Source: Pararhizobium gei (GTDB lineage Bacteria; Pseudomonadota; Alphaproteobacteria; Rhizobiales; Rhizobiaceae). Taken from it: a stretch of 64,000 nucleotides of DNA. The translations under genes and the position numbers were made by a program. The stretch's first letter is position 1. Every line of letters starts with the position of its first letter. The notes beneath the pieces were generated by a model. It ran no database searches, was not told the origin of the DNA, and saw nothing but the letters and a program-made list of their open reading frames with translations. Shown in pieces: positions 1 to 64,000 of the stretch. The stretch covers positions 1,080,001-1,144,000 of the forward strand of contig NZ_CP119409.1 in NCBI RefSeq assembly GCF_029223885.1, in the 5' to 3' direction.

Positions 1-1512
1 CCCTATGTCGCCTCTCTGGGCGTGGACGCAATCTGGATCTCGCCGTTCTTCACCTCGCCGATGAAGGATTTCGGCTATGACGTGTCGAACTACAAGGGCG
101 TCGATCCCATTTTCGGTCTGCTTGTCGATTTTGACGACCTGATCGCTGAGGCCCATCGTCTTGGCATCCGCGTCATGATCGACCTCGTGTTGTCGCACAC
201 GTCGGACCAGCATCCCTGGTTCGTGGAAAGCCGCTCAAGCCGTTTCAATCCCAAGGCCGACTGGTACGTCTGGTCGGACTCCAAGCCCGACGGAACGCCG
301 CCGAACAACTGGCTGTCGATCTTCGGCGGTTCGGCATGGCAGTGGGATCCGACGCGCCTGCAATATTACATGCACAATTTCCTGACGTCGCAGCCCGATC
401 TCAATCTGCACAATCCGGAGATTCAGGACGCGCTTCTTGCGGTCGAGCGCTTCTGGCTCGAACGCGGCGTCGACGGCTTCCGGCTGGACACGATCAACTT
501 CTATTTTCACGATCTGGAACTGCGCGACAACCCGGCGCTTGCCCCGGAACGCCGCAATGCCAACACCGCGCCGGCGGTGAACCCCTATAACTACCAGGAA
601 CATCTCTACGACAAGAACCGGCCGGAAAACCTCGCTTTCCTCAGGCGCTTCCGGGCCGTCATGGACGAGTTTCCGGCAATTGCGGCCGTTGGCGAGGTCG
701 GGGACAGCCAGATCGGTCTTGAAATCGCCGGGCAATATACCTCCGGCAACGACAAGATGCATATGTGCTACGCCTTCGAATTCCTGGCGCCCGATCCGCT
801 GACGCCGGCCGGCGTCGCCAAGGTGCTGCATGATTTCGCCCGCGCGGCACCCGAAGGCTGGGCCTGCTGGGCCTTTTCAAACCATGACGTGGTGCGCCAT
901 GTCAGCCGCTGGGGCTTCGACATCGCCGACCATGAGGCGCACGCAAAGTTTCTGGCAAGCCTGCTCATGACGCTGCGGGGGTCCGTCTGCATCTATCAGG
1001 GCGAAGAACTCGGGCTGACGGAAGCCGATCTGGCCTATGAAGATCTGCAGGATCCCTATGGCATCCAGTTCTGGCCGGACTTTAAGGGCCGTGACGGCTG
1101 CCGCACGCCCATGGTTTGGGATGACAAGTCGGTCAATGGCGGCTTCAGCGACGGCAGGCCCTGGCTGCCCGTGTCGCCGGACCATCTCGGCCGCGCGGTT
1201 TCGGTGCAGGAACAGGACCAGCGTTCGGTGCTGACCCATTATCGGCGCTTCCTGAACTTCCGAAAGCAATATCCGGCTTTCGCCAAGGGCGAGATCGAGT
1301 TTCGGCCCTACGAGGCGCCGGTTCTGGGCTATGAGCGCATCTTCGGCAATGAGACGATCCTGTGCCTGTTCAACATGAGCGGCGCACCGGTCACTGTCGA
1401 GCGGCCGATCGAGAGGCTCGAAGTCCTGGAAGGGCACGGGTTTGATTCGCATCTGGGCGACGACAGGATTTTCTTGCCGGCCTGGGGCGGCTTTTTTGCC
1501 CGCGTTGAATGA
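1..1512 (+). CDS. aglA: Alpha-glucosidase, GH13 family (5' end missing)
   Basis: Partial gene: the reading frame is open from base 1, so the true start lies upstream of the window; 503 codons remain. It is a GH13 glycoside hydrolase that cleaves alpha-glucosides such as sucrose, maltose and trehalose in the cytoplasm. Visible conserved regions are DAIWISPFFTSP, VMIDLVLSHTSDQHPWF, GVDGFRLDT (Asp nucleophile), AVGEVGD (Glu acid/base) and FSNHDVVRH (transition-state His-Asp). An ABC-importer ATPase follows 52 bp downstream on the same strand, matching the aglEFGAK order of rhizobia. Family assignment is certain; the symbol is from gene order and family. Confidence 0.93.
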   Translation, partial: PYVASLGVDAIWISPFFTSPMKDFGYDVSNYKGVDPIFGLLVDFDDLIAEAHRLGIRVMIDLVLSHTSDQHPWFVESRSSRFNPKADWYVWSDSKPDGTPPNNWLSIFGGSAWQWDPTRLQYYMHNFLTSQPDLNLHNPEIQDALLAVERFWLERGVDGFRLDTINFYFHDLELRDNPALAPERRNANTAPAVNPYNYQEHLYDKNRPENLAFLRRFRAVMDEFPAIAAVGEVGDSQIGLEIAGQYTSGNDKMHMCYAFEFLAPDPLTPAGVAKVLHDFARAAPEGWACWAFSNHDVVRHVSRWGFDIADHEAHAKFLASLLMTLRGSVCIYQGEELGLTEADLAYEDLQDPYGIQFWPDFKGRDGCRTPMVWDDKSVNGGFSDGRPWLPVSPDHLGRAVSVQEQDQRSVLTHYRRFLNFRKQYPAFAKGEIEFRPYEAPVLGYERIFGNETILCLFNMSGAPVTVERPIERLEVLEGHGFDSHLGDDRIFLPAWGGFFARVE

Positions 1513-1564
1513 TTGGATGAGCCCGCGCGGGCTCACGGAATGAGAAAATGAAGGGGAGGGCGAC

Positions 1565-2653
1565 ATGACAGGTCTGCAGCTAAAGAATATCCGCAAGTCC
1601 TATGGCGCGGTCGATGTCATCCACGGCATCGACCTGGAGATCAAGCAGGGCGAATTCGTGGTTTTCGTCGGTCCTTCAGGCTGCGGCAAGTCCACGCTGC
1701 TGCGCATGATCGCCGGGCTTGAGGAGATTTCCGGGGGCGAAATGTTCATCGAGGATCGCCTCGTCAACGATGTGCCGCCGTCGCAGCGCGGCATTGCCAT
1801 GGTCTTCCAGTCCTACGCGCTCTATCCGCACATGACCGTCTACGACAACATGGCCTTCGGCATGCGCATCGCCAAGGAATCCAAGGAGGAGATCGACCGC
1901 CGCGTCCGCTCCGCCGCCGACATCCTGCAACTCACCCAATATCTCGACCGGTTGCCCAAGGCACTGTCCGGCGGCCAGCGCCAGCGCGTCGCCATCGGCC
2001 GCGCCATCTGCCGCAACCCACGGGTCTTCCTCTTCGACGAACCGCTGTCGAACCTTGATGCCGCGCTGCGTGTTGCGACCCGCATCGAGATCGCCAAGCT
2101 CAGCGAATCCATGGCCGACACGACGATGGTCTATGTGACGCATGACCAGGTCGAGGCCATGACACTGGCCGACCGCATCGTCGTTCTGTCGGCAGGGCAC
2201 ATCGAGCAGGTCGGTCCGCCACTGGAACTCTATGAGCGCCCGGCCAATCTCTTCGTAGCCCGCTTCATCGGTTCCCCGGCCATGAACATCATTCCCGCGA
2301 AAATCGTTGGAACGGGCGCTCAAACTGCGGTCGAACTGACGGGCGGCACCCGCGATGTTCTGGATATCCAGACGGCAGCCACGGAAAATGGCAAGACGGC
2401 CAGCTTCGGCGTCCGCCCGGAGGATCTGCGCGTTTCCACTGGCGAGGATTTCCTGTTCGAGGGAACGGTGTCGATCATAGAGGCCCTCGGCGAAGTCACG
2501 TTGCTTTATATCGAGGGTCTGGTCGCCAACGAGCCGATCATCGCCAAGATTCCCGGCATTCTCAGCATCGAGCGCGGCCAGAAGGTACGGTTCACGGCCG
2601 ACAGGGCGAAGTTGCACCTGTTCGACAGCGAGGGGAAGACGTACCGGACTTGA
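1565..2653 (+). CDS. aglK: Alpha-glucoside ABC transporter ATP-binding protein
   Basis: 362-residue ABC ATPase of the carbohydrate-importer (MalK/UgpC) type. Walker A GPSGCGKSTLL (about residue 38), Q-loop region MVFQSYALYPHMT, signature LSGGQRQRVAIGRAI, Walker B VFLFDEPLSNLDA and the H-loop THDQVEAMTLADRI are intact, followed by a C-terminal TOBE/regulatory region of about 120 residues. A GGGGAGGGCGAC tract lies just before the ATG at 1565. It follows aglA and would energise uptake of alpha-glucosides through AglF/AglG, which must lie upstream of the window. Confidence 0.93.
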   Translation: MTGLQLKNIRKSYGAVDVIHGIDLEIKQGEFVVFVGPSGCGKSTLLRMIAGLEEISGGEMFIEDRLVNDVPPSQRGIAMVFQSYALYPHMTVYDNMAFGMRIAKESKEEIDRRVRSAADILQLTQYLDRLPKALSGGQRQRVAIGRAICRNPRVFLFDEPLSNLDAALRVATRIEIAKLSESMADTTMVYVTHDQVEAMTLADRIVVLSAGHIEQVGPPLELYERPANLFVARFIGSPAMNIIPAKIVGTGAQTAVELTGGTRDVLDIQTAATENGKTASFGVRPEDLRVSTGEDFLFEGTVSIIEALGEVTLLYIEGLVANEPIIAKIPGILSIERGQKVRFTADRAKLHLFDSEGKTYRT

Positions 2654-2790
2654 TCGGATTGGGCTTGAGATCGATCTGATCAGGCATTGTTGAGGCGGAT
2701 TTTCCCCATGCTGGCGTGACCATTCCACCCTCTGTTAACCACCTTTGGTTACAATTCAGAGCAGAGAAGCGGGGACTGAGGACCGAGACT

Positions 2791-3201
2791 ATGCGCAGCG
2801 CCGATGCTTTTGACCGTCCGACCTATCTCAGTCGCGAAGAGTCCTTCATGTATGATCGGGAAACACTTTTTCCGATGGAGGAGACGCGCAACGAGGCGCG
2901 GATCGAATATACCGAAAAAGGCATGCTGAACCTCTCGTCACGCCGTTGTCAGATTTTGCAGATATCGAAAAGCCGTGCGTTGATCGGCATCCTCACGCAG
3001 TTCAAGCTTCCGCAGACCTTCTACCTCGATATTCCCGGTGCCCGCATCGGAATGATCGGCTGCATCGTCCGGCGCGTCTACCCCAACGATACGATGGAGG
3101 CCCGGTTCCTGCGTCTCGTACCGGACGCCGATCTCAACCGGATTTTCGTTTACAGCACCCACCCGAACCACCGCAACCGCGTGCTCGACATCTATCGCTG
3201 A
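2791..3201 (+). CDS. PilZ-like domain protein
   Basis: Small protein of 136 residues if started at the ATG at 2791, which has GAGGA eight bases upstream; a longer frame from a GTG at 2716 lacks such a site. The C-terminal 90 residues (RRCQILQISKSRALIG, IGCIVRRVYPNDTMEARFL) resemble a small beta-barrel of the PilZ type found in many short rhizobial proteins, but the canonical c-di-GMP motif RxxxR plus D/NxSxxG is not clear, so ligand binding is doubtful. It stands alone between aglK and the convergent edd. Confidence 0.6.
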   Translation: MRSADAFDRPTYLSREESFMYDRETLFPMEETRNEARIEYTEKGMLNLSSRRCQILQISKSRALIGILTQFKLPQTFYLDIPGARIGMIGCIVRRVYPNDTMEARFLRLVPDADLNRIFVYSTHPNHRNRVLDIYR

Positions 3202-3246
3202 CCCTCGCGGCGGCGATGTCTATCTCGACACTGGCGGACGCGCACT

Positions 3247-5067
3247 TCAATGAAAGAACACACTCGCCCCATGCTCAGCCGCTCCGACGGCGGCGCGGAA
3301 AGGAGCGAACATTTCCCTGCCCATGCCGTACTCGTTGGCGGACAGATCGGCTTCGACCGGGGTGCGGCGGGCAAGCTCGGCGGGGTCGACCAGAAGTTCT
3401 ATCGTGCCGTGGATGGCATCGAGACGAATAAGATCGCCTTCTCGAATGAGGGCGATCGGCCCGCCATCCTTGGCCTCCGGCGTCATGTGGATGGCAGAGG
3501 GTACCTTGCCCGATGCGCCGGACATGCGGCCGTCGGTGACGAGGGCGACTGTCTGGCCGCGATCCTGGAGAATGCCGAGAACGGTGGTCAGCTTGTGCAG
3601 TTCCGGCATGCCGTTGGCCTTCGGTCCCTGGAAGCGCACGACGGCGATGAAGTCGCCTTCCAGCTTGCCGTCCTTGAAGGCGGACTGCAATTCCGACTGG
3701 TCGTGAAAGATCTTCGCCGGCGCCTGGATCACATGGCGCTCCGGCTTGACGGCCGAGATCTTGATGACGGCTTTGCCGAGATTGCCCGACAGCATCTTGA
3801 GCCCGCCCGTCGCCTGGAACGGATGCTCGACGGTCGACAGGACCTTCGGATCATGGCTCTGCTCTGGCGCGGGTTCGCGGTGCACGGTGCCGTTTACGCC
3901 GAGCTTCACGTCGATAGCATAGGCATCGAGGCCCTGGCCGAAGACGGTGCGCACGTCGTCATGCAACAGGCCCTTCTTGAGAAGCTGGCTGATCAGATAG
4001 CCCATGCCGCCCGCCGCGTGGAAATGGTTCACGTCAGCGAGACCGTTCGGATAGACGCGGGCGAGAAGCGGGATGATGTCGGACAGCTCCGAAATATCCT
4101 GCCAGGTGAGCACGATACCGGCTGCGCGGGCCATGGCGAGGAGATGCAGGGTGTGGTTGGTCGAGCCGCCGGTTGCATGCAGTCCGACGACGCCGTTGAC
4201 GATCGAGCGCTCGTCGATCATTTCACCGGCCGGCGTGAACTCATTGCCAAGCGCTGTGATGGCCAGCGCCCGCTTGGTCGCTTCCTTCGTCAGCGCGTCA
4301 CGCAACGGCGTGCCGGGATTGATGAAGGACGCCCCGGGCAGATGGAAGCCCATGATTTCCATCAGCATCTGGTTGGAATTGGCGGTGCCGTAGAAGGTGC
4401 AGGTGCCAGGGCCGTGATAGGACTTCGATTCCGCCTCCAGCAACTCGTCGCGGCCGATCTTGCCCTCGGCAAAGAGTTGGCGCACGCGCGACTTCTCGTC
4501 GTTCGGCAGGCCGGAGGTCATCGGGCCGGCAGGAATGAAGACAGCGGGAAGATGGCCGAATGTCATGGCGGCAATCATCAGGCCGGGGACGATCTTGTCG
4601 CAGACGCCGAGATAGACGGTGCTGTCGAACATGTTGTGCGACAAACCGATACCCGCCGCCATGGCGATCAGATCTCTGGAAAACAAGGACAATTCCATGC
4701 CGGGCTGGCCTTGGGTCACGCCGTCGCACATCGCTGGCACGGCGCCTGCCACCTGCGCCACGCCGCCCGCCTCATGGGCAGCCTCGCGGATAAGGGCTGG
4801 ATAGGTCTCGAACGGCTGATGCGCGGAGAGCATATCGTTGTAAGAGGTGATGATGCCGAGATTGGGCACCACATCGCCCGAAAGGGCGAGTTTCTCGGAG
4901 GGGGAACAGACCGCGAAGCCATGGGCGAGGTTGCCGCAGCCGAGAACCGAACGGTGCACACCTGTGGCGGTCGCCTTGCGGACACGGTGGAGATAGAGTT
5001 CGCGGGAGGGTTTCGAGCGCTCGACGATGCGGGCGGTGATGGCGGCGATGCGGGAATCGGCGGACAT
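3247..5067 (-). CDS. edd: 6-phosphogluconate dehydratase
   Basis: 606-residue dehydratase of the IlvD/Edd family, full length. It converts 6-phosphogluconate to KDPG in the Entner-Doudoroff pathway and carries an iron-sulfur cluster. Cysteine-containing motifs [17 protein letters not shown] and [16 protein letters not shown] are present, as is the C-terminal [19 protein letters not shown]. It is the last gene of a minus-strand zwf-pgl-edd run, 51 bp after pgl. The KDPG aldolase (eda) is not in the window. Confidence 0.97.
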
Positions 5068-5118
5068 GGCTATCCTGTTCCGGGGTCTCGTGACCCCTTG
5101 AGTTCAGCGTGTTTGCGA

Positions 5119-5850
5119 TCATCCGGGTCTTTTGACGACCGGATCGGGCGTCAGGGGGGCCCAGTAAATCTGCAGCGGTGACGAGGTCCTGCGCAACATC
5201 GCCCGGATCGGCATCTCCGTCTCGTCGCCCGGTGCTTCAGCCTTGGCAAGAACGTCCCTCTTGGCGGTCCCTTCGATATGAAGAACCAGAAGTCCGGCAT
5301 CCTCAAGGCTTGAGAATGTAAATGTCAGACGCGGCTCGCCGGCACCATCAGCCTCCATCGTCATTATGCCGCGTGGCGTCTTCGGATCAAGCGCTTCCAA
5401 AAGGCGCGATCCGCCCGGAAAGAACGATGCCGTGTGCCCGTCGCCGCCCATGCCGAGAATGGCGACGTCGAAAGGCGTGCCGATGCAGGCCATCTGCTTC
5501 GTCGCGGTCGCTGCGGCTTCCTCCGCCGTCGGCGTCGGATAATAGAGCGGCTGGAAGGCCGCCGCGGAAGCGGCAGCGGTCAGAAGGTTATCCCGGACAA
5601 GCTTCTCGTTCGAGCGGTCGCTGTCCGGCTCGACGAACCGCTCATCGACAAGCGTCACCATTACCTTTGGCCAGTCGATCGGCCGGGCGGAAAGAGCCTT
5701 GAAGAAAGCCTTGGGTGTCGAGCCTCCGGATACGGCGATCGTCGCTTTGCCGCGCACCGCAATCGCCGTGGTCAGGGCCGATGCGACGGCATCGGCCAGA
5801 CCTTCAGCAAGCGCTGCGCCAGTGTCGAAAACATGCATCGCGGCTGCCAT
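5119..5850 (-). CDS. pgl: 6-phosphogluconolactonase
   Basis: Hydrolyses 6-phosphogluconolactone. Motifs ISVSGGSTPKAFFKAL, VTLVDERFV and ILGMGGDGHTASFFPG are those of the NagB/Pgl family. The frame stays open into zwf, but the start chosen is the ATG at 5850 (MAAAMHVFDTG, 243 residues), which follows zwf by 11 bp and has GAAGGACGAGGA upstream. The tight spacing indicates co-transcription with zwf. Confidence 0.95.
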   Translation of the reverse strand: MAAAMHVFDTGAALAEGLADAVASALTTAIAVRGKATIAVSGGSTPKAFFKALSARPIDWPKVMVTLVDERFVEPDSDRSNEKLVRDNLLTAAASAAAFQPLYYPTPTAEEAAATATKQMACIGTPFDVAILGMGGDGHTASFFPGGSRLLEALDPKTPRGIMTMEADGAGEPRLTFTFSSLEDAGLLVLHIEGTAKRDVLAKAEAPGDETEMPIRAMLRRTSSPLQIYWAPLTPDPVVKRPG

Positions 5851-5861
5851 TTCCTCGTCCT

Positions 5862-7337
5862 TCAGATAACTTCGTGCCAGGTCCGGCCGTCGCGCTCGAT
5901 CAGTGCGATCGCCTGACTGGGCCCCCAGGTACCGGCGGTATAGGGCTGAACCATCTGGCTGACGGCGTCCCAGCTTTTGAGAATGGGATCGACCCATTTC
6001 CAGGCCGCCTCGACCTCGTCGCGGCGCATGAACAGCGTCTGGTTGTTGCGTACCACGTCGAGCAACAGCCGCTCATAGGCGTCGGCGCTGCGGGCATTGA
6101 AGGCCTCCGCGAAGGTCATGTCGAGCGACACGTTGCGCAGGCGCATCCCGCCCGGGCCCGGATCCTTGATCATCAGCGACTGCTTGACACCTTCGTCCGG
6201 CTGGAGGCGGATGATCAACTGGTTGGCTGCGATGCGGCCGGCGGCATCGTCGAAGATAGAATGCGGAATGGGTTTGAAGGCGACGACGATTTCCGACATG
6301 CGGCCCGCCATGCGCTTGCCGGTGCGGATGTAGAAGGGCACGCCCGCCCAGCGCCAGTTGCCGATCTCGGCCTTGATCGCGACGAAGGTTTCCGTGTTGG
6401 AAACGCCACCTTCGAGCTCTTCCAGATAGCCCTTCACCGGACCGCCGGCAGAGGCGCCGGCCTTGTACTGGCCGCGCACCGTCAGTTTTTCGACATTGCC
6501 CGGGTTGATGGGCTTCAGAGCCCTTAGAACCTTGAGCTTTTCGTCGCGCACGGCTTCCGCGTTCATCGACGGCGGCACTTCCATGGCGACCAGGCAGAGC
6601 AGCTGCAGGATGTGGTTCTGCACCATGTCGCGTAGCGCACCGGCCTTGTCGTAATAGCCGGCGCGGCTCTCCAGGCCGACGGATTCGGCCACCGTGATCT
6701 GCACGTGGTCGATATACTGCGCGTTCCAGAGCGGCTCGTAGAGTGTGTTGGCAAACCGCAGAGCCATCAGGTTCTGAACCGTTTCCTTGCCGAGATAATG
6801 GTCGATGCGGAAGATCTGCTCTTCCTTGAAGACCTTGCCGATCGTGTCGTTAAGCTCGAGCGCGGACGCCAGATCGCGGCCGATCGGCTTTTCGACGACG
6901 ATGCGCGTCATCTTGGTGATCAGCTTGTGATCCCGGATCTTTTCCGAGATGTCGCCGAAGATGGCCGGAGCGACGGCGAGATAGAAGGCGCGGACACGGT
7001 CCTTGTTTTCGTCCAAAAGCTGCTTCAGCTTGTCCCAGCCCTGATCTGACTTCGCATCGACGGGAACATAGAAAATCCGGTCGGTGAAAATCTTCACTTG
7101 GGCTTCGTCATACTCACCGGGCTTCAAATGCTCCTTGAGGGCATCCGCCGCGAATTTGCGGTAATCCTCGTGTGTCAGCGTGCTGCGGGACGCACCGATG
7201 ATCCGTGTGGGATCGGTGAGCTGACCATCCAGCTGGCGATGATAAAGCGCGGGAAGCAATTTCCGCTCCGCAAGGTCGCCGGTGCCCCCGAAAACCACAT
7301 AATCGAAAGGCTCGACAGGAATGATCTGGCTGCTCAT
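5862..7337 (-). CDS. zwf: Glucose-6-phosphate 1-dehydrogenase
   Basis: 491 residues, full length. First enzyme of the Entner-Doudoroff and pentose-phosphate branches; oxidises glucose-6-phosphate with NAD(P)+. The N-terminal Rossmann motif reads FGGTGDLAERKLLPALY and the active-site segment RIDHYLGKETVQNLMALRF is perfect. It is the promoter-proximal gene of zwf-pgl-edd. The 130-bp upstream gap contains AACGG and CCGTT as a short inverted repeat at about 7356-7372, a possible operator that I cannot assign to a regulator. Confidence 0.97.
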   Translation of the reverse strand: MSSQIIPVEPFDYVVFGGTGDLAERKLLPALYHRQLDGQLTDPTRIIGASRSTLTHEDYRKFAADALKEHLKPGEYDEAQVKIFTDRIFYVPVDAKSDQGWDKLKQLLDENKDRVRAFYLAVAPAIFGDISEKIRDHKLITKMTRIVVEKPIGRDLASALELNDTIGKVFKEEQIFRIDHYLGKETVQNLMALRFANTLYEPLWNAQYIDHVQITVAESVGLESRAGYYDKAGALRDMVQNHILQLLCLVAMEVPPSMNAEAVRDEKLKVLRALKPINPGNVEKLTVRGQYKAGASAGGPVKGYLEELEGGVSNTETFVAIKAEIGNWRWAGVPFYIRTGKRMAGRMSEIVVAFKPIPHSIFDDAAGRIAANQLIIRLQPDEGVKQSLMIKDPGPGGMRLRNVSLDMTFAEAFNARSADAYERLLLDVVRNNQTLFMRRDEVEAAWKWVDPILKSWDAVSQMVQPYTAGTWGPSQAIALIERDGRTWHEVI

Positions 7338-7467
7338 CAGAAATCTCTATCTTCAACGGTTAGAGGCCGTTCTAATCTAATCGATTTAAAAAGGCCAGAG
7401 TGCGGTGCGATAAAAGTCATTTTATAGACGTGCCCGCCGCCAAGGGATAGCCTCTCTTCTGTGTTTC

Positions 7468-8760
7468 TCAGAAGCGGTCGCGCAGCGCGTACCAACTGAG
7501 GGCAAGGAACAGCAAAGCCGGGCGGAACCGGGCGCCGCCGGGAAAAGCCGGGATGTTCAGGTCGCGGAAAAGATCGAGATCGGAGCGGTTGCCGGTGATA
7601 AGCTGGGCATAGAGCTTGCCGCAGTAGTTCGACAGCATCACGCCATGGCCGGAATAGCCGCCGATCGAGGTGACGCCGGGCATGACCTCGCGCACGAAAG
7701 GCTGGCGCGGCAGCGTAATGCCGACGGAACCGCCCCAGGCATGGGTCATTTCGACAGTGGCAAGCGATGGATAGATTTCGCTGATCTGCCGGCGGATATG
7801 ATCGGAAATATCCCGGGGATTGTCCGCCGTATAAGCTTCACGACCGCCGAACAGCAGACGTCCGTCCTTCGACTTGCGGAAGTAGCGCACGACGAAGCGG
7901 GAATCCGCGACAGCCTCGCCATCCGGCAGAATTGCTGGGAAATCGGAAAGAATCCGGGTCGCTCCAATGAAGGATCGGATCGGCATTACATGCCGCGCGG
8001 TCACCGGTTCGAGATCACCGATATAGGCGTTGCAGGCGATCAACGCGCGCTCGGCGCGGATCGTACCCCGGTTTGTTTCGATGACAATCCGGCCACCGGT
8101 ACGATTGATCTTAAGGGCTCGGGTCTGCTCGTGCAATGCAGCGCCAGCAAGCGCCGCCTGCCTGGCAAGTCCGACGAGCAATTTCATCGGCTGGATATGG
8201 CCGGTTCCGGTGTCGCGGATACCGAACAGGTAGCGGGTGGAACCGAGCCGTGAGACGATTTCCTCAAGCTCCATGAAGCTCTGGTGCGGATAGCCGTAGC
8301 GTGTCGCGGCGATCTCGACGCTGTTGCGATAGTCCTTCTCGTAGCTCTTTTTGTGCGAGACGTTGAGCTGACCGGGCACATATTCGATATCTATGTCGTG
8401 GGTCGTGGCAAAGTCGAGAAGATAGGCCTTGGCGTCCTCTGCGAGATCGAACAACGCTTTCGAGCGTTCGAAGCCGAGTGTGTGTTCCAGGTCTTCGGGA
8501 GACCAGCGCTGGCCGGTGCCGAGCTGCCCGCCATTGCGGCCCGAGGCGCCGTCGCCGAAGCGGCAGGCATCGATCAGCGTCACGCCCACCCCTGCTAGAG
8601 CCAGATTATAAGCGGCCTGTAGGCCCGTGAAACCGCCGCCGATGATTGCCACATCGGTATCGGTAGAACCTGACAGCGGCACATAGTCGGGCCTCTCCGT
8701 CATCATGTCTTCGTACCAGGAAACTCCCGGCGAGATAGGGCTTTGCCAGGGCATGGCCAT
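7468..8760 (-). CDS. puuB: FAD-dependent amine oxidase, gamma-glutamylputrescine oxidase type
   Basis: About 430-residue DAO-family flavoprotein. The FAD-binding dinucleotide fold is VAIIGGGFTGLQAAYNLA near residue 40, and the C-terminal GVTSIGGYSGHGVMLSN is typical of the PuuB/OrdL branch. Starts at 8760 and 8754 are both possible; AAGGTG fits the second better. The neighbour immediately upstream is a PuuA-like glutamine synthetase, which supports oxidation of gamma-glutamylputrescine. Substrate is inferred from this pairing, and a related amine is possible. Confidence 0.82.
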   Translation of the reverse strand: MAMPWQSPISPGVSWYEDMMTERPDYVPLSGSTDTDVAIIGGGFTGLQAAYNLALAGVGVTLIDACRFGDGASGRNGGQLGTGQRWSPEDLEHTLGFERSKALFDLAEDAKAYLLDFATTHDIDIEYVPGQLNVSHKKSYEKDYRNSVEIAATRYGYPHQSFMELEEIVSRLGSTRYLFGIRDTGTGHIQPMKLLVGLARQAALAGAALHEQTRALKINRTGGRIVIETNRGTIRAERALIACNAYIGDLEPVTARHVMPIRSFIGATRILSDFPAILPDGEAVADSRFVVRYFRKSKDGRLLFGGREAYTADNPRDISDHIRRQISEIYPSLATVEMTHAWGGSVGITLPRQPFVREVMPGVTSIGGYSGHGVMLSNYCGKLYAQLITGNRSDLDLFRDLNIPAFPGGARFRPALLFLALSWYALRDRF

Positions 8761-8771
8761 CACCTTTCGGG

Positions 8772-10205
8772 TCAGACGTTGAGAAGCAGATATTCGCGTT
8801 CCCAGGGACTGATCACCTGCATGAAGGTCTCGAACTCGCCGCGCTTCACGCCGGCATAGATGGCGATGAATTCCGGACTGAAGACCTCGGCGAAGCGCGG
8901 CTCGGCTTCCAGCAGCGACACAGCCTCCAGCAGTCCTCGGGGCAGGTCGATCGTGCCACCATTGACGGTGTCGTCCGAGGGGGCGGACGGTTCCAGTGCC
9001 TCCACGATACCGAGATAGCCGCAGCCGAGCGAGGCCGCGAGCGCAAGGTAGGGGTTGGCATCCGAACTTGGCAGCCGGTTCTCGACCCGCCGTGCGACGG
9101 GTTCGGAAACCGGAACACGGAACGCCGTGGTGCGGTTGTCGTAACCCCAGGCATTGTTGACCGGCGCCGACATGTCCGGCGTCAGGCGGCGGTAGGAATT
9201 CACATAGGGCGCCATCATCGACAGCGCCTTCGGAACGTATTTCTGCATGCCGCCGATGAAGGAGAAGAATTCCTTGGAGGCCGAACCGTCGGCATTGGAA
9301 AACAGGTTCCGCCCCGTGTTGATCTCGATCAGCGACTGGTGGATATGCATGGCCGAGCCTGCCTGTCCCTGCATGGGCTTGGCCATGAAAGTGGCATAAA
9401 TTCCGTGCTTCAGCGCCGCTTCGCGGATCGTCCGTTTGAACATGAACACCTGATCGGCCAGTTCGATCGGGTCGCCGTGGCGCAGGTTGATCTCGAGCTG
9501 CGCCGGACCTTCCTCGTGGATCAGCGTATCGATCTCGAGACCCTGCTTTTCAGAGAAATGATAGATGTCGTCGATCAGCTCGTCGAATTCGTTGACGCCG
9601 GCGATCGAGTAGCCCTGGCCTCCCTGGATCGCTCGGCCCGAACGGCCCTTCGGCGGATGCAGCGGATAATCCGGATCCTCGTTCTTGGCGACGAGATAGA
9701 ACTCGATCTCCGGTGCCACCACCGGCATCCAGCCCTTCAGCCGGTAGAGTTCGAGGACATGCTTCAGCACGTTTCGCGGTGTGTAGGGAACCTGTTCGCC
9801 TTGCGAGCCCGCGATGTCGCAGATCACCTGCGCCGTCGGATCGCTTTCCCAGGGAACGATGGAGAGGGTCGAAAGATCGGGAACCAGCTTGATATCGCTG
9901 TCGCGGCTGTCATAGCGGAAATTGCCGGTTTCCTCCGGATACTCGCCGGAAATCGTGTGGCGATAAATCGCGGAGGGAAGTGCGAGCGACGTGTTGGAGG
10001 TGAATTTCGAAGACGGCATCATCTTGCCGCGCGGCACGCCGGCTATATCGGGGGTGATGCATTCGATATCTTCGATACCCCGGACCTTGAGCCAGTCGGC
10101 GGCTTCCTTCCACGTCTTGACCCCTCGAGGGGCTTCCAATGCTGCAGGTATTTTTGGAGGTCTGCTCTTCGTTATTTTTTGGGTAACGCTTCTTCTGGCA
10201 GGCAT
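8772..10205 (-). CDS. puuA: Glutamine synthetase family protein, gamma-glutamylputrescine synthetase type
   Basis: 477-residue member of the glutamine synthetase superfamily. Conserved elements: VAPEIEFYLV, QAGSAMHIHQSL, the RRLTPDMSAPVNNAWGYDNR region and RVENRLPSSDANPYLALAA. The N-terminal extension and motif spelling match the PuuA-like subgroup that ligates glutamate to putrescine or other amines rather than housekeeping GlnA. It sits 11 bp upstream of the PuuB-like oxidase on the same strand, and a polyamine importer (20.3-24.4 kb) lies in the same region. Confidence 0.85.
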   Translation of the reverse strand: MPARRSVTQKITKSRPPKIPAALEAPRGVKTWKEAADWLKVRGIEDIECITPDIAGVPRGKMMPSSKFTSNTSLALPSAIYRHTISGEYPEETGNFRYDSRDSDIKLVPDLSTLSIVPWESDPTAQVICDIAGSQGEQVPYTPRNVLKHVLELYRLKGWMPVVAPEIEFYLVAKNEDPDYPLHPPKGRSGRAIQGGQGYSIAGVNEFDELIDDIYHFSEKQGLEIDTLIHEEGPAQLEINLRHGDPIELADQVFMFKRTIREAALKHGIYATFMAKPMQGQAGSAMHIHQSLIEINTGRNLFSNADGSASKEFFSFIGGMQKYVPKALSMMAPYVNSYRRLTPDMSAPVNNAWGYDNRTTAFRVPVSEPVARRVENRLPSSDANPYLALAASLGCGYLGIVEALEPSAPSDDTVNGGTIDLPRGLLEAVSLLEAEPRFAEVFSPEFIAIYAGVKRGEFETFMQVISPWEREYLLLNV

Positions 10206-10363
10206 AAATCACCGGTTTTGGGTTCGGATGGCGGCCATCATAGCCGGAGTTTGACAATTGGCTAGGCGCAGCCTGGCACTTTTGCGCCGTGTCCGTCCAT
10301 TTCTCTTCGGCGATTGACAAGCAAGGCTGCTGCTAGGAAAGGAGGGAGAAACGGGATTTTGAC

Positions 10364-11548
10364 GTGGCCGAACAGTTTGACACAGTGATCATCGGCGCCG
10401 GCGCTGCCGGCATGATGGCAGCAATCGAGGCCGGCAAGCGAGGGCGTCGCGTCCTTGTGCTCGACCACGCCAAGGCACCCGGCGAAAAAATCCGCATCTC
10501 CGGCGGCGGCCGCTGCAACTTCACCAATCTTCATACGGCGCCAAGAAATTTTCTCTCCGAAAATCCCCATTTCTGTAAGTCGGCGCTGGCGCGTTATACG
10601 CCGCAGGATTTTATCGCGCTGATCGAGCGGCATGGCATAGCATGGCATGAAAAGACGCTTGGCCAGCTTTTCTGCGACGACAGCGCCAAGGATATCGTCC
10701 GGATGCTGTTGACCGAAATGAAGAACGCCGGCGTGGTGCTGCGGCTTGGCACCGAAGTTCGATCCGTCGAAAAGTCACTGTCGGGTTTTCGCACGGCAAC
10801 AGTCGAGGGGGACGTCGAAAGCCGGTCGCTGGTCATCGCCACCGGTGGCAAATCGATCCCGAAGATGGGCGCAACGGGTTTTGCCTACAGGATTGCCGAA
10901 CAGTTCTCGTTGCCCCTCGTGGAAACCCGCCCCGGACTTGTGCCCTTGACCGTCGATCCCGCTCAACTCGAAAGTTTGAGCGCCCTGTCGGGCGTCGCCG
11001 TCGAGGCCGAGGTGCGCTCAGGCAAAACTGCGTTTGAGGAGGCCATTCTCATAACGCATCGCGGCTTGAGCGGGCCGGCTATCCTGCAGATTTCGTCCTA
11101 TTGGCGCGAAGGCGGCGTCATCCGGCTCAGCCTTCTGCCCGGGAGCGACATTGCGGCGCACCTGAAGGCGGCCCGCCGCGAAAACGGCCGGCAGGCGCTG
11201 CAGAAACCACTTGGCGAGCATTTGCCCAAAAGATTGGCGCAGTTCTTCGTGGAGGCTGCAGGCATGAGCAACCGCCCGCTGGCAGACCTCTCAGACAAGG
11301 CGATCGACGCATTCTGTCTGCGGATCAAGGACTGGACGATCACGCCTGCAGGCTCGGAAGGATACCGCACCGCGGAGGTCACGCTCGGCGGCATCGACAC
11401 GCGAGCGCTGGATAGCCGGACCATGCAGGCCCGCGACATGCCCGGCCTCTTTTTTATCGGTGAATGCGTCGATGTCACCGGCTGGCTCGGCGGTTATAAT
11501 TTCCAATGGGCCTGGGCGTCCGGATATTCTGCGGGGCAGGCGGCCTGA
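10364..11548 (+). CDS. NAD(P)/FAD-dependent oxidoreductase, BaiN/RdsA (YhiN, HI0933) family
   Basis: 394-residue flavoprotein starting at a GTG (10364); an in-frame TAG just upstream excludes a longer start, and the AGGAGG-like tract is unusually far away (about 18 bp). N-terminal FAD motif VIIGAGAAGMMAAIEAGKRG followed by GEKIRISGGGRCNFTN, and C-terminal FIGECVDVTGWLGGYNFQ, are diagnostic of the HI0933 family. The E. coli member has been linked to dihydrouridine formation in 23S rRNA; that role is transferred knowledge, not visible here. Confidence 0.88.
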   Translation: MAEQFDTVIIGAGAAGMMAAIEAGKRGRRVLVLDHAKAPGEKIRISGGGRCNFTNLHTAPRNFLSENPHFCKSALARYTPQDFIALIERHGIAWHEKTLGQLFCDDSAKDIVRMLLTEMKNAGVVLRLGTEVRSVEKSLSGFRTATVEGDVESRSLVIATGGKSIPKMGATGFAYRIAEQFSLPLVETRPGLVPLTVDPAQLESLSALSGVAVEAEVRSGKTAFEEAILITHRGLSGPAILQISSYWREGGVIRLSLLPGSDIAAHLKAARRENGRQALQKPLGEHLPKRLAQFFVEAAGMSNRPLADLSDKAIDAFCLRIKDWTITPAGSEGYRTAEVTLGGIDTRALDSRTMQARDMPGLFFIGECVDVTGWLGGYNFQWAWASGYSAGQAA

Positions 11549-11733
11549 AGCAAGGCGAAAGCGGTATGAGCCTTCAGCCATTCTTAAGATATCTGGCGGA
11601 ACTTGCTCAAGGGAACACATGATCGACGCAGCCCGACATCGAATATTCTTCCTCGACAGAATTATGACATGAATTGGCTGGCAGTTGGGATGGACCTGAA
11701 CTATCGTTGCTTTGGTCAGAAGGACATGATGCC

Positions 11734-11883
11734 ATGAACCAGAATCGCAGCCATTCCAAAAGCCCTGCTGTCGCGATTGCGAAGGCAGAAGAGAGCAAAG
11801 CTTCGCTGGCGGTCAAGTTCAGCGTCATCGCGATGTGTGCTTTGACGGCGCTCGCCGCGCTGCCGGCGTTTTGGTCGTTCTGA
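11734..11883 (+). CDS. Small membrane protein, unknown
   Basis: 49-residue open frame in a 611-bp gap between the flavoprotein and the first chemotaxis gene. It has AAGGA about ten bases before the ATG, a polar N-terminal half, and one hydrophobic segment near the C-terminus (VIAMCALTALAALPAFWSF). This is the look of a one-span small membrane protein. No family is recognised and the rest of the gap shows nothing clear. Confidence 0.4.
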   Translation: MNQNRSHSKSPAVAIAKAEESKASLAVKFSVIAMCALTALAALPAFWSF

Positions 11884-12160
11884 CGCTCGCCGATCCGACC
11901 TCGTTCCTGTCCTTTCCGGATTGACCGGGCCGCTGTCCGGTTCAATCGATTTATACAAATATTAAGCGTTGCGGGTGGAGAATGCACGGCAACGGAGTCT
12001 GCCGTGATTTCGCCCCTGGCAGGGCGGTCATGCAATGAATGCCTGGCAGGCTGACGGCGAGACGCCGTATGTTTCAGTCGAAATCCATCAGCCTGTTTGC
12101 GCGCCGGGGGAGCCTTTGCGGCTCGAGAGCGTAAACGCGGCTGCGAGCCGAGGTGCGTAT

Positions 12161-14686
12161 ATGTTCATCGACAAGATTCTTGCCCGCTTCAAGATCCAGA
12201 CCAAGGTGCTGCTGTTCATCCTGCCCTTCGTCGTCAGCATCTGCGCTGTCGGCATCACTGGCCTTTACGCATCGGGCCTGCTGCAGGGACGCATGGAGAT
12301 TTCCAACAGCGTTCTCCAGTCGCTGAGCGGCTTCAAGGATGTCTATGCAGGCATGAACGCCTTTCTCCAGGATGCGAGCGAGAAGAGCCGCGAGGATGTG
12401 CTGCGCAAGATCGTCGATCAGCGTGCCGTTCTCGAAGCTACCCGCGCCCAGATGGAAAGTGCCGAGGGCGCCAGCGAGCTCGACAGCGCCATTGACGGAA
12501 CCGCCAGGATCGGAGATCGCGTCACCGGACTCTGGAAGCTCAACGAGGACGAAAAAGGCCTGCGCAAGGCGATCAACGCCAGCCTGCGCATCCTCTTGTC
12601 GACGCAGATGAAGCTGGTCGACGAGGCAATGTCGATGGAACGCACTGTCCGCAACGACGAGAATGCAGCAAAGAAGCTTCTCCGCGAGGCCGAACGGCTG
12701 ACGGCGGCCAGCGAAAGTCTCGTGACGGTCAGTTCCGCATTCGCTCGCGCGGCCACCCCCGAAGACAAGATCAGGGTGGCAAAGGATAGCCTGGCCGAGT
12801 TGCAAAAACTGCAGGTGCGTATGGCGTCCGGACTGCCGTCCAGCCAGAAGGCCGTGATCGAAACGTTCAAAAATACTGTCGGCGAGATCGCCTCGCTACT
12901 GGGCAACGGCGATTTCAGTGACGAGAACGCAAAGACGATTGGCCGGCTGCTTGCACGCTTCCGCCAGACGAGCATTCAACTCAACGCCGCAGCCGGTATC
13001 AAGATGCGCGACGCAACCACCACCTTCGGCAAGCTTGATGCGCCGCTGGTCAAGGCCAATGCCGTGCTTGATAACACGCGGTTGATGGTCAGCGCCGTCT
13101 ATTCCATCCGGCTCGCCGCTGCAAGTTTCCTCGAAACATCCGATGAGACGAGTCACACGCGTCTTCAGCGCGAACTCAGTGTCCTAATGCAAGAGGCGCA
13201 GTCTCTCTCTCATTCCGCGCCGGAACTCGATCTTTTCGCGACACTCGCGGAAAAGATCAAGCCGCTGACGGAGAAGATCGAGAGCGACAGCCAGTCGCTG
13301 ATCGCTGTAAGCGCCGGACGGCAAAAGGAATTTGCCACCGCTGCAGCAACGATCGACAGCATCTGGGCACAACTCGTTACCTTCGCGGAAAACCAGAAGA
13401 CAAACGCCGCCGTCGAGCGCGAGCGGGCAAACCGGGTCTCGGTGATAGCCACCATTGGCGGCGTTCTGATTGCGCTGGTTGCCGGCGGCGCGCTGGTCCT
13501 CACGCTGAAAGGCCCGATCGGCCGTATCACCGCGGCGATGCGCGGACTGGCGGACGGAGCGCTCGATACCACGATCGATGGCAATGGACGCCGCGACGAA
13601 ATCGGCGACATGGCCCGCGCGCTCGGAGTGTTCAAGGAAAACGCCCTGTCGAAGGTCCGGATCGAAGTCGAGAGCGAAGAACAGCGCACCAAGGCGGAAG
13701 CCGACCGGAGGCGCAACGACGACGAAAAGCACGCTCTTGACCAGCAGATCGATTTTGCTGTCAGCCAGCTTGCCGCAGGCCTCGGCCGGTTGGCGCAAGG
13801 AGACTTGTCGCAGCAGATCGACACACCTTTTACAGGTCGGCTTGAACAGTTGCGCATGGATTTCAACGGCTCGATTATCCGTTTGCAGGATACGCTTCTG
13901 CAGATCCGCAACAATGCCCTGTCGATCCAGCGCAGCGGCAGCGAAATGCATGCTTCCGCGGACTCGCTGTCCAAGCGCACCGAAGCGCAGGCGGCCTCGC
14001 TTGAGGAAACCGCGGCAGCCGTCGATCAGATCACCGTCACGGTCCGCTCGTCCGCCGAGCGTGCCCATGAGGCCAATGTGGCCGTGAGCCATACGAAGAA
14101 GAGCGCCGATAGCTCGGCGGTCGTGGTGACCAGCGCCATCGCCGCTATGGGCCGTATCGAGGATGCCTCGCGCCAGATCGAGCAGATCATCGAGGTCATC
14201 GACGAGATCGCCTTCCAGACCAATCTTCTCGCTCTGAATGCCGGCATCGAGGCCGCACGCGCCGGCGATGCGGGCAAGGGGTTTGCCGTCGTCGCCCAGG
14301 AAGTGCGCGAACTGGCGCAGCGATCGGCGGGTGCCGCGCGCGAAATCAAGGAACTGATCAACAAATCGACGTCGGAAGTCAGTTCTGGTTCGCAGCTTGT
14401 TCAGGAAACCGGGGCCGTCCTCGCTTCCATCAGCCAGCAGATCGTTGCCGTCAGCGGCCATGTCGAGATGATCGCGACCGCCAGCCGGGACCAGGCTGCC
14501 GCGCTGCATGAGGTCAATGGCTCGGTTAACCAGATGGATCAGATGACTCAGCAGAATGCCGGCATGGTCGAGCAGGCGACGATGGCCAGTCGCGAGCTGG
14601 CCAATCAGGCGGATACTCTGATGATGCTGGTCGAGCAGTTCCGCCTAGAGCCGGTCAATGCCGACCGCAGGCTTCGCGCAGCCTGA
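12161..14686 (+). CDS. Methyl-accepting chemotaxis protein with long periplasmic sensor
   Basis: 841 residues from the ATG at 12161 (GAGGT eight bases upstream); a frame open from 12035 adds an N-terminus without membrane or domain character. Layout: TM1 about 16-37, an unusually long mainly helical periplasmic region of about 385 residues, TM2 about 426-448, a HAMP domain, and the cytoplasmic signalling hairpin with tip [20 protein letters not shown] near residue 680. The sensor has no recognisable Cache or 4HB signature. A strong terminator follows at 14727, separating it from the next MCP gene. Confidence 0.92.
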
Positions 14687-14726
14687 TGAACTCTTCCTGA
14701 CGGCCGCTCGCCGGTCGAGATGAGCA

Positions 14727-14765
14727 ATGCTTTCGACCCGCGCCTTTGCGGGTCGAAAGCATTTT
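14727..14765 (+). terminator. Rho-independent terminator
   Basis: A perfect 15-bp stem (14727-14741 with 14748-14762), six-base loop, then TTTT. It lies 40 bp after the first MCP gene and would stop transcription before the second. Confidence 0.85.
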
Positions 14766-14916
14766 AGCTCGATATCGCTGGCGCCTCACCTGATATGGTT
14801 TCGAGGGACAACGCGATATTCATGTCGAAGCTGCGAATGTTGGGCTTGGTTCTCATCTTTTTTTAAAGTTTTTAATTCAAATTTATTATTGATATTAGGT
14901 CCACGAAAGTTGCGCT

Positions 14917-16758
14917 ATGTTCCGTTTTTTCCATTCTTCCGTCGTTACGCAGTTGGTCATCATCACGCTCGGTCTGATCTTCCTCAGCATTGCGACGATC
15001 GCAGTCTCCCTGAATTATAACTTGCGCAGCAATGTCATGACAGACGCGTCGCAGGATGCCCGCGATGCCAGTCTTGCCATGGCCGAGCTTTATACCTTGA
15101 AAATTTCCGATGCGAAAATCGAGGTGAGGGACGGCGTGCTTTCTAAGGTCACGCAGGACAGGATTGCCGCCCTTCCTGATCATGAGCTTGTAGATCGCAC
15201 GGCGGAAACGATTGGCGGTGTTGCAACGATTTTTGACAAGCAGGGAGCCGACTATGTTCGTGTCTCGACGAATGTGAAAAAGGAAAACGGTGATCGCGCC
15301 GTCGGCACCAAGCTCGCCGTTGATCACCCGGCGCAGGCGGCCCTTGCGAAGGGAGAGGCCTATTACGGCCCAGCAGTGCTGTTTGGGCGTGATTTCATCA
15401 CCGGTTATTTCCCGGTCAAGGATGCTGCGGGCGTCAATGTCGGCATGCTGTTCATCGGCATCCCAACGGAAGTTTATTTCACCAAGATCAATGACTTGCA
15501 GTATCTGATCCTGGCCATCGGAACGGGCGTGATGATCGTTATGGGCATTCTTGCCTATATCGCCGTGCGCGCATCGATGCGGCCGCTGAGCATTCTCACC
15601 GGCTCGGTCGAGACCATTTCCGCTGGAAATCTCGACGTCTCCGTGCCGTATCTCGTCAAGAAGAACGAGTTCGGCGGCATCGCCCGTGCGCTTGCCGTCT
15701 TCCGCGAAAATGCCTTGTCGAAGCGGCATATGGAGGTCGAAGGCGAAAAGCACCGGCTTGAAACAGACCAGGAACGCACACGCCGGGATGTGGAAAAACG
15801 TGAGATGGATGGCCAGATCGAGTTTGCGGTGAACGCGCTTGCAGATGGCCTTGGCCGCCTGTCCAAGGGCGATCTGACACGCCAGATCGATACGCCCTTC
15901 GTTGGCCGCCTTGAGCAGTTGCGCACCGACTTCAACAGCTCACTGACGCGCCTGCGAGAAACCTTGTCCCACATTCGCGACAATGCCCAGGAAATCCAGC
16001 GCAATGGCGGCCGCATGCTGTCGTCTGCAGACGCCCTGTCGAAACGCACTGAAGCGCAGGCTGCGTCGCTTGAAGAAACGGCGGCAGCCGTTGAAGAGAT
16101 TACGGTTACCGTCAAATCCTCCTCGGGACGTGCGCAGGAAACCAACCGCGCTGTCGCTGAGACCAAGAGGAGCGCGGACAGTTCGGCCGGTGTCGTCTCC
16201 AACGCCATTGCAGCGATGGGCAGAATCGAGGACGCCTCGCGTGAGATTGAGCAGATCATCGAGGTTATCGACGATATTGCCTTTCAGACAAACCTTCTGG
16301 CGTTGAATGCTGGGATCGAGGCTGCCCGCGCCGGCGATGCAGGCAAGGGTTTTGCCGTCGTTGCGCAGGAAGTTCGCGAACTGGCGCAGCGTTCGGCTAC
16401 GGCCGCCCGTGAAATCAAGACGCTGATCGAGAAATCCACCAGCGAAGTCAGCACCGGTTCGGCCCTCGTGCAGGAAACCGGAACCGTGCTTGCCTCGATC
16501 AGCACGCAAATCATGGCTATCAGCCAGAATGTTGAAATGATCGCGACTGCAAGCCGCGATCAGTCCGCCGCGCTGCAGGAGGTCAACACATCTGTCAACC
16601 AGATGGATCAGATGACTCAGCAGAATGCCGCCATGGTGGCCGATACGACCAATGCCAGCCGTGAACTGGCAGGTGAGGCCGATATGCTGATGAGCCTGGT
16701 GGAGCAGTTCAAGATCAGCGCGGACAGAGGCAACGATCGCCTGTCGAGAGCTGCCTGA
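14917..16758 (+). CDS. Methyl-accepting chemotaxis protein, Cache-type sensor
   Basis: 613 residues. TM1 about 12-32, a periplasmic domain of about 160 residues with features of the single-Cache/Cache_3 group ([52 protein letters not shown]), TM2 about 197-219, HAMP, then the signalling hairpin with [20 protein letters not shown] near residue 453. Cytoplasmic halves of this and the preceding MCP are closely similar, so they look like paralogues with exchanged sensors. An AT-rich 230-bp leader precedes it. Confidence 0.93.
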
Positions 16759-16774
16759 TCTTGATGAAGTGATG

Positions 16775-16808
16775 AAAAGCCGGCGGGACGGGCGTTCCGC
16801 CGGCTTTT
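16775..16808 (+). terminator. Rho-independent terminator
   Basis: 12-bp perfect stem AAAAGCCGGCGG / CCGCCGGCTTTT, directly after the second MCP gene. The stem runs into T on both strands, so it could also end the minus-strand gene at 16828. Confidence 0.85.
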
Positions 16809-16827
16809 ATTTGCGAATGATCTTTCG

Positions 16828-17079
16828 TCAGCCGCGGCCCTGCGTCACAATGACGGGGATCAGCAGATCGCCCCAGTTTCCCTCGCCACCATGGTGTCGT
16901 GCCGAACGCACAAGCTCGACGGAAACGCCTGCATCCACGGCCTTCATGACCGCATGATTGAGTCTGTGCAGATCATTGGCCACCATGCGGATCATCGCCT
17001 GCTGTTCCGGTGTCATGGCGGAGGACTGTTCCTCGGCGCGTTCCTTGACCTGGGTCTTGATAGGGGCCTGGACTGTCAT
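16828..17079 (-). CDS. Conserved-looking small protein downstream of aceA, unknown
   Basis: 83 residues, AGGAGAAAT-type site before the ATG at 17079. Composition is charged and helical in the N-terminal half (TPEQQAMIRMVANDLHRLNHA), then SARHHGGEGNWGDLLIPV. No signal peptide or membrane segment. It follows aceA by about 100 bp on the same strand but a GC-rich hairpin lies between them. No function can be assigned. Confidence 0.65.
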   Translation of the reverse strand: MTVQAPIKTQVKERAEEQSSAMTPEQQAMIRMVANDLHRLNHAVMKAVDAGVSVELVRSARHHGGEGNWGDLLIPVIVTQGRG

Positions 17080-17130
17080 CGTATTTCTCCTCTTGTTCTA
17101 TTCGGGGTTCTTGAATGTGTCGGTTTAAGG

Positions 17131-17174
17131 CCCCTCCCTAACACTCCCCCTTTTGGGGAGGGGTTGGGGAGGGG
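17131..17174. repeat. C-rich/G-rich imperfect hairpin repeat
   Basis: CCCCTCCC(T)AACACTCCCCC, loop TTTT, then GGGGAGGGGTTGGGGAGGGG and TTTTCTTT. The two 20-base arms are near-complementary and the right arm is internally duplicated (GGGGAGGGG twice). It sits between aceA and the small downstream gene. Such elements are dispersed intergenic repeats in rhizobia and may also act as a terminator. Confidence 0.6.
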
Positions 17175-17180
17175 TTTTCT

Positions 17181-18470
17181 TTACTCCGCCGCAGGGCGGA
17201 ACTGGTCGTGCTCGGTCGATTCGTGCATGGCTGTCGTCGAGGACTTGCCGCCGGTGATCGCCATCGAGACTGCATCGAAATAGCCGGTGCCGACTTCGCG
17301 CTGATGCTTGGTCGCCGTGTAGCCGTTGACCTCGGCGGCGAATTCCGCTTCCTGCAGCTCCGAATAGGCCGCCATTTGGCGATCCTTGTAGCCGCGCGCC
17401 AATTCGAACATGCCGAAGTTCAGCTGGTGGAAGCCGGCAAGCGTGATGAACTGGAACTTGTAGCCCATGGCGCCCAGCTCGCGCTGGAACTTGGCGATCG
17501 TCGCATCGTCGAGGTTCTTCTTCCAGTTGAACGACGGCGAGCAATTATAGGCGAGCAGCTTGCCCGGATGGACCTTATGGACGCCTTCGGCGAATTTGCG
17601 GGCCTGTTCCAGGTCGGGCTTCGAGGTTTCGCACCAGATCAGGTCGCAGTTCGGTGCATAGGCGACGGCACGGGCGATGCAGGGCTCGATGCCGTTCTTC
17701 ACCTGATAAAAGCCCTCCACCGTGCGGCCGGCATCGTAATCGACGAAAGGCTGGTCGCGCTCGTCGATGTCAGAGGTCAAAAGCTTGGCGGCTTCCGCGT
17801 CGGTGCGGGCGATGACCAATGTCGGCGTACCCATGACGTCGGCTGCCAGGCGCGCGGCGTTGAGGTTGCGGATATGCGCCGCCGTCGGGATCAGAACCTT
17901 GCCGCCGAGATGGCCGCATTTCTTCTCCGAAGCGAGCTGATCCTCGTAGTGAACGCCGGCAGCGCCCGCCTCGATGAAGGCCTTCATGATCTCGAAAGCG
18001 TTGAGCGGCCCGCCAAAGCCTGCCTCGGCATCGGCGACGATCGGCGCGAACCATGTCTCGACGGAGAGGCCCTTGCCTTCCGAAGTTTCGATCTGGTCGG
18101 CGCGCTGGAGTGTGCGGTTGATGCGCTTGGCAAGTTCCGGTGCGGCGTTCGCGGGATAAAGCGACTGGTCCGGATACATGGCGGACGCCGTATTGGCATC
18201 GGCGGCGACCTGCCAGCCGGACAAATAAATCGCCTTCAGCCCGGCGCGGACCATCTGCATCGCCTGGTTACCGGAGAGCGCGCCCAGCGCATTCACGAAA
18301 TCCTCCTCGTGAATGAGCTGCCAAAGCCGGATCGCGCCCATTTCCGCCAACGTGTGATTGATCTGGACAGAGCCGCGCAAGCGCGTGACATCGTCGGCTG
18401 TATAGGGACGATCAATGCCGTCGAAACGGCCCTGCGGTGCCTTAGGAACCAGTTTGTAAAAATCAGTCAT
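17181..18470 (-). CDS. aceA: Isocitrate lyase
   Basis: 429 residues from the ATG at 18470 (GCAGGAG eight bases upstream); the frame runs further upstream but without a comparable start. Glyoxylate-shunt enzyme splitting isocitrate into glyoxylate and succinate. The catalytic loop [14 protein letters not shown] is at about residues 185-198 and [10 protein letters not shown] is present. Divergent from an ScfR-type regulator across a 226-bp AT-rich region with repeated TTTRCAA-like words. Confidence 0.97.
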
Positions 18471-18544
18471 GAATATACTCCTGCGCTTTTCAGACTGGCA
18501 TGCGACCTTAATTCGATGCTTCATCCTGTTACTAATGCTGTCAT

Positions 18545-18686
18545 GAGTTTTACAATGCACTGCAAAAATCTACCAGAGAAAACACGCATTCTTATTTTTA
18601 AAGAGGTTATCTTGTCTTTTGTTTTACAGGCGCCTTTGTCATTTTGTAAATTATGTAAACAATGCTATCGGTCGAAAATTGTAAAA
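18545..18686. promoter_or_regulatory. Candidate operator region between aceA and the XRE regulator
   Basis: Several copies of a TTTRCA/TGYAAA word: an inverted repeat TTTTACA-N6-TGCAAAA at 18548-18567, TTTTACA at about 18622-18628, TTTTGTAAA and TGTAAAC at 18642-18660, and ATTGTAAAA near 18679. Regulators of the ScfR/RamB group bind TTTGCAAA-like sites near glyoxylate and short-chain acyl genes; assignment here is inference. Confidence 0.5.
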
Positions 18687-18696
18687 GGAATGACAA

Positions 18697-20106
18697 ATGG
18701 CCGAAAACAAAATATTTGCCGGCCCGCGTGTCCGGCGTATTCGCAACACTCTTTCCCTGACCCAGACGGCGATGGCGGAGGCGCTTGGCATTTCTCCCTC
18801 CTACCTCAATCTGATCGAACGCAATCAGCGACCCCTGACGGTACAGTTGCTGCTCAAGCTCGCTTCCGTTTACAAGGTGGATCTTGACGAGCTTCAGGGC
18901 GAAGCGTCCGGCAGCGTGGCTCAGTTGCGCGAAATGTTTTCCGATCCGCTGCTGGCAGGGGAGCTGCCCGGCGATCAGGAACTGATCGAGGTGGCCGAGG
19001 CAGCGCCCAATGCCGCATCGGGTGTCTTGAAACTCTATCGTGCCTATCGCGAGCAATCCGCGCGCCTGAAGGATCTCAGCAGTCTTCTGTCGGGCGAAGG
19101 CCATATTGCGGCCTTGTCGGATGCCCGTCTGCCGATGGATGAGGTGCGCGAATGCCTGGAGGCACGGCCCGGTCACTTCGCCCGGATCGATGAGGAGGCC
19201 GAAGCCCTCCATGTGCGGCTGTCACCCGGCGACGAACCTGCCGGTGCGTTGAAGGGCTGGCTGCGCCGCGAACACGGGCTCTTTGTCCGCACACTTCCCG
19301 TGCATGTCATGCCCGGACTGCGCCGCCGCTTCGACCGGCACTCCATGCGGCTGTTCCTGTCCGAAAGGCTGTCGCAACAGGATCAACTGCGTGAAATCGC
19401 AATCGAGGTGGCGCAGATCGCATTCCCGGAGGCAATCGCCGCTGAACTTGCGGATCTGGCATTGTCTTCGAATGAAGCGCGGCGGATCGCCCGGTTCGAA
19501 CTCACACGCTACGCCGCCCATGCGATTATGATGCCCTATGCCGCTTTTCTGTCGGCCGCCCAGCGGGCAAAATACGATCTGGACGTTCTGGCCGCCCGGT
19601 TCCAGGTCTCTTTCGAGCAGGTGGCGAGCCGGCTGGTGACGCTGCAGCGGCCGGGCGCCGTCGGTGTGCCCTTTTTCCTGATGGAGATCGATCATGCCGG
19701 AAACCGGCTGCGCAAGGCAGGCGCGCAGGGCTTTCCGCAAGCACGTTTCGCGGGCAACTGTCCAAAGCTGAACATTCATGCGGCCTTTCTGCAGGCCGGG
19801 CAGATTCTGGCCGATCATTTCGAAATCTTCGGGGGTGGGGAGTTTCTGGTGATCGCCCGAACCGCCAATGGCCCACGCGCCGATTTTCAGGAGCGGATCC
19901 GGCGCACGGCCATTCTTTTGGGCTGCGATGCTGTCCATGCGGCGGAGACCGTCTATGGAGCGGCGTCTTTACCGCATGTGGCCGGCGGTACGGCCTGCAG
20001 GTTATGTGAACGCCGGAGCTGTCTGGCGCGGGCCGAGCCGCCGGTGACGCGTCCCCTGGGACTTGACGAAATGGTCGCCGGTCTGAGTGCTTTCGATTTT
20101 CAGTAG
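18697..20106 (+). CDS. XRE-family regulator of the short-chain fatty acid (ScfR/RamB) type
   Basis: 469 residues. N-terminal helix-turn-helix at about 7-62 (LTQTAMAEALGISPSYLNLIERNQRPL), a central degenerate IrrE/ImmA-like region (RRIARFELTRYAAHAIMMPY; no HExxH is visible, so no peptidase activity is predicted) and the C-terminal DUF2083-like domain with several cysteines (CRLCERRSCLARAEPP). Divergent pairing with isocitrate lyase is typical of regulators that switch the glyoxylate shunt in response to acyl-CoAs. Confidence 0.88.
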   Translation: MAENKIFAGPRVRRIRNTLSLTQTAMAEALGISPSYLNLIERNQRPLTVQLLLKLASVYKVDLDELQGEASGSVAQLREMFSDPLLAGELPGDQELIEVAEAAPNAASGVLKLYRAYREQSARLKDLSSLLSGEGHIAALSDARLPMDEVRECLEARPGHFARIDEEAEALHVRLSPGDEPAGALKGWLRREHGLFVRTLPVHVMPGLRRRFDRHSMRLFLSERLSQQDQLREIAIEVAQIAFPEAIAAELADLALSSNEARRIARFELTRYAAHAIMMPYAAFLSAAQRAKYDLDVLAARFQVSFEQVASRLVTLQRPGAVGVPFFLMEIDHAGNRLRKAGAQGFPQARFAGNCPKLNIHAAFLQAGQILADHFEIFGGGEFLVIARTANGPRADFQERIRRTAILLGCDAVHAAETVYGAASLPHVAGGTACRLCERRSCLARAEPPVTRPLGLDEMVAGLSAFDFQ

Positions 20107-20327
20107 GAAACGGCCTCCATTTAACGTTGCATTCCGGCTCTGAAAAGATTGGATATTCGCTGCCTGGGCGTCATGGCAGGATCTCTTGCGCATGTACGCG
20201 GATTTCACAGGAAAGCGCTTGTGGTTGCCCGAAAACCTGCCTAACTTCCCCAGGCATACAGGCGGAACCGGTAGGCGCGCAGCGCTGAAGCGCCACGATG
20301 GGCTTTATAATAATAAAGGGGAATGCG

Positions 20328-21422
20328 ATGTCGAGAATGATTACTGCCGCTTTTGCCACACTTCTCCTCAGCGGTGCGGCTACTGTGGCTTTCGCTCAGG
20401 AGCGGGTGGTCAATGTCTACAATTGGTCGGACTATATCGACGCCACCGTCCTTGAGGATTTTACCAAAGAAACCGGCATCAAGGTCGTCTACGACGTGTT
20501 CGATTCCAACGAAATTCTCGAAACCAAGCTTCTGGCCGGCGGAACGGGTTATGACGTTGTCGTGCCCACGGCCACGTTTCTGCAGCGGCAGATCGCCGCC
20601 GGCGTGTTCCAGAAGCTCGACAAGTCGAAGCTGCCGAACCTGTCCAATATGTGGGACGAAATCACCACGCGCGTTGGCACCTACGATCCGGGCAACGAAT
20701 ATGCAATCGACTATATGTGGGGCACGACCGGCGTCGGCTATAATGTCGAGAAGGTGAAGCAGATCCTCGGCACGGACGAGAAGCCGACCTGGGACGTTCT
20801 CTTCAAGCCGGAGATCGCCGCCAAATTCAAGGATTGCGGTATCCATATTCTTGATTCGCCGACAGATGTCCTCCCCAGCGTGCTCGCCTATCTCGGCCTT
20901 AATCCGGACAGCCATGCGCCGGAAGATCTGGCCAAGGCCGAGGAAGCGCTGACGGCGGTACGGCCCTATATCCGCAAGTTCCATTCGTCCGAATATATCA
21001 ACGCGCTGGCAAACGGCGATATTTGCCTGGCGCTTGGCTATTCCGGCGATGTTTTCCAGGCGCGCGACCGGGCTGCAGAAGCCAAGGCAGGCGTGACGGT
21101 CGACTATTCCATCCCGGCGTCCGGCGCGCAGATGTGGTTCGACGTCATGGCCATCCCGGCAGATGCGCCCCATGTCGCCGAAGCCCATGAGTTTCTAAAC
21201 TACATGATGAAACCGGAAGTCATCGCCAAGGCAAGCGACGTGGTGTTCTACGCCAATGGCAACAAGGCCTCGCAACAGTTCATCAGCAAGGAAGTGATGG
21301 ATGACACGGCCATCTATCCGCCTGAAGATGTGATGAAGAAGCTCTTCACCGTCACGCCATTCGACGCCAAGTCGCAGCGCGTCCTGACGCGCATGTGGAC
21401 CAAGGTGGTCACCGGCCAGTAA
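20328..21422 (+). CDS. potF: Polyamine ABC transporter substrate-binding protein
   Basis: 364 residues from the ATG at 20328 (AAAGGGGA seven bases upstream). Signal peptide of about 24 residues (MITAAFATLLLSGAATVAFA). The mature start ERVVNVYNWSDYIDATVL and the following FTKETGIKVVYDVFDSNE are typical of the PotD/PotF spermidine/putrescine-binding family. First gene of a potFGHI-order operon; a hairpin directly after it probably reduces read-through to the transporter genes. Confidence 0.93.
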   Translation: MSRMITAAFATLLLSGAATVAFAQERVVNVYNWSDYIDATVLEDFTKETGIKVVYDVFDSNEILETKLLAGGTGYDVVVPTATFLQRQIAAGVFQKLDKSKLPNLSNMWDEITTRVGTYDPGNEYAIDYMWGTTGVGYNVEKVKQILGTDEKPTWDVLFKPEIAAKFKDCGIHILDSPTDVLPSVLAYLGLNPDSHAPEDLAKAEEALTAVRPYIRKFHSSEYINALANGDICLALGYSGDVFQARDRAAEAKAGVTVDYSIPASGAQMWFDVMAIPADAPHVAEAHEFLNYMMKPEVIAKASDVVFYANGNKASQQFISKEVMDDTAIYPPEDVMKKLFTVTPFDAKSQRVLTRMWTKVVTGQ

Positions 21423-21434
21423 GTCAAAAGAAAG

Positions 21435-21468
21435 TTGCCCGGATCTTAAAAATCCGGGCAAATTTTTT
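21435..21468 (+). terminator. Intercistronic hairpin terminator/attenuator
   Basis: 10-bp perfect stem TTGCCCGGAT / ATCCGGGCAA, 7-base loop, then six T residues, between the binding-protein gene and the ATPase gene. This arrangement often makes the binding protein more abundant than the membrane components. Confidence 0.8.
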
Positions 21469-21517
21469 ATGGGCGTGGTCCAGACGGTCCATGCTTTTGC
21501 ACATCATTCGGGGATAG

Positions 21518-22663
21518 ATGATGAAGTCACTCGGCAGTATCCGGCGTTCCTTTGCCCCCTGGGCGGACCCGGCCTCGGTACCTTATATTTCATTCAGGAA
21601 CGTCACGAAGAAGTTCGGCGATTTCGTCGCTGTTGATGATCTCTCGCTGAATATCTACCCGAGGGAATTCTTCGCCCTGCTTGGGGCGTCCGGCTGCGGA
21701 AAATCGACCCTGCTCAGGATGCTGGCCGGCTTCGAGCAGCCGACCTCCGGCGACATCGTCCTCGACGGGCAGAGCCTCGCGGGTATTCCGCCGTACCGGC
21801 GGCCGGTCAATATGATGTTCCAGTCCTATGCCCTGTTCCCGCATATGACGGTGGAGAACAACATTGCCTTCGGCCTGAAGCAGGATGGGATGCCGAAATC
21901 GGATATTGCCGAGCGCGTCGATCAGATGCTGAAGCTCGTGAAGCTCGACAAATTCGCCAAGCGCAAGCCGCACCAGCTGTCCGGCGGCCAGCGGCAGCGC
22001 GTGGCGCTGGCCCGCTCGCTTGCCAAGCGGCCGAAGGTGCTTCTGCTCGACGAACCGCTCGGCGCGCTCGACAAGAAGCTGCGCGAGGAGACGCAGTTCG
22101 AGCTGATGGACCTGCAGCAGCAGCTCGGCCTCACCTTCGTCGTCGTCACGCACGATCAGGAAGAGGCCATGACCATGGCCGACCGTATCGCTGTCATGGC
22201 ACATGGCAAGGTGATCCAGGTCGCGACACCGCCGGAAATTTATGAGGCGCCGAATTCGCGCTTCGTTGCCGATTTCATCGGGGACGTGAACATCTTCGAT
22301 GGAACCGTCGCGGCGGCTGGAAACGGCACGGTCGATATCGCCACGCAGGCCGGGTTCACCGTCCGTGTCGCCACCACCGAGGCTCCGGCCGTCGGTGCCA
22401 AGGCAGGCTTTGCCGTTCGTCCGGAAAAGATCCGGATTAGCCGCGACCAGCCCGCCGGTGCGCCCCTCAATGCGGTGGAGGGCGAGATCTGGGATATCGG
22501 TTATCTCGGCGACATGACGGTCTTCCATGTCAGGCTGACGGACGGGACGGTGATCAAGGCATCGTCGCTGAACGCGGTGCGCGCCGTCGATGATCCGCTG
22601 GGCTACGAGCAGCAGGTCTGGGTTTCCTTCGATGAAAATGCCGGCGTCGTTTTGAAGGATTGA
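21518..22663 (+). CDS. potG: Polyamine ABC transporter ATP-binding protein
   Basis: 381 residues. Walker A GASGCGKSTLLRML, Q-loop MMFQSYALFPHMT, signature LSGGQRQRVALARSLA, Walker B VLLLDEPLGALD, H-loop VTHDQEEAMTMADRI, then a C-terminal TOBE domain. Starts at 21518 or 21521 (adjacent ATG codons). Four bases separate its stop from the first permease gene. Confidence 0.93.
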   Translation: MMKSLGSIRRSFAPWADPASVPYISFRNVTKKFGDFVAVDDLSLNIYPREFFALLGASGCGKSTLLRMLAGFEQPTSGDIVLDGQSLAGIPPYRRPVNMMFQSYALFPHMTVENNIAFGLKQDGMPKSDIAERVDQMLKLVKLDKFAKRKPHQLSGGQRQRVALARSLAKRPKVLLLDEPLGALDKKLREETQFELMDLQQQLGLTFVVVTHDQEEAMTMADRIAVMAHGKVIQVATPPEIYEAPNSRFVADFIGDVNIFDGTVAAAGNGTVDIATQAGFTVRVATTEAPAVGAKAGFAVRPEKIRISRDQPAGAPLNAVEGEIWDIGYLGDMTVFHVRLTDGTVIKASSLNAVRAVDDPLGYEQQVWVSFDENAGVVLKD

Positions 22664-22667
22664 GATC

Positions 22668-23579
22668 ATGACGAAACTCGGTTCCGCACTCTTCAACCGG
22701 CTGGTCATCGTCATCCCCTATGCCTGGCTGACGATTTTCTTTCTGCTTCCGTTCATCATCGTCCTCAGAATTTCGCTGTCCGAAACGGCGATCGCCATGC
22801 CGCCTTACGTGCCGGTTTTCAATGTGGCGGATGGAATTTCGGGGCTCCTGGACAAGATTGGCCAGTTGTCGATCTCGAACTATCTCTTTCTCGCCAGCGA
22901 TTCGCTTTACACGAACGCCTATATTTCCAGTCTTAAAATCGCGATCATCTCCACGATCGTCACGTTGATGATCGCCTATCCGGTTGCCTATGGCATGGCC
23001 AAGGCACCGGGCTCGATCCGCCCGACCTTGCTGATGCTGGTGATCCTGCCGTTCTGGACCAGCTTCCTCATTCGCGTCTATGCCTGGATCGCCATTCTCA
23101 AGCCGGAGGGCCTGCTCAATCAGCTTCTCCTGACGCTGGGTCTGATCGACCAGCCGCTGATCATCCTCAACACCAACTGGGCGATCTATATCGGCATCGT
23201 CTATTCCTATCTGCCCTTCATGGTTCTGCCGATCTATTCGTCGCTCGAAAAGATGGATCACAGCCTGACTGAGGCTGCGCAGGATCTCGGCTGCACGCCG
23301 GCACGCGCCTTCTGGCGCGTGACCTTTCCGCTGTCGATGCCGGGTGTGATCGCAGGCTGCATGCTCGTCTTCATCCCGGCCGTCGGCGAATTCGTCATTC
23401 CGGATCTGCTCGGCGGATCGGAAACGCTGATGATCGGCAAGACGCTCTGGAACGAGTTCAATTCCAACCGCGACTGGCCGGTTTCAGCCGCGGTGGCGAC
23501 GATCCTGCTGCTCATTCTCGTGGTGCCGATCATGTTTTTCCAGCACGCCCAAGCCAAGGCCGACGGGGAGGGTAGATAA
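22668..23579 (+). CDS. potH: Polyamine ABC transporter permease 1
   Basis: 303-residue inner-membrane permease with about six hydrophobic spans and the EAA loop (HSLTEAAQDLGCTPARAFWRVTFP) that docks on the ATPase. Short spacing to potG and to the next permease gene shows one transcription unit. Substrate, putrescine or related polyamine, is inferred from the binding protein. Confidence 0.93.
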   Translation: MTKLGSALFNRLVIVIPYAWLTIFFLLPFIIVLRISLSETAIAMPPYVPVFNVADGISGLLDKIGQLSISNYLFLASDSLYTNAYISSLKIAIISTIVTLMIAYPVAYGMAKAPGSIRPTLLMLVILPFWTSFLIRVYAWIAILKPEGLLNQLLLTLGLIDQPLIILNTNWAIYIGIVYSYLPFMVLPIYSSLEKMDHSLTEAAQDLGCTPARAFWRVTFPLSMPGVIAGCMLVFIPAVGEFVIPDLLGGSETLMIGKTLWNEFNSNRDWPVSAAVATILLLILVVPIMFFQHAQAKADGEGR

Positions 23580-23581
23580 TC

Positions 23582-24397
23582 ATGGTCAAATGGTCCCGCT
23601 TCAACATTGCCTCGATCGTCTTCGGCTTCGCCTTTCTCTACTTCCCGATCGTGCTGCTCGTCATTTTCTCCTTCAATGAGTCCAAGCTGGTCACCGTCTG
23701 GGCCGGGTTCTCGACCAAATGGTACGTGCAGTTGCTTCACAATCAGGCCCTGCTCGATGCCGCCTGGGTGACGGTACGCGTCGGCCTGATTTCGGCAACG
23801 ATCGCCACGGTGCTGGGAACGCTGGCTGCCCTTGCGATGACGCGCTACACGCAGTTTCGGGGCCGCATGCTGTTTTCGGGAATGATCTACGCGCCGCTTG
23901 TCATGCCGGAGGTCATCACTGGTTTGTCGATGTTGCTGCTTTTTGTCGCCATCGGCTTTGATCGCGGCTTCTGGACGCTGACGCTTGCCCACATAACTTT
24001 CACCATGTGCTTCGTTGCCGTCGTCGTTCAGTCCCGTCTTTTAAGCTTTGACCGGTCGATCGAGGAGGCGGCCATGGATCTCGGCGCAACACCGGTGACC
24101 ACGTTTCTGCATGTGACCCTTCCGGTCATCGCTCCCGCGGTCTTTTCCGGCTGGGTGCTCGCCTTCACCCTGTCGCTGGACGATCTGGTCATCTCGAACT
24201 TTACCTCTGGGCCGGGCGCGACCACCCTGCCGATGAAAATCTACAGCCAGGTCAGGTTGGGCGTCACGCCGGAAATAAACGCCGTCTGCACCATCCTGAT
24301 CGGCATCGTCGCCCTCGGCGTGCTGATTGCATCCATCGTCACCCGCCGCCGCGAATTGCAGCGCGTCAAGGATGAGCAGGCGGCATTCGCTCACTGA
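23582..24397 (+). CDS. potI: Polyamine ABC transporter permease 2
   Basis: 271-residue permease with about six membrane spans and an EAA loop (SIEEAAMDLGATPVTTFLHV). It begins two bases after the potH stop codon, so the two permeases are translationally coupled. Followed by 449 bp (24398-24846) in which I could not support any gene; reading frames there lack consistent coding character. Confidence 0.93.
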   Translation: MVKWSRFNIASIVFGFAFLYFPIVLLVIFSFNESKLVTVWAGFSTKWYVQLLHNQALLDAAWVTVRVGLISATIATVLGTLAALAMTRYTQFRGRMLFSGMIYAPLVMPEVITGLSMLLLFVAIGFDRGFWTLTLAHITFTMCFVAVVVQSRLLSFDRSIEEAAMDLGATPVTTFLHVTLPVIAPAVFSGWVLAFTLSLDDLVISNFTSGPGATTLPMKIYSQVRLGVTPEINAVCTILIGIVALGVLIASIVTRRRELQRVKDEQAAFAH

Positions 24398-24846
24398 ACT
24401 GGCGAACTGCTCGATGTCTGGGGTGAAAGGGACCGGGAGCGGCGATATGATCGCACTCGGCCACGAACCGCCGACAAAAAGCGGGCAGGCGGTTTTCTGT
24501 CTTCGTCCGGCTGGTGCAGGGCTCCGCAAGGGTAAGGCTCATATCGCGGATGGGCGATCCGCCCCGTCAGCGACAGCGTGCCGTCTTCGCAGCGTGGCTG
24601 CAATATCTGCGACAGCGAACAGGAATGCGCCATCGCTTGCCTGGCCTGTTTTCCGCTTGCGATTGTGTCGTTCGGTTTCATTGCGACCGGTGCGTTCTGA
24701 GACTTGTCGGCAGAGGACGGGCTGACCACCGGAAAAAATCAAACCATTGAAAAGCCGAAGTGGCGCGGGCAGTATGCTGCGTGCTGCCCGACGGTATTTT
24801 CCTGGTGCCGCAGCATGATTTAGAGGCCTGATAAGCGGAGGAATAC

Positions 24847-26799
<1,953 letters not shown>

Positions 26800-27024
26800 C
26801 GATGGCGCGTTAACGATTTCGAGACGGTCGAATTAACCATCGCCACCGTCTTTGCTGCAGATAAGTCAAATCTGCGGGTGCGCTGGCAAGGTTTCGTTTA
26901 CGAATGACACGCATGGTGGTCTCAACTTCAAGCCATCCGGAGCACCGGGCGGCTTTCGGCAGAGATGCCGGAGTAAACGTGACGTGCTTCCTTACTCGTT
27001 CATTCGTTCAGGCATTCAACTCCC

Positions 27025-27052
27025 GGGGCAGCCTCAAGCTGCCCCTTTTTTT
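27025..27052 (+). terminator. Strong rho-independent terminator
   Basis: GGGGCAGC-CTCAA-GCTGCCCC followed by seven T residues. It is about 225 bp after the acetoacetyl-CoA synthetase stop, far enough that a separate short transcript (27 kb region) is possible; see findings. Confidence 0.85.
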
Positions 27053-27084
27053 AAGCTTATTCCATGCTGCTTAAGGAACCGTTG

Positions 27085-30000
27085 CTAATTTGCAAGGACG
27101 CGCTGCGAGGGAAATGAAATCTCCACAAGCGTCCCTTCGTTCGGTGCCGAATTGATCGAGAACTGGGCCCGGTTCGCCTCCGCTATTGCCTTCGTCAGGG
27201 GCAGGCCAAGACCTGTTCCTTCGCCGCGTTTGCGTGCTCCGGTTGCAACCTGCCGGAAGGGCTTCATCGCCTGTTCGAGTTCCGTGCGGGTCATGCCGGC
27301 GCCCGTGTCGCGGATGCGCAGGATGACGCTGCCATTCGCCTCATAGGCGGTGGACACGACGATCTGCCCCCCGGATGGCGTGAAGCGGATGGCGTTGGCG
27401 AGAATATTGAGCGCGATCTGCTTGATCGACCGGTTGTCGGCCACGATGGCAGGCACCGAGCCCGACAGCGATGTGCGAATGATCACCCGCTGGCTATTCG
27501 CCTGGGGCTGCACCAGGGCCACGGCTTCCGATACCGCGTCATTGATTTCGACGGCCGTGAATTCGAGATCCATTTCCCCGGCCTCGATCTTCGAAATATC
27601 GAGCAGATCGTTGACGATGTCGAGAACGTGACGGCCGGAGCGACCAATGTCGCTGGCATATTCCACATAGCGGGGATTGCCGATCGGGCCGAAATGCTCA
27701 CTCGCCATCATGTCGGAAAAGCCGATGATCGCATTCAGCGGCGTGCGAATCTCGTGGCTGACACGGGCCAGAAAGTCGCTCTTATGGGCATTCGCTGTCT
27801 CGGCGGCGCGTTTGGCATTGCGCAGTTCCTCTTCCGTCCTCTTCCACTGCGTGATGTCGCGAATGACGGCGCAGAAGCCTTGGGAGGACGACAGGCGGCC
27901 CATGGTCATGAACAGCGGAATGAAGCCGCCCGAGGCCTCGCGGCCAATTACCTCCCGACCATCGTTGAGCACGCTGGCGACCCCATGGCCCGACAGGCCT
28001 GAAAGATAGTCAAGCACCGACTTCTGGCTTTCATGCGCAAACAGCATGGCGAAGGGTTTGCCGCGCACCTCATTGTCGTCGTAATTGAACAGGGCGCTTG
28101 CCGACCGGTTCACGGACCTGATCTCGCCTTCGGCACCGACGACAACCACGCCATCCGTGGCTGTCTCCAGGATGGAACGGAGTTCCTCCGCTTCCCTGCG
28201 CAGTGCTTCCACCGCGGGAAGTTCAGCCGGTTCCGGCTCGACGATATCTTCCGCCGGAGGCAGGAGAGGAGGGATTGCCTCGCCCTGCTGTTCCGCTGCC
28301 GACAATGCCATCATCAATGCGCTTTTGTCGTCCCAGCGGATGGACTGCAAACGAGCCTTGACCGGTATCAGACGGCCGTCCTTGCGGATCAGCATCAGCG
28401 TTCCATCCGGCACGTCGAACACATCGTCCTCGTCGCTGGCAAACAGCGCGTCGATGCCGCCTTCCTCACTGAATTCGTCGAGATCGGAATAACCCGTGAG
28501 TTTCAGGAATTCGGAATTGGCATGGAACAGCCGCTCGCCGCTATGGACCAGAAGCGCCAGCGGCAGGTTGTCGAGCAGGTCTGGCGTTAGGCTGCTGCTG
28601 CCGGGCGGCGAAAGAACCGCCGCCTCGGCAACGATTTCGGTTACGGCCGGCGTGAAGTCTTCGGCTTGGTTCGCGTCTTCAATGGCCTCGGAGGGAACCG
28701 GGTTTTCGTGCTCCGGCTCTACGATAGCCTCACTCGGTTGATCGGGCGCGGTCACCTGTTCATTGGGGCGCTTGCCGAAAGTCTCGCCGAGCTGGCGTGC
28801 AATTTCCCGAAACGCGGCCTGCTCGCTGCGGCTCAGTGTTTCCGAAGCGCCGGGCCGATGATTGTCAAGCCGTATGACTTTTTCGGACGGCGACCGCTCC
28901 GGCGATTCCACCAGCTTAAGGGCCGGCCGCTCGCCGCGGAACGGGTCATCGCCCGGTGCGTCGGTTTCAGGCTGCACCGCTGAATCATCTTCATTATCGG
29001 CTGTGCCTTCGGCCGGCGGTGCTTCCGCGTTTTCGACGGATTCCTGGCTCGGCTCTTCCAGTCCAGTGACGGTCTCGTCCGCATCTTCAACCACCCGACC
29101 GTCCGCCGCGGGTTCGAAAATACTGTCGTTCGCAGGCTCAAGTGCGCTCTCCTCCGGGGGCAGGAGGGCAGGCTGCTCGCCGAACGTCAGTCCCATGGTA
29201 TGCGCATCCTCGATCGCATCGGTGATGCGCACGATGCCGAAGCCGCGGAAGCCGTCGAATTCGCGGTTGCGCGAATAGGTGGGCAGGGCGGCGAGATCGA
29301 CTGGAACCTGAAGACGCGTGCCCTCCACCGGCCAGAAGATCGTCTTGCCGGACCAGGTGTCGCGTTTCTGCAGCAAGTCTCCGATCGTGTTGCCGGGATC
29401 GAGATGGTAGCGTTCCGCGAGATCGACAAAGCGCTCGCCGGTGATCGCCGCCGATTTCGGGCCGACGGCGGTTGCGAATTCATCGGAGATTTCCCTGAAA
29501 CACCCGGCGGCATCGATTTTCCAGACGAAGCGGATGGCGCGTCCGGCCGGATTGAAGACGAAGCCCTTTTCTTCGCCCTCCAGATCCGCCAGTTCGGCCG
29601 GCAGTTCGGCTTGCACCGCAGGCGCGATATCCTGCTGGATGTCAGCCGTCGTTTCAACCGGCGTACCCTGATCTTCATCCGCAGCGCCGTCCCCGACGAT
29701 TGACGAGGACATTTCGTCCTCCGGCACTTGCACAGGCGCACTTTCGGATGGCGCGTCCTCGGGGTAAGCGTCGCTGGCCGGTTCACCGGCTACCGGGGGC
29801 AGGACGTCTGCCGGTTCGGCCATCGCCGCTGTCTGATGCGCAATCTCCCCGTCCGCGGGCAAAACCGGCTCGGATTCCGGCACGTCTGCACGGTGCGCTG
29901 GCACATCCTCGCTTTCCTGCCTGAGCGCGGGCGAATCCTCCGCAATGTTCAGATCGGTCACGTCCTCAGGCCGTTGGGCGGTCAGCGACCCGTCGGGTTG

Positions 30001-30897
30001 CTTCAGCGGAAGCTCTTGCTGTGCGGTGTCGCCGGACATCTCCGCGACCGGAGCTTGCCCCGAGACGACAAAATCCTCCGCCTCGGCAGGGATTTCCTCG
30101 ATCGCTTCGATCTGTGCAGAAATTTCGGCCGGCAGGCTGGCCGCAGGTTCCATCGCCGGCGCTGCAGACTGAACCTCTGTTTCGGCAGGGGTCTCCGCCT
30201 CTTCGAAGTCCGCGCCCGGATCGAGATGCCCGAGAATGGTTTCGACGGCAAAGAGCAGGTGCAGGGCCGGGTCTTCCGAAAGCTTGCCGATTGCCGCGGG
30301 CAGATGGCCCTTGCCCGTTGCGACGGGCCTTTTCAGCAGCCAGTCGCTGTCACGCCCGACGGCGCCCACAAGCGCTCGGCAGGTCTGCGTCGTCATGGCA
30401 AGCGCCTCGAAGCCCGGCGAAGCAGCAAGCAGCAATCCTTCCCCATCGAGCACCGCCATGTGCGTATCCGGATCGTCGAAGCCGGAAATCATGCGTTCGG
30501 CGCGCTGCCGCTCGGAAAGCGGCTTTCCTGCAAGGGGGGCGGTAAAAAGGATAGCGGTTTCGCCCGGCCGCACCGTGATCATTTCAACGGCACCGTTGAC
30601 GGGAACGCGCTGGAAACCGGCGGCAATCCGCATGAGGAAGGACCGTTTGTCGCCGCTCACCGCAAGCTGCCGCGCCGCTGCCTCCAACTGCCGGAACGCG
30701 GCATCGCTGCGGTTTGCGCCGCTGTCGATAAAATCATAGATCGATGGCTGGGAAAAAAGCGCGGCTCCCTCGCCGTTCGACCAGAGAACCGTGTCCATGT
30801 CGGGGGAAAACAGCACGGCCGCATCGCCTTTGGCGAAATGCTCCCGCACCCGCTCGTGGACGGCGATATCGATAAAGGGATACGACTTTGCGGGCAT
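27085..30897 (-). CDS. Large PAS-domain sensor histidine kinase (PdhS/CbrA-like)
   Basis: 1270 residues, no clear membrane span, so probably cytoplasmic. N-terminal sensor-like region about 1-240, a long acidic Pro/Glu/Ala-rich linker about 240-440, a PAS-like segment about 445-590, a second acidic stretch to about 745, PAS domains at about 770 and 905, HisKA with SHEIRTPLNAIIGFSDMM near residue 1050, and HATPase with GTGLGLPLTKAI at the end. The H-box neighbourhood (FGPIGNPRYVEYASDI, LLDISKIEAGEMDL) is of the PdhS/DivJ/PleC class that acts on DivK in cell-cycle control. No response regulator is adjacent. Confidence 0.88.
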   Translation of the reverse strand: MPAKSYPFIDIAVHERVREHFAKGDAAVLFSPDMDTVLWSNGEGAALFSQPSIYDFIDSGANRSDAAFRQLEAAARQLAVSGDKRSFLMRIAAGFQRVPVNGAVEMITVRPGETAILFTAPLAGKPLSERQRAERMISGFDDPDTHMAVLDGEGLLLAASPGFEALAMTTQTCRALVGAVGRDSDWLLKRPVATGKGHLPAAIGKLSEDPALHLLFAVETILGHLDPGADFEEAETPAETEVQSAAPAMEPAASLPAEISAQIEAIEEIPAEAEDFVVSGQAPVAEMSGDTAQQELPLKQPDGSLTAQRPEDVTDLNIAEDSPALRQESEDVPAHRADVPESEPVLPADGEIAHQTAAMAEPADVLPPVAGEPASDAYPEDAPSESAPVQVPEDEMSSSIVGDGAADEDQGTPVETTADIQQDIAPAVQAELPAELADLEGEEKGFVFNPAGRAIRFVWKIDAAGCFREISDEFATAVGPKSAAITGERFVDLAERYHLDPGNTIGDLLQKRDTWSGKTIFWPVEGTRLQVPVDLAALPTYSRNREFDGFRGFGIVRITDAIEDAHTMGLTFGEQPALLPPEESALEPANDSIFEPAADGRVVEDADETVTGLEEPSQESVENAEAPPAEGTADNEDDSAVQPETDAPGDDPFRGERPALKLVESPERSPSEKVIRLDNHRPGASETLSRSEQAAFREIARQLGETFGKRPNEQVTAPDQPSEAIVEPEHENPVPSEAIEDANQAEDFTPAVTEIVAEAAVLSPPGSSSLTPDLLDNLPLALLVHSGERLFHANSEFLKLTGYSDLDEFSEEGGIDALFASDEDDVFDVPDGTLMLIRKDGRLIPVKARLQSIRWDDKSALMMALSAAEQQGEAIPPLLPPAEDIVEPEPAELPAVEALRREAEELRSILETATDGVVVVGAEGEIRSVNRSASALFNYDDNEVRGKPFAMLFAHESQKSVLDYLSGLSGHGVASVLNDGREVIGREASGGFIPLFMTMGRLSSSQGFCAVIRDITQWKRTEEELRNAKRAAETANAHKSDFLARVSHEIRTPLNAIIGFSDMMASEHFGPIGNPRYVEYASDIGRSGRHVLDIVNDLLDISKIEAGEMDLEFTAVEINDAVSEAVALVQPQANSQRVIIRTSLSGSVPAIVADNRSIKQIALNILANAIRFTPSGGQIVVSTAYEANGSVILRIRDTGAGMTRTELEQAMKPFRQVATGARKRGEGTGLGLPLTKAIAEANRAQFSINSAPNEGTLVEISFPSQRVLAN

Positions 30898-31042
30898 TGG
30901 CTGACCTGTCTGAACCGCCGCGCGGACGGCATTGTTAACAGTGTATTAATAACCGCAGCAACGCCGGGGGTCCAGCAGGCAAGGGGAGGGAGCGGGTTGT
31001 TTCGCCACGCAAGGTTAACGTGCAGGATCCTGATTATTATAG

Positions 31043-31073
31043 TGCGGTGCACAATCATGTTGCAATGCACAAT
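31043..31073. promoter_or_regulatory. Candidate PhaR-type operator before the phasin gene
   Basis: TGCACAAT occurs twice (31048-31055 and 31066-31073, 18 bp apart), each preceded by a TGC word (TGCGGTGCA, TGCAATGCA). PhaR/AniA repressors of phasin genes recognise TGC-rich sites. A TATATAA sequence follows at about 31083. Confidence 0.5.
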
Positions 31074-31145
31074 AAAATCGCCTATATAAGCACCAACGCA
31101 GCAAGGGGCGCCTCTGGAGAGGGCCCAAAACAAGGAGCGCTTATC

Positions 31146-31595
31146 ATGGCTACCAAGAAAATCGACGACGCCTTTTCCATGGCTTCATTCGACCCGGCAA
31201 AGGTCACCGAAACCTTCCGTGACTTCGCTGAAAAGGGCGCAGCCCAGTCGAAGGAAGCCTATTCCAAGATGAAGACGGCCGCCGAAGATGCGACCAAGAC
31301 GGTCGAAGCGACGCTGGAAAGCGCCCAGTCCGCCAGCGTGGAGCTTGGCCTGAAAGCCATCGAAGCCTTGCGAACCAATGCGGAAAGCTCCCTGTCGCAC
31401 ATGGAGGCCCTTCTCGGCGTCAAGTCGGTTTCCGAACTGTTCGAACTGCAGACGTCCTTCGTCCGCAAGCAGGCCGAACTGGCTCTCGAACAGGCCAAGT
31501 CGATGCAGGAAACGACCCGCAAGATCGCTGAAAACGTGACGAAGCCTGGCAAGGACGCCGCTGAAAAGCTGGTTTCCGGCTTCAAGAAGAGCTGA
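31146..31595 (+). CDS. phaP: Phasin family protein
   Basis: 149 residues, all helical and rich in Ala, Glu and Lys, with AAGGAG nine bases before the ATG at 31146. Phasins coat polyhydroxyalkanoate granules. The core FELQTSFVRKQAELALEQAKSMQ is typical of the Phasin_2 family, and the N-terminal AAEDATKTVEATLESAQSA is conserved in rhizobial members. Candidate TGC-rich operator upstream and a terminator downstream. Confidence 0.88.
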   Translation: MATKKIDDAFSMASFDPAKVTETFRDFAEKGAAQSKEAYSKMKTAAEDATKTVEATLESAQSASVELGLKAIEALRTNAESSLSHMEALLGVKSVSELFELQTSFVRKQAELALEQAKSMQETTRKIAENVTKPGKDAAEKLVSGFKKS

Positions 31596-31637
31596 TTGAA
31601 GCCTGCGCCGCGTCTGCCGATGCGCCTGCTGAAAAGG

Positions 31638-31665
31638 AACCGGGTAAGACATCGCCCGGTTTTTT
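31638..31665 (+). terminator. Rho-independent terminator of the phasin gene
   Basis: Stem AACCGGG / CCCGGTT with a 10-base loop, ending in a run of six T residues. Confidence 0.8.
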
Positions 31666-31761
31666 CACGTCAAATGACAAGTTATGTCTTGCAAAAAATA
31701 CGGACTGCCCGTATTTGACCCGGCAAGCGGCGCGCGGCTCTGTTTCGTGCCGGTCTAATGT

Positions 31762-31838
31762 GCGGTTGTAGCTCAGTTGGTTAGAGCGCAGGTTTGTGGC
31801 ACCTGAGGTCGGAGGTTCGAGACCCCCCAACCGTACCA
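31762..31838 (+). tRNA. tRNA-His(GTG)
   Basis: 77 nt including an encoded CCA. Acceptor GCGGTTG pairs with CAACCGT, D-arm GCTC..GAGC, anticodon stem CAGGT/ACCTG with loop TTGTGGC (anticodon GTG), and T-arm GGAGG-TTCGAGA-CCCCC. The first pair is G1:U72, position 73 is A, and there is no G at -1 paired to C73. This fits the alphaproteobacterial tRNA-His class that lacks the otherwise universal G-1. Its 3' end is the integration site of the adjoining element. Confidence 0.96.
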
Positions 31839-31841
31839 TTT
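31814..31841. other. attL (tRNA-His 3' end)
   Basis: 28-bp sequence covering the T-loop half of tRNA-His, CCA and three T residues, identical to 55766-55793. The integrase gene starts 160 bp to the right, the usual place for a tRNA-targeting tyrosine integrase. Confidence 0.88.
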
Positions 31842-32000
31842 GTTTTCTGCCTAAGTGTTTGATTTCATTGTTGAATTTAGCGTTGTCCACCGGCGCTGGT
31901 TGACTTTTCCCCTAAATTTGCACTACTTATTGCACAACTGAGCCCTTCGGATGTGCATTTGGCCCGTAAACTCATTGATTTGAAATTCGCTCTTGATCCT

Positions 32001-32443
32001 ATGCGCTATCTTAAGCGTCGGGGTGATAAATGGCATTATGTCCGGCGTGTGCCAAAGCATCTTTCAGTGCTCGATTCTCGCGGGCTGATTCAAACATCTC
32101 TGAAAACACGGTCACTCGACGTGGCACAGTTGCGCCGGGATGCGGCTGAACGGGCCGACGATCTTTACTGGCAGGGAATAGCCACAGAAGACGACGCCGA
32201 TGCCACCATGACCATCTACAAAGCTGCTCGTGCCCGTGCTGTGGCGATGGGGTTTGAATACAAAGCTATGTCCGACTTGACCGCGTCGGCACCATTTGAG
32301 GAAATTCTACGGCGTCTTGAGGCCCTACCAGCTCGGCCGCCGCTTCGCGACGTGATGGCATTGACCGGGAATTCCGATGAACCGGCGTTGACGGTCCGTA
32401 AGGCGATGGCGCTCTATCTGAGTGATATCGCGATCGGCGACAC
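32001..32443 (+). pseudogene. Tyrosine integrase, N-terminal fragment
   Basis: About 148 residues of a phage/ICE-type integrase, from ATG at 32001 (MRYLKRRGDKWHYVRRVP, the beta-stranded N-terminal domain of rhizobial tRNA integrases) to about YLSDIAIGD in the SAM-like core-binding domain. The catalytic domain (R...HxxR...Y) is missing. The frame continues to 33035, but from about 32443 the encoded protein is only the antisense of the convergent tape-measure gene. The break is thus a deletion junction. Confidence 0.85.
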
Positions 32444-35400
32444 CAAGGGTACCCTCGTCGAAATCCTCCTGCTTGGTCTTGCCGCCCGCCATGATCTGCG
32501 AGCCACCGCCCATCTTCTGGTTGGCCCAATTGATCAGATCCTGGACAGAGGTATTGTCCTTGATGACGGTCGGGTTCGCGGCTGTAGACGCCGGCTGAAT
32601 GATGTTCTTCGCCAGTTCTTCAGGGTTGGCGAGCAGCACCTTGATCGCATCGTTCGAACCGAGGAAATGAGCGAGATACGTGTTGCCGGGATCAGGAGCC
32701 ACGCCTGCGGCAGCAAGCCTGCTCTGGTTCTGCTTGGTCAGTTCCTCCAGGACCGGGCGTGCATAGTCCTCGTTGTAACGGTAGGCCAGTTTCTGTGCGT
32801 CGGTCAGTTGCGTGAGCGCCGGGAACAGACGGTTGAAGATCGGCAACCAGGTGCTGCCAATAAACTGGCCGATACCTTGCGCGCTCGAACCCGGCTTGTT
32901 GGTGTCGGTTTCAGGTGTCCGGCCGCCTTCGATACGAATGATGCGATCAACCACGGTCTTGCTGCTGTCCGGCAACGAGTCGAAACGCTGGCGATCAAAG
33001 GCGGTCTGCGCTGCGTTGCCAGCCGTCGCCCATAGACCGACGATCTTGGCGATCGCCTGGATATCCCCGCTGTTGAATGCAGCAACGAGACCTTCCCAGG
33101 CCGTCTTGTTGATCTCTGTGATCTCCTTAAGCTTCTTCAACTCTTCGGCGAGACCCGGGATTTTCGATTTCAGATCGTCGATCGCGTCCGTATAGGTCTT
33201 GACCGCGGCATTCTTGTCGAAGGTGCCGGTCACTTCTTCCACGGACTTCTGTAGTCCAAGCAGCACCTTGTCCGCATCGGTCGCAGTACCGGAATAAAGG
33301 CGCAGTTTGGCTTCGGAAACGGTAACGGCCTGCCCCAACTCCTCAAAACTCGGACTACCATCCTTGGCGGTGTTGATCATCCCGAGCAGTTCGAGCGCAA
33401 TACTCTTGAACTGCTCGTCTGTCGGGTTGAGCGCGATCTCGTTCAACGTCTTAGCAAGATCCTTGATCGCAGGCGCACCACGCTTCTCGACATCGTCGAG
33501 TGCAGCCGTCAACTGGTTGAGTTGTTTAATCTCAGCGGTATCGGGACCAAAATCCGAAAAGGCATATTTGAGAACGCGGCTGACGCCCTGCATGTCACCA
33601 AGCATGGCCTTGAACTGCGTGCGCAGATCCTCGGTGCTTTGGATGGCTTGAGCCAGGGTGACACTGTTGACAGCTTTCGCCCAATCGCCGGCCTTGTCCT
33701 TGGCGTTCTGATAGCCGGTTACCGTCGCCTGCAGCTGGCGCTCATGCTCGGTCAGCGCCTTCGTGGCCTGATCGACGCTCAGGAGCCAACTGCCAACGGC
33801 GAACGTGATGCCCGTGGCGATGATGCCTGGGATACCACCGAACACTGCCAGGAAGCCACGGGCGAGCGTGCCGACGCTCAGGAGCACCGTGCGCAGCAAA
33901 CCTATGCTGTTCGCCAGGCCCACGACGCCGACATGAGCAAGAGCCGTCTGACTGGTGGATGCAAGCAGACCTTGGCGATAGGTGCCGAGAGCCCCAGATA
34001 CCTGACCAAGGCCACGGGCAAGAACCGTTTGTGACTGCGCGGCTGCCTGCGTCATTGGCCCGATGAGCGTGACCTGACGATTGAAAGCGCCCATCTGCCG
34101 ACTGGTGGCTACGACGCGCACCGATACCGACGAAGATTTCCCCGAGTTTGATCGCAGCGAACAGCTTGGCCGCAAACGTCATCTCGTCGAAATACTCAGG
34201 CACCTCCGCCAGGATCTGCAGGAACTTGCCGATCAGCACCCCGAGATTGGTAAAAGTCTCCTGACCCTCAATGCTCTTCGAGAACTCGTCGAAGGATTGC
34301 AGCGCGAGACGCAGACCGGGCACCAAGCCGTTGGCAATCGTAAGATTGGCGCTGAAGATATTGTTCTCGAAACGACCAAGGTCTGTTGTGGCAGTATCGA
34401 GCGCGGCCGGCAACTGCGAGCCGTAGATCGACGTCATCTGCCGCGCAACTTTTAGGAAATTGTCACGGGTGGAGAAAACTTCACCCGCTTCCATCAACTT
34501 CAGAAACTCAGATGTACTTTTGCCAAGTGCGTCGGAGAACAGTTTCAAAGCACCTGGGAACGCCTCACCAAGCTGTTGAACAACCTCCTGACTCTGGATC
34601 TTCCCCTTATTCAACATTTGCGTGAATGCGAGGAAGACGCGCGATGTCTGTTCAGTCGAAAGCTTGTTAACGCGCGCCGCCTCGGCGATGGACAGGAACA
34701 CTTCCCGCGTTTCACCCGTCGCGAAATCGCTGGCCTTGGCGGCCACAGCAAACTTACCGTATTCCTCACCAAGCGTTGCGAAGCTCACACCGAGGCGGTC
34801 AGCCTGTTCGCGCAGGAATCCAATCTCGATCGCAACCTTGGCAGTGTCTTGCTGGAAGACGGAACCGAGTCGGCTCTGCACGGCTTCCAGGGTCTTGTAA
34901 GCATCGATTGCGCCACCGACCTGACCAATCACAGCCTGAAAGCCGATATAACTGGCCGTCAGCGACAGCACCTCGCCGCGCAGGCGCTGGATCAGCGACA
35001 ACGACTGCCGCGAGTTCGATGCCATGGTGAGCAGCGAGGTGTTGAAAGCATTCGTCTGTCCGGCAGCCGATCCCGCGGCCTGACCTGTGCCGCGGACGGC
35101 CGGCGCCAGTTGCCGTTGTGCGTTCGAGGCGTTGGCGGCCGAGGAAGCGATCTGGCTGTTGGCTGCTGCCATTGACGACGCGCCGGCACGCATGGCCGTT
35201 GCACCCTGACTGAATGCAAGGAAGGTGGACTTCGAAGATCCCTGCAGCTTCTGCAGCGCCGCGCGCTGAGCCTCGTAGGCATCAGACGCCTGTCGAGCGC
35301 GTGCCTGAGCACGACCGAACTCGGCACCCAGTTCCTCGGTCGGCGCGTCAGCCGCCTTGATCTCTTGCGCGAGCGTCTTGACGGCAGCCTGAGACGTCAC

Positions 35401-36426
35401 CCATTCCTTACGCGCTTCAAGCATCGCACGGCGCTGACCCTCGATCGTTTTCGTGTCGATCGGCAAGCCTGCAGAAGTGGTGCGTGGTCCGGCCGTTGCT
35501 GTATTGCTGGACGCAAGCGCGTCGATACGGGCCTTTGCAGCCGCCAGGTTCGCAGCCATGCGGATCGCCGTGGCACTGACCTGTTCCTGCGTCAGACCAA
35601 CAGTGCCAAGGGCCTTCGAGGCGTTGTCCGCGCCGACCTTCATATCTGTCAAGGCGGCTGAAGCGCGTGCAGTCGTTTCGCGTTCTTCGGCAAGAGCGGC
35701 TGTCGCGCGCTCAGTCTCGTGGGCAAGAGAACGCTGAAGGGATCCGGCTTCCGAGACTTGGGGTTTCAATTCCTTGACTGCTGCGGTCGATTCCTTGACG
35801 ACAGTCTCGTATTTCGCAACCTCGGCATTCACCTGAGCCTGAATGGTTTTCGCTGAAACCAATGCGGAAGCAATACCCGCGCCTTCTGTCGCTTGCTCGG
35901 CAGTCGGCACGGTGTGAATCGAAACACGATTTTTACCACGTCCCTGAGTGAAGAGAGCTTTGTTGTACCGTTCTTGCGCAACTTCTGCGTCACGAACCAG
36001 TTTATTCGCGATCTGCTGCTGAGCGTTGTTGTCTTTCAGCGATGCCTTGTTTGCAGCCAGGGCGGCTTCTTCGGCAGCCAGGGCAGCTTTGAGCCGGTTG
36101 GCGGCTGCAGCAGCCTCGTCGCTGCGTTTCGTCAGTTTCTGGACTTCATCCGTGCTGTCGGCAACGGACTTCTCCATGCGCGTGACAGCGGCTGACGCCT
36201 TGTCGAGTTCTGCGGCGATCTTGCCAACAGACTTGAGGCGATCAACCTCGCGCTGGAATTTCGTGACATCATCGGTCAGACCACCAAGGGCAGCCGAGGT
36301 TTTTCCGGCACCCTTGGCGAGTTCATCCTGTTCGACCTTGTATTTGCGAATCGCCTTGGCGACGTCGTCGATCTGCTTCGACGCCTTGTCTCTGGCCTTA
36401 ATGACGACGTCGATATCTTTACCCAT
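32443..36426 (-). pseudogene. Phage tail tape-measure protein (frameshifted, 3' end lost)
   Basis: Originally about 1330 codons. The first frame (36426 to about 34115) starts MGKDIDVVIKARDKASKQID, has long coiled coil rich in Ala, Glu and Lys, then the tape-measure N-terminal domain about residues 520-720 (LREQADRLGVSFATLGEEYG, TREVFLSIAEAARV, LGEAFPGALKLFSDALG). After IFVGIGAR the sense shifts by one base into the frame running 34130 to 32443, with a hydrophobic helix segment and a lytic-transglycosylase-like domain (IIRIEGG, AQGIGQFIGSTWLPIF). The C-terminus stops at the junction with the integrase fragment. At least two lesions, so not functional as one protein. Confidence 0.85.
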
Positions 36427-36438
36427 CAGAGTTTTCCA

Positions 36439-36858
36439 TTAATTTCGAGAAAGATTGCCTGACGCAGAAGCGCTGGTCGGTGCGGCCACTGCTATGACCC
36501 GTTCAATGATGTGATTGCCGATTTCCAGGAAATTCCAGCCGGGGTACGTTTTCGCGGCAACCTGTTGAATCCCGACTGCGAGCTGAAAAAATCCCCAATT
36601 TTCGACGGTCTCACGAGGCCGATCAGTCCCGGTGGCGACGAAAGCAACCACCAGAGGGCGAGCGTTGCCGAGCAACAGTTCGGTGATCTTCTCAGCTGCG
36701 CGTTCCTTCACTTTGAGGCCGGAAGGATCGACAATAAAGCATTCGTCCAGGATGTTCGCAATTGATTCTGGATCGAATTCCTGAATTAGCCCATCGAGTT
36801 CATCTTGAGTTATGGCTCGTGCAGATAATTCCGCTTTTTTCTCATGTAGTTCGTTCAT
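36439..36858 (-). CDS. Unknown protein upstream of tape-measure gene, possible tail assembly chaperone
   Basis: 139 residues, 12 bp upstream of the tape-measure start. Acidic N-terminal half (ITQDELDGLIQEFDPES), then KVKERAAEKITELLLG and a mixed C-terminus. In tailed phages the gene directly before the tape measure is usually a tail assembly chaperone, often read by frameshift. Position supports that role, sequence alone does not prove it. Confidence 0.6.
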   Translation of the reverse strand: MNELHEKKAELSARAITQDELDGLIQEFDPESIANILDECFIVDPSGLKVKERAAEKITELLLGNARPLVVAFVATGTDRPRETVENWGFFQLAVGIQQVAAKTYPGWNFLEIGNHIIERVIAVAAPTSASASGNLSRN

Positions 36859-36957
36859 TTCTATTCAACCTTTTGTTGACACAGTGCAGGTAATTCGTAA
36901 ATGGAGATTACAAGACTTCATATAGTTAGTGGAGTCCGGATTATGCTGTTTCGTAGT

Positions 36958-39432
36958 TCATATTTCCAGGTCGCTGTGCTGTGCGACTGGAGCGGCAACC
37001 ATGGCGAAATCTCGTGAGTCGTCTGGCCAGATGAGCTGCGATCCAAGCATCTGTTCGAACTCAGCGCGGGCCGTGCCGAGGGATGGGATGACAAATGTGT
37101 TGCTGCGCCTGATACCGTCCCGAGGACGGCTTACCGCCAAGCTGGAGAGCATCAATCTGAGGCGCCTACTGAACTCGATCGAATTCAGCTCTTGCCCGTC
37201 GAACCGACGGGAGTGCAACCAACGGCTATAGCCATCGCGGAATTCGATTTTGTCGACATTTACGGAGCTGAATGCCCACTGCTCTTCGGTGACGCCAGCA
37301 AATTTCATCGAACCATGCTGCAGCACCCCATGCCACCAGCGCTCTACATTCTTCAGTCCCTCGATCTTCTGCTCGGCCAGGGCGTCGGTGTTCGGCACGT
37401 CGCGCACCTGGAAACCGGTAAGGTCGTAGTTCATCAGGAAGTCGAGCAGGGCCTCACGGCCGCCGTGGGTCATCTCGTGTCGCAGGGCGGCGAAATACTT
37501 GTGGTCGTTACGGCGTCTGTCGGAGACATTGACGACGAAAAACCGCCCTTCGTCCTCGGTCGCTGGAATCACCCAACGCTCGTTCGATGACATGAATAGG
37601 CGCAGGACGGACTTGATTGGGAAGGCGTTCATGCCCTTGGGCTCGATCATCACGTCGTTCGAGGTAATGAGGTACTTGAGCGCGCCTTCCTGGCGCTTGT
37701 CGCCGGCCCAAAAACCTTCCTGCATGTGGACCAGTAGGCATCGCTCCTGGTGGCCGTTGAACTTGCCCGTAAGCTGCTCCTGGTTGCCCACGGTTATGTA
37801 GTGATTGAAGAAAAGGCCACCGACGTATTCGAAAACGGTGTCCTTGCCGATTCGCTTCTTGCCCTTGGCGATTATCGCCACACCCGGCTTTTCCTCCGGT
37901 TTCTGGATCATGTGCGCGAGCCATCCGAGGATATAGAGGTAGTGCTCTTCGTTCCCGGCACAGAAAATCTCGAACAGGTGCTTCAGGAACAGCCTGCACG
38001 ACTTGGTTCCGTCCGGTTGGACCGAGAACCCTTGCCAGTGGTTATAGGCGCCCTCGACAACCTTGTTCGGTGCGAAAACGATGCCGTTAGGGTACTGGCG
38101 TCGTGCTTTATGCTGCATCCACAACTTAGTGATTGGGACAGTCGTATCGTCTTTCGGCCGACGATCGTTCTCATAGTAATTGTGGAGATCGTTGACCGAA
38201 CCGTATGTCACGCTGCCGTTGGGATGGATGTCGATCACCACGGTCTTGCTGCTCACGCGCGCCACAGCATGCAGCTTGTTCAAGCGCACGACCCATTTTG
38301 GCGCATCGACCCCGAGCTCGAACTCGATCTCCGCTTGTTTCAATCGAATCTGTGATTTTGACGGTTTGCGAAGGACAACTGGCCCACCGAAAATGTCATC
38401 AAACATTCCAGTGGAGTAGGAACCGTCTCCGAGTTCAAGATCGTCTACCTCGGGCATTTCTTCGAAGTCGGACAGGATGCGTTCATCCCGCACTACCGCA
38501 ACGAGAGACGCAAATCTAAACGGCTTTTTGTTTTGCTTATCCTTGAAAGATTTCCACGTGCGTTCCTGGTCTTGAAAATCAAATTTTTCGCTCGTGCGTG
38601 AGTAGTAATTCCACGTTTCCAGACCCCAGATAGACCCACCAGTCTCATGGTGGATGGCCATACCTACGAGCAGCCATTGATTTCGATCTTCAAACCATTC
38701 CGCAGGGTCAAGTTGATCAAGAATCGCAATGATTTGCTCAGGGGTGTACCCTAATGGTTGAGTACGATTGGGATCAATCTCACCTTCTTCGTCAGCGTGA
38801 CCGACGACACGCTCGACGGCTTCCGAGGAAACGATTGGGCCGAAACCCAACTCCAGCATGTCGAAATCGAATTGGCGCTGCCAGGTGTAGGGAAGACTTG
38901 TGTCGGGGTGAATCGACGGTGGAATTGCGGCCTGCGAGCCGGTTCCGAGCAGGTGAAGTTCCCAATCCCACTTCTTAACTTCCCGATCCTTGACCTCGTC
39001 ATGGACCATCTGAAAGCCCGTGCTGTGGGCGAACTTGCGCGGGGAAAAATGTTTGTCGGTGAGGAAATAGAAATGCCGGCTGGCGCCACCTGAGCCTGAT
39101 ATAACGGTGGGGAATGTATTGACGTCGATCTCGGGGAAGATCTCCTTCAACCTGGCGAGCGCTTCGTCTCGGGTCGCCGGATTGCGCACGTCGAAATCTA
39201 TGATGTGGAGGAATAGATCAGCGACAACTGACCACTTACCCAAGCGGACGCCAATGTTATTGCCATCGCGGTAGTCGCGCTTCAATTGTTCAAGTGTCGA
39301 TACAGGTTTTGCGGCCCAATCGTTTCCGATCGGCCTCTTGGATTTCGGGTGCAACCAATGGAGAGCGAACCCGGCCGTGACCAGACGCTCGATTTGGCTG
39401 GAAATGTCTTTTGGCATCAACATCGGCTTCAT
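36958..39432 (-). CDS. Primase-polymerase / D5-like helicase (DUF5906-type)
   Basis: 824 residues. The N-terminal Prim-Pol domain (about 15-200) shows LHIIDFDVRN near residue 76 (acidic DxD pair) and SGSGGASRHFYF near 115. The C-terminal half carries a superfamily-3/D5-like ATPase with Walker-A-like GKKRIGKDT near residue 524, RCLLVHMQEGFWAGDKRQ and VLRLFMSSNERWVIPA. This fusion is found in phages, satellites and plasmids as the replication initiator-primase-helicase. It is intact, in contrast to the neighbouring tail gene. An iteron-like array lies 4.6 kb upstream. Confidence 0.85.
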   Translation of the reverse strand: MKPMLMPKDISSQIERLVTAGFALHWLHPKSKRPIGNDWAAKPVSTLEQLKRDYRDGNNIGVRLGKWSVVADLFLHIIDFDVRNPATRDEALARLKEIFPEIDVNTFPTVISGSGGASRHFYFLTDKHFSPRKFAHSTGFQMVHDEVKDREVKKWDWELHLLGTGSQAAIPPSIHPDTSLPYTWQRQFDFDMLELGFGPIVSSEAVERVVGHADEEGEIDPNRTQPLGYTPEQIIAILDQLDPAEWFEDRNQWLLVGMAIHHETGGSIWGLETWNYYSRTSEKFDFQDQERTWKSFKDKQNKKPFRFASLVAVVRDERILSDFEEMPEVDDLELGDGSYSTGMFDDIFGGPVVLRKPSKSQIRLKQAEIEFELGVDAPKWVVRLNKLHAVARVSSKTVVIDIHPNGSVTYGSVNDLHNYYENDRRPKDDTTVPITKLWMQHKARRQYPNGIVFAPNKVVEGAYNHWQGFSVQPDGTKSCRLFLKHLFEIFCAGNEEHYLYILGWLAHMIQKPEEKPGVAIIAKGKKRIGKDTVFEYVGGLFFNHYITVGNQEQLTGKFNGHQERCLLVHMQEGFWAGDKRQEGALKYLITSNDVMIEPKGMNAFPIKSVLRLFMSSNERWVIPATEDEGRFFVVNVSDRRRNDHKYFAALRHEMTHGGREALLDFLMNYDLTGFQVRDVPNTDALAEQKIEGLKNVERWWHGVLQHGSMKFAGVTEEQWAFSSVNVDKIEFRDGYSRWLHSRRFDGQELNSIEFSRRLRLMLSSLAVSRPRDGIRRSNTFVIPSLGTARAEFEQMLGSQLIWPDDSRDFAMVAAPVAQHSDLEI

Positions 39433-39505
39433 TTCTTATGATGTGCAAAATCCGGCCCACGTCAGCCGCGGCTGACATTTCCAAGATTGACTCGAACTGC
39501 GAAGT

Positions 39506-39838
39506 TCAGAGCGTTGGTCGCCTAGGTTTGCGGTTTTTCCCAAATAACTGAAAAGCCCGTTCCGCTCGGCACTTCAGTTTGGCATCATAGTAAATGCCAC
39601 CGCCGGCTTGGGGTTGGGCAGAGTTCCTTGAAGCCGCTTGATCGCCGGACAACCTTTTCAGCTTCCCGGCCAGGTCGAAGGCACGGTCGGACCGACTTTC
39701 GATTGGTGCTTTAGATAGGAATGCGATAGCTTTCTCGACGCTCACATCCGTTTCGAGAGCTAAGACCTTAGCGGTGCGGGGACGCTGGAGACCCTCAGGT
39801 GAACTAATGATTGCGTTAACTCGGTCGATTGCACTCAT
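39506..39838 (-). CDS. Unknown element protein
   Basis: 110 residues from MSAIDRVNAIISS. The segment SPEGLQRPRTAKVLALETDVSVEKAIAFLSKAP resembles a short helical motif seen in phage and plasmid proteins of various roles (about 25 residues, rising LA...VE.A...L pattern); it is not diagnostic. Basic C-terminus KNRKPRRPTL. Lies between the primase gene and the next unknown gene on the same strand. Confidence 0.55.
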   Translation of the reverse strand: MSAIDRVNAIISSPEGLQRPRTAKVLALETDVSVEKAIAFLSKAPIESRSDRAFDLAGKLKRLSGDQAASRNSAQPQAGGGIYYDAKLKCRAERAFQLFGKNRKPRRPTL

Positions 39839-40012
39839 CTCCAATCCCCTTTATGCTTGCGGGCATGTATCAGTTTGGTTTTATTGGATATTTTCCACGG
39901 GCCGCTACTCATCAATTTCTCCTTCTTGCCCAAATTCCGGGCAGAGTTTTGCTGCACTGAGCGGGACATTTGTCTCGCTCAGCTGAGTTATTTTCTGTCG
40001 TTATTCAGATGC

Positions 40013-40318
40013 TTAGTGGAACTGCTCTGCGGTTCTTCCGGCCGCGCACCATGCTTGTGCAGCCGGAAGCAAGTTTGGTGGGATCTGCGACTCCCGAAGC
40101 TTGGCGTAGACTGAGAAGCTCCCATCGGGCCGGATTTCCACAACGAAGCCCGCGTTGGCCGCGGCCTCGTCACCTGAGATGCGTGCAATCCAAACGCGCT
40201 TGCGGGTTTCCTCAGAGGCAAGTGACATTGCGTCGGGCTTCGTCATCCCGTCAGCAATCAGCTGCCGCGTGCGCTGCTTCCTGAACCGTGTCCAAAACGG
40301 TGTTAACTGGGAACTCAT
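40013..40318 (-). CDS. Unknown element protein
   Basis: 101 residues, basic N-terminus (TRFRKQRTRQLIADGM) and a beta-rich middle (AGFVVEIRPDGSFSVYAKL). Its ATG overlaps the stop of the upstream gene in ATGA, so the pair is translationally coupled. After it comes a 167-bp gap with an 11-bp hairpin at 39957-39982 that may be a terminator. Confidence 0.6.
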   Translation of the reverse strand: MSSQLTPFWTRFRKQRTRQLIADGMTKPDAMSLASEETRKRVWIARISGDEAAANAGFVVEIRPDGSFSVYAKLRESQIPPNLLPAAQAWCAAGRTAEQFH

Positions 40319-41355
40319 GACTGGTCCCCGATTGCATTTAATTCCGCGTCCAATGCCGCAGATGCCGCAGAGAAGCCGGGGAAGGCGGGTGGATGAGATG
40401 TGTGCTTCCAGTCGGGAAACAACGGGCTAGCCGGGACCTCCTCACGCATCATTACCAAAAATCTCCAGGCACGATCGATCATGCCGTCGCGAGAGGGAAA
40501 ATTTCGGGCGCTTTCTACAGCGAGCGCCTTTGAAAGGGGTTCCCATGCTTTGTGCAGCGCTAGTCTTGCTTCATCTAAGTGATGAGCTTGGCGAGCCAAT
40601 AGCCAAGCGGCCTCAGCCCGCCCTTCGTCAGATCGAAGGGTGACCATGACCTTCTCGATCCTGGTGGCATCATCTTCCAGGATCTTAATGGCCGCCTTGG
40701 CGCCTTGTGCCGTCTTCGCGCTTTCGCTGATGGAAGCGTCGACTGCTGTAAGTCGTGCTTTCGCATCGGAGGTTTCGGGCGCGACATCGGAGATAAAGGC
40801 CAAGGCCTCGGCGGCGTTAAGCTCAGCTCGAATTTGATCGCGCTGTTCAAGGAGGCTTTGATAGCGCGCGACCTCTGCTTTCGCAGCGCCTAATTTATAG
40901 GAGGTTCTTGTTTGCCGCTCAACTAGTTGGGAGATAGATTCCCTAGTGTGCCTGAGAAGAGTATACAGTGGCCCGAGGTCCGGTAACGCCGAACTGATGA
41001 ATTCAGTAGATCGCTCGCGATGTGTCGGGCGGTCGACCGTATACCGAGACAACAGCACAAAAGTTTTGCGTTCCGCATCGCATACGTGCCAAATTTGATC
41101 GGTCGGCCCGCCGCTCGCGACGCCAACTAGAATGCCAGGTTGCGTGAAATAGCCTTCCAGAGATGCTACATCGGTGGTGGCACCTGCCCAAGGGTTTACA
41201 CCCATGGCAGTGGGTATTGGAATGCTTACCCAGTCGTCAAACCCGTCCTGAACCGGTCCTACCCTGAAGCCCTGCGCAGAAATATACTTCGCTAACTCGT
41301 ACGAGGGTAGGCTACTCGCGTTTGCTGGAAAGTTGACGTTCGGTGTAATGTTCAT
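40315..41355 (-). CDS. Unknown element protein with coiled coil
   Basis: 346 residues from MNITPNVNFP (a 9-residue longer start is possible). N-terminal part DDWVSIPIPTAMGVNPWAG is globular; residues about 120-260 form coiled coil rich in Ala, Glu and Arg. No signal peptide or membrane span. Stop overlaps the start of the next gene by ATGA. No family recognised. Confidence 0.6.
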   Translation of the reverse strand: MNITPNVNFPANASSLPSYELAKYISAQGFRVGPVQDGFDDWVSIPIPTAMGVNPWAGATTDVASLEGYFTQPGILVGVASGGPTDQIWHVCDAERKTFVLLSRYTVDRPTHRERSTEFISSALPDLGPLYTLLRHTRESISQLVERQTRTSYKLGAAKAEVARYQSLLEQRDQIRAELNAAEALAFISDVAPETSDAKARLTAVDASISESAKTAQGAKAAIKILEDDATRIEKVMVTLRSDEGRAEAAWLLARQAHHLDEARLALHKAWEPLSKALAVESARNFPSRDGMIDRAWRFLVMMREEVPASPLFPDWKHTSHPPAFPGFSAASAALDAELNAIGDQS

Positions 41356-41409
41356 GGCTGCTCGCTCGGTTGGTGCAACCACAGCAAAGCCGATTTCTAC
41401 ACAACCTCA

Positions 41410-41481
41410 AAGCGATTCTGGCGGGCTAACCTAAATGGCCTAGTTCAGATTCCGAAGAGGGTTAGCCCGCCAGAATCGCTT
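41410..41481. repeat. Perfect 22-bp inverted repeat
   Basis: Arms 41410-41431 and 41460-41481 are exactly complementary, separated by 28 bases. It begins AAGCGATTCTGGCGGGCTAA. There is no T-run on either side, which is weak support for a classical terminator. It lies between two same-strand unknown genes. Confidence 0.85.
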
Positions 41482-41513
41482 GACTGATGTTCCGAGGAAC
41501 CAGCGAGAGCCGT

Positions 41514-42605
41514 CTACGGTAAATCAGGAATATCATCGAAGTCGCGTTGTAGTTGCGCTTCTTTCAGTAATTCTCTCTCCCTCAAATTTTTCTCATAAAC
41601 TGAAACCAATCTCGCAATGTCTAAATCTCTCTGTTCTGCTCTTTTCTCGGCTTGCTTTAATGTGCGAATTTTATTCCTGATGTCTTCAGGCGTAATATCT
41701 TTAATAAATTTCTTATCCTCGGTATCCGTGAATTTTACTTGATCTAGCCAGTACGTCAGAAAGACCGCATTTGATGGTTTCGCCGTACCGATTGACTTAG
41801 TATATTCCTTGAATTTCTCCATGAGAACTAGCTCTCTGTCCTCAGTCCAAAAAGTTCTGTCTGTCGGGTTACCGCCCAAATTCCTTTTCAAACGTATTTC
41901 GTGCGGGTTTGGGAAGGGATCGTCTGGATCATCCGGATCAGAGAATTTCTCGAATTCCAAATACTCTAGAAGGTCTTCTAAAAGCGCATCCGCGGAAACT
42001 GCGACAACCGCGCTAATCCGCGAAACACTAAATTTCTTAAACGTTAGATAAACGGCGCTGTCGATGAGCATTGACCAACGGCTTTTACGACGCAGCCGGC
42101 CACGTTCTCTTTTGCGAATTATGTCCTCAAGTTCCGCTTCTACGGCCTCGACTTGCCAGTCCCAAGATGACGGATCCTGCAACGTCTTGTTCCGTCTTTT
42201 GGCTCTGATTGGGCCCATGTAGAATTGAGTGCTCTCGTCCGCGCGGAAATCGTCACGCTCATCTTCGATTTCCTTTAGCCTCAACACTTTGGCTTGGGAT
42301 TCCTGGCTCAGTGATTGAAACACCGTCTTGCGGTCCGTCCGCTGAATCTCAAGCGTCATATGTGCCGCTGCCGAGATTGCGACGTGTTCAACTGATTTCA
42401 GCGGGAGGCCCTGCTCAAGGGAAGCCGATGCGACTTGCAAAAGCAAAAATGTCTGAGCGCGCGAGCTGTCACCACACTGTTTTTCGGCGCGTGCCAAACG
42501 CCTCAGGCAATGTCTTGTCCGATTTCCGAAAAGGCGCCAGGTCGCCTTCACTCGATCGTCGCAGTAGATCATTGCCGATTCTCCGAACGTGCCCAACCCA
42601 AGCAT
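41514..42605 (-). CDS. Unknown element protein
   Basis: 363 residues as the open frame, though the first 30 residues overlap another open frame and the true start may be an ATG further in. Very charged: KRRNKTLQ, ELEDIIRKRERGRLRRKSR, then an Asp/Pro cluster FSDPDDPDDPF, and a C-terminal helical Lys/Glu region. No motif recognised. AT content is higher than in the host genes. Confidence 0.55.
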   Translation of the reverse strand: MLGLGTFGESAMIYCDDRVKATWRLFGNRTRHCLRRLARAEKQCGDSSRAQTFLLLQVASASLEQGLPLKSVEHVAISAAAHMTLEIQRTDRKTVFQSLSQESQAKVLRLKEIEDERDDFRADESTQFYMGPIRAKRRNKTLQDPSSWDWQVEAVEAELEDIIRKRERGRLRRKSRWSMLIDSAVYLTFKKFSVSRISAVVAVSADALLEDLLEYLEFEKFSDPDDPDDPFPNPHEIRLKRNLGGNPTDRTFWTEDRELVLMEKFKEYTKSIGTAKPSNAVFLTYWLDQVKFTDTEDKKFIKDITPEDIRNKIRTLKQAEKRAEQRDLDIARLVSVYEKNLRERELLKEAQLQRDFDDIPDLP

Positions 42606-42683
42606 CAGTCATAACGAAAAACGGAAGCTCGACAGGCGCCTTATACGGTCCCTGTCGAGCTTGCGGTGGAAGCGACCCTACAG

Positions 42684-43034
42684 TCAAACAGAAGCATGCA
42701 TGCTCGACGTCGGTTGTGAAACCAATCCCAAGGCAAGCAACTCATTAATCAGCTGAGCAGCCAGCGGGCCGTCTCTCGCGTCGTCGTGGAATTCGATAGG
42801 CTCGCCGGCTTGGCACCATGAAATTGCCAGCGCCTTCGTTGCGAAGCCTTCCAGTGTCGAGGCCTTCAGTTCACCTATGCGGTCGACGATTTTTGCGGAG
42901 GCGTTGTATACCGCATTTGCTCGGTCGGTGCCTTCCTCGTCGTGGCTGGCAAAGAATTGGCGTTCTTCTGCCCAGGCGAGGCGAAGCTTCGAGCCGAGTT
43001 CGATCAGTTCGCGGTCTTGATTGTTCGTCGTCAT
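42684..43034 (-). CDS. Unknown small protein
   Basis: 116 residues from MTTNNQDRELIELG, helical, no recognised motif. It starts within 112 bp of the divergent RHH gene and shares the operator region with it, so it is likely under RHH control. Confidence 0.55.
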   Translation of the reverse strand: MTTNNQDRELIELGSKLRLAWAEERQFFASHDEEGTDRANAVYNASAKIVDRIGELKASTLEGFATKALAISWCQAGEPIEFHDDARDGPLAAQLINELLALGLVSQPTSSMHASV

Positions 43035-43086
43035 GTTTTCGATCCTTCGAGGTTGTTTACCATATGCGTGGCTTGCCATTGCAGTT

Positions 43087-43123
43087 ATAAGCAATATTGG
43101 TTATAAGTCAATAAGCAATATTG
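43087..43123. promoter_or_regulatory. Paired operators between divergent genes
   Basis: ATAAGCAATATTG occurs at 43087-43099 and again at 43111-43123, 24 bp apart; each contains the palindromic core CAATATTG. Lies between the minus gene (start 43034) and the RHH gene (start 43146). Tandem palindromes are typical of ribbon-helix-helix autoregulators. Confidence 0.65.
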
Positions 43124-43145
43124 CCTATTCCATCGGAGACCAAAC

Positions 43146-43319
43146 ATGGGACGCCCGCCGCTCAACGTGACTGCTGTTCACATTCGCTTAAAGAACGACT
43201 CGCTTGCCGCGATCGACGAACTCGTTGGTCCCTTCCAGAGGCCGCAATTCATTCGAGAAGCCGTTGAAAACGAAATCGCGCGACGCATTGGCGGGAGCAA
43301 GGAGCCCGATCCTGATTGA
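43146..43319 (+). CDS. Ribbon-helix-helix DNA-binding protein
   Basis: 57-residue protein. A predicted beta strand NVTAVHIRL is followed by two helices NDSLAAIDELVG and RPQFIREAVENEIARRI, the RHH fold of Arc/MetJ/ParD regulators. ATG at 43146 follows CGGAG at 43133-43137. Tandem repeated palindromes upstream suggest autoregulation and control of the divergent gene. Confidence 0.75.
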   Translation: MGRPPLNVTAVHIRLKNDSLAAIDELVGPFQRPQFIREAVENEIARRIGGSKEPDPD

Positions 43320-43349
43320 TAGATTGGGTTTGATTGGACAGTGGCTCAA

Positions 43350-43958
43350 CTATGGCCCGGATTTTCGAACGACTTCAAAGAACTCGGCCACGATTTCGTC
43401 AGTCAAAAGAAGGTTGGTATAGTCGGGTTGCTCATCGTTGGAAGCGATTGCCTCCTGATCGAACAAGCCTGGTCGCAAGGTGTTGAGCGTCTGCGCTGAC
43501 GTGCCGCCGCTGTGCTTAGCGACGTTTGATGTCAGCCTTAAAACTTTCAGCCCCAATTCATCAGGAAAAAGCCCACGGCTCTTAAGTAGAGTGATGGCTT
43601 TTTTCTCATCATATTGGTTCACTTTAAGCCGTTTATTCATCTCCCTCTCCCAATAGTGACTAAGCGAGATAGTGAAAGCTTCGCGTACAAGTTTTAAAAT
43701 AGCTTCTACCTCGTGTAGCCTGTCGCTCATGCGGTCGCCATAATCATAAACTACCTGACCACTTTCGTCCTCTTCGTAGAAGGAAGCCTCGCCGGCTCTA
43801 ACCAGCTCTTCCAGTTCGGCCCATTCCCGTTCCAGAGTTGCCTTGATTTCATCGGACGGATTCCTGGCGCTCCGATATGCTGCCTCTAGTTGGTCGATAT
43901 CCCTGCGGAAGAGCCAGTGCCACATCACATTCCGTACTTGATTGCTTTCGGTTGCCAT
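43350..43958 (-). CDS. Unknown element protein, HEPN-like segment
   Basis: 202 residues from MATESNQVRN. Helical and charged; contains VLRLTSNVAKHSGG followed by SAQTLNTLRPGL, reminiscent of the R..N...H core of HEPN folds, but spacing differs from the R-x4-6-H consensus, so this is only a suggestion. Ends DEIVAEFFEVVRKSGP. Directly downstream of the iteron-like region on the minus strand. Confidence 0.5.
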   Translation of the reverse strand: MATESNQVRNVMWHWLFRRDIDQLEAAYRSARNPSDEIKATLEREWAELEELVRAGEASFYEEDESGQVVYDYGDRMSDRLHEVEAILKLVREAFTISLSHYWEREMNKRLKVNQYDEKKAITLLKSRGLFPDELGLKVLRLTSNVAKHSGGTSAQTLNTLRPGLFDQEAIASNDEQPDYTNLLLTDEIVAEFFEVVRKSGP

Positions 43959-44044
43959 TTCCATTCTCCTTCGCCGACACAGCGCTGTCGCGAATTCCGT
44001 TCAGCTCAGGCCAGCATTATGTTGACCTTGGTAGAACGGGTCGT

Positions 44045-44332
44045 GGTCAGGATGGTCGTTGCCTTGGTCAGGATGCCTAAGTTGAAAAAAAGATAACGAA
44101 ATCAATACCTGGTCGGTATGGTCGGTATGGTCGGGATGAGTTGGCATTACTCTTTATATACGGGATGAAAAAACGTACTGCACAACAAGACAAACGAGAC
44201 TGCCAGGTAAAATGGGTTGCGCATACACGGTGAATTCATACCGACCATACCGACCACTACTATTTATCTTATTGATTCTATTATAAAAAATATGGTCAGG
44301 ATGGAGTGGTTTTTGGTCGGTATGGTCAGGAT
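44045..44332. repeat. Iteron-like array: ten copies of GGTCRGKAT
   Basis: Plus-strand copies begin at 44045, 44066, 44111, 44120, 44129, 44294, 44315 and 44324; two inverted copies at 44238 and 44247. Several are exactly abutting (44111-44137, 44238-44255, 44315-44332). It lies in a 714-bp gene-free, AT-rich stretch (43965-44678) together with a 16-bp direct repeat. Candidate replication origin or control region bound by the element's primase-helicase or a small regulator. Confidence 0.8.
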
Positions 44333-44516
44333 AAATCGGCAAAAGTTGACTCAGCCAGAATGATCTTAGCGAAAATAAAGCAAAAAATTTCCGCTTACCG
44401 GGGCTCAGCGCCCCTCCCGAATGGTGCAGTGACGCAGGGAGGACCCATAGCCAGTGCACACTTAGACATTCGGGCTGATCGCACACGCAGACGCTGCATG
44501 ACTGCACAACAAGACA
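44177..44516. repeat. 16-bp direct repeat flanking the right half of the array
   Basis: ACTGCACAACAAGACA occurs exactly at 44177-44192 and 44501-44516, 324 bp apart. The inverted iterons and the last three direct iterons lie between the two copies. Confidence 0.8.
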
Positions 44517-44678
44517 TCAACTAGCGCACAACGGACAATGAAGGCCGAACTTGAAAGCAGGGCAAATCATCGGGATTCCCCTTCGCTGCATACGGTTTAC
44601 GAGCGGACAATGCACGTTAGCCGAACCGGTCCTGAGAGCTAGTCCTTTGGATGCCTGGAGCTTGTCCGCTGTCGAGGT

Positions 44679-45626
44679 TCACGCCGCCTGTCGGTACAGC
44701 ATGAACCTAAGTTCGCCTGAGAGAGCTGCGTCAACACTCAAGTCCTGACGGATCAGTCCATGGCTCCACCGGCGCCGCGACCTTGGAGCATGCCACGGCG
44801 GGCAATCGACCATCGGATACCAGCATACCCCGACGATATCAGCGCCCCGTTCGCCCGCTGTGTTCACTTCATCAAGCACATGCCGCATCCACATACCCTT
44901 ATGAAAACCAGGATGCCGGCGGTGATGCACAGGGTGCCCGTCGTGCCAGCTCGTTTCAGAGACCATGATGGGCTTGCAGTACCGCCGCCAGGTTTTCAGC
45001 AATACCTTCGACAAGGCTGTACGAGCGGTATGCGGATAGTAATTCACTCCGATGACATCGACGGGCACTGCCGAAACGATCGCGTCCGTTGCCTCATATT
45101 GTCGATCGCCAACGCCCGTGATTGGATCATTGACGAGGATCCCGACATTTGGGTGAGCGTCCAGAGCCGCACGGGTCATCTGGACCGCCATAGCCACTGC
45201 ATGTTCACGGGATAAGCCCGCAAGCATCGGATAAAGAGATGGTTCGTTCACGGGACAGAGCCACAGCTTTTCAGATCCATCGACGGCCAAAGCTTGCAAG
45301 GCGATCGACCGGGAATAGGCCGCGGCATCTTCCACATGGTGGTAGTGCGACAAATCCCAGATCACCTGCATTCCGGTTTCACGCGCCGCCCGCAGCCGCT
45401 CTACCGTGTCGTGGCCGGGTACCAGCCCGTCGCGGGCAACGAGGATGCCGTGATCGATCGCAATTCGGAAATGTTCTCGCATCCGATCGCCGGCAAGATG
45501 CCGTGTCGTTCTCAGCAGGTCGTGTTTGCCACGGTGCACGATCCCGCACTCGAACCCAGCAACAATCTTGCTTTTGAACAGGGAGCGCTCCGGCGAAAAC
45601 AGATTGTATTGGTCGAGCCTGAACAC
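44679..45626 (-). CDS. GH-A clan glycoside hydrolase (family 1/5-like)
   Basis: 315 residues from a GTG at 45626; upstream in-frame codons run to a TGA without another start. TIM-barrel features: KIVAGFECG at the N-terminus, MQVIWDLSHYHH, LCPVNEPSLYP (acid/base Glu in NEP), VDVIGVNYYPHT and PIMVSETSWHDG (nucleophile Glu). No signal peptide. Base composition is richer in GC than the neighbouring genes, so it may be a cargo gene of separate origin. Substrate unknown. Confidence 0.75.
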   Translation of the reverse strand: MFRLDQYNLFSPERSLFKSKIVAGFECGIVHRGKHDLLRTTRHLAGDRMREHFRIAIDHGILVARDGLVPGHDTVERLRAARETGMQVIWDLSHYHHVEDAAAYSRSIALQALAVDGSEKLWLCPVNEPSLYPMLAGLSREHAVAMAVQMTRAALDAHPNVGILVNDPITGVGDRQYEATDAIVSAVPVDVIGVNYYPHTARTALSKVLLKTWRRYCKPIMVSETSWHDGHPVHHRRHPGFHKGMWMRHVLDEVNTAGERGADIVGVCWYPMVDCPPWHAPRSRRRWSHGLIRQDLSVDAALSGELRFMLYRQAA

Positions 45627-45727
45627 CGCCTGCCGAATCCCTTCGAAGATAACAGGAATAACAGTGGCAGGCGCTGAGTGGAATGCAAAACGCTGTCCAC
45701 TAAACGTACAAGTTACGTGTATTCATC

Positions 45728-45755
45728 TTGACAATATACAAGTAAATTGTATGAT
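45728..45755 (+). promoter_or_regulatory. Sigma-70 promoter with overlapping palindromic operator
   Basis: TTGACA at 45728-45733, 16-bp spacer, TATGAT at 45750-45755. A perfect inverted repeat ATACAA-GTAAA-TTGTAT (45736-45752) covers the spacer and the -10 box, and a related GTACAAGTTACGTGTA lies just upstream. This is an almost ideal repressible promoter for the two small genes that follow. Confidence 0.75.
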
Positions 45756-45780
45756 CGGGGTGTGATTAAGGGGACCGACA

Positions 45781-45984
45781 ATGCAAATCAGTTTTGAAAC
45801 GATGACGAGAGCGGAAATTAAACCCCATCTCGAATTGGCAAAGGAACGGCTGACTTCGTTGCGCGCGATGCTTGATGCTGGCTACGAAATTGGAAACGCG
45901 GAGGCGTTTGTGACCCGTGCTGAGATTAAGGTTGCTGCGGAACATTTTTTCGAAATTAGCACTGAATATCAGTGTGCCGCATGA
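45781..45984 (+). CDS. Small unknown protein
   Basis: 67 residues, AAGGGGA before the ATG at 45781. Helical: HLELAKERLTSLRAMLDAGY. First gene behind the operator-promoter at 45728; overlaps the next gene by ATGA. Confidence 0.65.
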   Translation: MQISFETMTRAEIKPHLELAKERLTSLRAMLDAGYEIGNAEAFVTRAEIKVAAEHFFEISTEYQCAA

Positions 45985-46178
45985 CCGCTGAATCCTTCAT
46001 CCAATGGCTCGCGGAGATGAGATCAAATGGCCTGGCCCGTTCCGATGCCGAGTGCGGTCGTCTGCTCGGTATTTCCGCTAACTCAGTCGTTGCCATAAAG
46101 AAGCAGGGCGCCGACGTCAGGACTGCGCTTGCGTGTCGGGCACTGCTTCATCGACTCGATCCTTGGGGGAAGCTTTAA
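45981..46178 (+). CDS. Small HTH (Cro/XRE-like) regulator
   Basis: 65 residues from ATG at 45981, translationally coupled to the gene before. The segment RSDAECGRLLGISANSVVAI reads as a helix-turn-helix. A good candidate for the repressor acting at the ATACAA/TTGTAT operator in front of its own operon. Confidence 0.65.
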   Translation: MTAESFIQWLAEMRSNGLARSDAECGRLLGISANSVVAIKKQGADVRTALACRALLHRLDPWGKL

Positions 46179-46367
46179 TCGGCGGCCTTGACGGAGTTGA
46201 CTAAAAGGGCCTCGAAAGACCCTTAAATTACCCAGCCGTGGGCGGGGGAAGGTGCCTGCTTTCATACGACCATAAGTCGACGTCGTGCCGAGCTTGGTCA
46301 TCTGCCGCACTTCAGCGAGCTTCATTAGTGTTTCGATAGGGCTGATATGGGTAACTTCGTCAATCAT
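46083..46367 (-). CDS. AlpA-like DNA-binding domain, damaged C-terminus
   Basis: 94-residue frame. Residues about 14-45 (LMKLAEVRQMTKLGTTSTYGRMKAGTFPRP) match an AlpA/excisionase HTH and closely resemble the second domain of the upstream gene. After that the sequence stops resembling the family and runs antisense to the small HTH gene, so the end is probably lost by deletion. It overlaps the upstream gene by 8 bp. Confidence 0.5.
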   Translation of the reverse strand: MIDEVTHISPIETLMKLAEVRQMTKLGTTSTYGRMKAGTFPRPRLGNLRVFRGPFSQLRQGRRLKLPPRIESMKQCPTRKRSPDVGALLLYGND

Positions 46368-46914
46368 CCTTGTGCTCCGGCGCGTTCAAGGCGTGCGTTT
46401 TAGTCTCTCTCTCAGACAAAAGATCGGCTATCCATTTTTGCACCTCGGACATTCGCCACCTGACGGTGTTGCCTCCCAGATTCCGAGGTAGGGGAAACGT
46501 GCCGTCTTTCATCTTGCGATAGATGGTCGCCGTAGCGAGCTTGGTCATTTCTCTGACTTCTTTGATTCGAAGGAGCGTTTCAATGTCCTTATCAAAGACG
46601 ATCTTTCCCTCACCCTTGCTTTCGACCGACGATGAGGCATGTTCGGGAAACGGCGCTTCCATCCCCCGTGAGGTTCGGTCTATAGGCATGCGTCGTGCCA
46701 CTGGCGGATTAGAATCTGATACTAACGCGGTAAAAGCGGCGTCGAGGGCATCTCGGTCCCAAATCAGGCGGTCGTCAATCTTCTTTGGCCGCGGCATGCG
46801 GCCGTCGTTGACCATAGAGTCGAACGTTGCAGCGCCGAGGCCAATATACCGAACTGCGTCGTCGCGGTTGAGCCCGCGGGGAGGGTAGGCGATATGGTCG
46901 CGCTTCTTGTACAT
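46360..46914 (-). CDS. Double-HTH protein (excisionase-like plus AlpA domain)
   Basis: 184 residues. The first domain about 15-65 (NRDDAVRYIGLGAATFDSMV, KKIDDRLIWDRDALDAAF) is a MerR/excisionase-like helix-turn-helix, followed by a linker and a second AlpA domain about 125-175 (LLRIKEVREMTKLATATIYR, LGGNTVRWRMSEVQKWI). AlpA proteins act as transcription regulators or recombination directionality factors in phages and integrative elements. Two such domains in one chain is uncommon. Confidence 0.75.
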   Translation of the reverse strand: MYKKRDHIAYPPRGLNRDDAVRYIGLGAATFDSMVNDGRMPRPKKIDDRLIWDRDALDAAFTALVSDSNPPVARRMPIDRTSRGMEAPFPEHASSSVESKGEGKIVFDKDIETLLRIKEVREMTKLATATIYRKMKDGTFPLPRNLGGNTVRWRMSEVQKWIADLLSERETKTHALNAPEHKDD

Positions 46915-47065
46915 TGGCTGCCCTCATCACCCGTAGAAGTGCCCACGCTGAGATGAGTATGAAAAGCGCTCACCCACAACTCTCGCTAAATCATCTTTGG
47001 TAAGCGAGAGCGGCTCGACAGCAGAAACAATATTGGCCGATATGTCGATAGTCGCGGGCGGATTT

Positions 47066-47278
47066 CTATTCGCCAAACTTATCCAGAAGGTCTTGGCGCA
47101 ATTCCGGCCATTCGTCTCCCATTACCATCTTTACCAATGGGATCGGCAAACAAACCCAACGTGCAACATCAGCGACTGTTCGTCCCGCCTTTCTTTGCTC
47201 AAGGGCTTGATCGCGAGCGGAAAGAGGAAACATGATTGCAAGAGCTTGATATATTGCAAGTTTATCTTTTGCTGCCAT
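47066..47278 (-). CDS. Unknown small protein, 5' end uncertain
   Basis: 70 residues from the first ATG (MAAKDKLAIYQALAIMFPL). The frame remains open and coding-like for about 55 codons further upstream (KELIHACDTLVER, DTPEEVQSLLDKVLGPL) to about 47447 without a normal start codon, suggesting a gene that has lost its beginning where the next lipoprotein gene was joined. Internal RTVADVARWVCLPIPLVKMV may be a helix-turn-helix. Confidence 0.5.
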   Translation of the reverse strand: MAAKDKLAIYQALAIMFPLSARDQALEQRKAGRTVADVARWVCLPIPLVKMVMGDEWPELRQDLLDKFGE

Positions 47279-47442
47279 GAGATCCGCAAAGCCAAAGTCT
47301 TCGGTGCTTAGAGGGCCAAGAACCTTGTCGAGAAGAGATTGAACCTCTTCGGGAGTATCGGTTCTCTCTACCAGTGTGTCACATGCGTGGATAAGCTCTT
47401 TACAACAAACTATTCGTTGCCACTCGAATGGCTGTGGTTTTC

Positions 47443-47912
47443 CTACGAGATCGGTTTACCAGCCTTCTTTTCCTTTTGTGGCACGACCACCGGAGCCTGA
47501 TAGACAGGTGTCTTCGGGTTCTTCGGGTCAATAGGCTCCAGAACGATAAAGGCAGGGTTAGGGAAGTGGTCATAGCTCGACATGTTATAGGCGTCGACAC
47601 CCATGCCAATAACACCGCCAACAAGGACGTTGCCGGCAAAGCCTGCAGCACCACCGCCGCTGACCTTCGTTCCAATCTGGATCGAGCCCGGCTTATAGCC
47701 TTCGCGTTCGGCGAAAGCTGTAAAGCTGTCCCGGCGCTTTACGGGAAATGTGCACGGCGATCGCGGGCAGCCTGGCCCGAGCGACGTGCGGATCGAGGCA
47801 TCTTCAGGCAGAGCGTTGATCGTCACATCCTCGGTTGTCCCCGAACTACACTGCCGCAAGACGTTAAAGACGCTGCAACGACTGCAACGGCAAAAGAGAT
47901 CTTAATATTCAT
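47443..47912 (-). pseudogene. Small lipoprotein, frameshifted
   Basis: From the ATG at 47912, with GAGGGGA upstream: a lipoprotein signal MNIKISFAVAVVAASLTSCGS, then one base is missing near 47836 so that the frame moves to the open frame continuing GTTEDVTINALPEDASIRTS, VKRRDSFTAFAEREGYKPGS and VLVGGVIGMGVDAYNM. The reconstructed protein looks like a known rhizobial outer-membrane lipoprotein-like family of about 150 residues. Function unknown. Confidence 0.65.
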
Positions 47913-48091
47913 GGATATCCCCTCTAACTTACGCTTAGAGAAGATCAGGGGAAAACAATCTTGTCCAGCGGTCGCGTGTGAGAATCACTCTTCGCAACCG
48001 TCTATCCCATAGCTATTTACGAGAACTGTGATTTCCGTCCTGCGCAGTTGAAATCTGATATTCAGCCTCGGTGACTGCCAGCTCAATATAG

Positions 48092-48262
48092 TTACCGTAG
48101 CATATCCGGTAATTTGCCGTCCGCAGCCAACTGCCAAGGGGATTTCAACATCACAGTCACGCGCTCCAGATCCGCCATGTCACTCACCCAAATGGCTGAT
48201 ACCATGTTTTCGCCATATTTCCACAACCGCGTATTGCGGATATCATGAAACTCAATTAGCCC
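48092..48262 (-). pseudogene. Gene fragment, 3' end only
   Basis: In the 380-bp gap before the RHS gene, the minus strand reads a coding-like stretch of about 56 codons (FHDIRNTRLWKYGENMV, DLERVTVMLKSPWQLAADG) ending at a TAA (48092-48094), but with no start at its upstream end; an internal ATG at 48205 would give 37 residues. Probably the tail of a gene cut off when the RHS segment arrived. Confidence 0.4.
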
Positions 48263-48292
48263 TGTTGCAACTTATGGTGTGAGGGGTGATTC

Positions 48293-51200
48293 ATGAAGTT
48301 GCGCGGCATTGGTTTCGGACTTGTTGCAGGTCTTTTGGTGTCGGTTGCGACCGGTGCCTCTGCGGACGATCCTCAACTGGACGAAACAGTTCCCGCGATA
48401 GAAAGCCCGTTAGAGGTCCCGGCAGAGGTCGGGGAGCCTGTGCCGACGCAGCCGGAGTTGGAGCCGGCACAGCCTGAAAAGACTGAACTGAAGCGGGCAC
48501 AACCCGTCGAGGAGCCGACGGCGGTCACCGATGCCGCAGGCGGCGTGGTTGTCGAAAACAGCTCCGTCGAGGAGCAACATGGCGGAGCCTGGGGAGCACA
48601 TCCGACGCTCGGCGACGTCACGAACAACGGCGCCTTTTCCTACACCTATCCTATCGACGTTCCCGCATTCCGCGGTCTCGAACCCAAGCTTGAACTTACC
48701 TATAATTCGAGCCGGAAGACCAAAACGGGTGGAAGCTACCAGGGCTGGCTCGGCTTTGGCTGGGGCCTTTCCGGCATTCCCGTCATCGAACGTGTCGGGG
48801 CCGACCTTGGCATCCCGCAATATCCGGTTCTCCCGGCGCCGGATACAGATGTTTACACGCTGAACGGTGAGCCGCTGGCTCGCTGCAAGGGCTACGGAGC
48901 CTCATGCGTCGCTCAGGATACCGGCGGTGGAACCAACAACACGCCGAACACGTGGGTGTCCGAAGTCGAGAATTATCTGAAAATCAAATATATTCCTGCC
49001 AGCAATCTTTGGGAAGTGACCGCCCGCGACGGAACCAAAACCACGTTCACGTCGGTTGGCACAATCGCGAGTGCGGCTGCCAACGACGATACGAGCGAGC
49101 ATGAAACCCGCTTCGAGTATCGATGGCTGGCTACGGAAACGGCCGACACATACGGCAACAAGATCAAATATTTTTACAGCTGCCCCGAATTACCGGTCTG
49201 CTATCCCACCGCCATTGATTATCACAATCGAGCAATCGGGACGCCCGTCAGGACGATCCGGTTCCATTACGACGCCCGGCCGGACTATATCGTGGCAGCC
49301 AACGGACACTCGCTGTCCTACACGAAAATGCGCATAAAGGCGGTTGTGGTTCAGACATCAGGCACAAACACGTCGGGTTACAAGCTGTCCTATGATCAGG
49401 CGCCTTTCAGCAATGCGTCGCGCCTGACATCGATCCAGCAGTTTGGAAGCGACCTTGTCCTGGATGCTAATTATGCCATCGCCTCCGGCAGTGCGCTGCC
49501 GCCGACGACGTTCGCCTATAATGACCCGACCTCAAGCGGTTTTGCGCCAAGCCAGGAAATTGTTGGACTCAACGGCATTCCGATTCAAAAAGTGACAAAG
49601 ACATATGAAAAAGATGATCCCTACGAGAGCAACACGACGTTAGTCAAAAAGAATTACTTGAGAAGTTCCTACGCCGCCGTAGATGTCGATTCAAATGGTG
49701 TCACGGAAATTCTGAAGGCGGAATGGGATGACTACGGAAGTACAACATGCGATTATTTCCTTTACTATAGCCGGCAACGGACAACGGATTATACTGCACT
49801 GGATATACACTTTCCGTGCCCTTCTTTTATGTATAGCAGCACCAATTCGGAATCTGCCAAGGTTATTCAGGGGTTATCGGTAGGACGGTTTGGCACCGAC
49901 AAAACGAAGCCCTATCTGATGACGCTGGTCCCGTCGAGCAATGACAACCCCTTTGACATAGACAAACCACATGTGCGCTGGCAGGCCTCGTTTTCCAAAA
50001 GCGGCGAAGATCTCGTTGAAAATCTGAAGGATTGCTATGCGCTTGAAGGCGCAACACGCTTTGTTGCAGATCCGCCGATGAAAGCCCTGTGCAAAAAAGA
50101 GCATCCGAACGTCTATGCAGTCGATTGGGATGGTGACGGCCGTGATGCCGTCACCATCGGTGGCAACATCGCAAATTTGTTTGGAGACGGGCGTCAGCAA
50201 AGAATCACCGTTAAAGACGATGACACCTACCGTGTCCATCTCGTTGATGGCGCTTTCAAAACCGACAAGCTTGGAAGTTTCCTTTGCAAGGAGGAAAATT
50301 GTGCGATTGCGGACGTGAACGGCGACGGGCTGAGTGACGTTGTCAGCATGAAACACAATAACTACGTCGGTATTGGTGTTTCTGAGCTGACGTTTTATTT
50401 GTTCACTGGCGACAAGCTGGTCGAGTGGTCATCTCAGGCCGACGACAGTGGCGTATCGCCAGTGGTCACCGATGTCGATGGCGATGGAAAAGCCGAGGTT
50501 TTGTTCGGTACACCCGCTGGCGACAGTCCCTTCGCCAGCTTGAGTTGGCGAATCTACAAGGCGATATCCAGTCCGCAGGAGGGAACGGGCATCGATGGGG
50601 CCAATCTCGGGATCACGAGCAGCTTCGTCACTTCCGGTGACTTCAACGGCGACGGCCAATCCGACCTGCTCATCGCGCCGCCCACTCCAAGCACTTCTTA
50701 TAATCCTCAAAAAACCGATTATGAGAACGCTGCCGCTCTCAATCAGATGTTCGACAACTTTGAGGCCAATAAATACCGCATCCGATACGGGTCTGCGACC
50801 GGCGGCATCGCCCACCTCATCAACACGGTAACGACGCCGCAGGGCGGGCAGGTCAAGGCGGCCTATGCGCCGTCGACGGCCTACAAGAACACCTATCTGC
50901 CCTATAGCATTGCGACCGTCAGCTCCCTGTCGGTGCTGGACGGCCGGGGCCAGACGGCAACGACGCGCTATGATTACGCCAACGGCAAGTATGATATCGA
51001 AAAGCGCCGCTTCCTGGGCTTCGGCAATGTTGCGAAAACCCTGCCGAAGATCACCGGCGAGGCCGATGCGCCGATCGTCAAGACAGCCTATGTCCAGAAC
51101 ATCGCGGCCATCGGCCTGCCATCGACAAAAATATTCCTCGACCCGGACGGCGAGGTCCAGCGGGTGGTTGCGGAAACCTATGAGATCGACGACACGCATA

Positions 51201-54200
51201 TCCCCTATAAGGCTCAAAACACCGTCACGACAACGGAACTGCGGGTTGGCACGGTAGAGCGCTCGACGCGCCAAACCCGGATCTTCGACGATTTCGGCAA
51301 TATTACCCAGGAAACGGACGAAGGCCGCCGCGACGTGTCCGGCGACGAGACCATTACCAAACGGGCTTTCTACTACAACAAGGGCGCCTATATTGTCTCG
51401 CTGCCGGCCTGGCTCAGGCTGTCGGAACCCGGCAGCACCCAGAATCTGAGAGCCCAGAACTTTCTCTACGACGACCAGCAGGGGGAAGTCGCACCCATCA
51501 AAGGCGAGTTGACCGGCAGGCGCGATTATACCAGCTCCGGCGTGTATCAGGAATCCACATTCCACTATGACGACTACGGCAACCTGGACTGGTCGTCCAA
51601 TGGCGTGGGAAACAAGACGTCCTATGTCTATGACGGGACGCAGCGTCTGTTCGTCACGAAAACGACTTTTCCCAATGGACTGGTGGAAACTGGTACCCCG
51701 AACGCGGCCTGCAGCGCGCCGGCGACGAAGACGGATGTCAACGGCGTCGTCACCAGCTACAGCTACGATGTCTTCTGCCGGCCGACCGAGGTTTTGAACG
51801 GCATATCGGGCGCCTATACGAAAACCGCCTATGAACAGTTCGGCAATCCCGCGTCGCAGTTCATCAAGACCTCGACAAGCCGGCAGAGTTCCACCGCCGA
51901 TGCCGAGCAGTATCAGTCTTTCGACGGCCTGGGACGGGTCTGGCGCGTTATCGATGCGGCCCAGCCGAATTCGATTGTCGAAACCCGGTACGATCTCCGC
52001 GGAAATGTGGAAAAGGTCACCCATCCCTATTTCGCAGGCGAACCGCAATACTGGACGGTGACCAGTTTCGACTGGGCCAACCGTCCGATTGCCATCACCA
52101 ATCCGGATGGCAGCAGCAAATTCCTGCATTACGGCCTGCAGGATACCCTGTCCATAACCGATAGTGTCCCGTTCCAATATACCCGCGTCGGCGATGAGGA
52201 AGGCGGGGCGATCTATACCTATACCTCCGCTGCCGGCGACGTGATCGCCAAGGCGCAGAGAAGCAGGCCCGCCGCAGACGGGAGCACGACCTCCCGCTGG
52301 CTCTTTGGCGCGACCTTCGATGGCGCGCACCGCATGCTTGGCGTCAAGGATGCGGCCGGTTCCGTCTGGACCTACACCTATGACTTGATGGGCAACCGCA
52401 CATCGGCCAAAGATCCCGATCTGGGCCAGTGGTCCTACAGCTACGACAAGGCCAACCGCCTGGTCCGGCAGACGGACGCGCGCGACAAGGTGACGACCAT
52501 CACCTATGACAGCAACGGCCGGCCCCTGACCACCATGGTCTATAACAGCGTTGCGGATGCCAATGCGAACAGCGGCGGCGGTCTGCTGTCGCAGAATGTC
52601 TATGACGAGGACGTCAGCGGCTATTACAACAAGGGTCAGCTGACGAAATCGTCCAATTCCATGCAGAAGCAGGAATTCCGCTACAATGCCGACGGCCTGC
52701 AGCAGATGAAGCGGGTGACGATCAACGACAGCGTCCTGGACGCCCCCCTGGTTCACACCGAGACGACCGGTCTCGACAAGGGCGGCCTGCCCCTGTGGAA
52801 GGAATACGGGCCGGATCCCTTGGGGCTCGATGTCGGTTCCTCGTCCAGCCGCTGGGCGTACGACCGCAAGAACCAGCTGATCTCGATCCCCGGCTACATC
52901 AATTCCGTGACCTACGAGGCCGATGGGCAGACCGCGTCGATCGCCTATAGCAATGGTTTCGAGACGTTCTTCACCTATGATCCGCAGCGCCGCTGGCTGA
53001 CCAAGATCGCCACGCAGAAGGATCCCGGAAACGGCGATCCGATATCGGTGCTGCTGCGCTCGGCCTATGTCCGCGACCAGACCGGCCGCATCCTGTCGAT
53101 CAACGGCCTTGGGACGCTGAACGACTGGGTCTATACCTATGACGGCTTCGGCCGGATCGCCGGCGCGGTGAATGCCGGCGATCCCGCCTATTCCGAAACC
53201 TTCACCTATGCCGCCAATGACAATCTCCTGTCACGCTCGCGGCTGACGGGGAGTTTCGTCTATCCCGCGGCCAGTGCCGCCCACCCGCATGCGCCCGTCT
53301 CGCTCGGCACCACCGCCTTTACCTATGACGACAACGGCAACCTGCTGACTGACGGGACGCGAACCTTCACCTACGATCTCGCCAACCGCGTCGCCTCCGT
53401 GGCGGCCGTCGGCAGCAACACGGTGACGCTGCGCTACGGTCCTGATGGTGCAAGGGTCAAGCGGGGATCGGCGGGCGGCAGCACCTATTATATCGACGCC
53501 AATGTCGAATATGACGGCACCCGCTTCACGCGCTATCCGCATATGGACATCAAGGTCACCGGCACGTCGCGCACTTTCCTCCACCGCGACCACCTCTCCT
53601 CCATCAGCGCCGTCACCAGCATGACCAGCGGCCTCGGCGCCACCGAGACCAACCGCTACGCCACCTTTGGCGAGCCCCACAACAAGGATATGGATACCCA
53701 GAAGGGCTATATCGGCGAACGCTACGACGCCGAAACCGGCCTGTCCTATCTCAACGCCCGCTACATGGACCCGAGGTTCGGACGGTTCATCTCGCCGGAC
53801 ACATGGGACCCGACGATGGAGGGTGTCGGCACCAACCGTTATGCCTATGCCGGCAATGATCCGGTGAACAGGAGCGATCCGAATGGGCATGTATCGGGTG
53901 CAACCGGACAACCGGAAGCGACAAAAGCCTACGAAAGTCAACAAGCAGCAGACCGGCAAGATCACGAGGCGTCAACTCTAGCCGACAAAATGCAAAGTCT
54001 TGGAAATGGAAATGAGGGGGGACTATTTGATGGCGTCGATCCAGAGGTCGAGGCCCTTGCACGTGAAAAACGTAAATTTGCAGTGTCAGGTGTAGCTGTG
54101 CCGGATGACACAATTTTCGCATTGATTCCGGGCGGCGCAATTGTTCGAGGATTGTCAGTTGCCAAAGGTGTGATTTCAGGCGGGGTGCCTCGCGCGGTAA

Positions 54201-54580
54201 CGGGAACTGTTTGGGATTCTATCAAGGCAACCCAGTCTCTTATCGAAGGCACGTCGATACCTCGCTCATTTGAGATGGCAACGGGAAAAGGTAGCGTTTG
54301 GGTTTCCGGAAACGGAACAAAGCATCTTGGCGAACAGGCAACGTCAATCTTTAACAGGGCCTTGAAAGCACCGGGTGGGAACGCCGCCTCGGCTCGGGAA
54401 ATTGCTGATATAGGGTCCCAGACACAACTTCGCAGTTTGAATGCCGCTGTGAGTGATGCATTCGCGGCAGGGATCAAGTATGACAGGCTTGTGCGAACTG
54501 GGGGTTGGGAATTAAAGTTCGGTGCACCACGTCAGCCAGGGCAACTGCCCGCTCTCTATCACGCTTTGGAGCGTCCATAA
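48293..54580 (+). CDS. SpvB/RHS-repeat polymorphic toxin
   Basis: 2095 residues. Sec signal peptide 1-24, Pro/Glu-rich linker to about 85, SpvB/TcdB-like segment from about 105, FG-GAP/VCBS calcium-binding repeats (VDWDGDGRD near 608, [10 protein letters not shown] near 672, [10 protein letters not shown] near 725, [10 protein letters not shown] near 782), many YD repeats about 1070-1760, and the RHS core [20 protein letters not shown] / [15 protein letters not shown] ending near 1866. The variable tip (about 230 residues) has a hydrophobic pre-toxin segment [17 protein letters not shown] and an unrecognised C-terminal domain. ATG at 48293 follows GAGG. No VgrG, PAAR or T6SS genes nearby. Confidence 0.92.
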
Positions 54581-54582
54581 TT

Positions 54583-55083
54583 ATGTTGAAAATTCTAGAG
54601 GTTGCAAATAAGACTTTCGAAACGTCGGTCGAAACGAACGATTACGTTCCATTATCAGTCGTTACTTACAATAGACCTTTAGGAGCAAAATTCTATCGAG
54701 CGGGAAACTTCGATACTTCCTTGATTGAGATCGCTGTTGATCCTGAAAGCGGCGCACTGAGAGGGTTTTCTGTTATAAGCTTTAGTGAAAGATTTGAAGG
54801 TCAGATGAATGCAGGCCGTGTTGTGCCGGGCATCCCTGTAACTGACTTAAGTAGGTTTTCTCAGAGCGACGTCATTGACGACCTGGCACCATTTTCTCTC
54901 GGACTACTGGGGAATACTGCTGTGGTCGCAATGACTGATTTTGAAATCTCTGATACAATCGCGGTATGCGGTGATCTCAAATTCCACCTCAGTATGAACA
55001 CACTCGCAGGTTTAACAATTGAAAATCTTGGGGAGCGGGACGTTGTTAGAATCTCCGAACATTTGGCTCGTATGAAGCGCTGA
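54583..55083 (+). CDS. Candidate immunity protein for the RHS toxin
   Basis: 166 residues, starts two bases after the RHS stop codon. Mixed alpha/beta sequence without signal peptide (cytoplasmic), low GC like the toxin tip and unlike the RHS core. Position and composition are those of cognate immunity genes; no family is recognised. Confidence 0.7.
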   Translation: MLKILEVANKTFETSVETNDYVPLSVVTYNRPLGAKFYRAGNFDTSLIEIAVDPESGALRGFSVISFSERFEGQMNAGRVVPGIPVTDLSRFSQSDVIDDLAPFSLGLLGNTAVVAMTDFEISDTIAVCGDLKFHLSMNTLAGLTIENLGERDVVRISEHLARMKR

Positions 55084-55249
55084 AAAAGTGTGGTACTCAC
55101 TAAACTATTCTTCAGCCAGAAGTCTCGCGCGCGGCGAAGGGGTTTTGGCCGAACGGGGTGCTCGTCACAGAATCCTGGGGTAATCCCCCCGGCCATTAAC
55201 GGGCTTCAAAAGTAGAATTTTCTCGGGCTTTATGATCGAGGAGGATTCG

Positions 55250-55540
55250 ATGAAGATGAGCAGATTTAGCGAACCACAAATCCTTGCAATCCTTCGCCAG
55301 GCAGAAGGCGGTGTTCCGGTGCCCGAGCTTTGCCGGGAACACGGGATGAGCACAGCGTCCTTTTACAAATGGCGATCCAAATACAGCGCCATGGACGCGT
55401 CGATGATCAGCCAGATGAAGGCTCTGGAGGATGAGAACCGTCGGCTGAAGAAGATGTATGCCGAGATGAACATGCGTGCGCGAATTGTAGATCTTCAAAA
55501 TGTAGAGAGTGCGGCGGGATGTTCGACCTTGATGAAGTGA
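55250..55540 (+). pseudogene. IS3-family transposase OrfA fragment
   Basis: MKMSRFSEPQILAILRQAEG and VPELCREHGMSTASFYKWRS are the HTH of IS3-group OrfA (IS407/IS511-like), followed by the leucine-zipper segment ALEDENRRLKKMYAEMNMRA. After that the family sequence stops (RIVDLQNVESA) and no OrfB is present. Good GAGGAGG site upstream. Left as a relic of an insertion downstream of the toxin cassette. Confidence 0.8.
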
Positions 55541-55698
55541 TCGGTCAAATAAATTAACCAGCAGCGAAGGGAATCGTGTGAGGAGTGGAGGGCGCATTCC
55601 TTTAAGTGCATGGATAAGCCACGGCAGAGTAGACGCTTCGCATCATTCCGCGCGTTTGGTACTACTTCGTTAGTCTAGCGATGCTATAAAAATCGCAT

Positions 55699-55719
55699 TA
55701 CAGAATGCACTACAGAATG
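55699..55719. repeat. Short direct repeat near attR
   Basis: TACAGAATG at 55699-55707 and 55711-55719, about 50 bp inside attR. Arm-type integrase binding sites are short direct repeats in such positions, so this is a candidate arm site; the evidence is weak. Confidence 0.3.
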
Positions 55720-55765
55720 TATGAAGATGTTGCCTAAGTCTCTGATATTTATGAATCAAAATTTT

Positions 55766-55793
55766 GGTTCGAGACCCCCCAACCGTACCATTT
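55766..55793. other. attR (copy of tRNA-His 3' end)
   Basis: 28 bp identical to 31814-31841. The preceding sequence does not match the rest of the tRNA, so this is the displaced right-hand attachment site and not a second tRNA gene. Confidence 0.88.
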
Positions 55794-55839
55794 TTCCACA
55801 ATTAAATCAAAGACTTGAAGATATGATTGCTGTGCTTGG

Positions 55840-56003
55840 CTGCGCCATGCGGCATAGCGGACGCCAAGACTGGGCCGACGATTCTTCAAACACCTGACCG
55901 CGTCGGCGCCCCTCAAGAAATTCTAAGGCATCTTGAAACCTGTCCGTTCTGCTTCGCGACGCATTGACTAGGAATTCCGAGCAGCCCGCGCTGACAGGTT
56001 GCA
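55840..56003 (+). pseudogene. Decayed integrase fragment outside attR
   Basis: About 110 bp (55895-56003) align clearly with the truncated integrase at 32277-32403, sharing blocks such as GACCGCGTCGGC, GAAATTCTA, GCTTCGCGACG and GGAATTCCGA, with small deletions and substitutions. A further short match TGGGCCGACGAT lies just before. It has stops in frame. It occupies the position an integrase would have right of this att copy, so it is the remnant of an older tRNA-His element. Confidence 0.75.
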
Positions 56004-56029
56004 AGACAAAGGCGCTCCAACATCACCGG

Positions 56030-56911
56030 TCACAAAAAAATACGGTGTTCCGTCGCCACCACTTCGTTCAGGAAATCGTGGACGGTGCGGACGCGCAGGA
56101 GGTCGCGAACGCTTTCGTGATAGGTGGTCCAATAGGCGCGGCGGATCGTCGTTGTGGGCAGGATGCGGACGAGTTCCGGATATTGGCCGGCGATATAGTT
56201 GTGCAGGATGCCGATGCCGGCGCTGGAGCGCACTGCTTCCGTCTGCCCGGTTGCGCTGGAGATCTCGAAACCGGCGTCCCAGTTGCGCATCACCTCGCCG
56301 GTGAAATTGAGCGACGCCGTGAAGATCAGGTCTTCGACATAACCGATGCGCCGGTGCCTCTTCAAATCGTCGATTGTCTCCGGCGTTCCCTGGGCGACGA
56401 GATAGGCCTGTGACGCATAAAGCCCCAGCGTATAATCCGTCAGCTTCGATGATACGAGCCGCCCCTGTTCCGGGCGTTCCAGCGTGATGGCAATATCCGC
56501 CTCCCGCTGCGAAAGGGAAAAGGAGCGTGGAACCGGCACCAGTTGAATGCGCAGTTCCGGAAACCGCGCCGTTAATTGCCCCAGGCGCGGCGCCAGGAAA
56601 GAGACGCCGAAGCCATCGGGTGCGCCGATGCGTACCGTTCCGGCAATGGCCGTATCGACACGACCGACCTGCGCCTGCGCCGCCAGCATTTCGGTTTCCA
56701 TCCGCTCGGCGGCATGCAGGAAAATCTCGCCCTCGGCGGTCAGGTCGCAGCCATTCGTCCGGCGAACCAGAAGCTGCGTCTTCAGGGACTGCTCCAGCGC
56801 CGTCACCCGCCGGCTCAGCGTTGCATGATTGACCCCGAGCCGCTTGGAGGCCGACAGGATCTGGCCGCTGCGAGCGACGGCCAGGAAAACGCGGACATCA
56901 TCCCAGTTCAT
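56030..56911 (-). CDS. LysR-family transcriptional regulator
   Basis: 293 residues: N-terminal winged HTH (MNWDDVRVFLAVARSGQILS, LGVNHATLSRRVTALEQSL) and a substrate-binding domain (GTVRIGAPDGFGVSFLAPRL). The HTH spelling is that of the small LysR group that often controls a divergent dehydrogenase. Lies in the same minus-strand run as the two genes behind mmsA, and could regulate mmsA. Confidence 0.9.
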   Translation of the reverse strand: MNWDDVRVFLAVARSGQILSASKRLGVNHATLSRRVTALEQSLKTQLLVRRTNGCDLTAEGEIFLHAAERMETEMLAAQAQVGRVDTAIAGTVRIGAPDGFGVSFLAPRLGQLTARFPELRIQLVPVPRSFSLSQREADIAITLERPEQGRLVSSKLTDYTLGLYASQAYLVAQGTPETIDDLKRHRRIGYVEDLIFTASLNFTGEVMRNWDAGFEISSATGQTEAVRSSAGIGILHNYIAGQYPELVRILPTTTIRRAYWTTYHESVRDLLRVRTVHDFLNEVVATEHRIFL

Positions 56912-56961
56912 TGAATGGCCTCATCGAAAGGGAGTTTTTCCGCGTCACGTCGATCTTCACC

Positions 56962-57303
56962 TTAATGATACCGTGAGAAGACAATCAGGCGCTCGCCAGA
57001 ATCGCTGATCCATTCCGAGGTAGAAAGAACGAATCCTTCGGGGTAATCTTCGAGATACGGAAGATGTCCTTCGGCGAGGTGGGGCTGTGCCCATTTCCAG
57101 TATTCGAAGCACTCCGATGGCGGAACCCAGACGAGAAACCCACTCGTATTGTATTCCACGAGCTGATGAACGCCTTCGCGGAAGAGTTCTTTCACATCCT
57201 CGATCTCGAGCTCACGCACGTGTTTTCCGATCGACTCCGGTCGGCCGTCTGTCATCCTGATTTCGGCGTCTTTCCTTTTCGGGATGAAGTCATAGTACAT
57301 CAT
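56962..57303 (-). CDS. Unknown small protein
   Basis: 113 residues. MMYYDFIPKRKDAEIRMTDG, then VHQLVEYNTSGFLVWVPPSE and EGFVLSTSEWISDSGERLIV; aromatic- and acid-rich, no membrane segment. Ten bp behind the ABM-domain gene, so probably its operon partner. No family recognised. Confidence 0.6.
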   Translation of the reverse strand: MMYYDFIPKRKDAEIRMTDGRPESIGKHVRELEIEDVKELFREGVHQLVEYNTSGFLVWVPPSECFEYWKWAQPHLAEGHLPYLEDYPEGFVLSTSEWISDSGERLIVFSRYH

Positions 57304-57313
57304 AACCGATACC

Positions 57314-57631
57314 TCATTTGCTCCGCATCATCACCGGATCGACATCCACCAGCCTGAGCGCCTTGACCATGTCGGCAGCGCCTTCCTTGTATTTCAGGAA
57401 ATGCGGCGTTTTGAGATGCTCCTCATAGGCTTGCCGGTCGGCATAGACTTCGAGGATGCGGATCTTCTCCGGTCGCTCCCGCTCGGCTACGGCATGCAGC
57501 ATGAGGACTCCGGGCTCGATCGCGATGGATGCCTCAATCTCCTCCGCCAACAGGATGCGATATTCCGGAAGCCGGATGGCCTCGATCTCCAGCTCCGCAA
57601 TTCGAATGATCTTTTCACCCTGCATGCCCAT
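57314..57631 (-). CDS. Antibiotic-biosynthesis-monooxygenase (ABM) domain protein
   Basis: 105 residues, one ABM ferredoxin-like domain: IEPGVLMLHAVAERERPEKI, ILEVYADRQAYEEHLKTPHF. YgiN-like ABM proteins act on quinols or other small aromatics. Divergent from mmsA across a 126-bp region. Confidence 0.8.
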   Translation of the reverse strand: MGMQGEKIIRIAELEIEAIRLPEYRILLAEEIEASIAIEPGVLMLHAVAERERPEKIRILEVYADRQAYEEHLKTPHFLKYKEGAADMVKALRLVDVDPVMMRSK

Positions 57632-57757
57632 GAACTGCTTCTCCCTAACTCATGATGACATCAATTTTCGCACAACGGTTGCTGAATATCGCGCGTTGAT
57701 TTGTGCATATTGTAGTGCGACACTCCTGCCATAATCAAGAGATCAGGAGGATCACCC

Positions 57758-59254
<1,497 letters not shown>

Positions 59255-59282
59255 AACCTGTAATCGCCAGAAGACACGCTAT

Positions 59283-59313
59283 CGGGCCTCCTCAGGGAGG
59301 TCCGATTTTTTTT
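59283..59313 (+). terminator. Rho-independent terminator of mmsA
   Basis: 9-bp stem CGGGCCTCC / GGAGGTCCG (one G:U pair), TCAG loop, eight T residues. Confidence 0.85.
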
Positions 59314-59430
59314 GCGCCAAGGTAAAAATGGACATCGAAGGCGGTGTAGGCTGAGACCGCTGCCGCGTCAGACTGATGGTCGCTTATCGTGAGAAAACGG
59401 ATGTCGTGAATGCAGATGCGATTCATGTAT

Positions 59431-59447
59431 TTTGGAATTGTTCCAAA
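59431..59447. promoter_or_regulatory. ICE-like Irr box upstream of rirA
   Basis: Perfect palindrome TTTGGAATTGTTCCAAA (7-3-7) 139 bp before the rirA start. It closely resembles the iron-control element TTTAGAA-N3-TTCTAAA bound by Irr. Irr control of rirA is documented in Agrobacterium; here it is inferred. Confidence 0.7.
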
Positions 59448-59585
59448 CTAACATCCGTCCTATATGAAGGAAGCGATCAATATCCGCTGGCGCAGTTGCC
59501 GGATCGGCTGGCGATCATGATATGCCGGTGGGGCTCGACGGTTCTCTGGAACGACGGGCGAAAAAACTGAAGCCTGGAGTAGATG

Positions 59586-60050
59586 ATGCGCCTGACGAAG
59601 CAGACAAATTACGCAGTCCGTATGTTGATGTATTGCGCTGCCAATGACGGTCGCCTGAGCCGGATTCCGGAGATTGCCAAAGCTTACGGCGTCTCGGAAC
59701 TGTTTCTCTTCAAGATTCTACAGCCTCTGAACAAAGCGGGACTGGTCGAGACGGTGCGTGGCCGGAACGGCGGCGTGCGCCTGCCCAAGCCGGCGGCCGA
59801 TATCAGCCTGTTCGACATCGTCAAGGTAACGGAAGACAGTTTCGCCATGGCGGAATGCTTCGAGGCAGGCGAGATCGATTGCCCGCTGGTCGACAGTTGC
59901 GGGCTGAACTCGGCGCTGCGCAAGGCGCTCAACGCCTTTTTCGAGGTGTTGCAGCAATATTCCATCGACGATCTCGTCAAGGCGCGCCCGCAGATCAACT
60001 TTCTTCTTGGTTTGGATGAAATCGTGCGGCCGAAGACAGTTGCCGCGTAG
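59586..60050 (+). CDS. rirA: Iron-responsive Rrf2-family regulator RirA
   Basis: 154 residues from MRLTKQTNYAVRMLMYCAAN (an adjacent ATG lies three bases earlier). Rrf2 winged HTH with SRIPEIAKAYGVSELFLFK and VRGRNGGVRLPKP, then the three-cysteine iron-sulfur site MAECFEAGEIDCPLVDSCG. RirA represses iron uptake when iron is plentiful in rhizobia. Start and cysteine pattern match the family along the whole length. Confidence 0.95.
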   Translation: MRLTKQTNYAVRMLMYCAANDGRLSRIPEIAKAYGVSELFLFKILQPLNKAGLVETVRGRNGGVRLPKPAADISLFDIVKVTEDSFAMAECFEAGEIDCPLVDSCGLNSALRKALNAFFEVLQQYSIDDLVKARPQINFLLGLDEIVRPKTVAA

Positions 60051-60077
60051 GCAGGGGATGGGTCGCGCAGCATCTGT

Positions 60078-60839
60078 TTACTGAATGATCTGCTCCCGAA
60101 TGGCTTTCGCCACCATCTGGGTTCTGTTGACGACATCGAGTTTTCTCAGGATAGTCGCCGTGTGCGAATTGACCGTATGCTCCGAAACAGAAACGATGAG
60201 CGCAATTTCGCTTGCCGTCTTGCCATGCGAAATCCAGCGCAGAATTTCTGTCTCCCTCGGCGTCAATCCCATGCCTGTTCTGTTCGAAAGAACCAGCCTG
60301 TAGAAATAATCGAAAGCGCAGATTGCGTCGTAACAGATTTCGAAATGTGCGTGCCGTTCGATGTCGTCGCCGTCACCCAGGAATATAACCGAATAGCGTG
60401 CGCCGTTCAGGCCGCTAACGGGAATGCAGATCATTATCTCGAAGCCCAACTGCTCGATCAGGTTGCGGCCATCGCCCAACTGCGGATCATCGGATGTCCA
60501 CACGGAAGGGATATTCGACCGGTGCATGCTCTCGAACACATCGCAATCGCCAAACCGGTGACGCTTGTCGTATTCCTCCGCCAGTCCCGACGGCAGATCG
60601 TGGAGCATCAACTTGTTCGACAACGTGCACGCTTCGCTTTCATTGCCGAGATTCAGGATCCCGAAATGGTCCAATTCGAAACGCAGGGCGATCATGTGAA
60701 ATATGCGAAAGAAATCGACCCGATTGAGAGCTTTCTCCAAATCGCTGTGGAAGTGATACCGACGGTGGTTTTTCAGAAGCTTTGCCACGGTGCGGCGCCC
60801 CTCCAGTCTCCGCATGTGCGAGTTTAGCGCGCTATTCAT
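60078..60839 (-). CDS. LuxR-family regulator, orphan
   Basis: 253 residues from ATG at 60839; starts further upstream are non-ATG. The N-terminal autoinducer-binding-like domain is followed by the LuxR HTH (LTPRETEILRWISHGKTASE, SVSEHTVNSHTATILRKLDV). The usual Trp/Tyr of the AHL pocket is not conserved (LAEEYDKRHRFGDCDVFESM), so AHL sensing is uncertain. No luxI-type synthase in the window. Convergent with rirA. Confidence 0.85.
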   Translation of the reverse strand: MNSALNSHMRRLEGRRTVAKLLKNHRRYHFHSDLEKALNRVDFFRIFHMIALRFELDHFGILNLGNESEACTLSNKLMLHDLPSGLAEEYDKRHRFGDCDVFESMHRSNIPSVWTSDDPQLGDGRNLIEQLGFEIMICIPVSGLNGARYSVIFLGDGDDIERHAHFEICYDAICAFDYFYRLVLSNRTGMGLTPRETEILRWISHGKTASEIALIVSVSEHTVNSHTATILRKLDVVNRTQMVAKAIREQIIQ

Positions 60840-61220
60840 CACAAGCAACGGCTATTTCAAATAAAACTGGAATAGATGGGCGTCAGCCAAGGTGTTGCGG
60901 CAAAGGAGCGAGATGTTCACCCTCAGGGCGACACGACCGGCAGATTAAAAGCTGGGCAGCCCGTGCTCATGATTGTCGCTGCCGCCGAAGCGTCACGCTT
61001 CGCTCTATTCGGGATCCGGACAGCATGTGATCCGGTTTTCTAAAAAAATCGCTGCATAACGCCATGTCATTTTTCAAAGGATAATTTTCCAATTGGACAA
61101 TTTTCCGGAGATGCTTATTGCAATGGCGAGGCAAATGTCGTTCCATCCGGGCTTGACCGGAGCGGCGGCGTTCTGCGTCAGAAAAATATGAGAACAAGAA
61201 CAAAACTGGGAAACGAACTC

Positions 61221-62816
61221 ATGAAAAAGCTCTCTACCCTCCTTGCGGCAACCACAATCGCCACGCTGCTGGCCGGTTCCGCTTGGTCCAAGACCCTCGT
61301 TTATTGCTCCGAAGCGTCGCCTGAAGGCTTCGATCCGGGTCTATACACCGGCGGCCAGACCTTCGACGCTTCGTCACGCACCGTCTATAACCGTCTGGTT
61401 GAGTTCAAGCATGGGTCGACCGAAATCGAACCCGGGCTTGCGGAAAGCTACGATGTAAACGCGGACGGCACGGAATATACCTTCAAGCTGCGTCCCGGCG
61501 TCAAGTTCCAGACCACGGACTATTTCACCCCGACCCGTGAACTGAACGCTGACGATGTCATCTTTTCGTTCGAGCGTCAGTACAAGACCGACAATCCGTG
61601 GAACAAATATGTTGCCGGCGCTTCCTGGGAATATTTCTCCGGCATGGGCTTTCCGGATCTGATCCAGTCGATCACCAAGGTTGACGATCTCACGGTCAAG
61701 TTCAAGCTGAAGCAGGCCGAAGCGCCGTTCCTTGCCAATCTCGGCATGGATTTCGCCTCGATTCTCTCCAAGGAGTATGCTGACAAGCTGGCCGCCGATG
61801 GCAAGATGGAGTTGTTGAACCAGCAGCCGCTGGGCACGGGGCCCTACACATTCGTGGCCTACCAGACAGATGCCGCGATCCGCTACAAGGCCAATCCCGA
61901 TTATTGGGGCGGCGTCCAGAAGATCGATGATCTCGTCTTCGCGATCACCACCGATGCAGCTATCCGGGCGCAAAAGCTGAAGGCAGGCGAATGCCATATC
62001 ATGCCTTACCCGAACGCAGCCGACGTTGCCGAGTTGAAGAAGGACGAGAACCTGACGGTTCTGGAGCAGGAAGGCCTCAACGTTTCCTATCTCGCCTATA
62101 ATACGCTCGTCGCACCCTTCGACAAGGCGGAAGTGCGCAAGGCGCTGAATATGGCCGTCAACAAGCAGGCGATCGTGGACGCTGTCTTCCAGGGCGCCGC
62201 CACAGTTGCCAAGAACCCGATTCCGCCGACGATGTGGTCCTATAACGATGCCGTTGTCGACGACAAGTTCGATCCGGAAGCAGCAAAGAAGATGCTGGAA
62301 GACGCCGGCGTCAAGGATCTCAAGATGAAGATCTGGGCCATGCCGGTGGCACGTCCCTATATGCTGAACGCGCGCCGTGCAGCCGAACTGATGCAGTCTG
62401 ACCTCGCGGCAATCGGCGTCACCGTCGAAATTGTCTCCTATGAATGGGCCGAGTATCTGAAGCTGTCTTCCGCAAAGGACCGCGATGGTGCGGCCATCCT
62501 TGGCTGGACCGGCGACAACGGCGATCCGGACAACTTCCTCGACACGCTGCTTGGTTGCGATGCCGTCGGTGGCAACAATCGCGCTCAGTGGTGCAACAAG
62601 GAGTTCGACGACCTGATGACCAAGGCGAAGGCGACCGCCGACGTTGCAGAGCGCACCAAGCTTTATGAAGAAGCGCAGGTGATCTTCAAGAAGGAAGCGC
62701 CCTGGAACACGCTGGACCATTCGCTCGTCTTCGTTCCGATGAGCAAGAAAGTCACCGGCTTTGTCATGGATCCGCTCGGTATTCACCGTTTTGACGGCGT
62801 CGATATCGCGGAGTAA
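61221..62816 (+). CDS. dppA: Dipeptide/oligopeptide ABC transporter substrate-binding protein
   Basis: 531 residues with a signal peptide (MKKLSTLLAATTIATLLAGSAWS). SBP family 5: YCSEASPEGFDPGLYTGG, EYTFKLRPGVKFQTTDYFTP, LTVLEQEGLNVSYLAYNTLV. Cys pairs in the mature protein fit DppA. The start at 61221 is chosen because it begins the signal peptide. Upstream 60840-61220 holds only short hairpins and two AATTTTCC words 16 bp apart; no gene seen. Confidence 0.93.
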   Translation: MKKLSTLLAATTIATLLAGSAWSKTLVYCSEASPEGFDPGLYTGGQTFDASSRTVYNRLVEFKHGSTEIEPGLAESYDVNADGTEYTFKLRPGVKFQTTDYFTPTRELNADDVIFSFERQYKTDNPWNKYVAGASWEYFSGMGFPDLIQSITKVDDLTVKFKLKQAEAPFLANLGMDFASILSKEYADKLAADGKMELLNQQPLGTGPYTFVAYQTDAAIRYKANPDYWGGVQKIDDLVFAITTDAAIRAQKLKAGECHIMPYPNAADVAELKKDENLTVLEQEGLNVSYLAYNTLVAPFDKAEVRKALNMAVNKQAIVDAVFQGAATVAKNPIPPTMWSYNDAVVDDKFDPEAAKKMLEDAGVKDLKMKIWAMPVARPYMLNARRAAELMQSDLAAIGVTVEIVSYEWAEYLKLSSAKDRDGAAILGWTGDNGDPDNFLDTLLGCDAVGGNNRAQWCNKEFDDLMTKAKATADVAERTKLYEEAQVIFKKEAPWNTLDHSLVFVPMSKKVTGFVMDPLGIHRFDGVDIAE

Positions 62817-62854
62817 CCTTCCATCATTGATGCCGCTCCGTTACGGCTAAGGTG

Positions 62855-62887
62855 CCGGCGGTCCGAATTTTTCGGGCCGCCGGTTTT
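62855..62887 (+). terminator. Intercistronic hairpin between dppA and dppB
   Basis: 13-bp stem CCGGCGGTCCGAA / TTCGGGCCGCCGG with one G:U pair, TTT loop, then TTTT. It likely lowers expression of the permeases relative to the binding protein. Confidence 0.8.
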
Positions 62888-62907
62888 CACAATTGGACTG
62901 ACCGCCC

Positions 62908-63912
62908 ATGTTGCGCTTCTTTTTCGGACGTCTGGCCGTCCTCATCCCGACCTTTATCGGGGTTTCCATCATTGCTTTCTCATTCATCCGTCTGCTGCCG
63001 GGCGATCCGGTTATGCTGATGTCGGGAGAACGGGTTATGTCTCCTGAGCGCCATGCCCTGTTGATGACCGAACTCGGTCTCGACCGGCCGGTCTATGCGC
63101 AGTATTTTGATTATCTCGTCAATCTGCTGCAGGGCGATTTTGGTAGCTCGATCGTTACCAAGCGGGCCGTGCTTGACGATTTCCTGCAGTTGTTTCCGGC
63201 AACGCTCGAATTGTCCATCTGCGCCATTCTTCTCGCCGTATTTCTCGGCGTTCCTGCCGGCGTTCTCGCAGCGGTCAAGCGCGGAACCTGGCTCGACCAG
63301 ACACTGATGGGAACCGCGCTGATCGGCTATTCCATGCCGATTTTCTGGTGGGGCCTGCTGCTCGTGATCTTCTTTTCGGGCTATCTCGGCTGGACACCCG
63401 TCTCCGGCCGTATCTCGCTGATGTATTTCTTCCCGCAGGTGAGCGGTTTCATGCTGATCGACAGTCTGATTTCAGGGCAGGCGGGCGCCTTCAAGTCCGC
63501 CGTCACCTATCTGATCCTGCCGACCATCGTGCTGGCGACGATCCCGCTGGCGGTCATCGCCCGCCAGACCCGGTCTGCCATGCTGGAGGTGTTGGGCGAG
63601 GACTATGTTCGCACCGCCCGGTCCAAGGGTCTGTCTCCCTTCCGGGTCATCGGCGTGCATGCCCTGCGCAATGCGCTGATCCCTGTCGTCACCACCATCG
63701 GTCTCCAGGTCGGCGTACTCCTGGCAGGCGCGATCCTGACGGAAACCATTTTCTCATGGCCGGGTATCGGCAAGTGGATGGTCGATTCCGTGTTCAAACG
63801 CGATTATCAGGTCGTGCAAGGCGGACTGATGCTGATCGCCGCCGTCATCATGATCGTCAATCTCATCGTCGATGTGCTTTACGGGCTCATCAACCCCCGC
63901 ATCCGGCACTAG
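62908..63912 (+). CDS. dppB: Dipeptide ABC transporter permease 1
   Basis: 334 residues, about six membrane spans; the N-terminal LIPTFIGVSIIAFSFIRLLP and the GDPV motif are typical of DppB/OppB. EAA loop VLGEDYVRTARSKGLSPFRV present. Confidence 0.93.
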   Translation: MLRFFFGRLAVLIPTFIGVSIIAFSFIRLLPGDPVMLMSGERVMSPERHALLMTELGLDRPVYAQYFDYLVNLLQGDFGSSIVTKRAVLDDFLQLFPATLELSICAILLAVFLGVPAGVLAAVKRGTWLDQTLMGTALIGYSMPIFWWGLLLVIFFSGYLGWTPVSGRISLMYFFPQVSGFMLIDSLISGQAGAFKSAVTYLILPTIVLATIPLAVIARQTRSAMLEVLGEDYVRTARSKGLSPFRVIGVHALRNALIPVVTTIGLQVGVLLAGAILTETIFSWPGIGKWMVDSVFKRDYQVVQGGLMLIAAVIMIVNLIVDVLYGLINPRIRH

Positions 63913-63921
63913 GAGGTTCCG

Positions 63922-64000
63922 ATGGCTGCTATCGAAGCCCAAACCACCCCGCCGACCGGACTTTCAGAGTTCTGGTTCTATTTTTCGCGCAACAAGGGCG
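63922..64000 (+). CDS. dppC: Dipeptide ABC transporter permease 2, N-terminal part
   Basis: Starts MAAIEAQTTPPTGLSEFWFY with AGGAGG before the ATG; the window ends after 26 codons. Identification rests on position behind dppB and on the FWFYFSRNKG start typical of DppC. Confidence 0.75.
   Translation, partial: MAAIEAQTTPPTGLSEFWFYFSRNKG

Follow-up and report, generated by a model that had tools for sequence, protein, structure and literature searches.

A 288-bp array of short repeated words (44045-44332) in the 64,000-nt stretch of DNA that we analyzed (the window; positions are its own) is very probably the replication origin, either now or while it was still mobile, of a 24-kb integrated phage-like element, whose own helicase would bind to it and load itself. 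By pattern search, the array consists of ten exact copies of GGTCRGKAT, eight on the plus strand and two on the minus strand, in four clusters. Cluster 1 (44045-44074, plus strand) has sites at 44045 and 44066 and a degenerate eleventh site at 44054, cluster 2 (44111-44137, plus strand) has three abutting sites at 44111, 44120 and 44129, cluster 3 (44238-44255) is inverted, with abutting minus strand sites at 44238 and 44247, and cluster 4 (44294-44332, plus strand) has sites at 44294, 44315 and 44324. Clusters 1 and 2 are separated by an AT-rich spacer (44075-44110, GC 0.31), as are clusters 3 and 4 (44256-44293, GC 0.13), and we presume that both spacers are melting regions. Between the two half-origins lies a center with a GC of 0.43 (44138-44237). 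As in iteron origins, sites in both orientations are found near a helicase gene and the AT-rich segments are flanked by sites.

The steps between sites along the array are 21/45/9/9/109/9/47/21/9, and seven of the ten sites lie exactly 9 bp from a neighbor, so the description in the first-pass annotation of ten words in both orientations, many of them abutting, is accurate. The word has a single further exact match in the window (62944), and 200 shuffled windows (first-order Markov) had a mean of 1.4 copies in total and at most two per 288 bp. Across the host genome, the doubled word (allowing one mismatch) is unique to this array, and a DNA similarity search of the array against plasmids and phages gave no match. 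It is extremely improbable that the array is functionless and arose by chance or simple slippage. Slippage would yield units that abut exactly, and the word is unique to the element, but slippage explains neither the inverted copies at a distance of 109 bp nor the spacing given above, and comparable layouts are seen with other words (see below), a comparative result that largely contradicts this explanation.

The flanking ORFs are indeed 714 bp apart (43965-44678), but the earlier description of this gap as AT-rich holds only mildly, as its GC is 0.493 compared to 0.576 for the window; the term is better suited to the two spacers within the array, which has an overall GC of 0.424. The ORF list has a 117-codon frame (44154-44507) running across the array, which we took as spurious. 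The 315-aa ORF that adjoins the array (44679-45626) has a partial match to glycosyl hydrolase family 53 (27.9 bits, with a cut-off of 24).

The presumed initiator is an 824-aa primase-helicase encoded on the minus strand (36958-39432). It was annotated as an intact Prim-Pol plus D5-like helicase, and Prim-Pol, PriCT_2 and DUF5906 do all match above the Pfam cut-offs in one frame. The three domains are in one chain, as in the NrS-1 type, with a fold like that of the NrS-1 C-terminal region; the NrS-1 polymerase is both the only sequence relative of the protein in PDB and its best fold match. Other structural matches include the SaPI5 protein and PriRep1-dsDNA. A homology search with a cut-off of E <= 1e-20 gave 661 proteins. 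In the fold model, residues 724-800 form a C-terminal winged helix (37033-37263, minus strand), with the wing at about residues 764-782 (37087-37143, minus strand).

The first-pass annotation expected the 9-mer array near homologous primase genes. GGTCRGKAT itself does not form an array in 49 relatives (L005-L053), where we never found more than one exact match per 400 bp, but arrays of other words are found near most of them. In a count-only search, a dense array of a 9-mer particular to the locus was found near the helicase in most relatives, usually with 7-13 copies in 600 bp, while the best array in each of twenty 20-kb stretches of host chromosome had a median of 6 copies and a maximum of 10. 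The count-only detector was misled by coding repeats (L008, L011), so we built one that takes the architecture into account and set its threshold at a score of 10. With this detector, 57 of 70 loci with a relative of the Prim-Pol/DUF5906 helicase had an array, built from a different 9-mer, no more than about 7 kb away, although two of these arrays (L133 and L140) are doubtful. These equivalent arrays beside most related helicases support the earlier reading of the window array as a replication origin. Scores of at least 10 were reached in 2 of 210 shuffles (first-order Markov), in none of the 20 host-chromosome stretches (maximum 9.5), and in the second-best places of 5 of the 70 loci, the highest of which (16.0) is a coding-type repeat in L011.

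Most arrays (51/57) are 3' of the helicase match; the distance from its 3' end is at most 700 bp for 37 of the 57 and at most 100 bp for 26. The six that are 5' are those of the window, L006, L007, L009, L010 and L013. Most relatives have the array just 3' of the helicase gene, whereas the window has it on the 5' side at a distance of 4.6 kb, and this counts against the origin reading. The 13 of 70 loci without an array at this score (L008, L022, L023, L024, L025, L037, L046, L049, L051, L052, L137, L139 and L141) also count against it, particularly L008, which is a close relative (58% identity). Scans of the whole locus for L008, L022, L025, L139 and L141 found nothing reaching a score of 10.

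Seven of the 48 loci L005-L052 were duplicates (L026, L027, L029, L033, L040, L047 and L050) and were dropped before counting, as was L099. For the 42 match rows, we took wider DNA at 26 places and at the second place in the window's own genome, 12 rows were not widened, and the remaining rows were the window itself and repeats. Two duplicates are still within the 57 of 70 (L117 equals L038, and L118 equals L016), and one Bradyrhizobium word is common to L015, L016, L019 and L021, as well as to L023, which scored 8.5. With duplicates removed, that is leaving out L015, L016, L021, L023, L117 and L118, arrays are present at 52 of 64 loci.

Three of six annotated phages have strong arrays: RDJL Phi 1 (18.5), NrS-1 (18.0) and RcDora (17.0). 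The other three scored below 10 (YuA 7.0, J2 5.0, and PaMx28 8.5, from a partial record that ends 400 bp past the gene), which again counts against the origin reading. The NrS-1 array begins 12 bp after the polymerase gene (17063-17368) and has 12 copies of the word TTACACTTT, allowing one mismatch, with a spacing of 9, 13, 17, 9, 58, 11, 12, 12, 50, 9 and 105. NRS1_29, an annotated hypothetical protein of NrS-1 (L148, AB746912:17055-17456), spans most of this array and looks like the iteron array read as codons. The same detector recovered both P4 crr (13.5) and P4 ori (10.0). In the P4 record, crr has 8-mers at a step of 9, a 43-bp gap and inverted copies, and the alpha gene ends (3') at a distance of 46 bp from it. 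That the geometry is kept as the word changes, that arrays are also found in isolated phages, and that the element is broken were all overlooked in the first-pass annotation. Among the titles and abstract openings that our literature searches listed, none reports arrays of this kind for DUF5906 Prim-Pol phages, and a prior description may exist.

The detector was shaped after we had seen the first arrays and rewards steps of 9-10 bp, so its gap statistics are partly built in, and motif refinement in 44 loci is a more independent view of the geometry. In the refined motifs, the spacing recurs across unrelated words: sites form clusters of two or three at a step of 9, with a step of about 21 bp in the outer clusters. 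The outer and inner clusters are about 45 bp apart (34-50) across an AT-rich spacer, and the inner clusters are mutually inverted and about 60-136 bp apart. The mean GC, with eight rows left out of the spacer statistics, is 0.40 for spacers (n=87), 0.52 for centers (n=50) and 0.60 for the loci. Cluster 1 of the window is in the opposite orientation from that in many relatives, a further point against the origin reading. A conserved priming box in the center is a weak signal, with ATACACG in 7 of 19 centers compared to at most 5 in shuffles.

When oriented by geometry, with the inner clusters toward the center, the words mostly start with T-G-[GTC]-[TC]-C and have a variable second half. Examples are TGGTCAGGG, TGTCCCTAG, TGGTCTAGG, TGCCCCATC and TGTCCAACC, while TGAGATAAG, TGCTGCACG, TTTCCCTAG and GGTACAGGA fall outside this pattern. 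The word TGCCCCATC comes from the window's own genome, where a second DUF5906-type helicase gene (L097) has a 12-copy array 6-8 bp past the helicase match (L097:9853-10114; contig C1, about 1201852-1202113). Arrays with 12 sites, for example L030, L097, L124 and L136, suggest that each subunit of two hexamers has its own site, but across 52 arrays the copy number varies from 6 to 13, and 8 of the 52 have 12.

In 49 of the 70 loci, mostly one row per near-identical group, the C-terminal winged helix, and the wing above all, covaries with the array word; these word-wing tests were post hoc, with the register of the words set by eye. L037 and L137 were included despite scores below 10, and L048, L134 and L140 were left out. 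The Mantel test of word against wing used 47 of these 49 loci (without L016 and L045).

This covariation bears on two other explanations. The words could be single-stranded priming sites for the Prim-Pol/helix-bundle part of the protein instead of double-stranded sites for the helicase C-terminal domain. NrS-1 polymerase initiates at such a site, TTTGGTTA (PMC8718748), and this 8-mer sits inside the NrS-1 array, on the minus strand at 17198. However, it occurs once in the NrS-1 record, although PMC7102993 mentions two copies in the genome center, and the repeated word is the other one given above. In addition, arrays are also found by helicase genes of about 450-510 aa that match the helicase and C-terminal part only (e.g., L042, L020 and L097), and, in a test that covered the wing and the helicase core, the wing covaried with the words over and above the core, so we consider priming sites quite improbable.

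An operator, or a partition/incompatibility site, for a different element-encoded protein, for example AlpA or the neighboring 204-aa ORF, is very improbable. Regulators and partition proteins also use repeated sites, and the array is directly 5' of the 204-aa ORF, but this ORF is unmatched in array-bearing relatives and AlpA is matched in few. The arrays adjoin the helicase 3' end in varied contexts, and the helicase wing covaries with the words. The presence of the helicase at every surveyed locus is a given, as it was the query.

For the origin reading, we propose that the C-terminal winged helix of the 824-aa protein would read the 9-bp words as double-stranded DNA, and that helicase rings would gather at the sites to either side of each AT-rich spacer, melt it and self-load. 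Primers would then be made by the N-terminal Prim-Pol domain. Given that the half-origins face each other across the center of about 110 bp, loading in both directions would be expected. How enzymes of the NrS-1 type find and open their start site is left open in the structural paper on NrS-1 (PMC7102993).

By analogy, the best reading is that the window origin would work like those of P4, SaPI and Gram-negative PICIs. The SaPI Rep/PriRep and SCCmec Cch2 proteins are self-loading helicases with a C-terminal domain that binds iterons, and the origin is directly downstream of the gene (PMC7581432). The SaPI5 protein and PriRep1-dsDNA are among the structural matches given above, but the words and the host phylum differ. 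NrS-1 similarly has Prim-Pol and helicase in one chain and its array just downstream of the gene, although its spacing is less regular, and iterons are unmentioned in the available text of the NrS-1 papers (PMC8718748, PMC7102993). Gram-negative PICIs and PICMIs have an integrase, AlpA and a primase, for which DUF5906 is one PICMI marker, and the PICI origin is downstream of the primase gene; the word iteron has no occurrence in the available text of these papers (PMC10111431, PMC10803314). The element has AlpA and the primase with a truncated integrase, and L006, L007, L009 and L013 have recombinase genes, but the element differs from PICIs and PICMIs in its size (24 kb), in having a tape-measure gene and presumed cargo, and in its alphaproteobacterial host.

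The array had been likened to a P4-type origin. In geometry this agrees with P4 crr, as both have short repeats in both orientations at a step of 9 with a gap of about 45 bp near a primase-helicase gene, and the word differs from the P4 iteron, as had been stated. The agreement does not extend to membership among P4-type satellites. In P4, ori and crr are separate regions (crr being a pair of direct 120-bp repeats), whereas the window has a single GGTCRGKAT array of two inverted halves and no separate ori and crr were found in it. The P4 alpha protein has PF03288, whereas the 824-aa protein matches only the three domains listed above. The sole P4 gene found in the element is a P4-type AlpA regulator (the 184-aa frame); among its 17 ORFs, there is no Pfam match for Psu, delta or epsilon (family numbers from PMC8628076, according to which detection of the Sid gene needs a custom profile). 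Judging from its genes, the element is not a P4 satellite.

More broadly, we suggest tentatively, and would put it at slightly under an even chance, that self-loading DUF5906/D5-type helicases share one origin architecture across satellites, prophages and isolated phages, in a range that takes in alphaproteobacterial elements, P4 and NrS-1. In its ideal form this would have 12 sites, three per flank of two AT-rich spacers, one for each subunit of two hexamers. The word would drift together with the winged-helix wing, and thus elements that share a host, as the second one here does, would keep separate replication compatibility groups. The arrays provide defined sites for experiments on a large family that includes 57 loci, three isolated phages (RDJL Phi 1, RcDora and NrS-1) and a rhizobial element. 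Constant geometry, drifting words and a covarying wing make a natural series for how initiator and origin change together, and the same series bears on which phages and satellites are able to replicate alongside one another.

The element is bounded by a 28-bp repeat on the plus strand, at the 3' end of a tRNA-His gene (31814-31841; tRNA 31762-31838) and as an exact copy at 55766-55793, about 24 kb apart. Between them are a truncated integrase, a split tape-measure gene, the Prim-Pol/DUF5906 gene, several ORFs without a family, the array, AlpA frames and an RHS ORF. The 360-aa ORF at 31953-33035 (plus strand) has an integrase-type N-terminal domain (DUF6538), and its second part is antisense to the tape-measure gene, so we consider the integrase truncated. 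Matches of this ORF to "integrases" in relatives were discarded, as they are antisense overlaps with their tape-measure genes. The tape-measure gene (32325-36426, minus strand) is broken into two frames, one at 33742-36426 and the other at 32325-34175. With the integrase and tape measure broken, the element reads as decayed, which also counts against the origin reading, although it may still be able to use the array as an origin. The two AlpA-type frames (46083-46914, minus strand) are 184 aa (46360-46914, above the Pfam cut-off) and 94 aa (46083-46367, just below). Near the right end, a 2095-aa ORF (48293-54580) has RHS repeat, TcdB_toxin_midN, SpvB and FG-GAP matches and is presumably cargo.

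The rhizobial loci L006, L007, L009 and L013, in which the genes look undamaged, have a common gene order: array, small genes, Prim-Pol/helicase, a 138-147-aa ORF and a tape-measure gene of 1651-1699 aa (L006:12884-17839, L007:12938-18001, L009:12890-17869, L013:12928-18027) with a recombinase gene next to it. This length is about that of the tape measure of phage RHph_X2_30 (1694 aa). There were no capsid or terminase genes among 18 scanned ORFs of these four loci, and a tape-measure gene on its own would be unusual for satellites, if that is what the rhizobial elements are. L009 has one 14-bp candidate attachment repeat; no repeats of at least 14 bp were found beside L006, L007 or L013.

A G+C-rich inverted-repeat block followed by GGACCC was found by pattern comparison at 44397-44446 (plus strand) in the window. 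In six rhizobial loci, the window, L005 (16030), L006 (6982), L007 (6557), L009 (6867) and L013 (6032), its core and the array are separated by 65-69 bp, and the block is also found beside arrays in phage-like loci (L028:14900, L038:15738). It may be a packaging site, part of the origin, or a terminator. The record of Rhizobium phage RHph_X2_30 begins inside the block, as a cos site might suggest, but RcD-cluster phages are reported to have 12-base 5' overhangs at their genome ends (PMC8601537), and in RcDora, which from the match list we take to belong with them, a block-like stretch seen only by eye lies inside the record and is unmatched by the block pattern with 3 substitutions. A second repeat family adjoins the origin region in phage-like loci, with repeats of the ATCACAGCGTTACGC type at the left end of RHph_X2_30 (L098:60-300, the start of MW980061) and of the ACTGTGATT type near the L028 array (L028:14989-15453).
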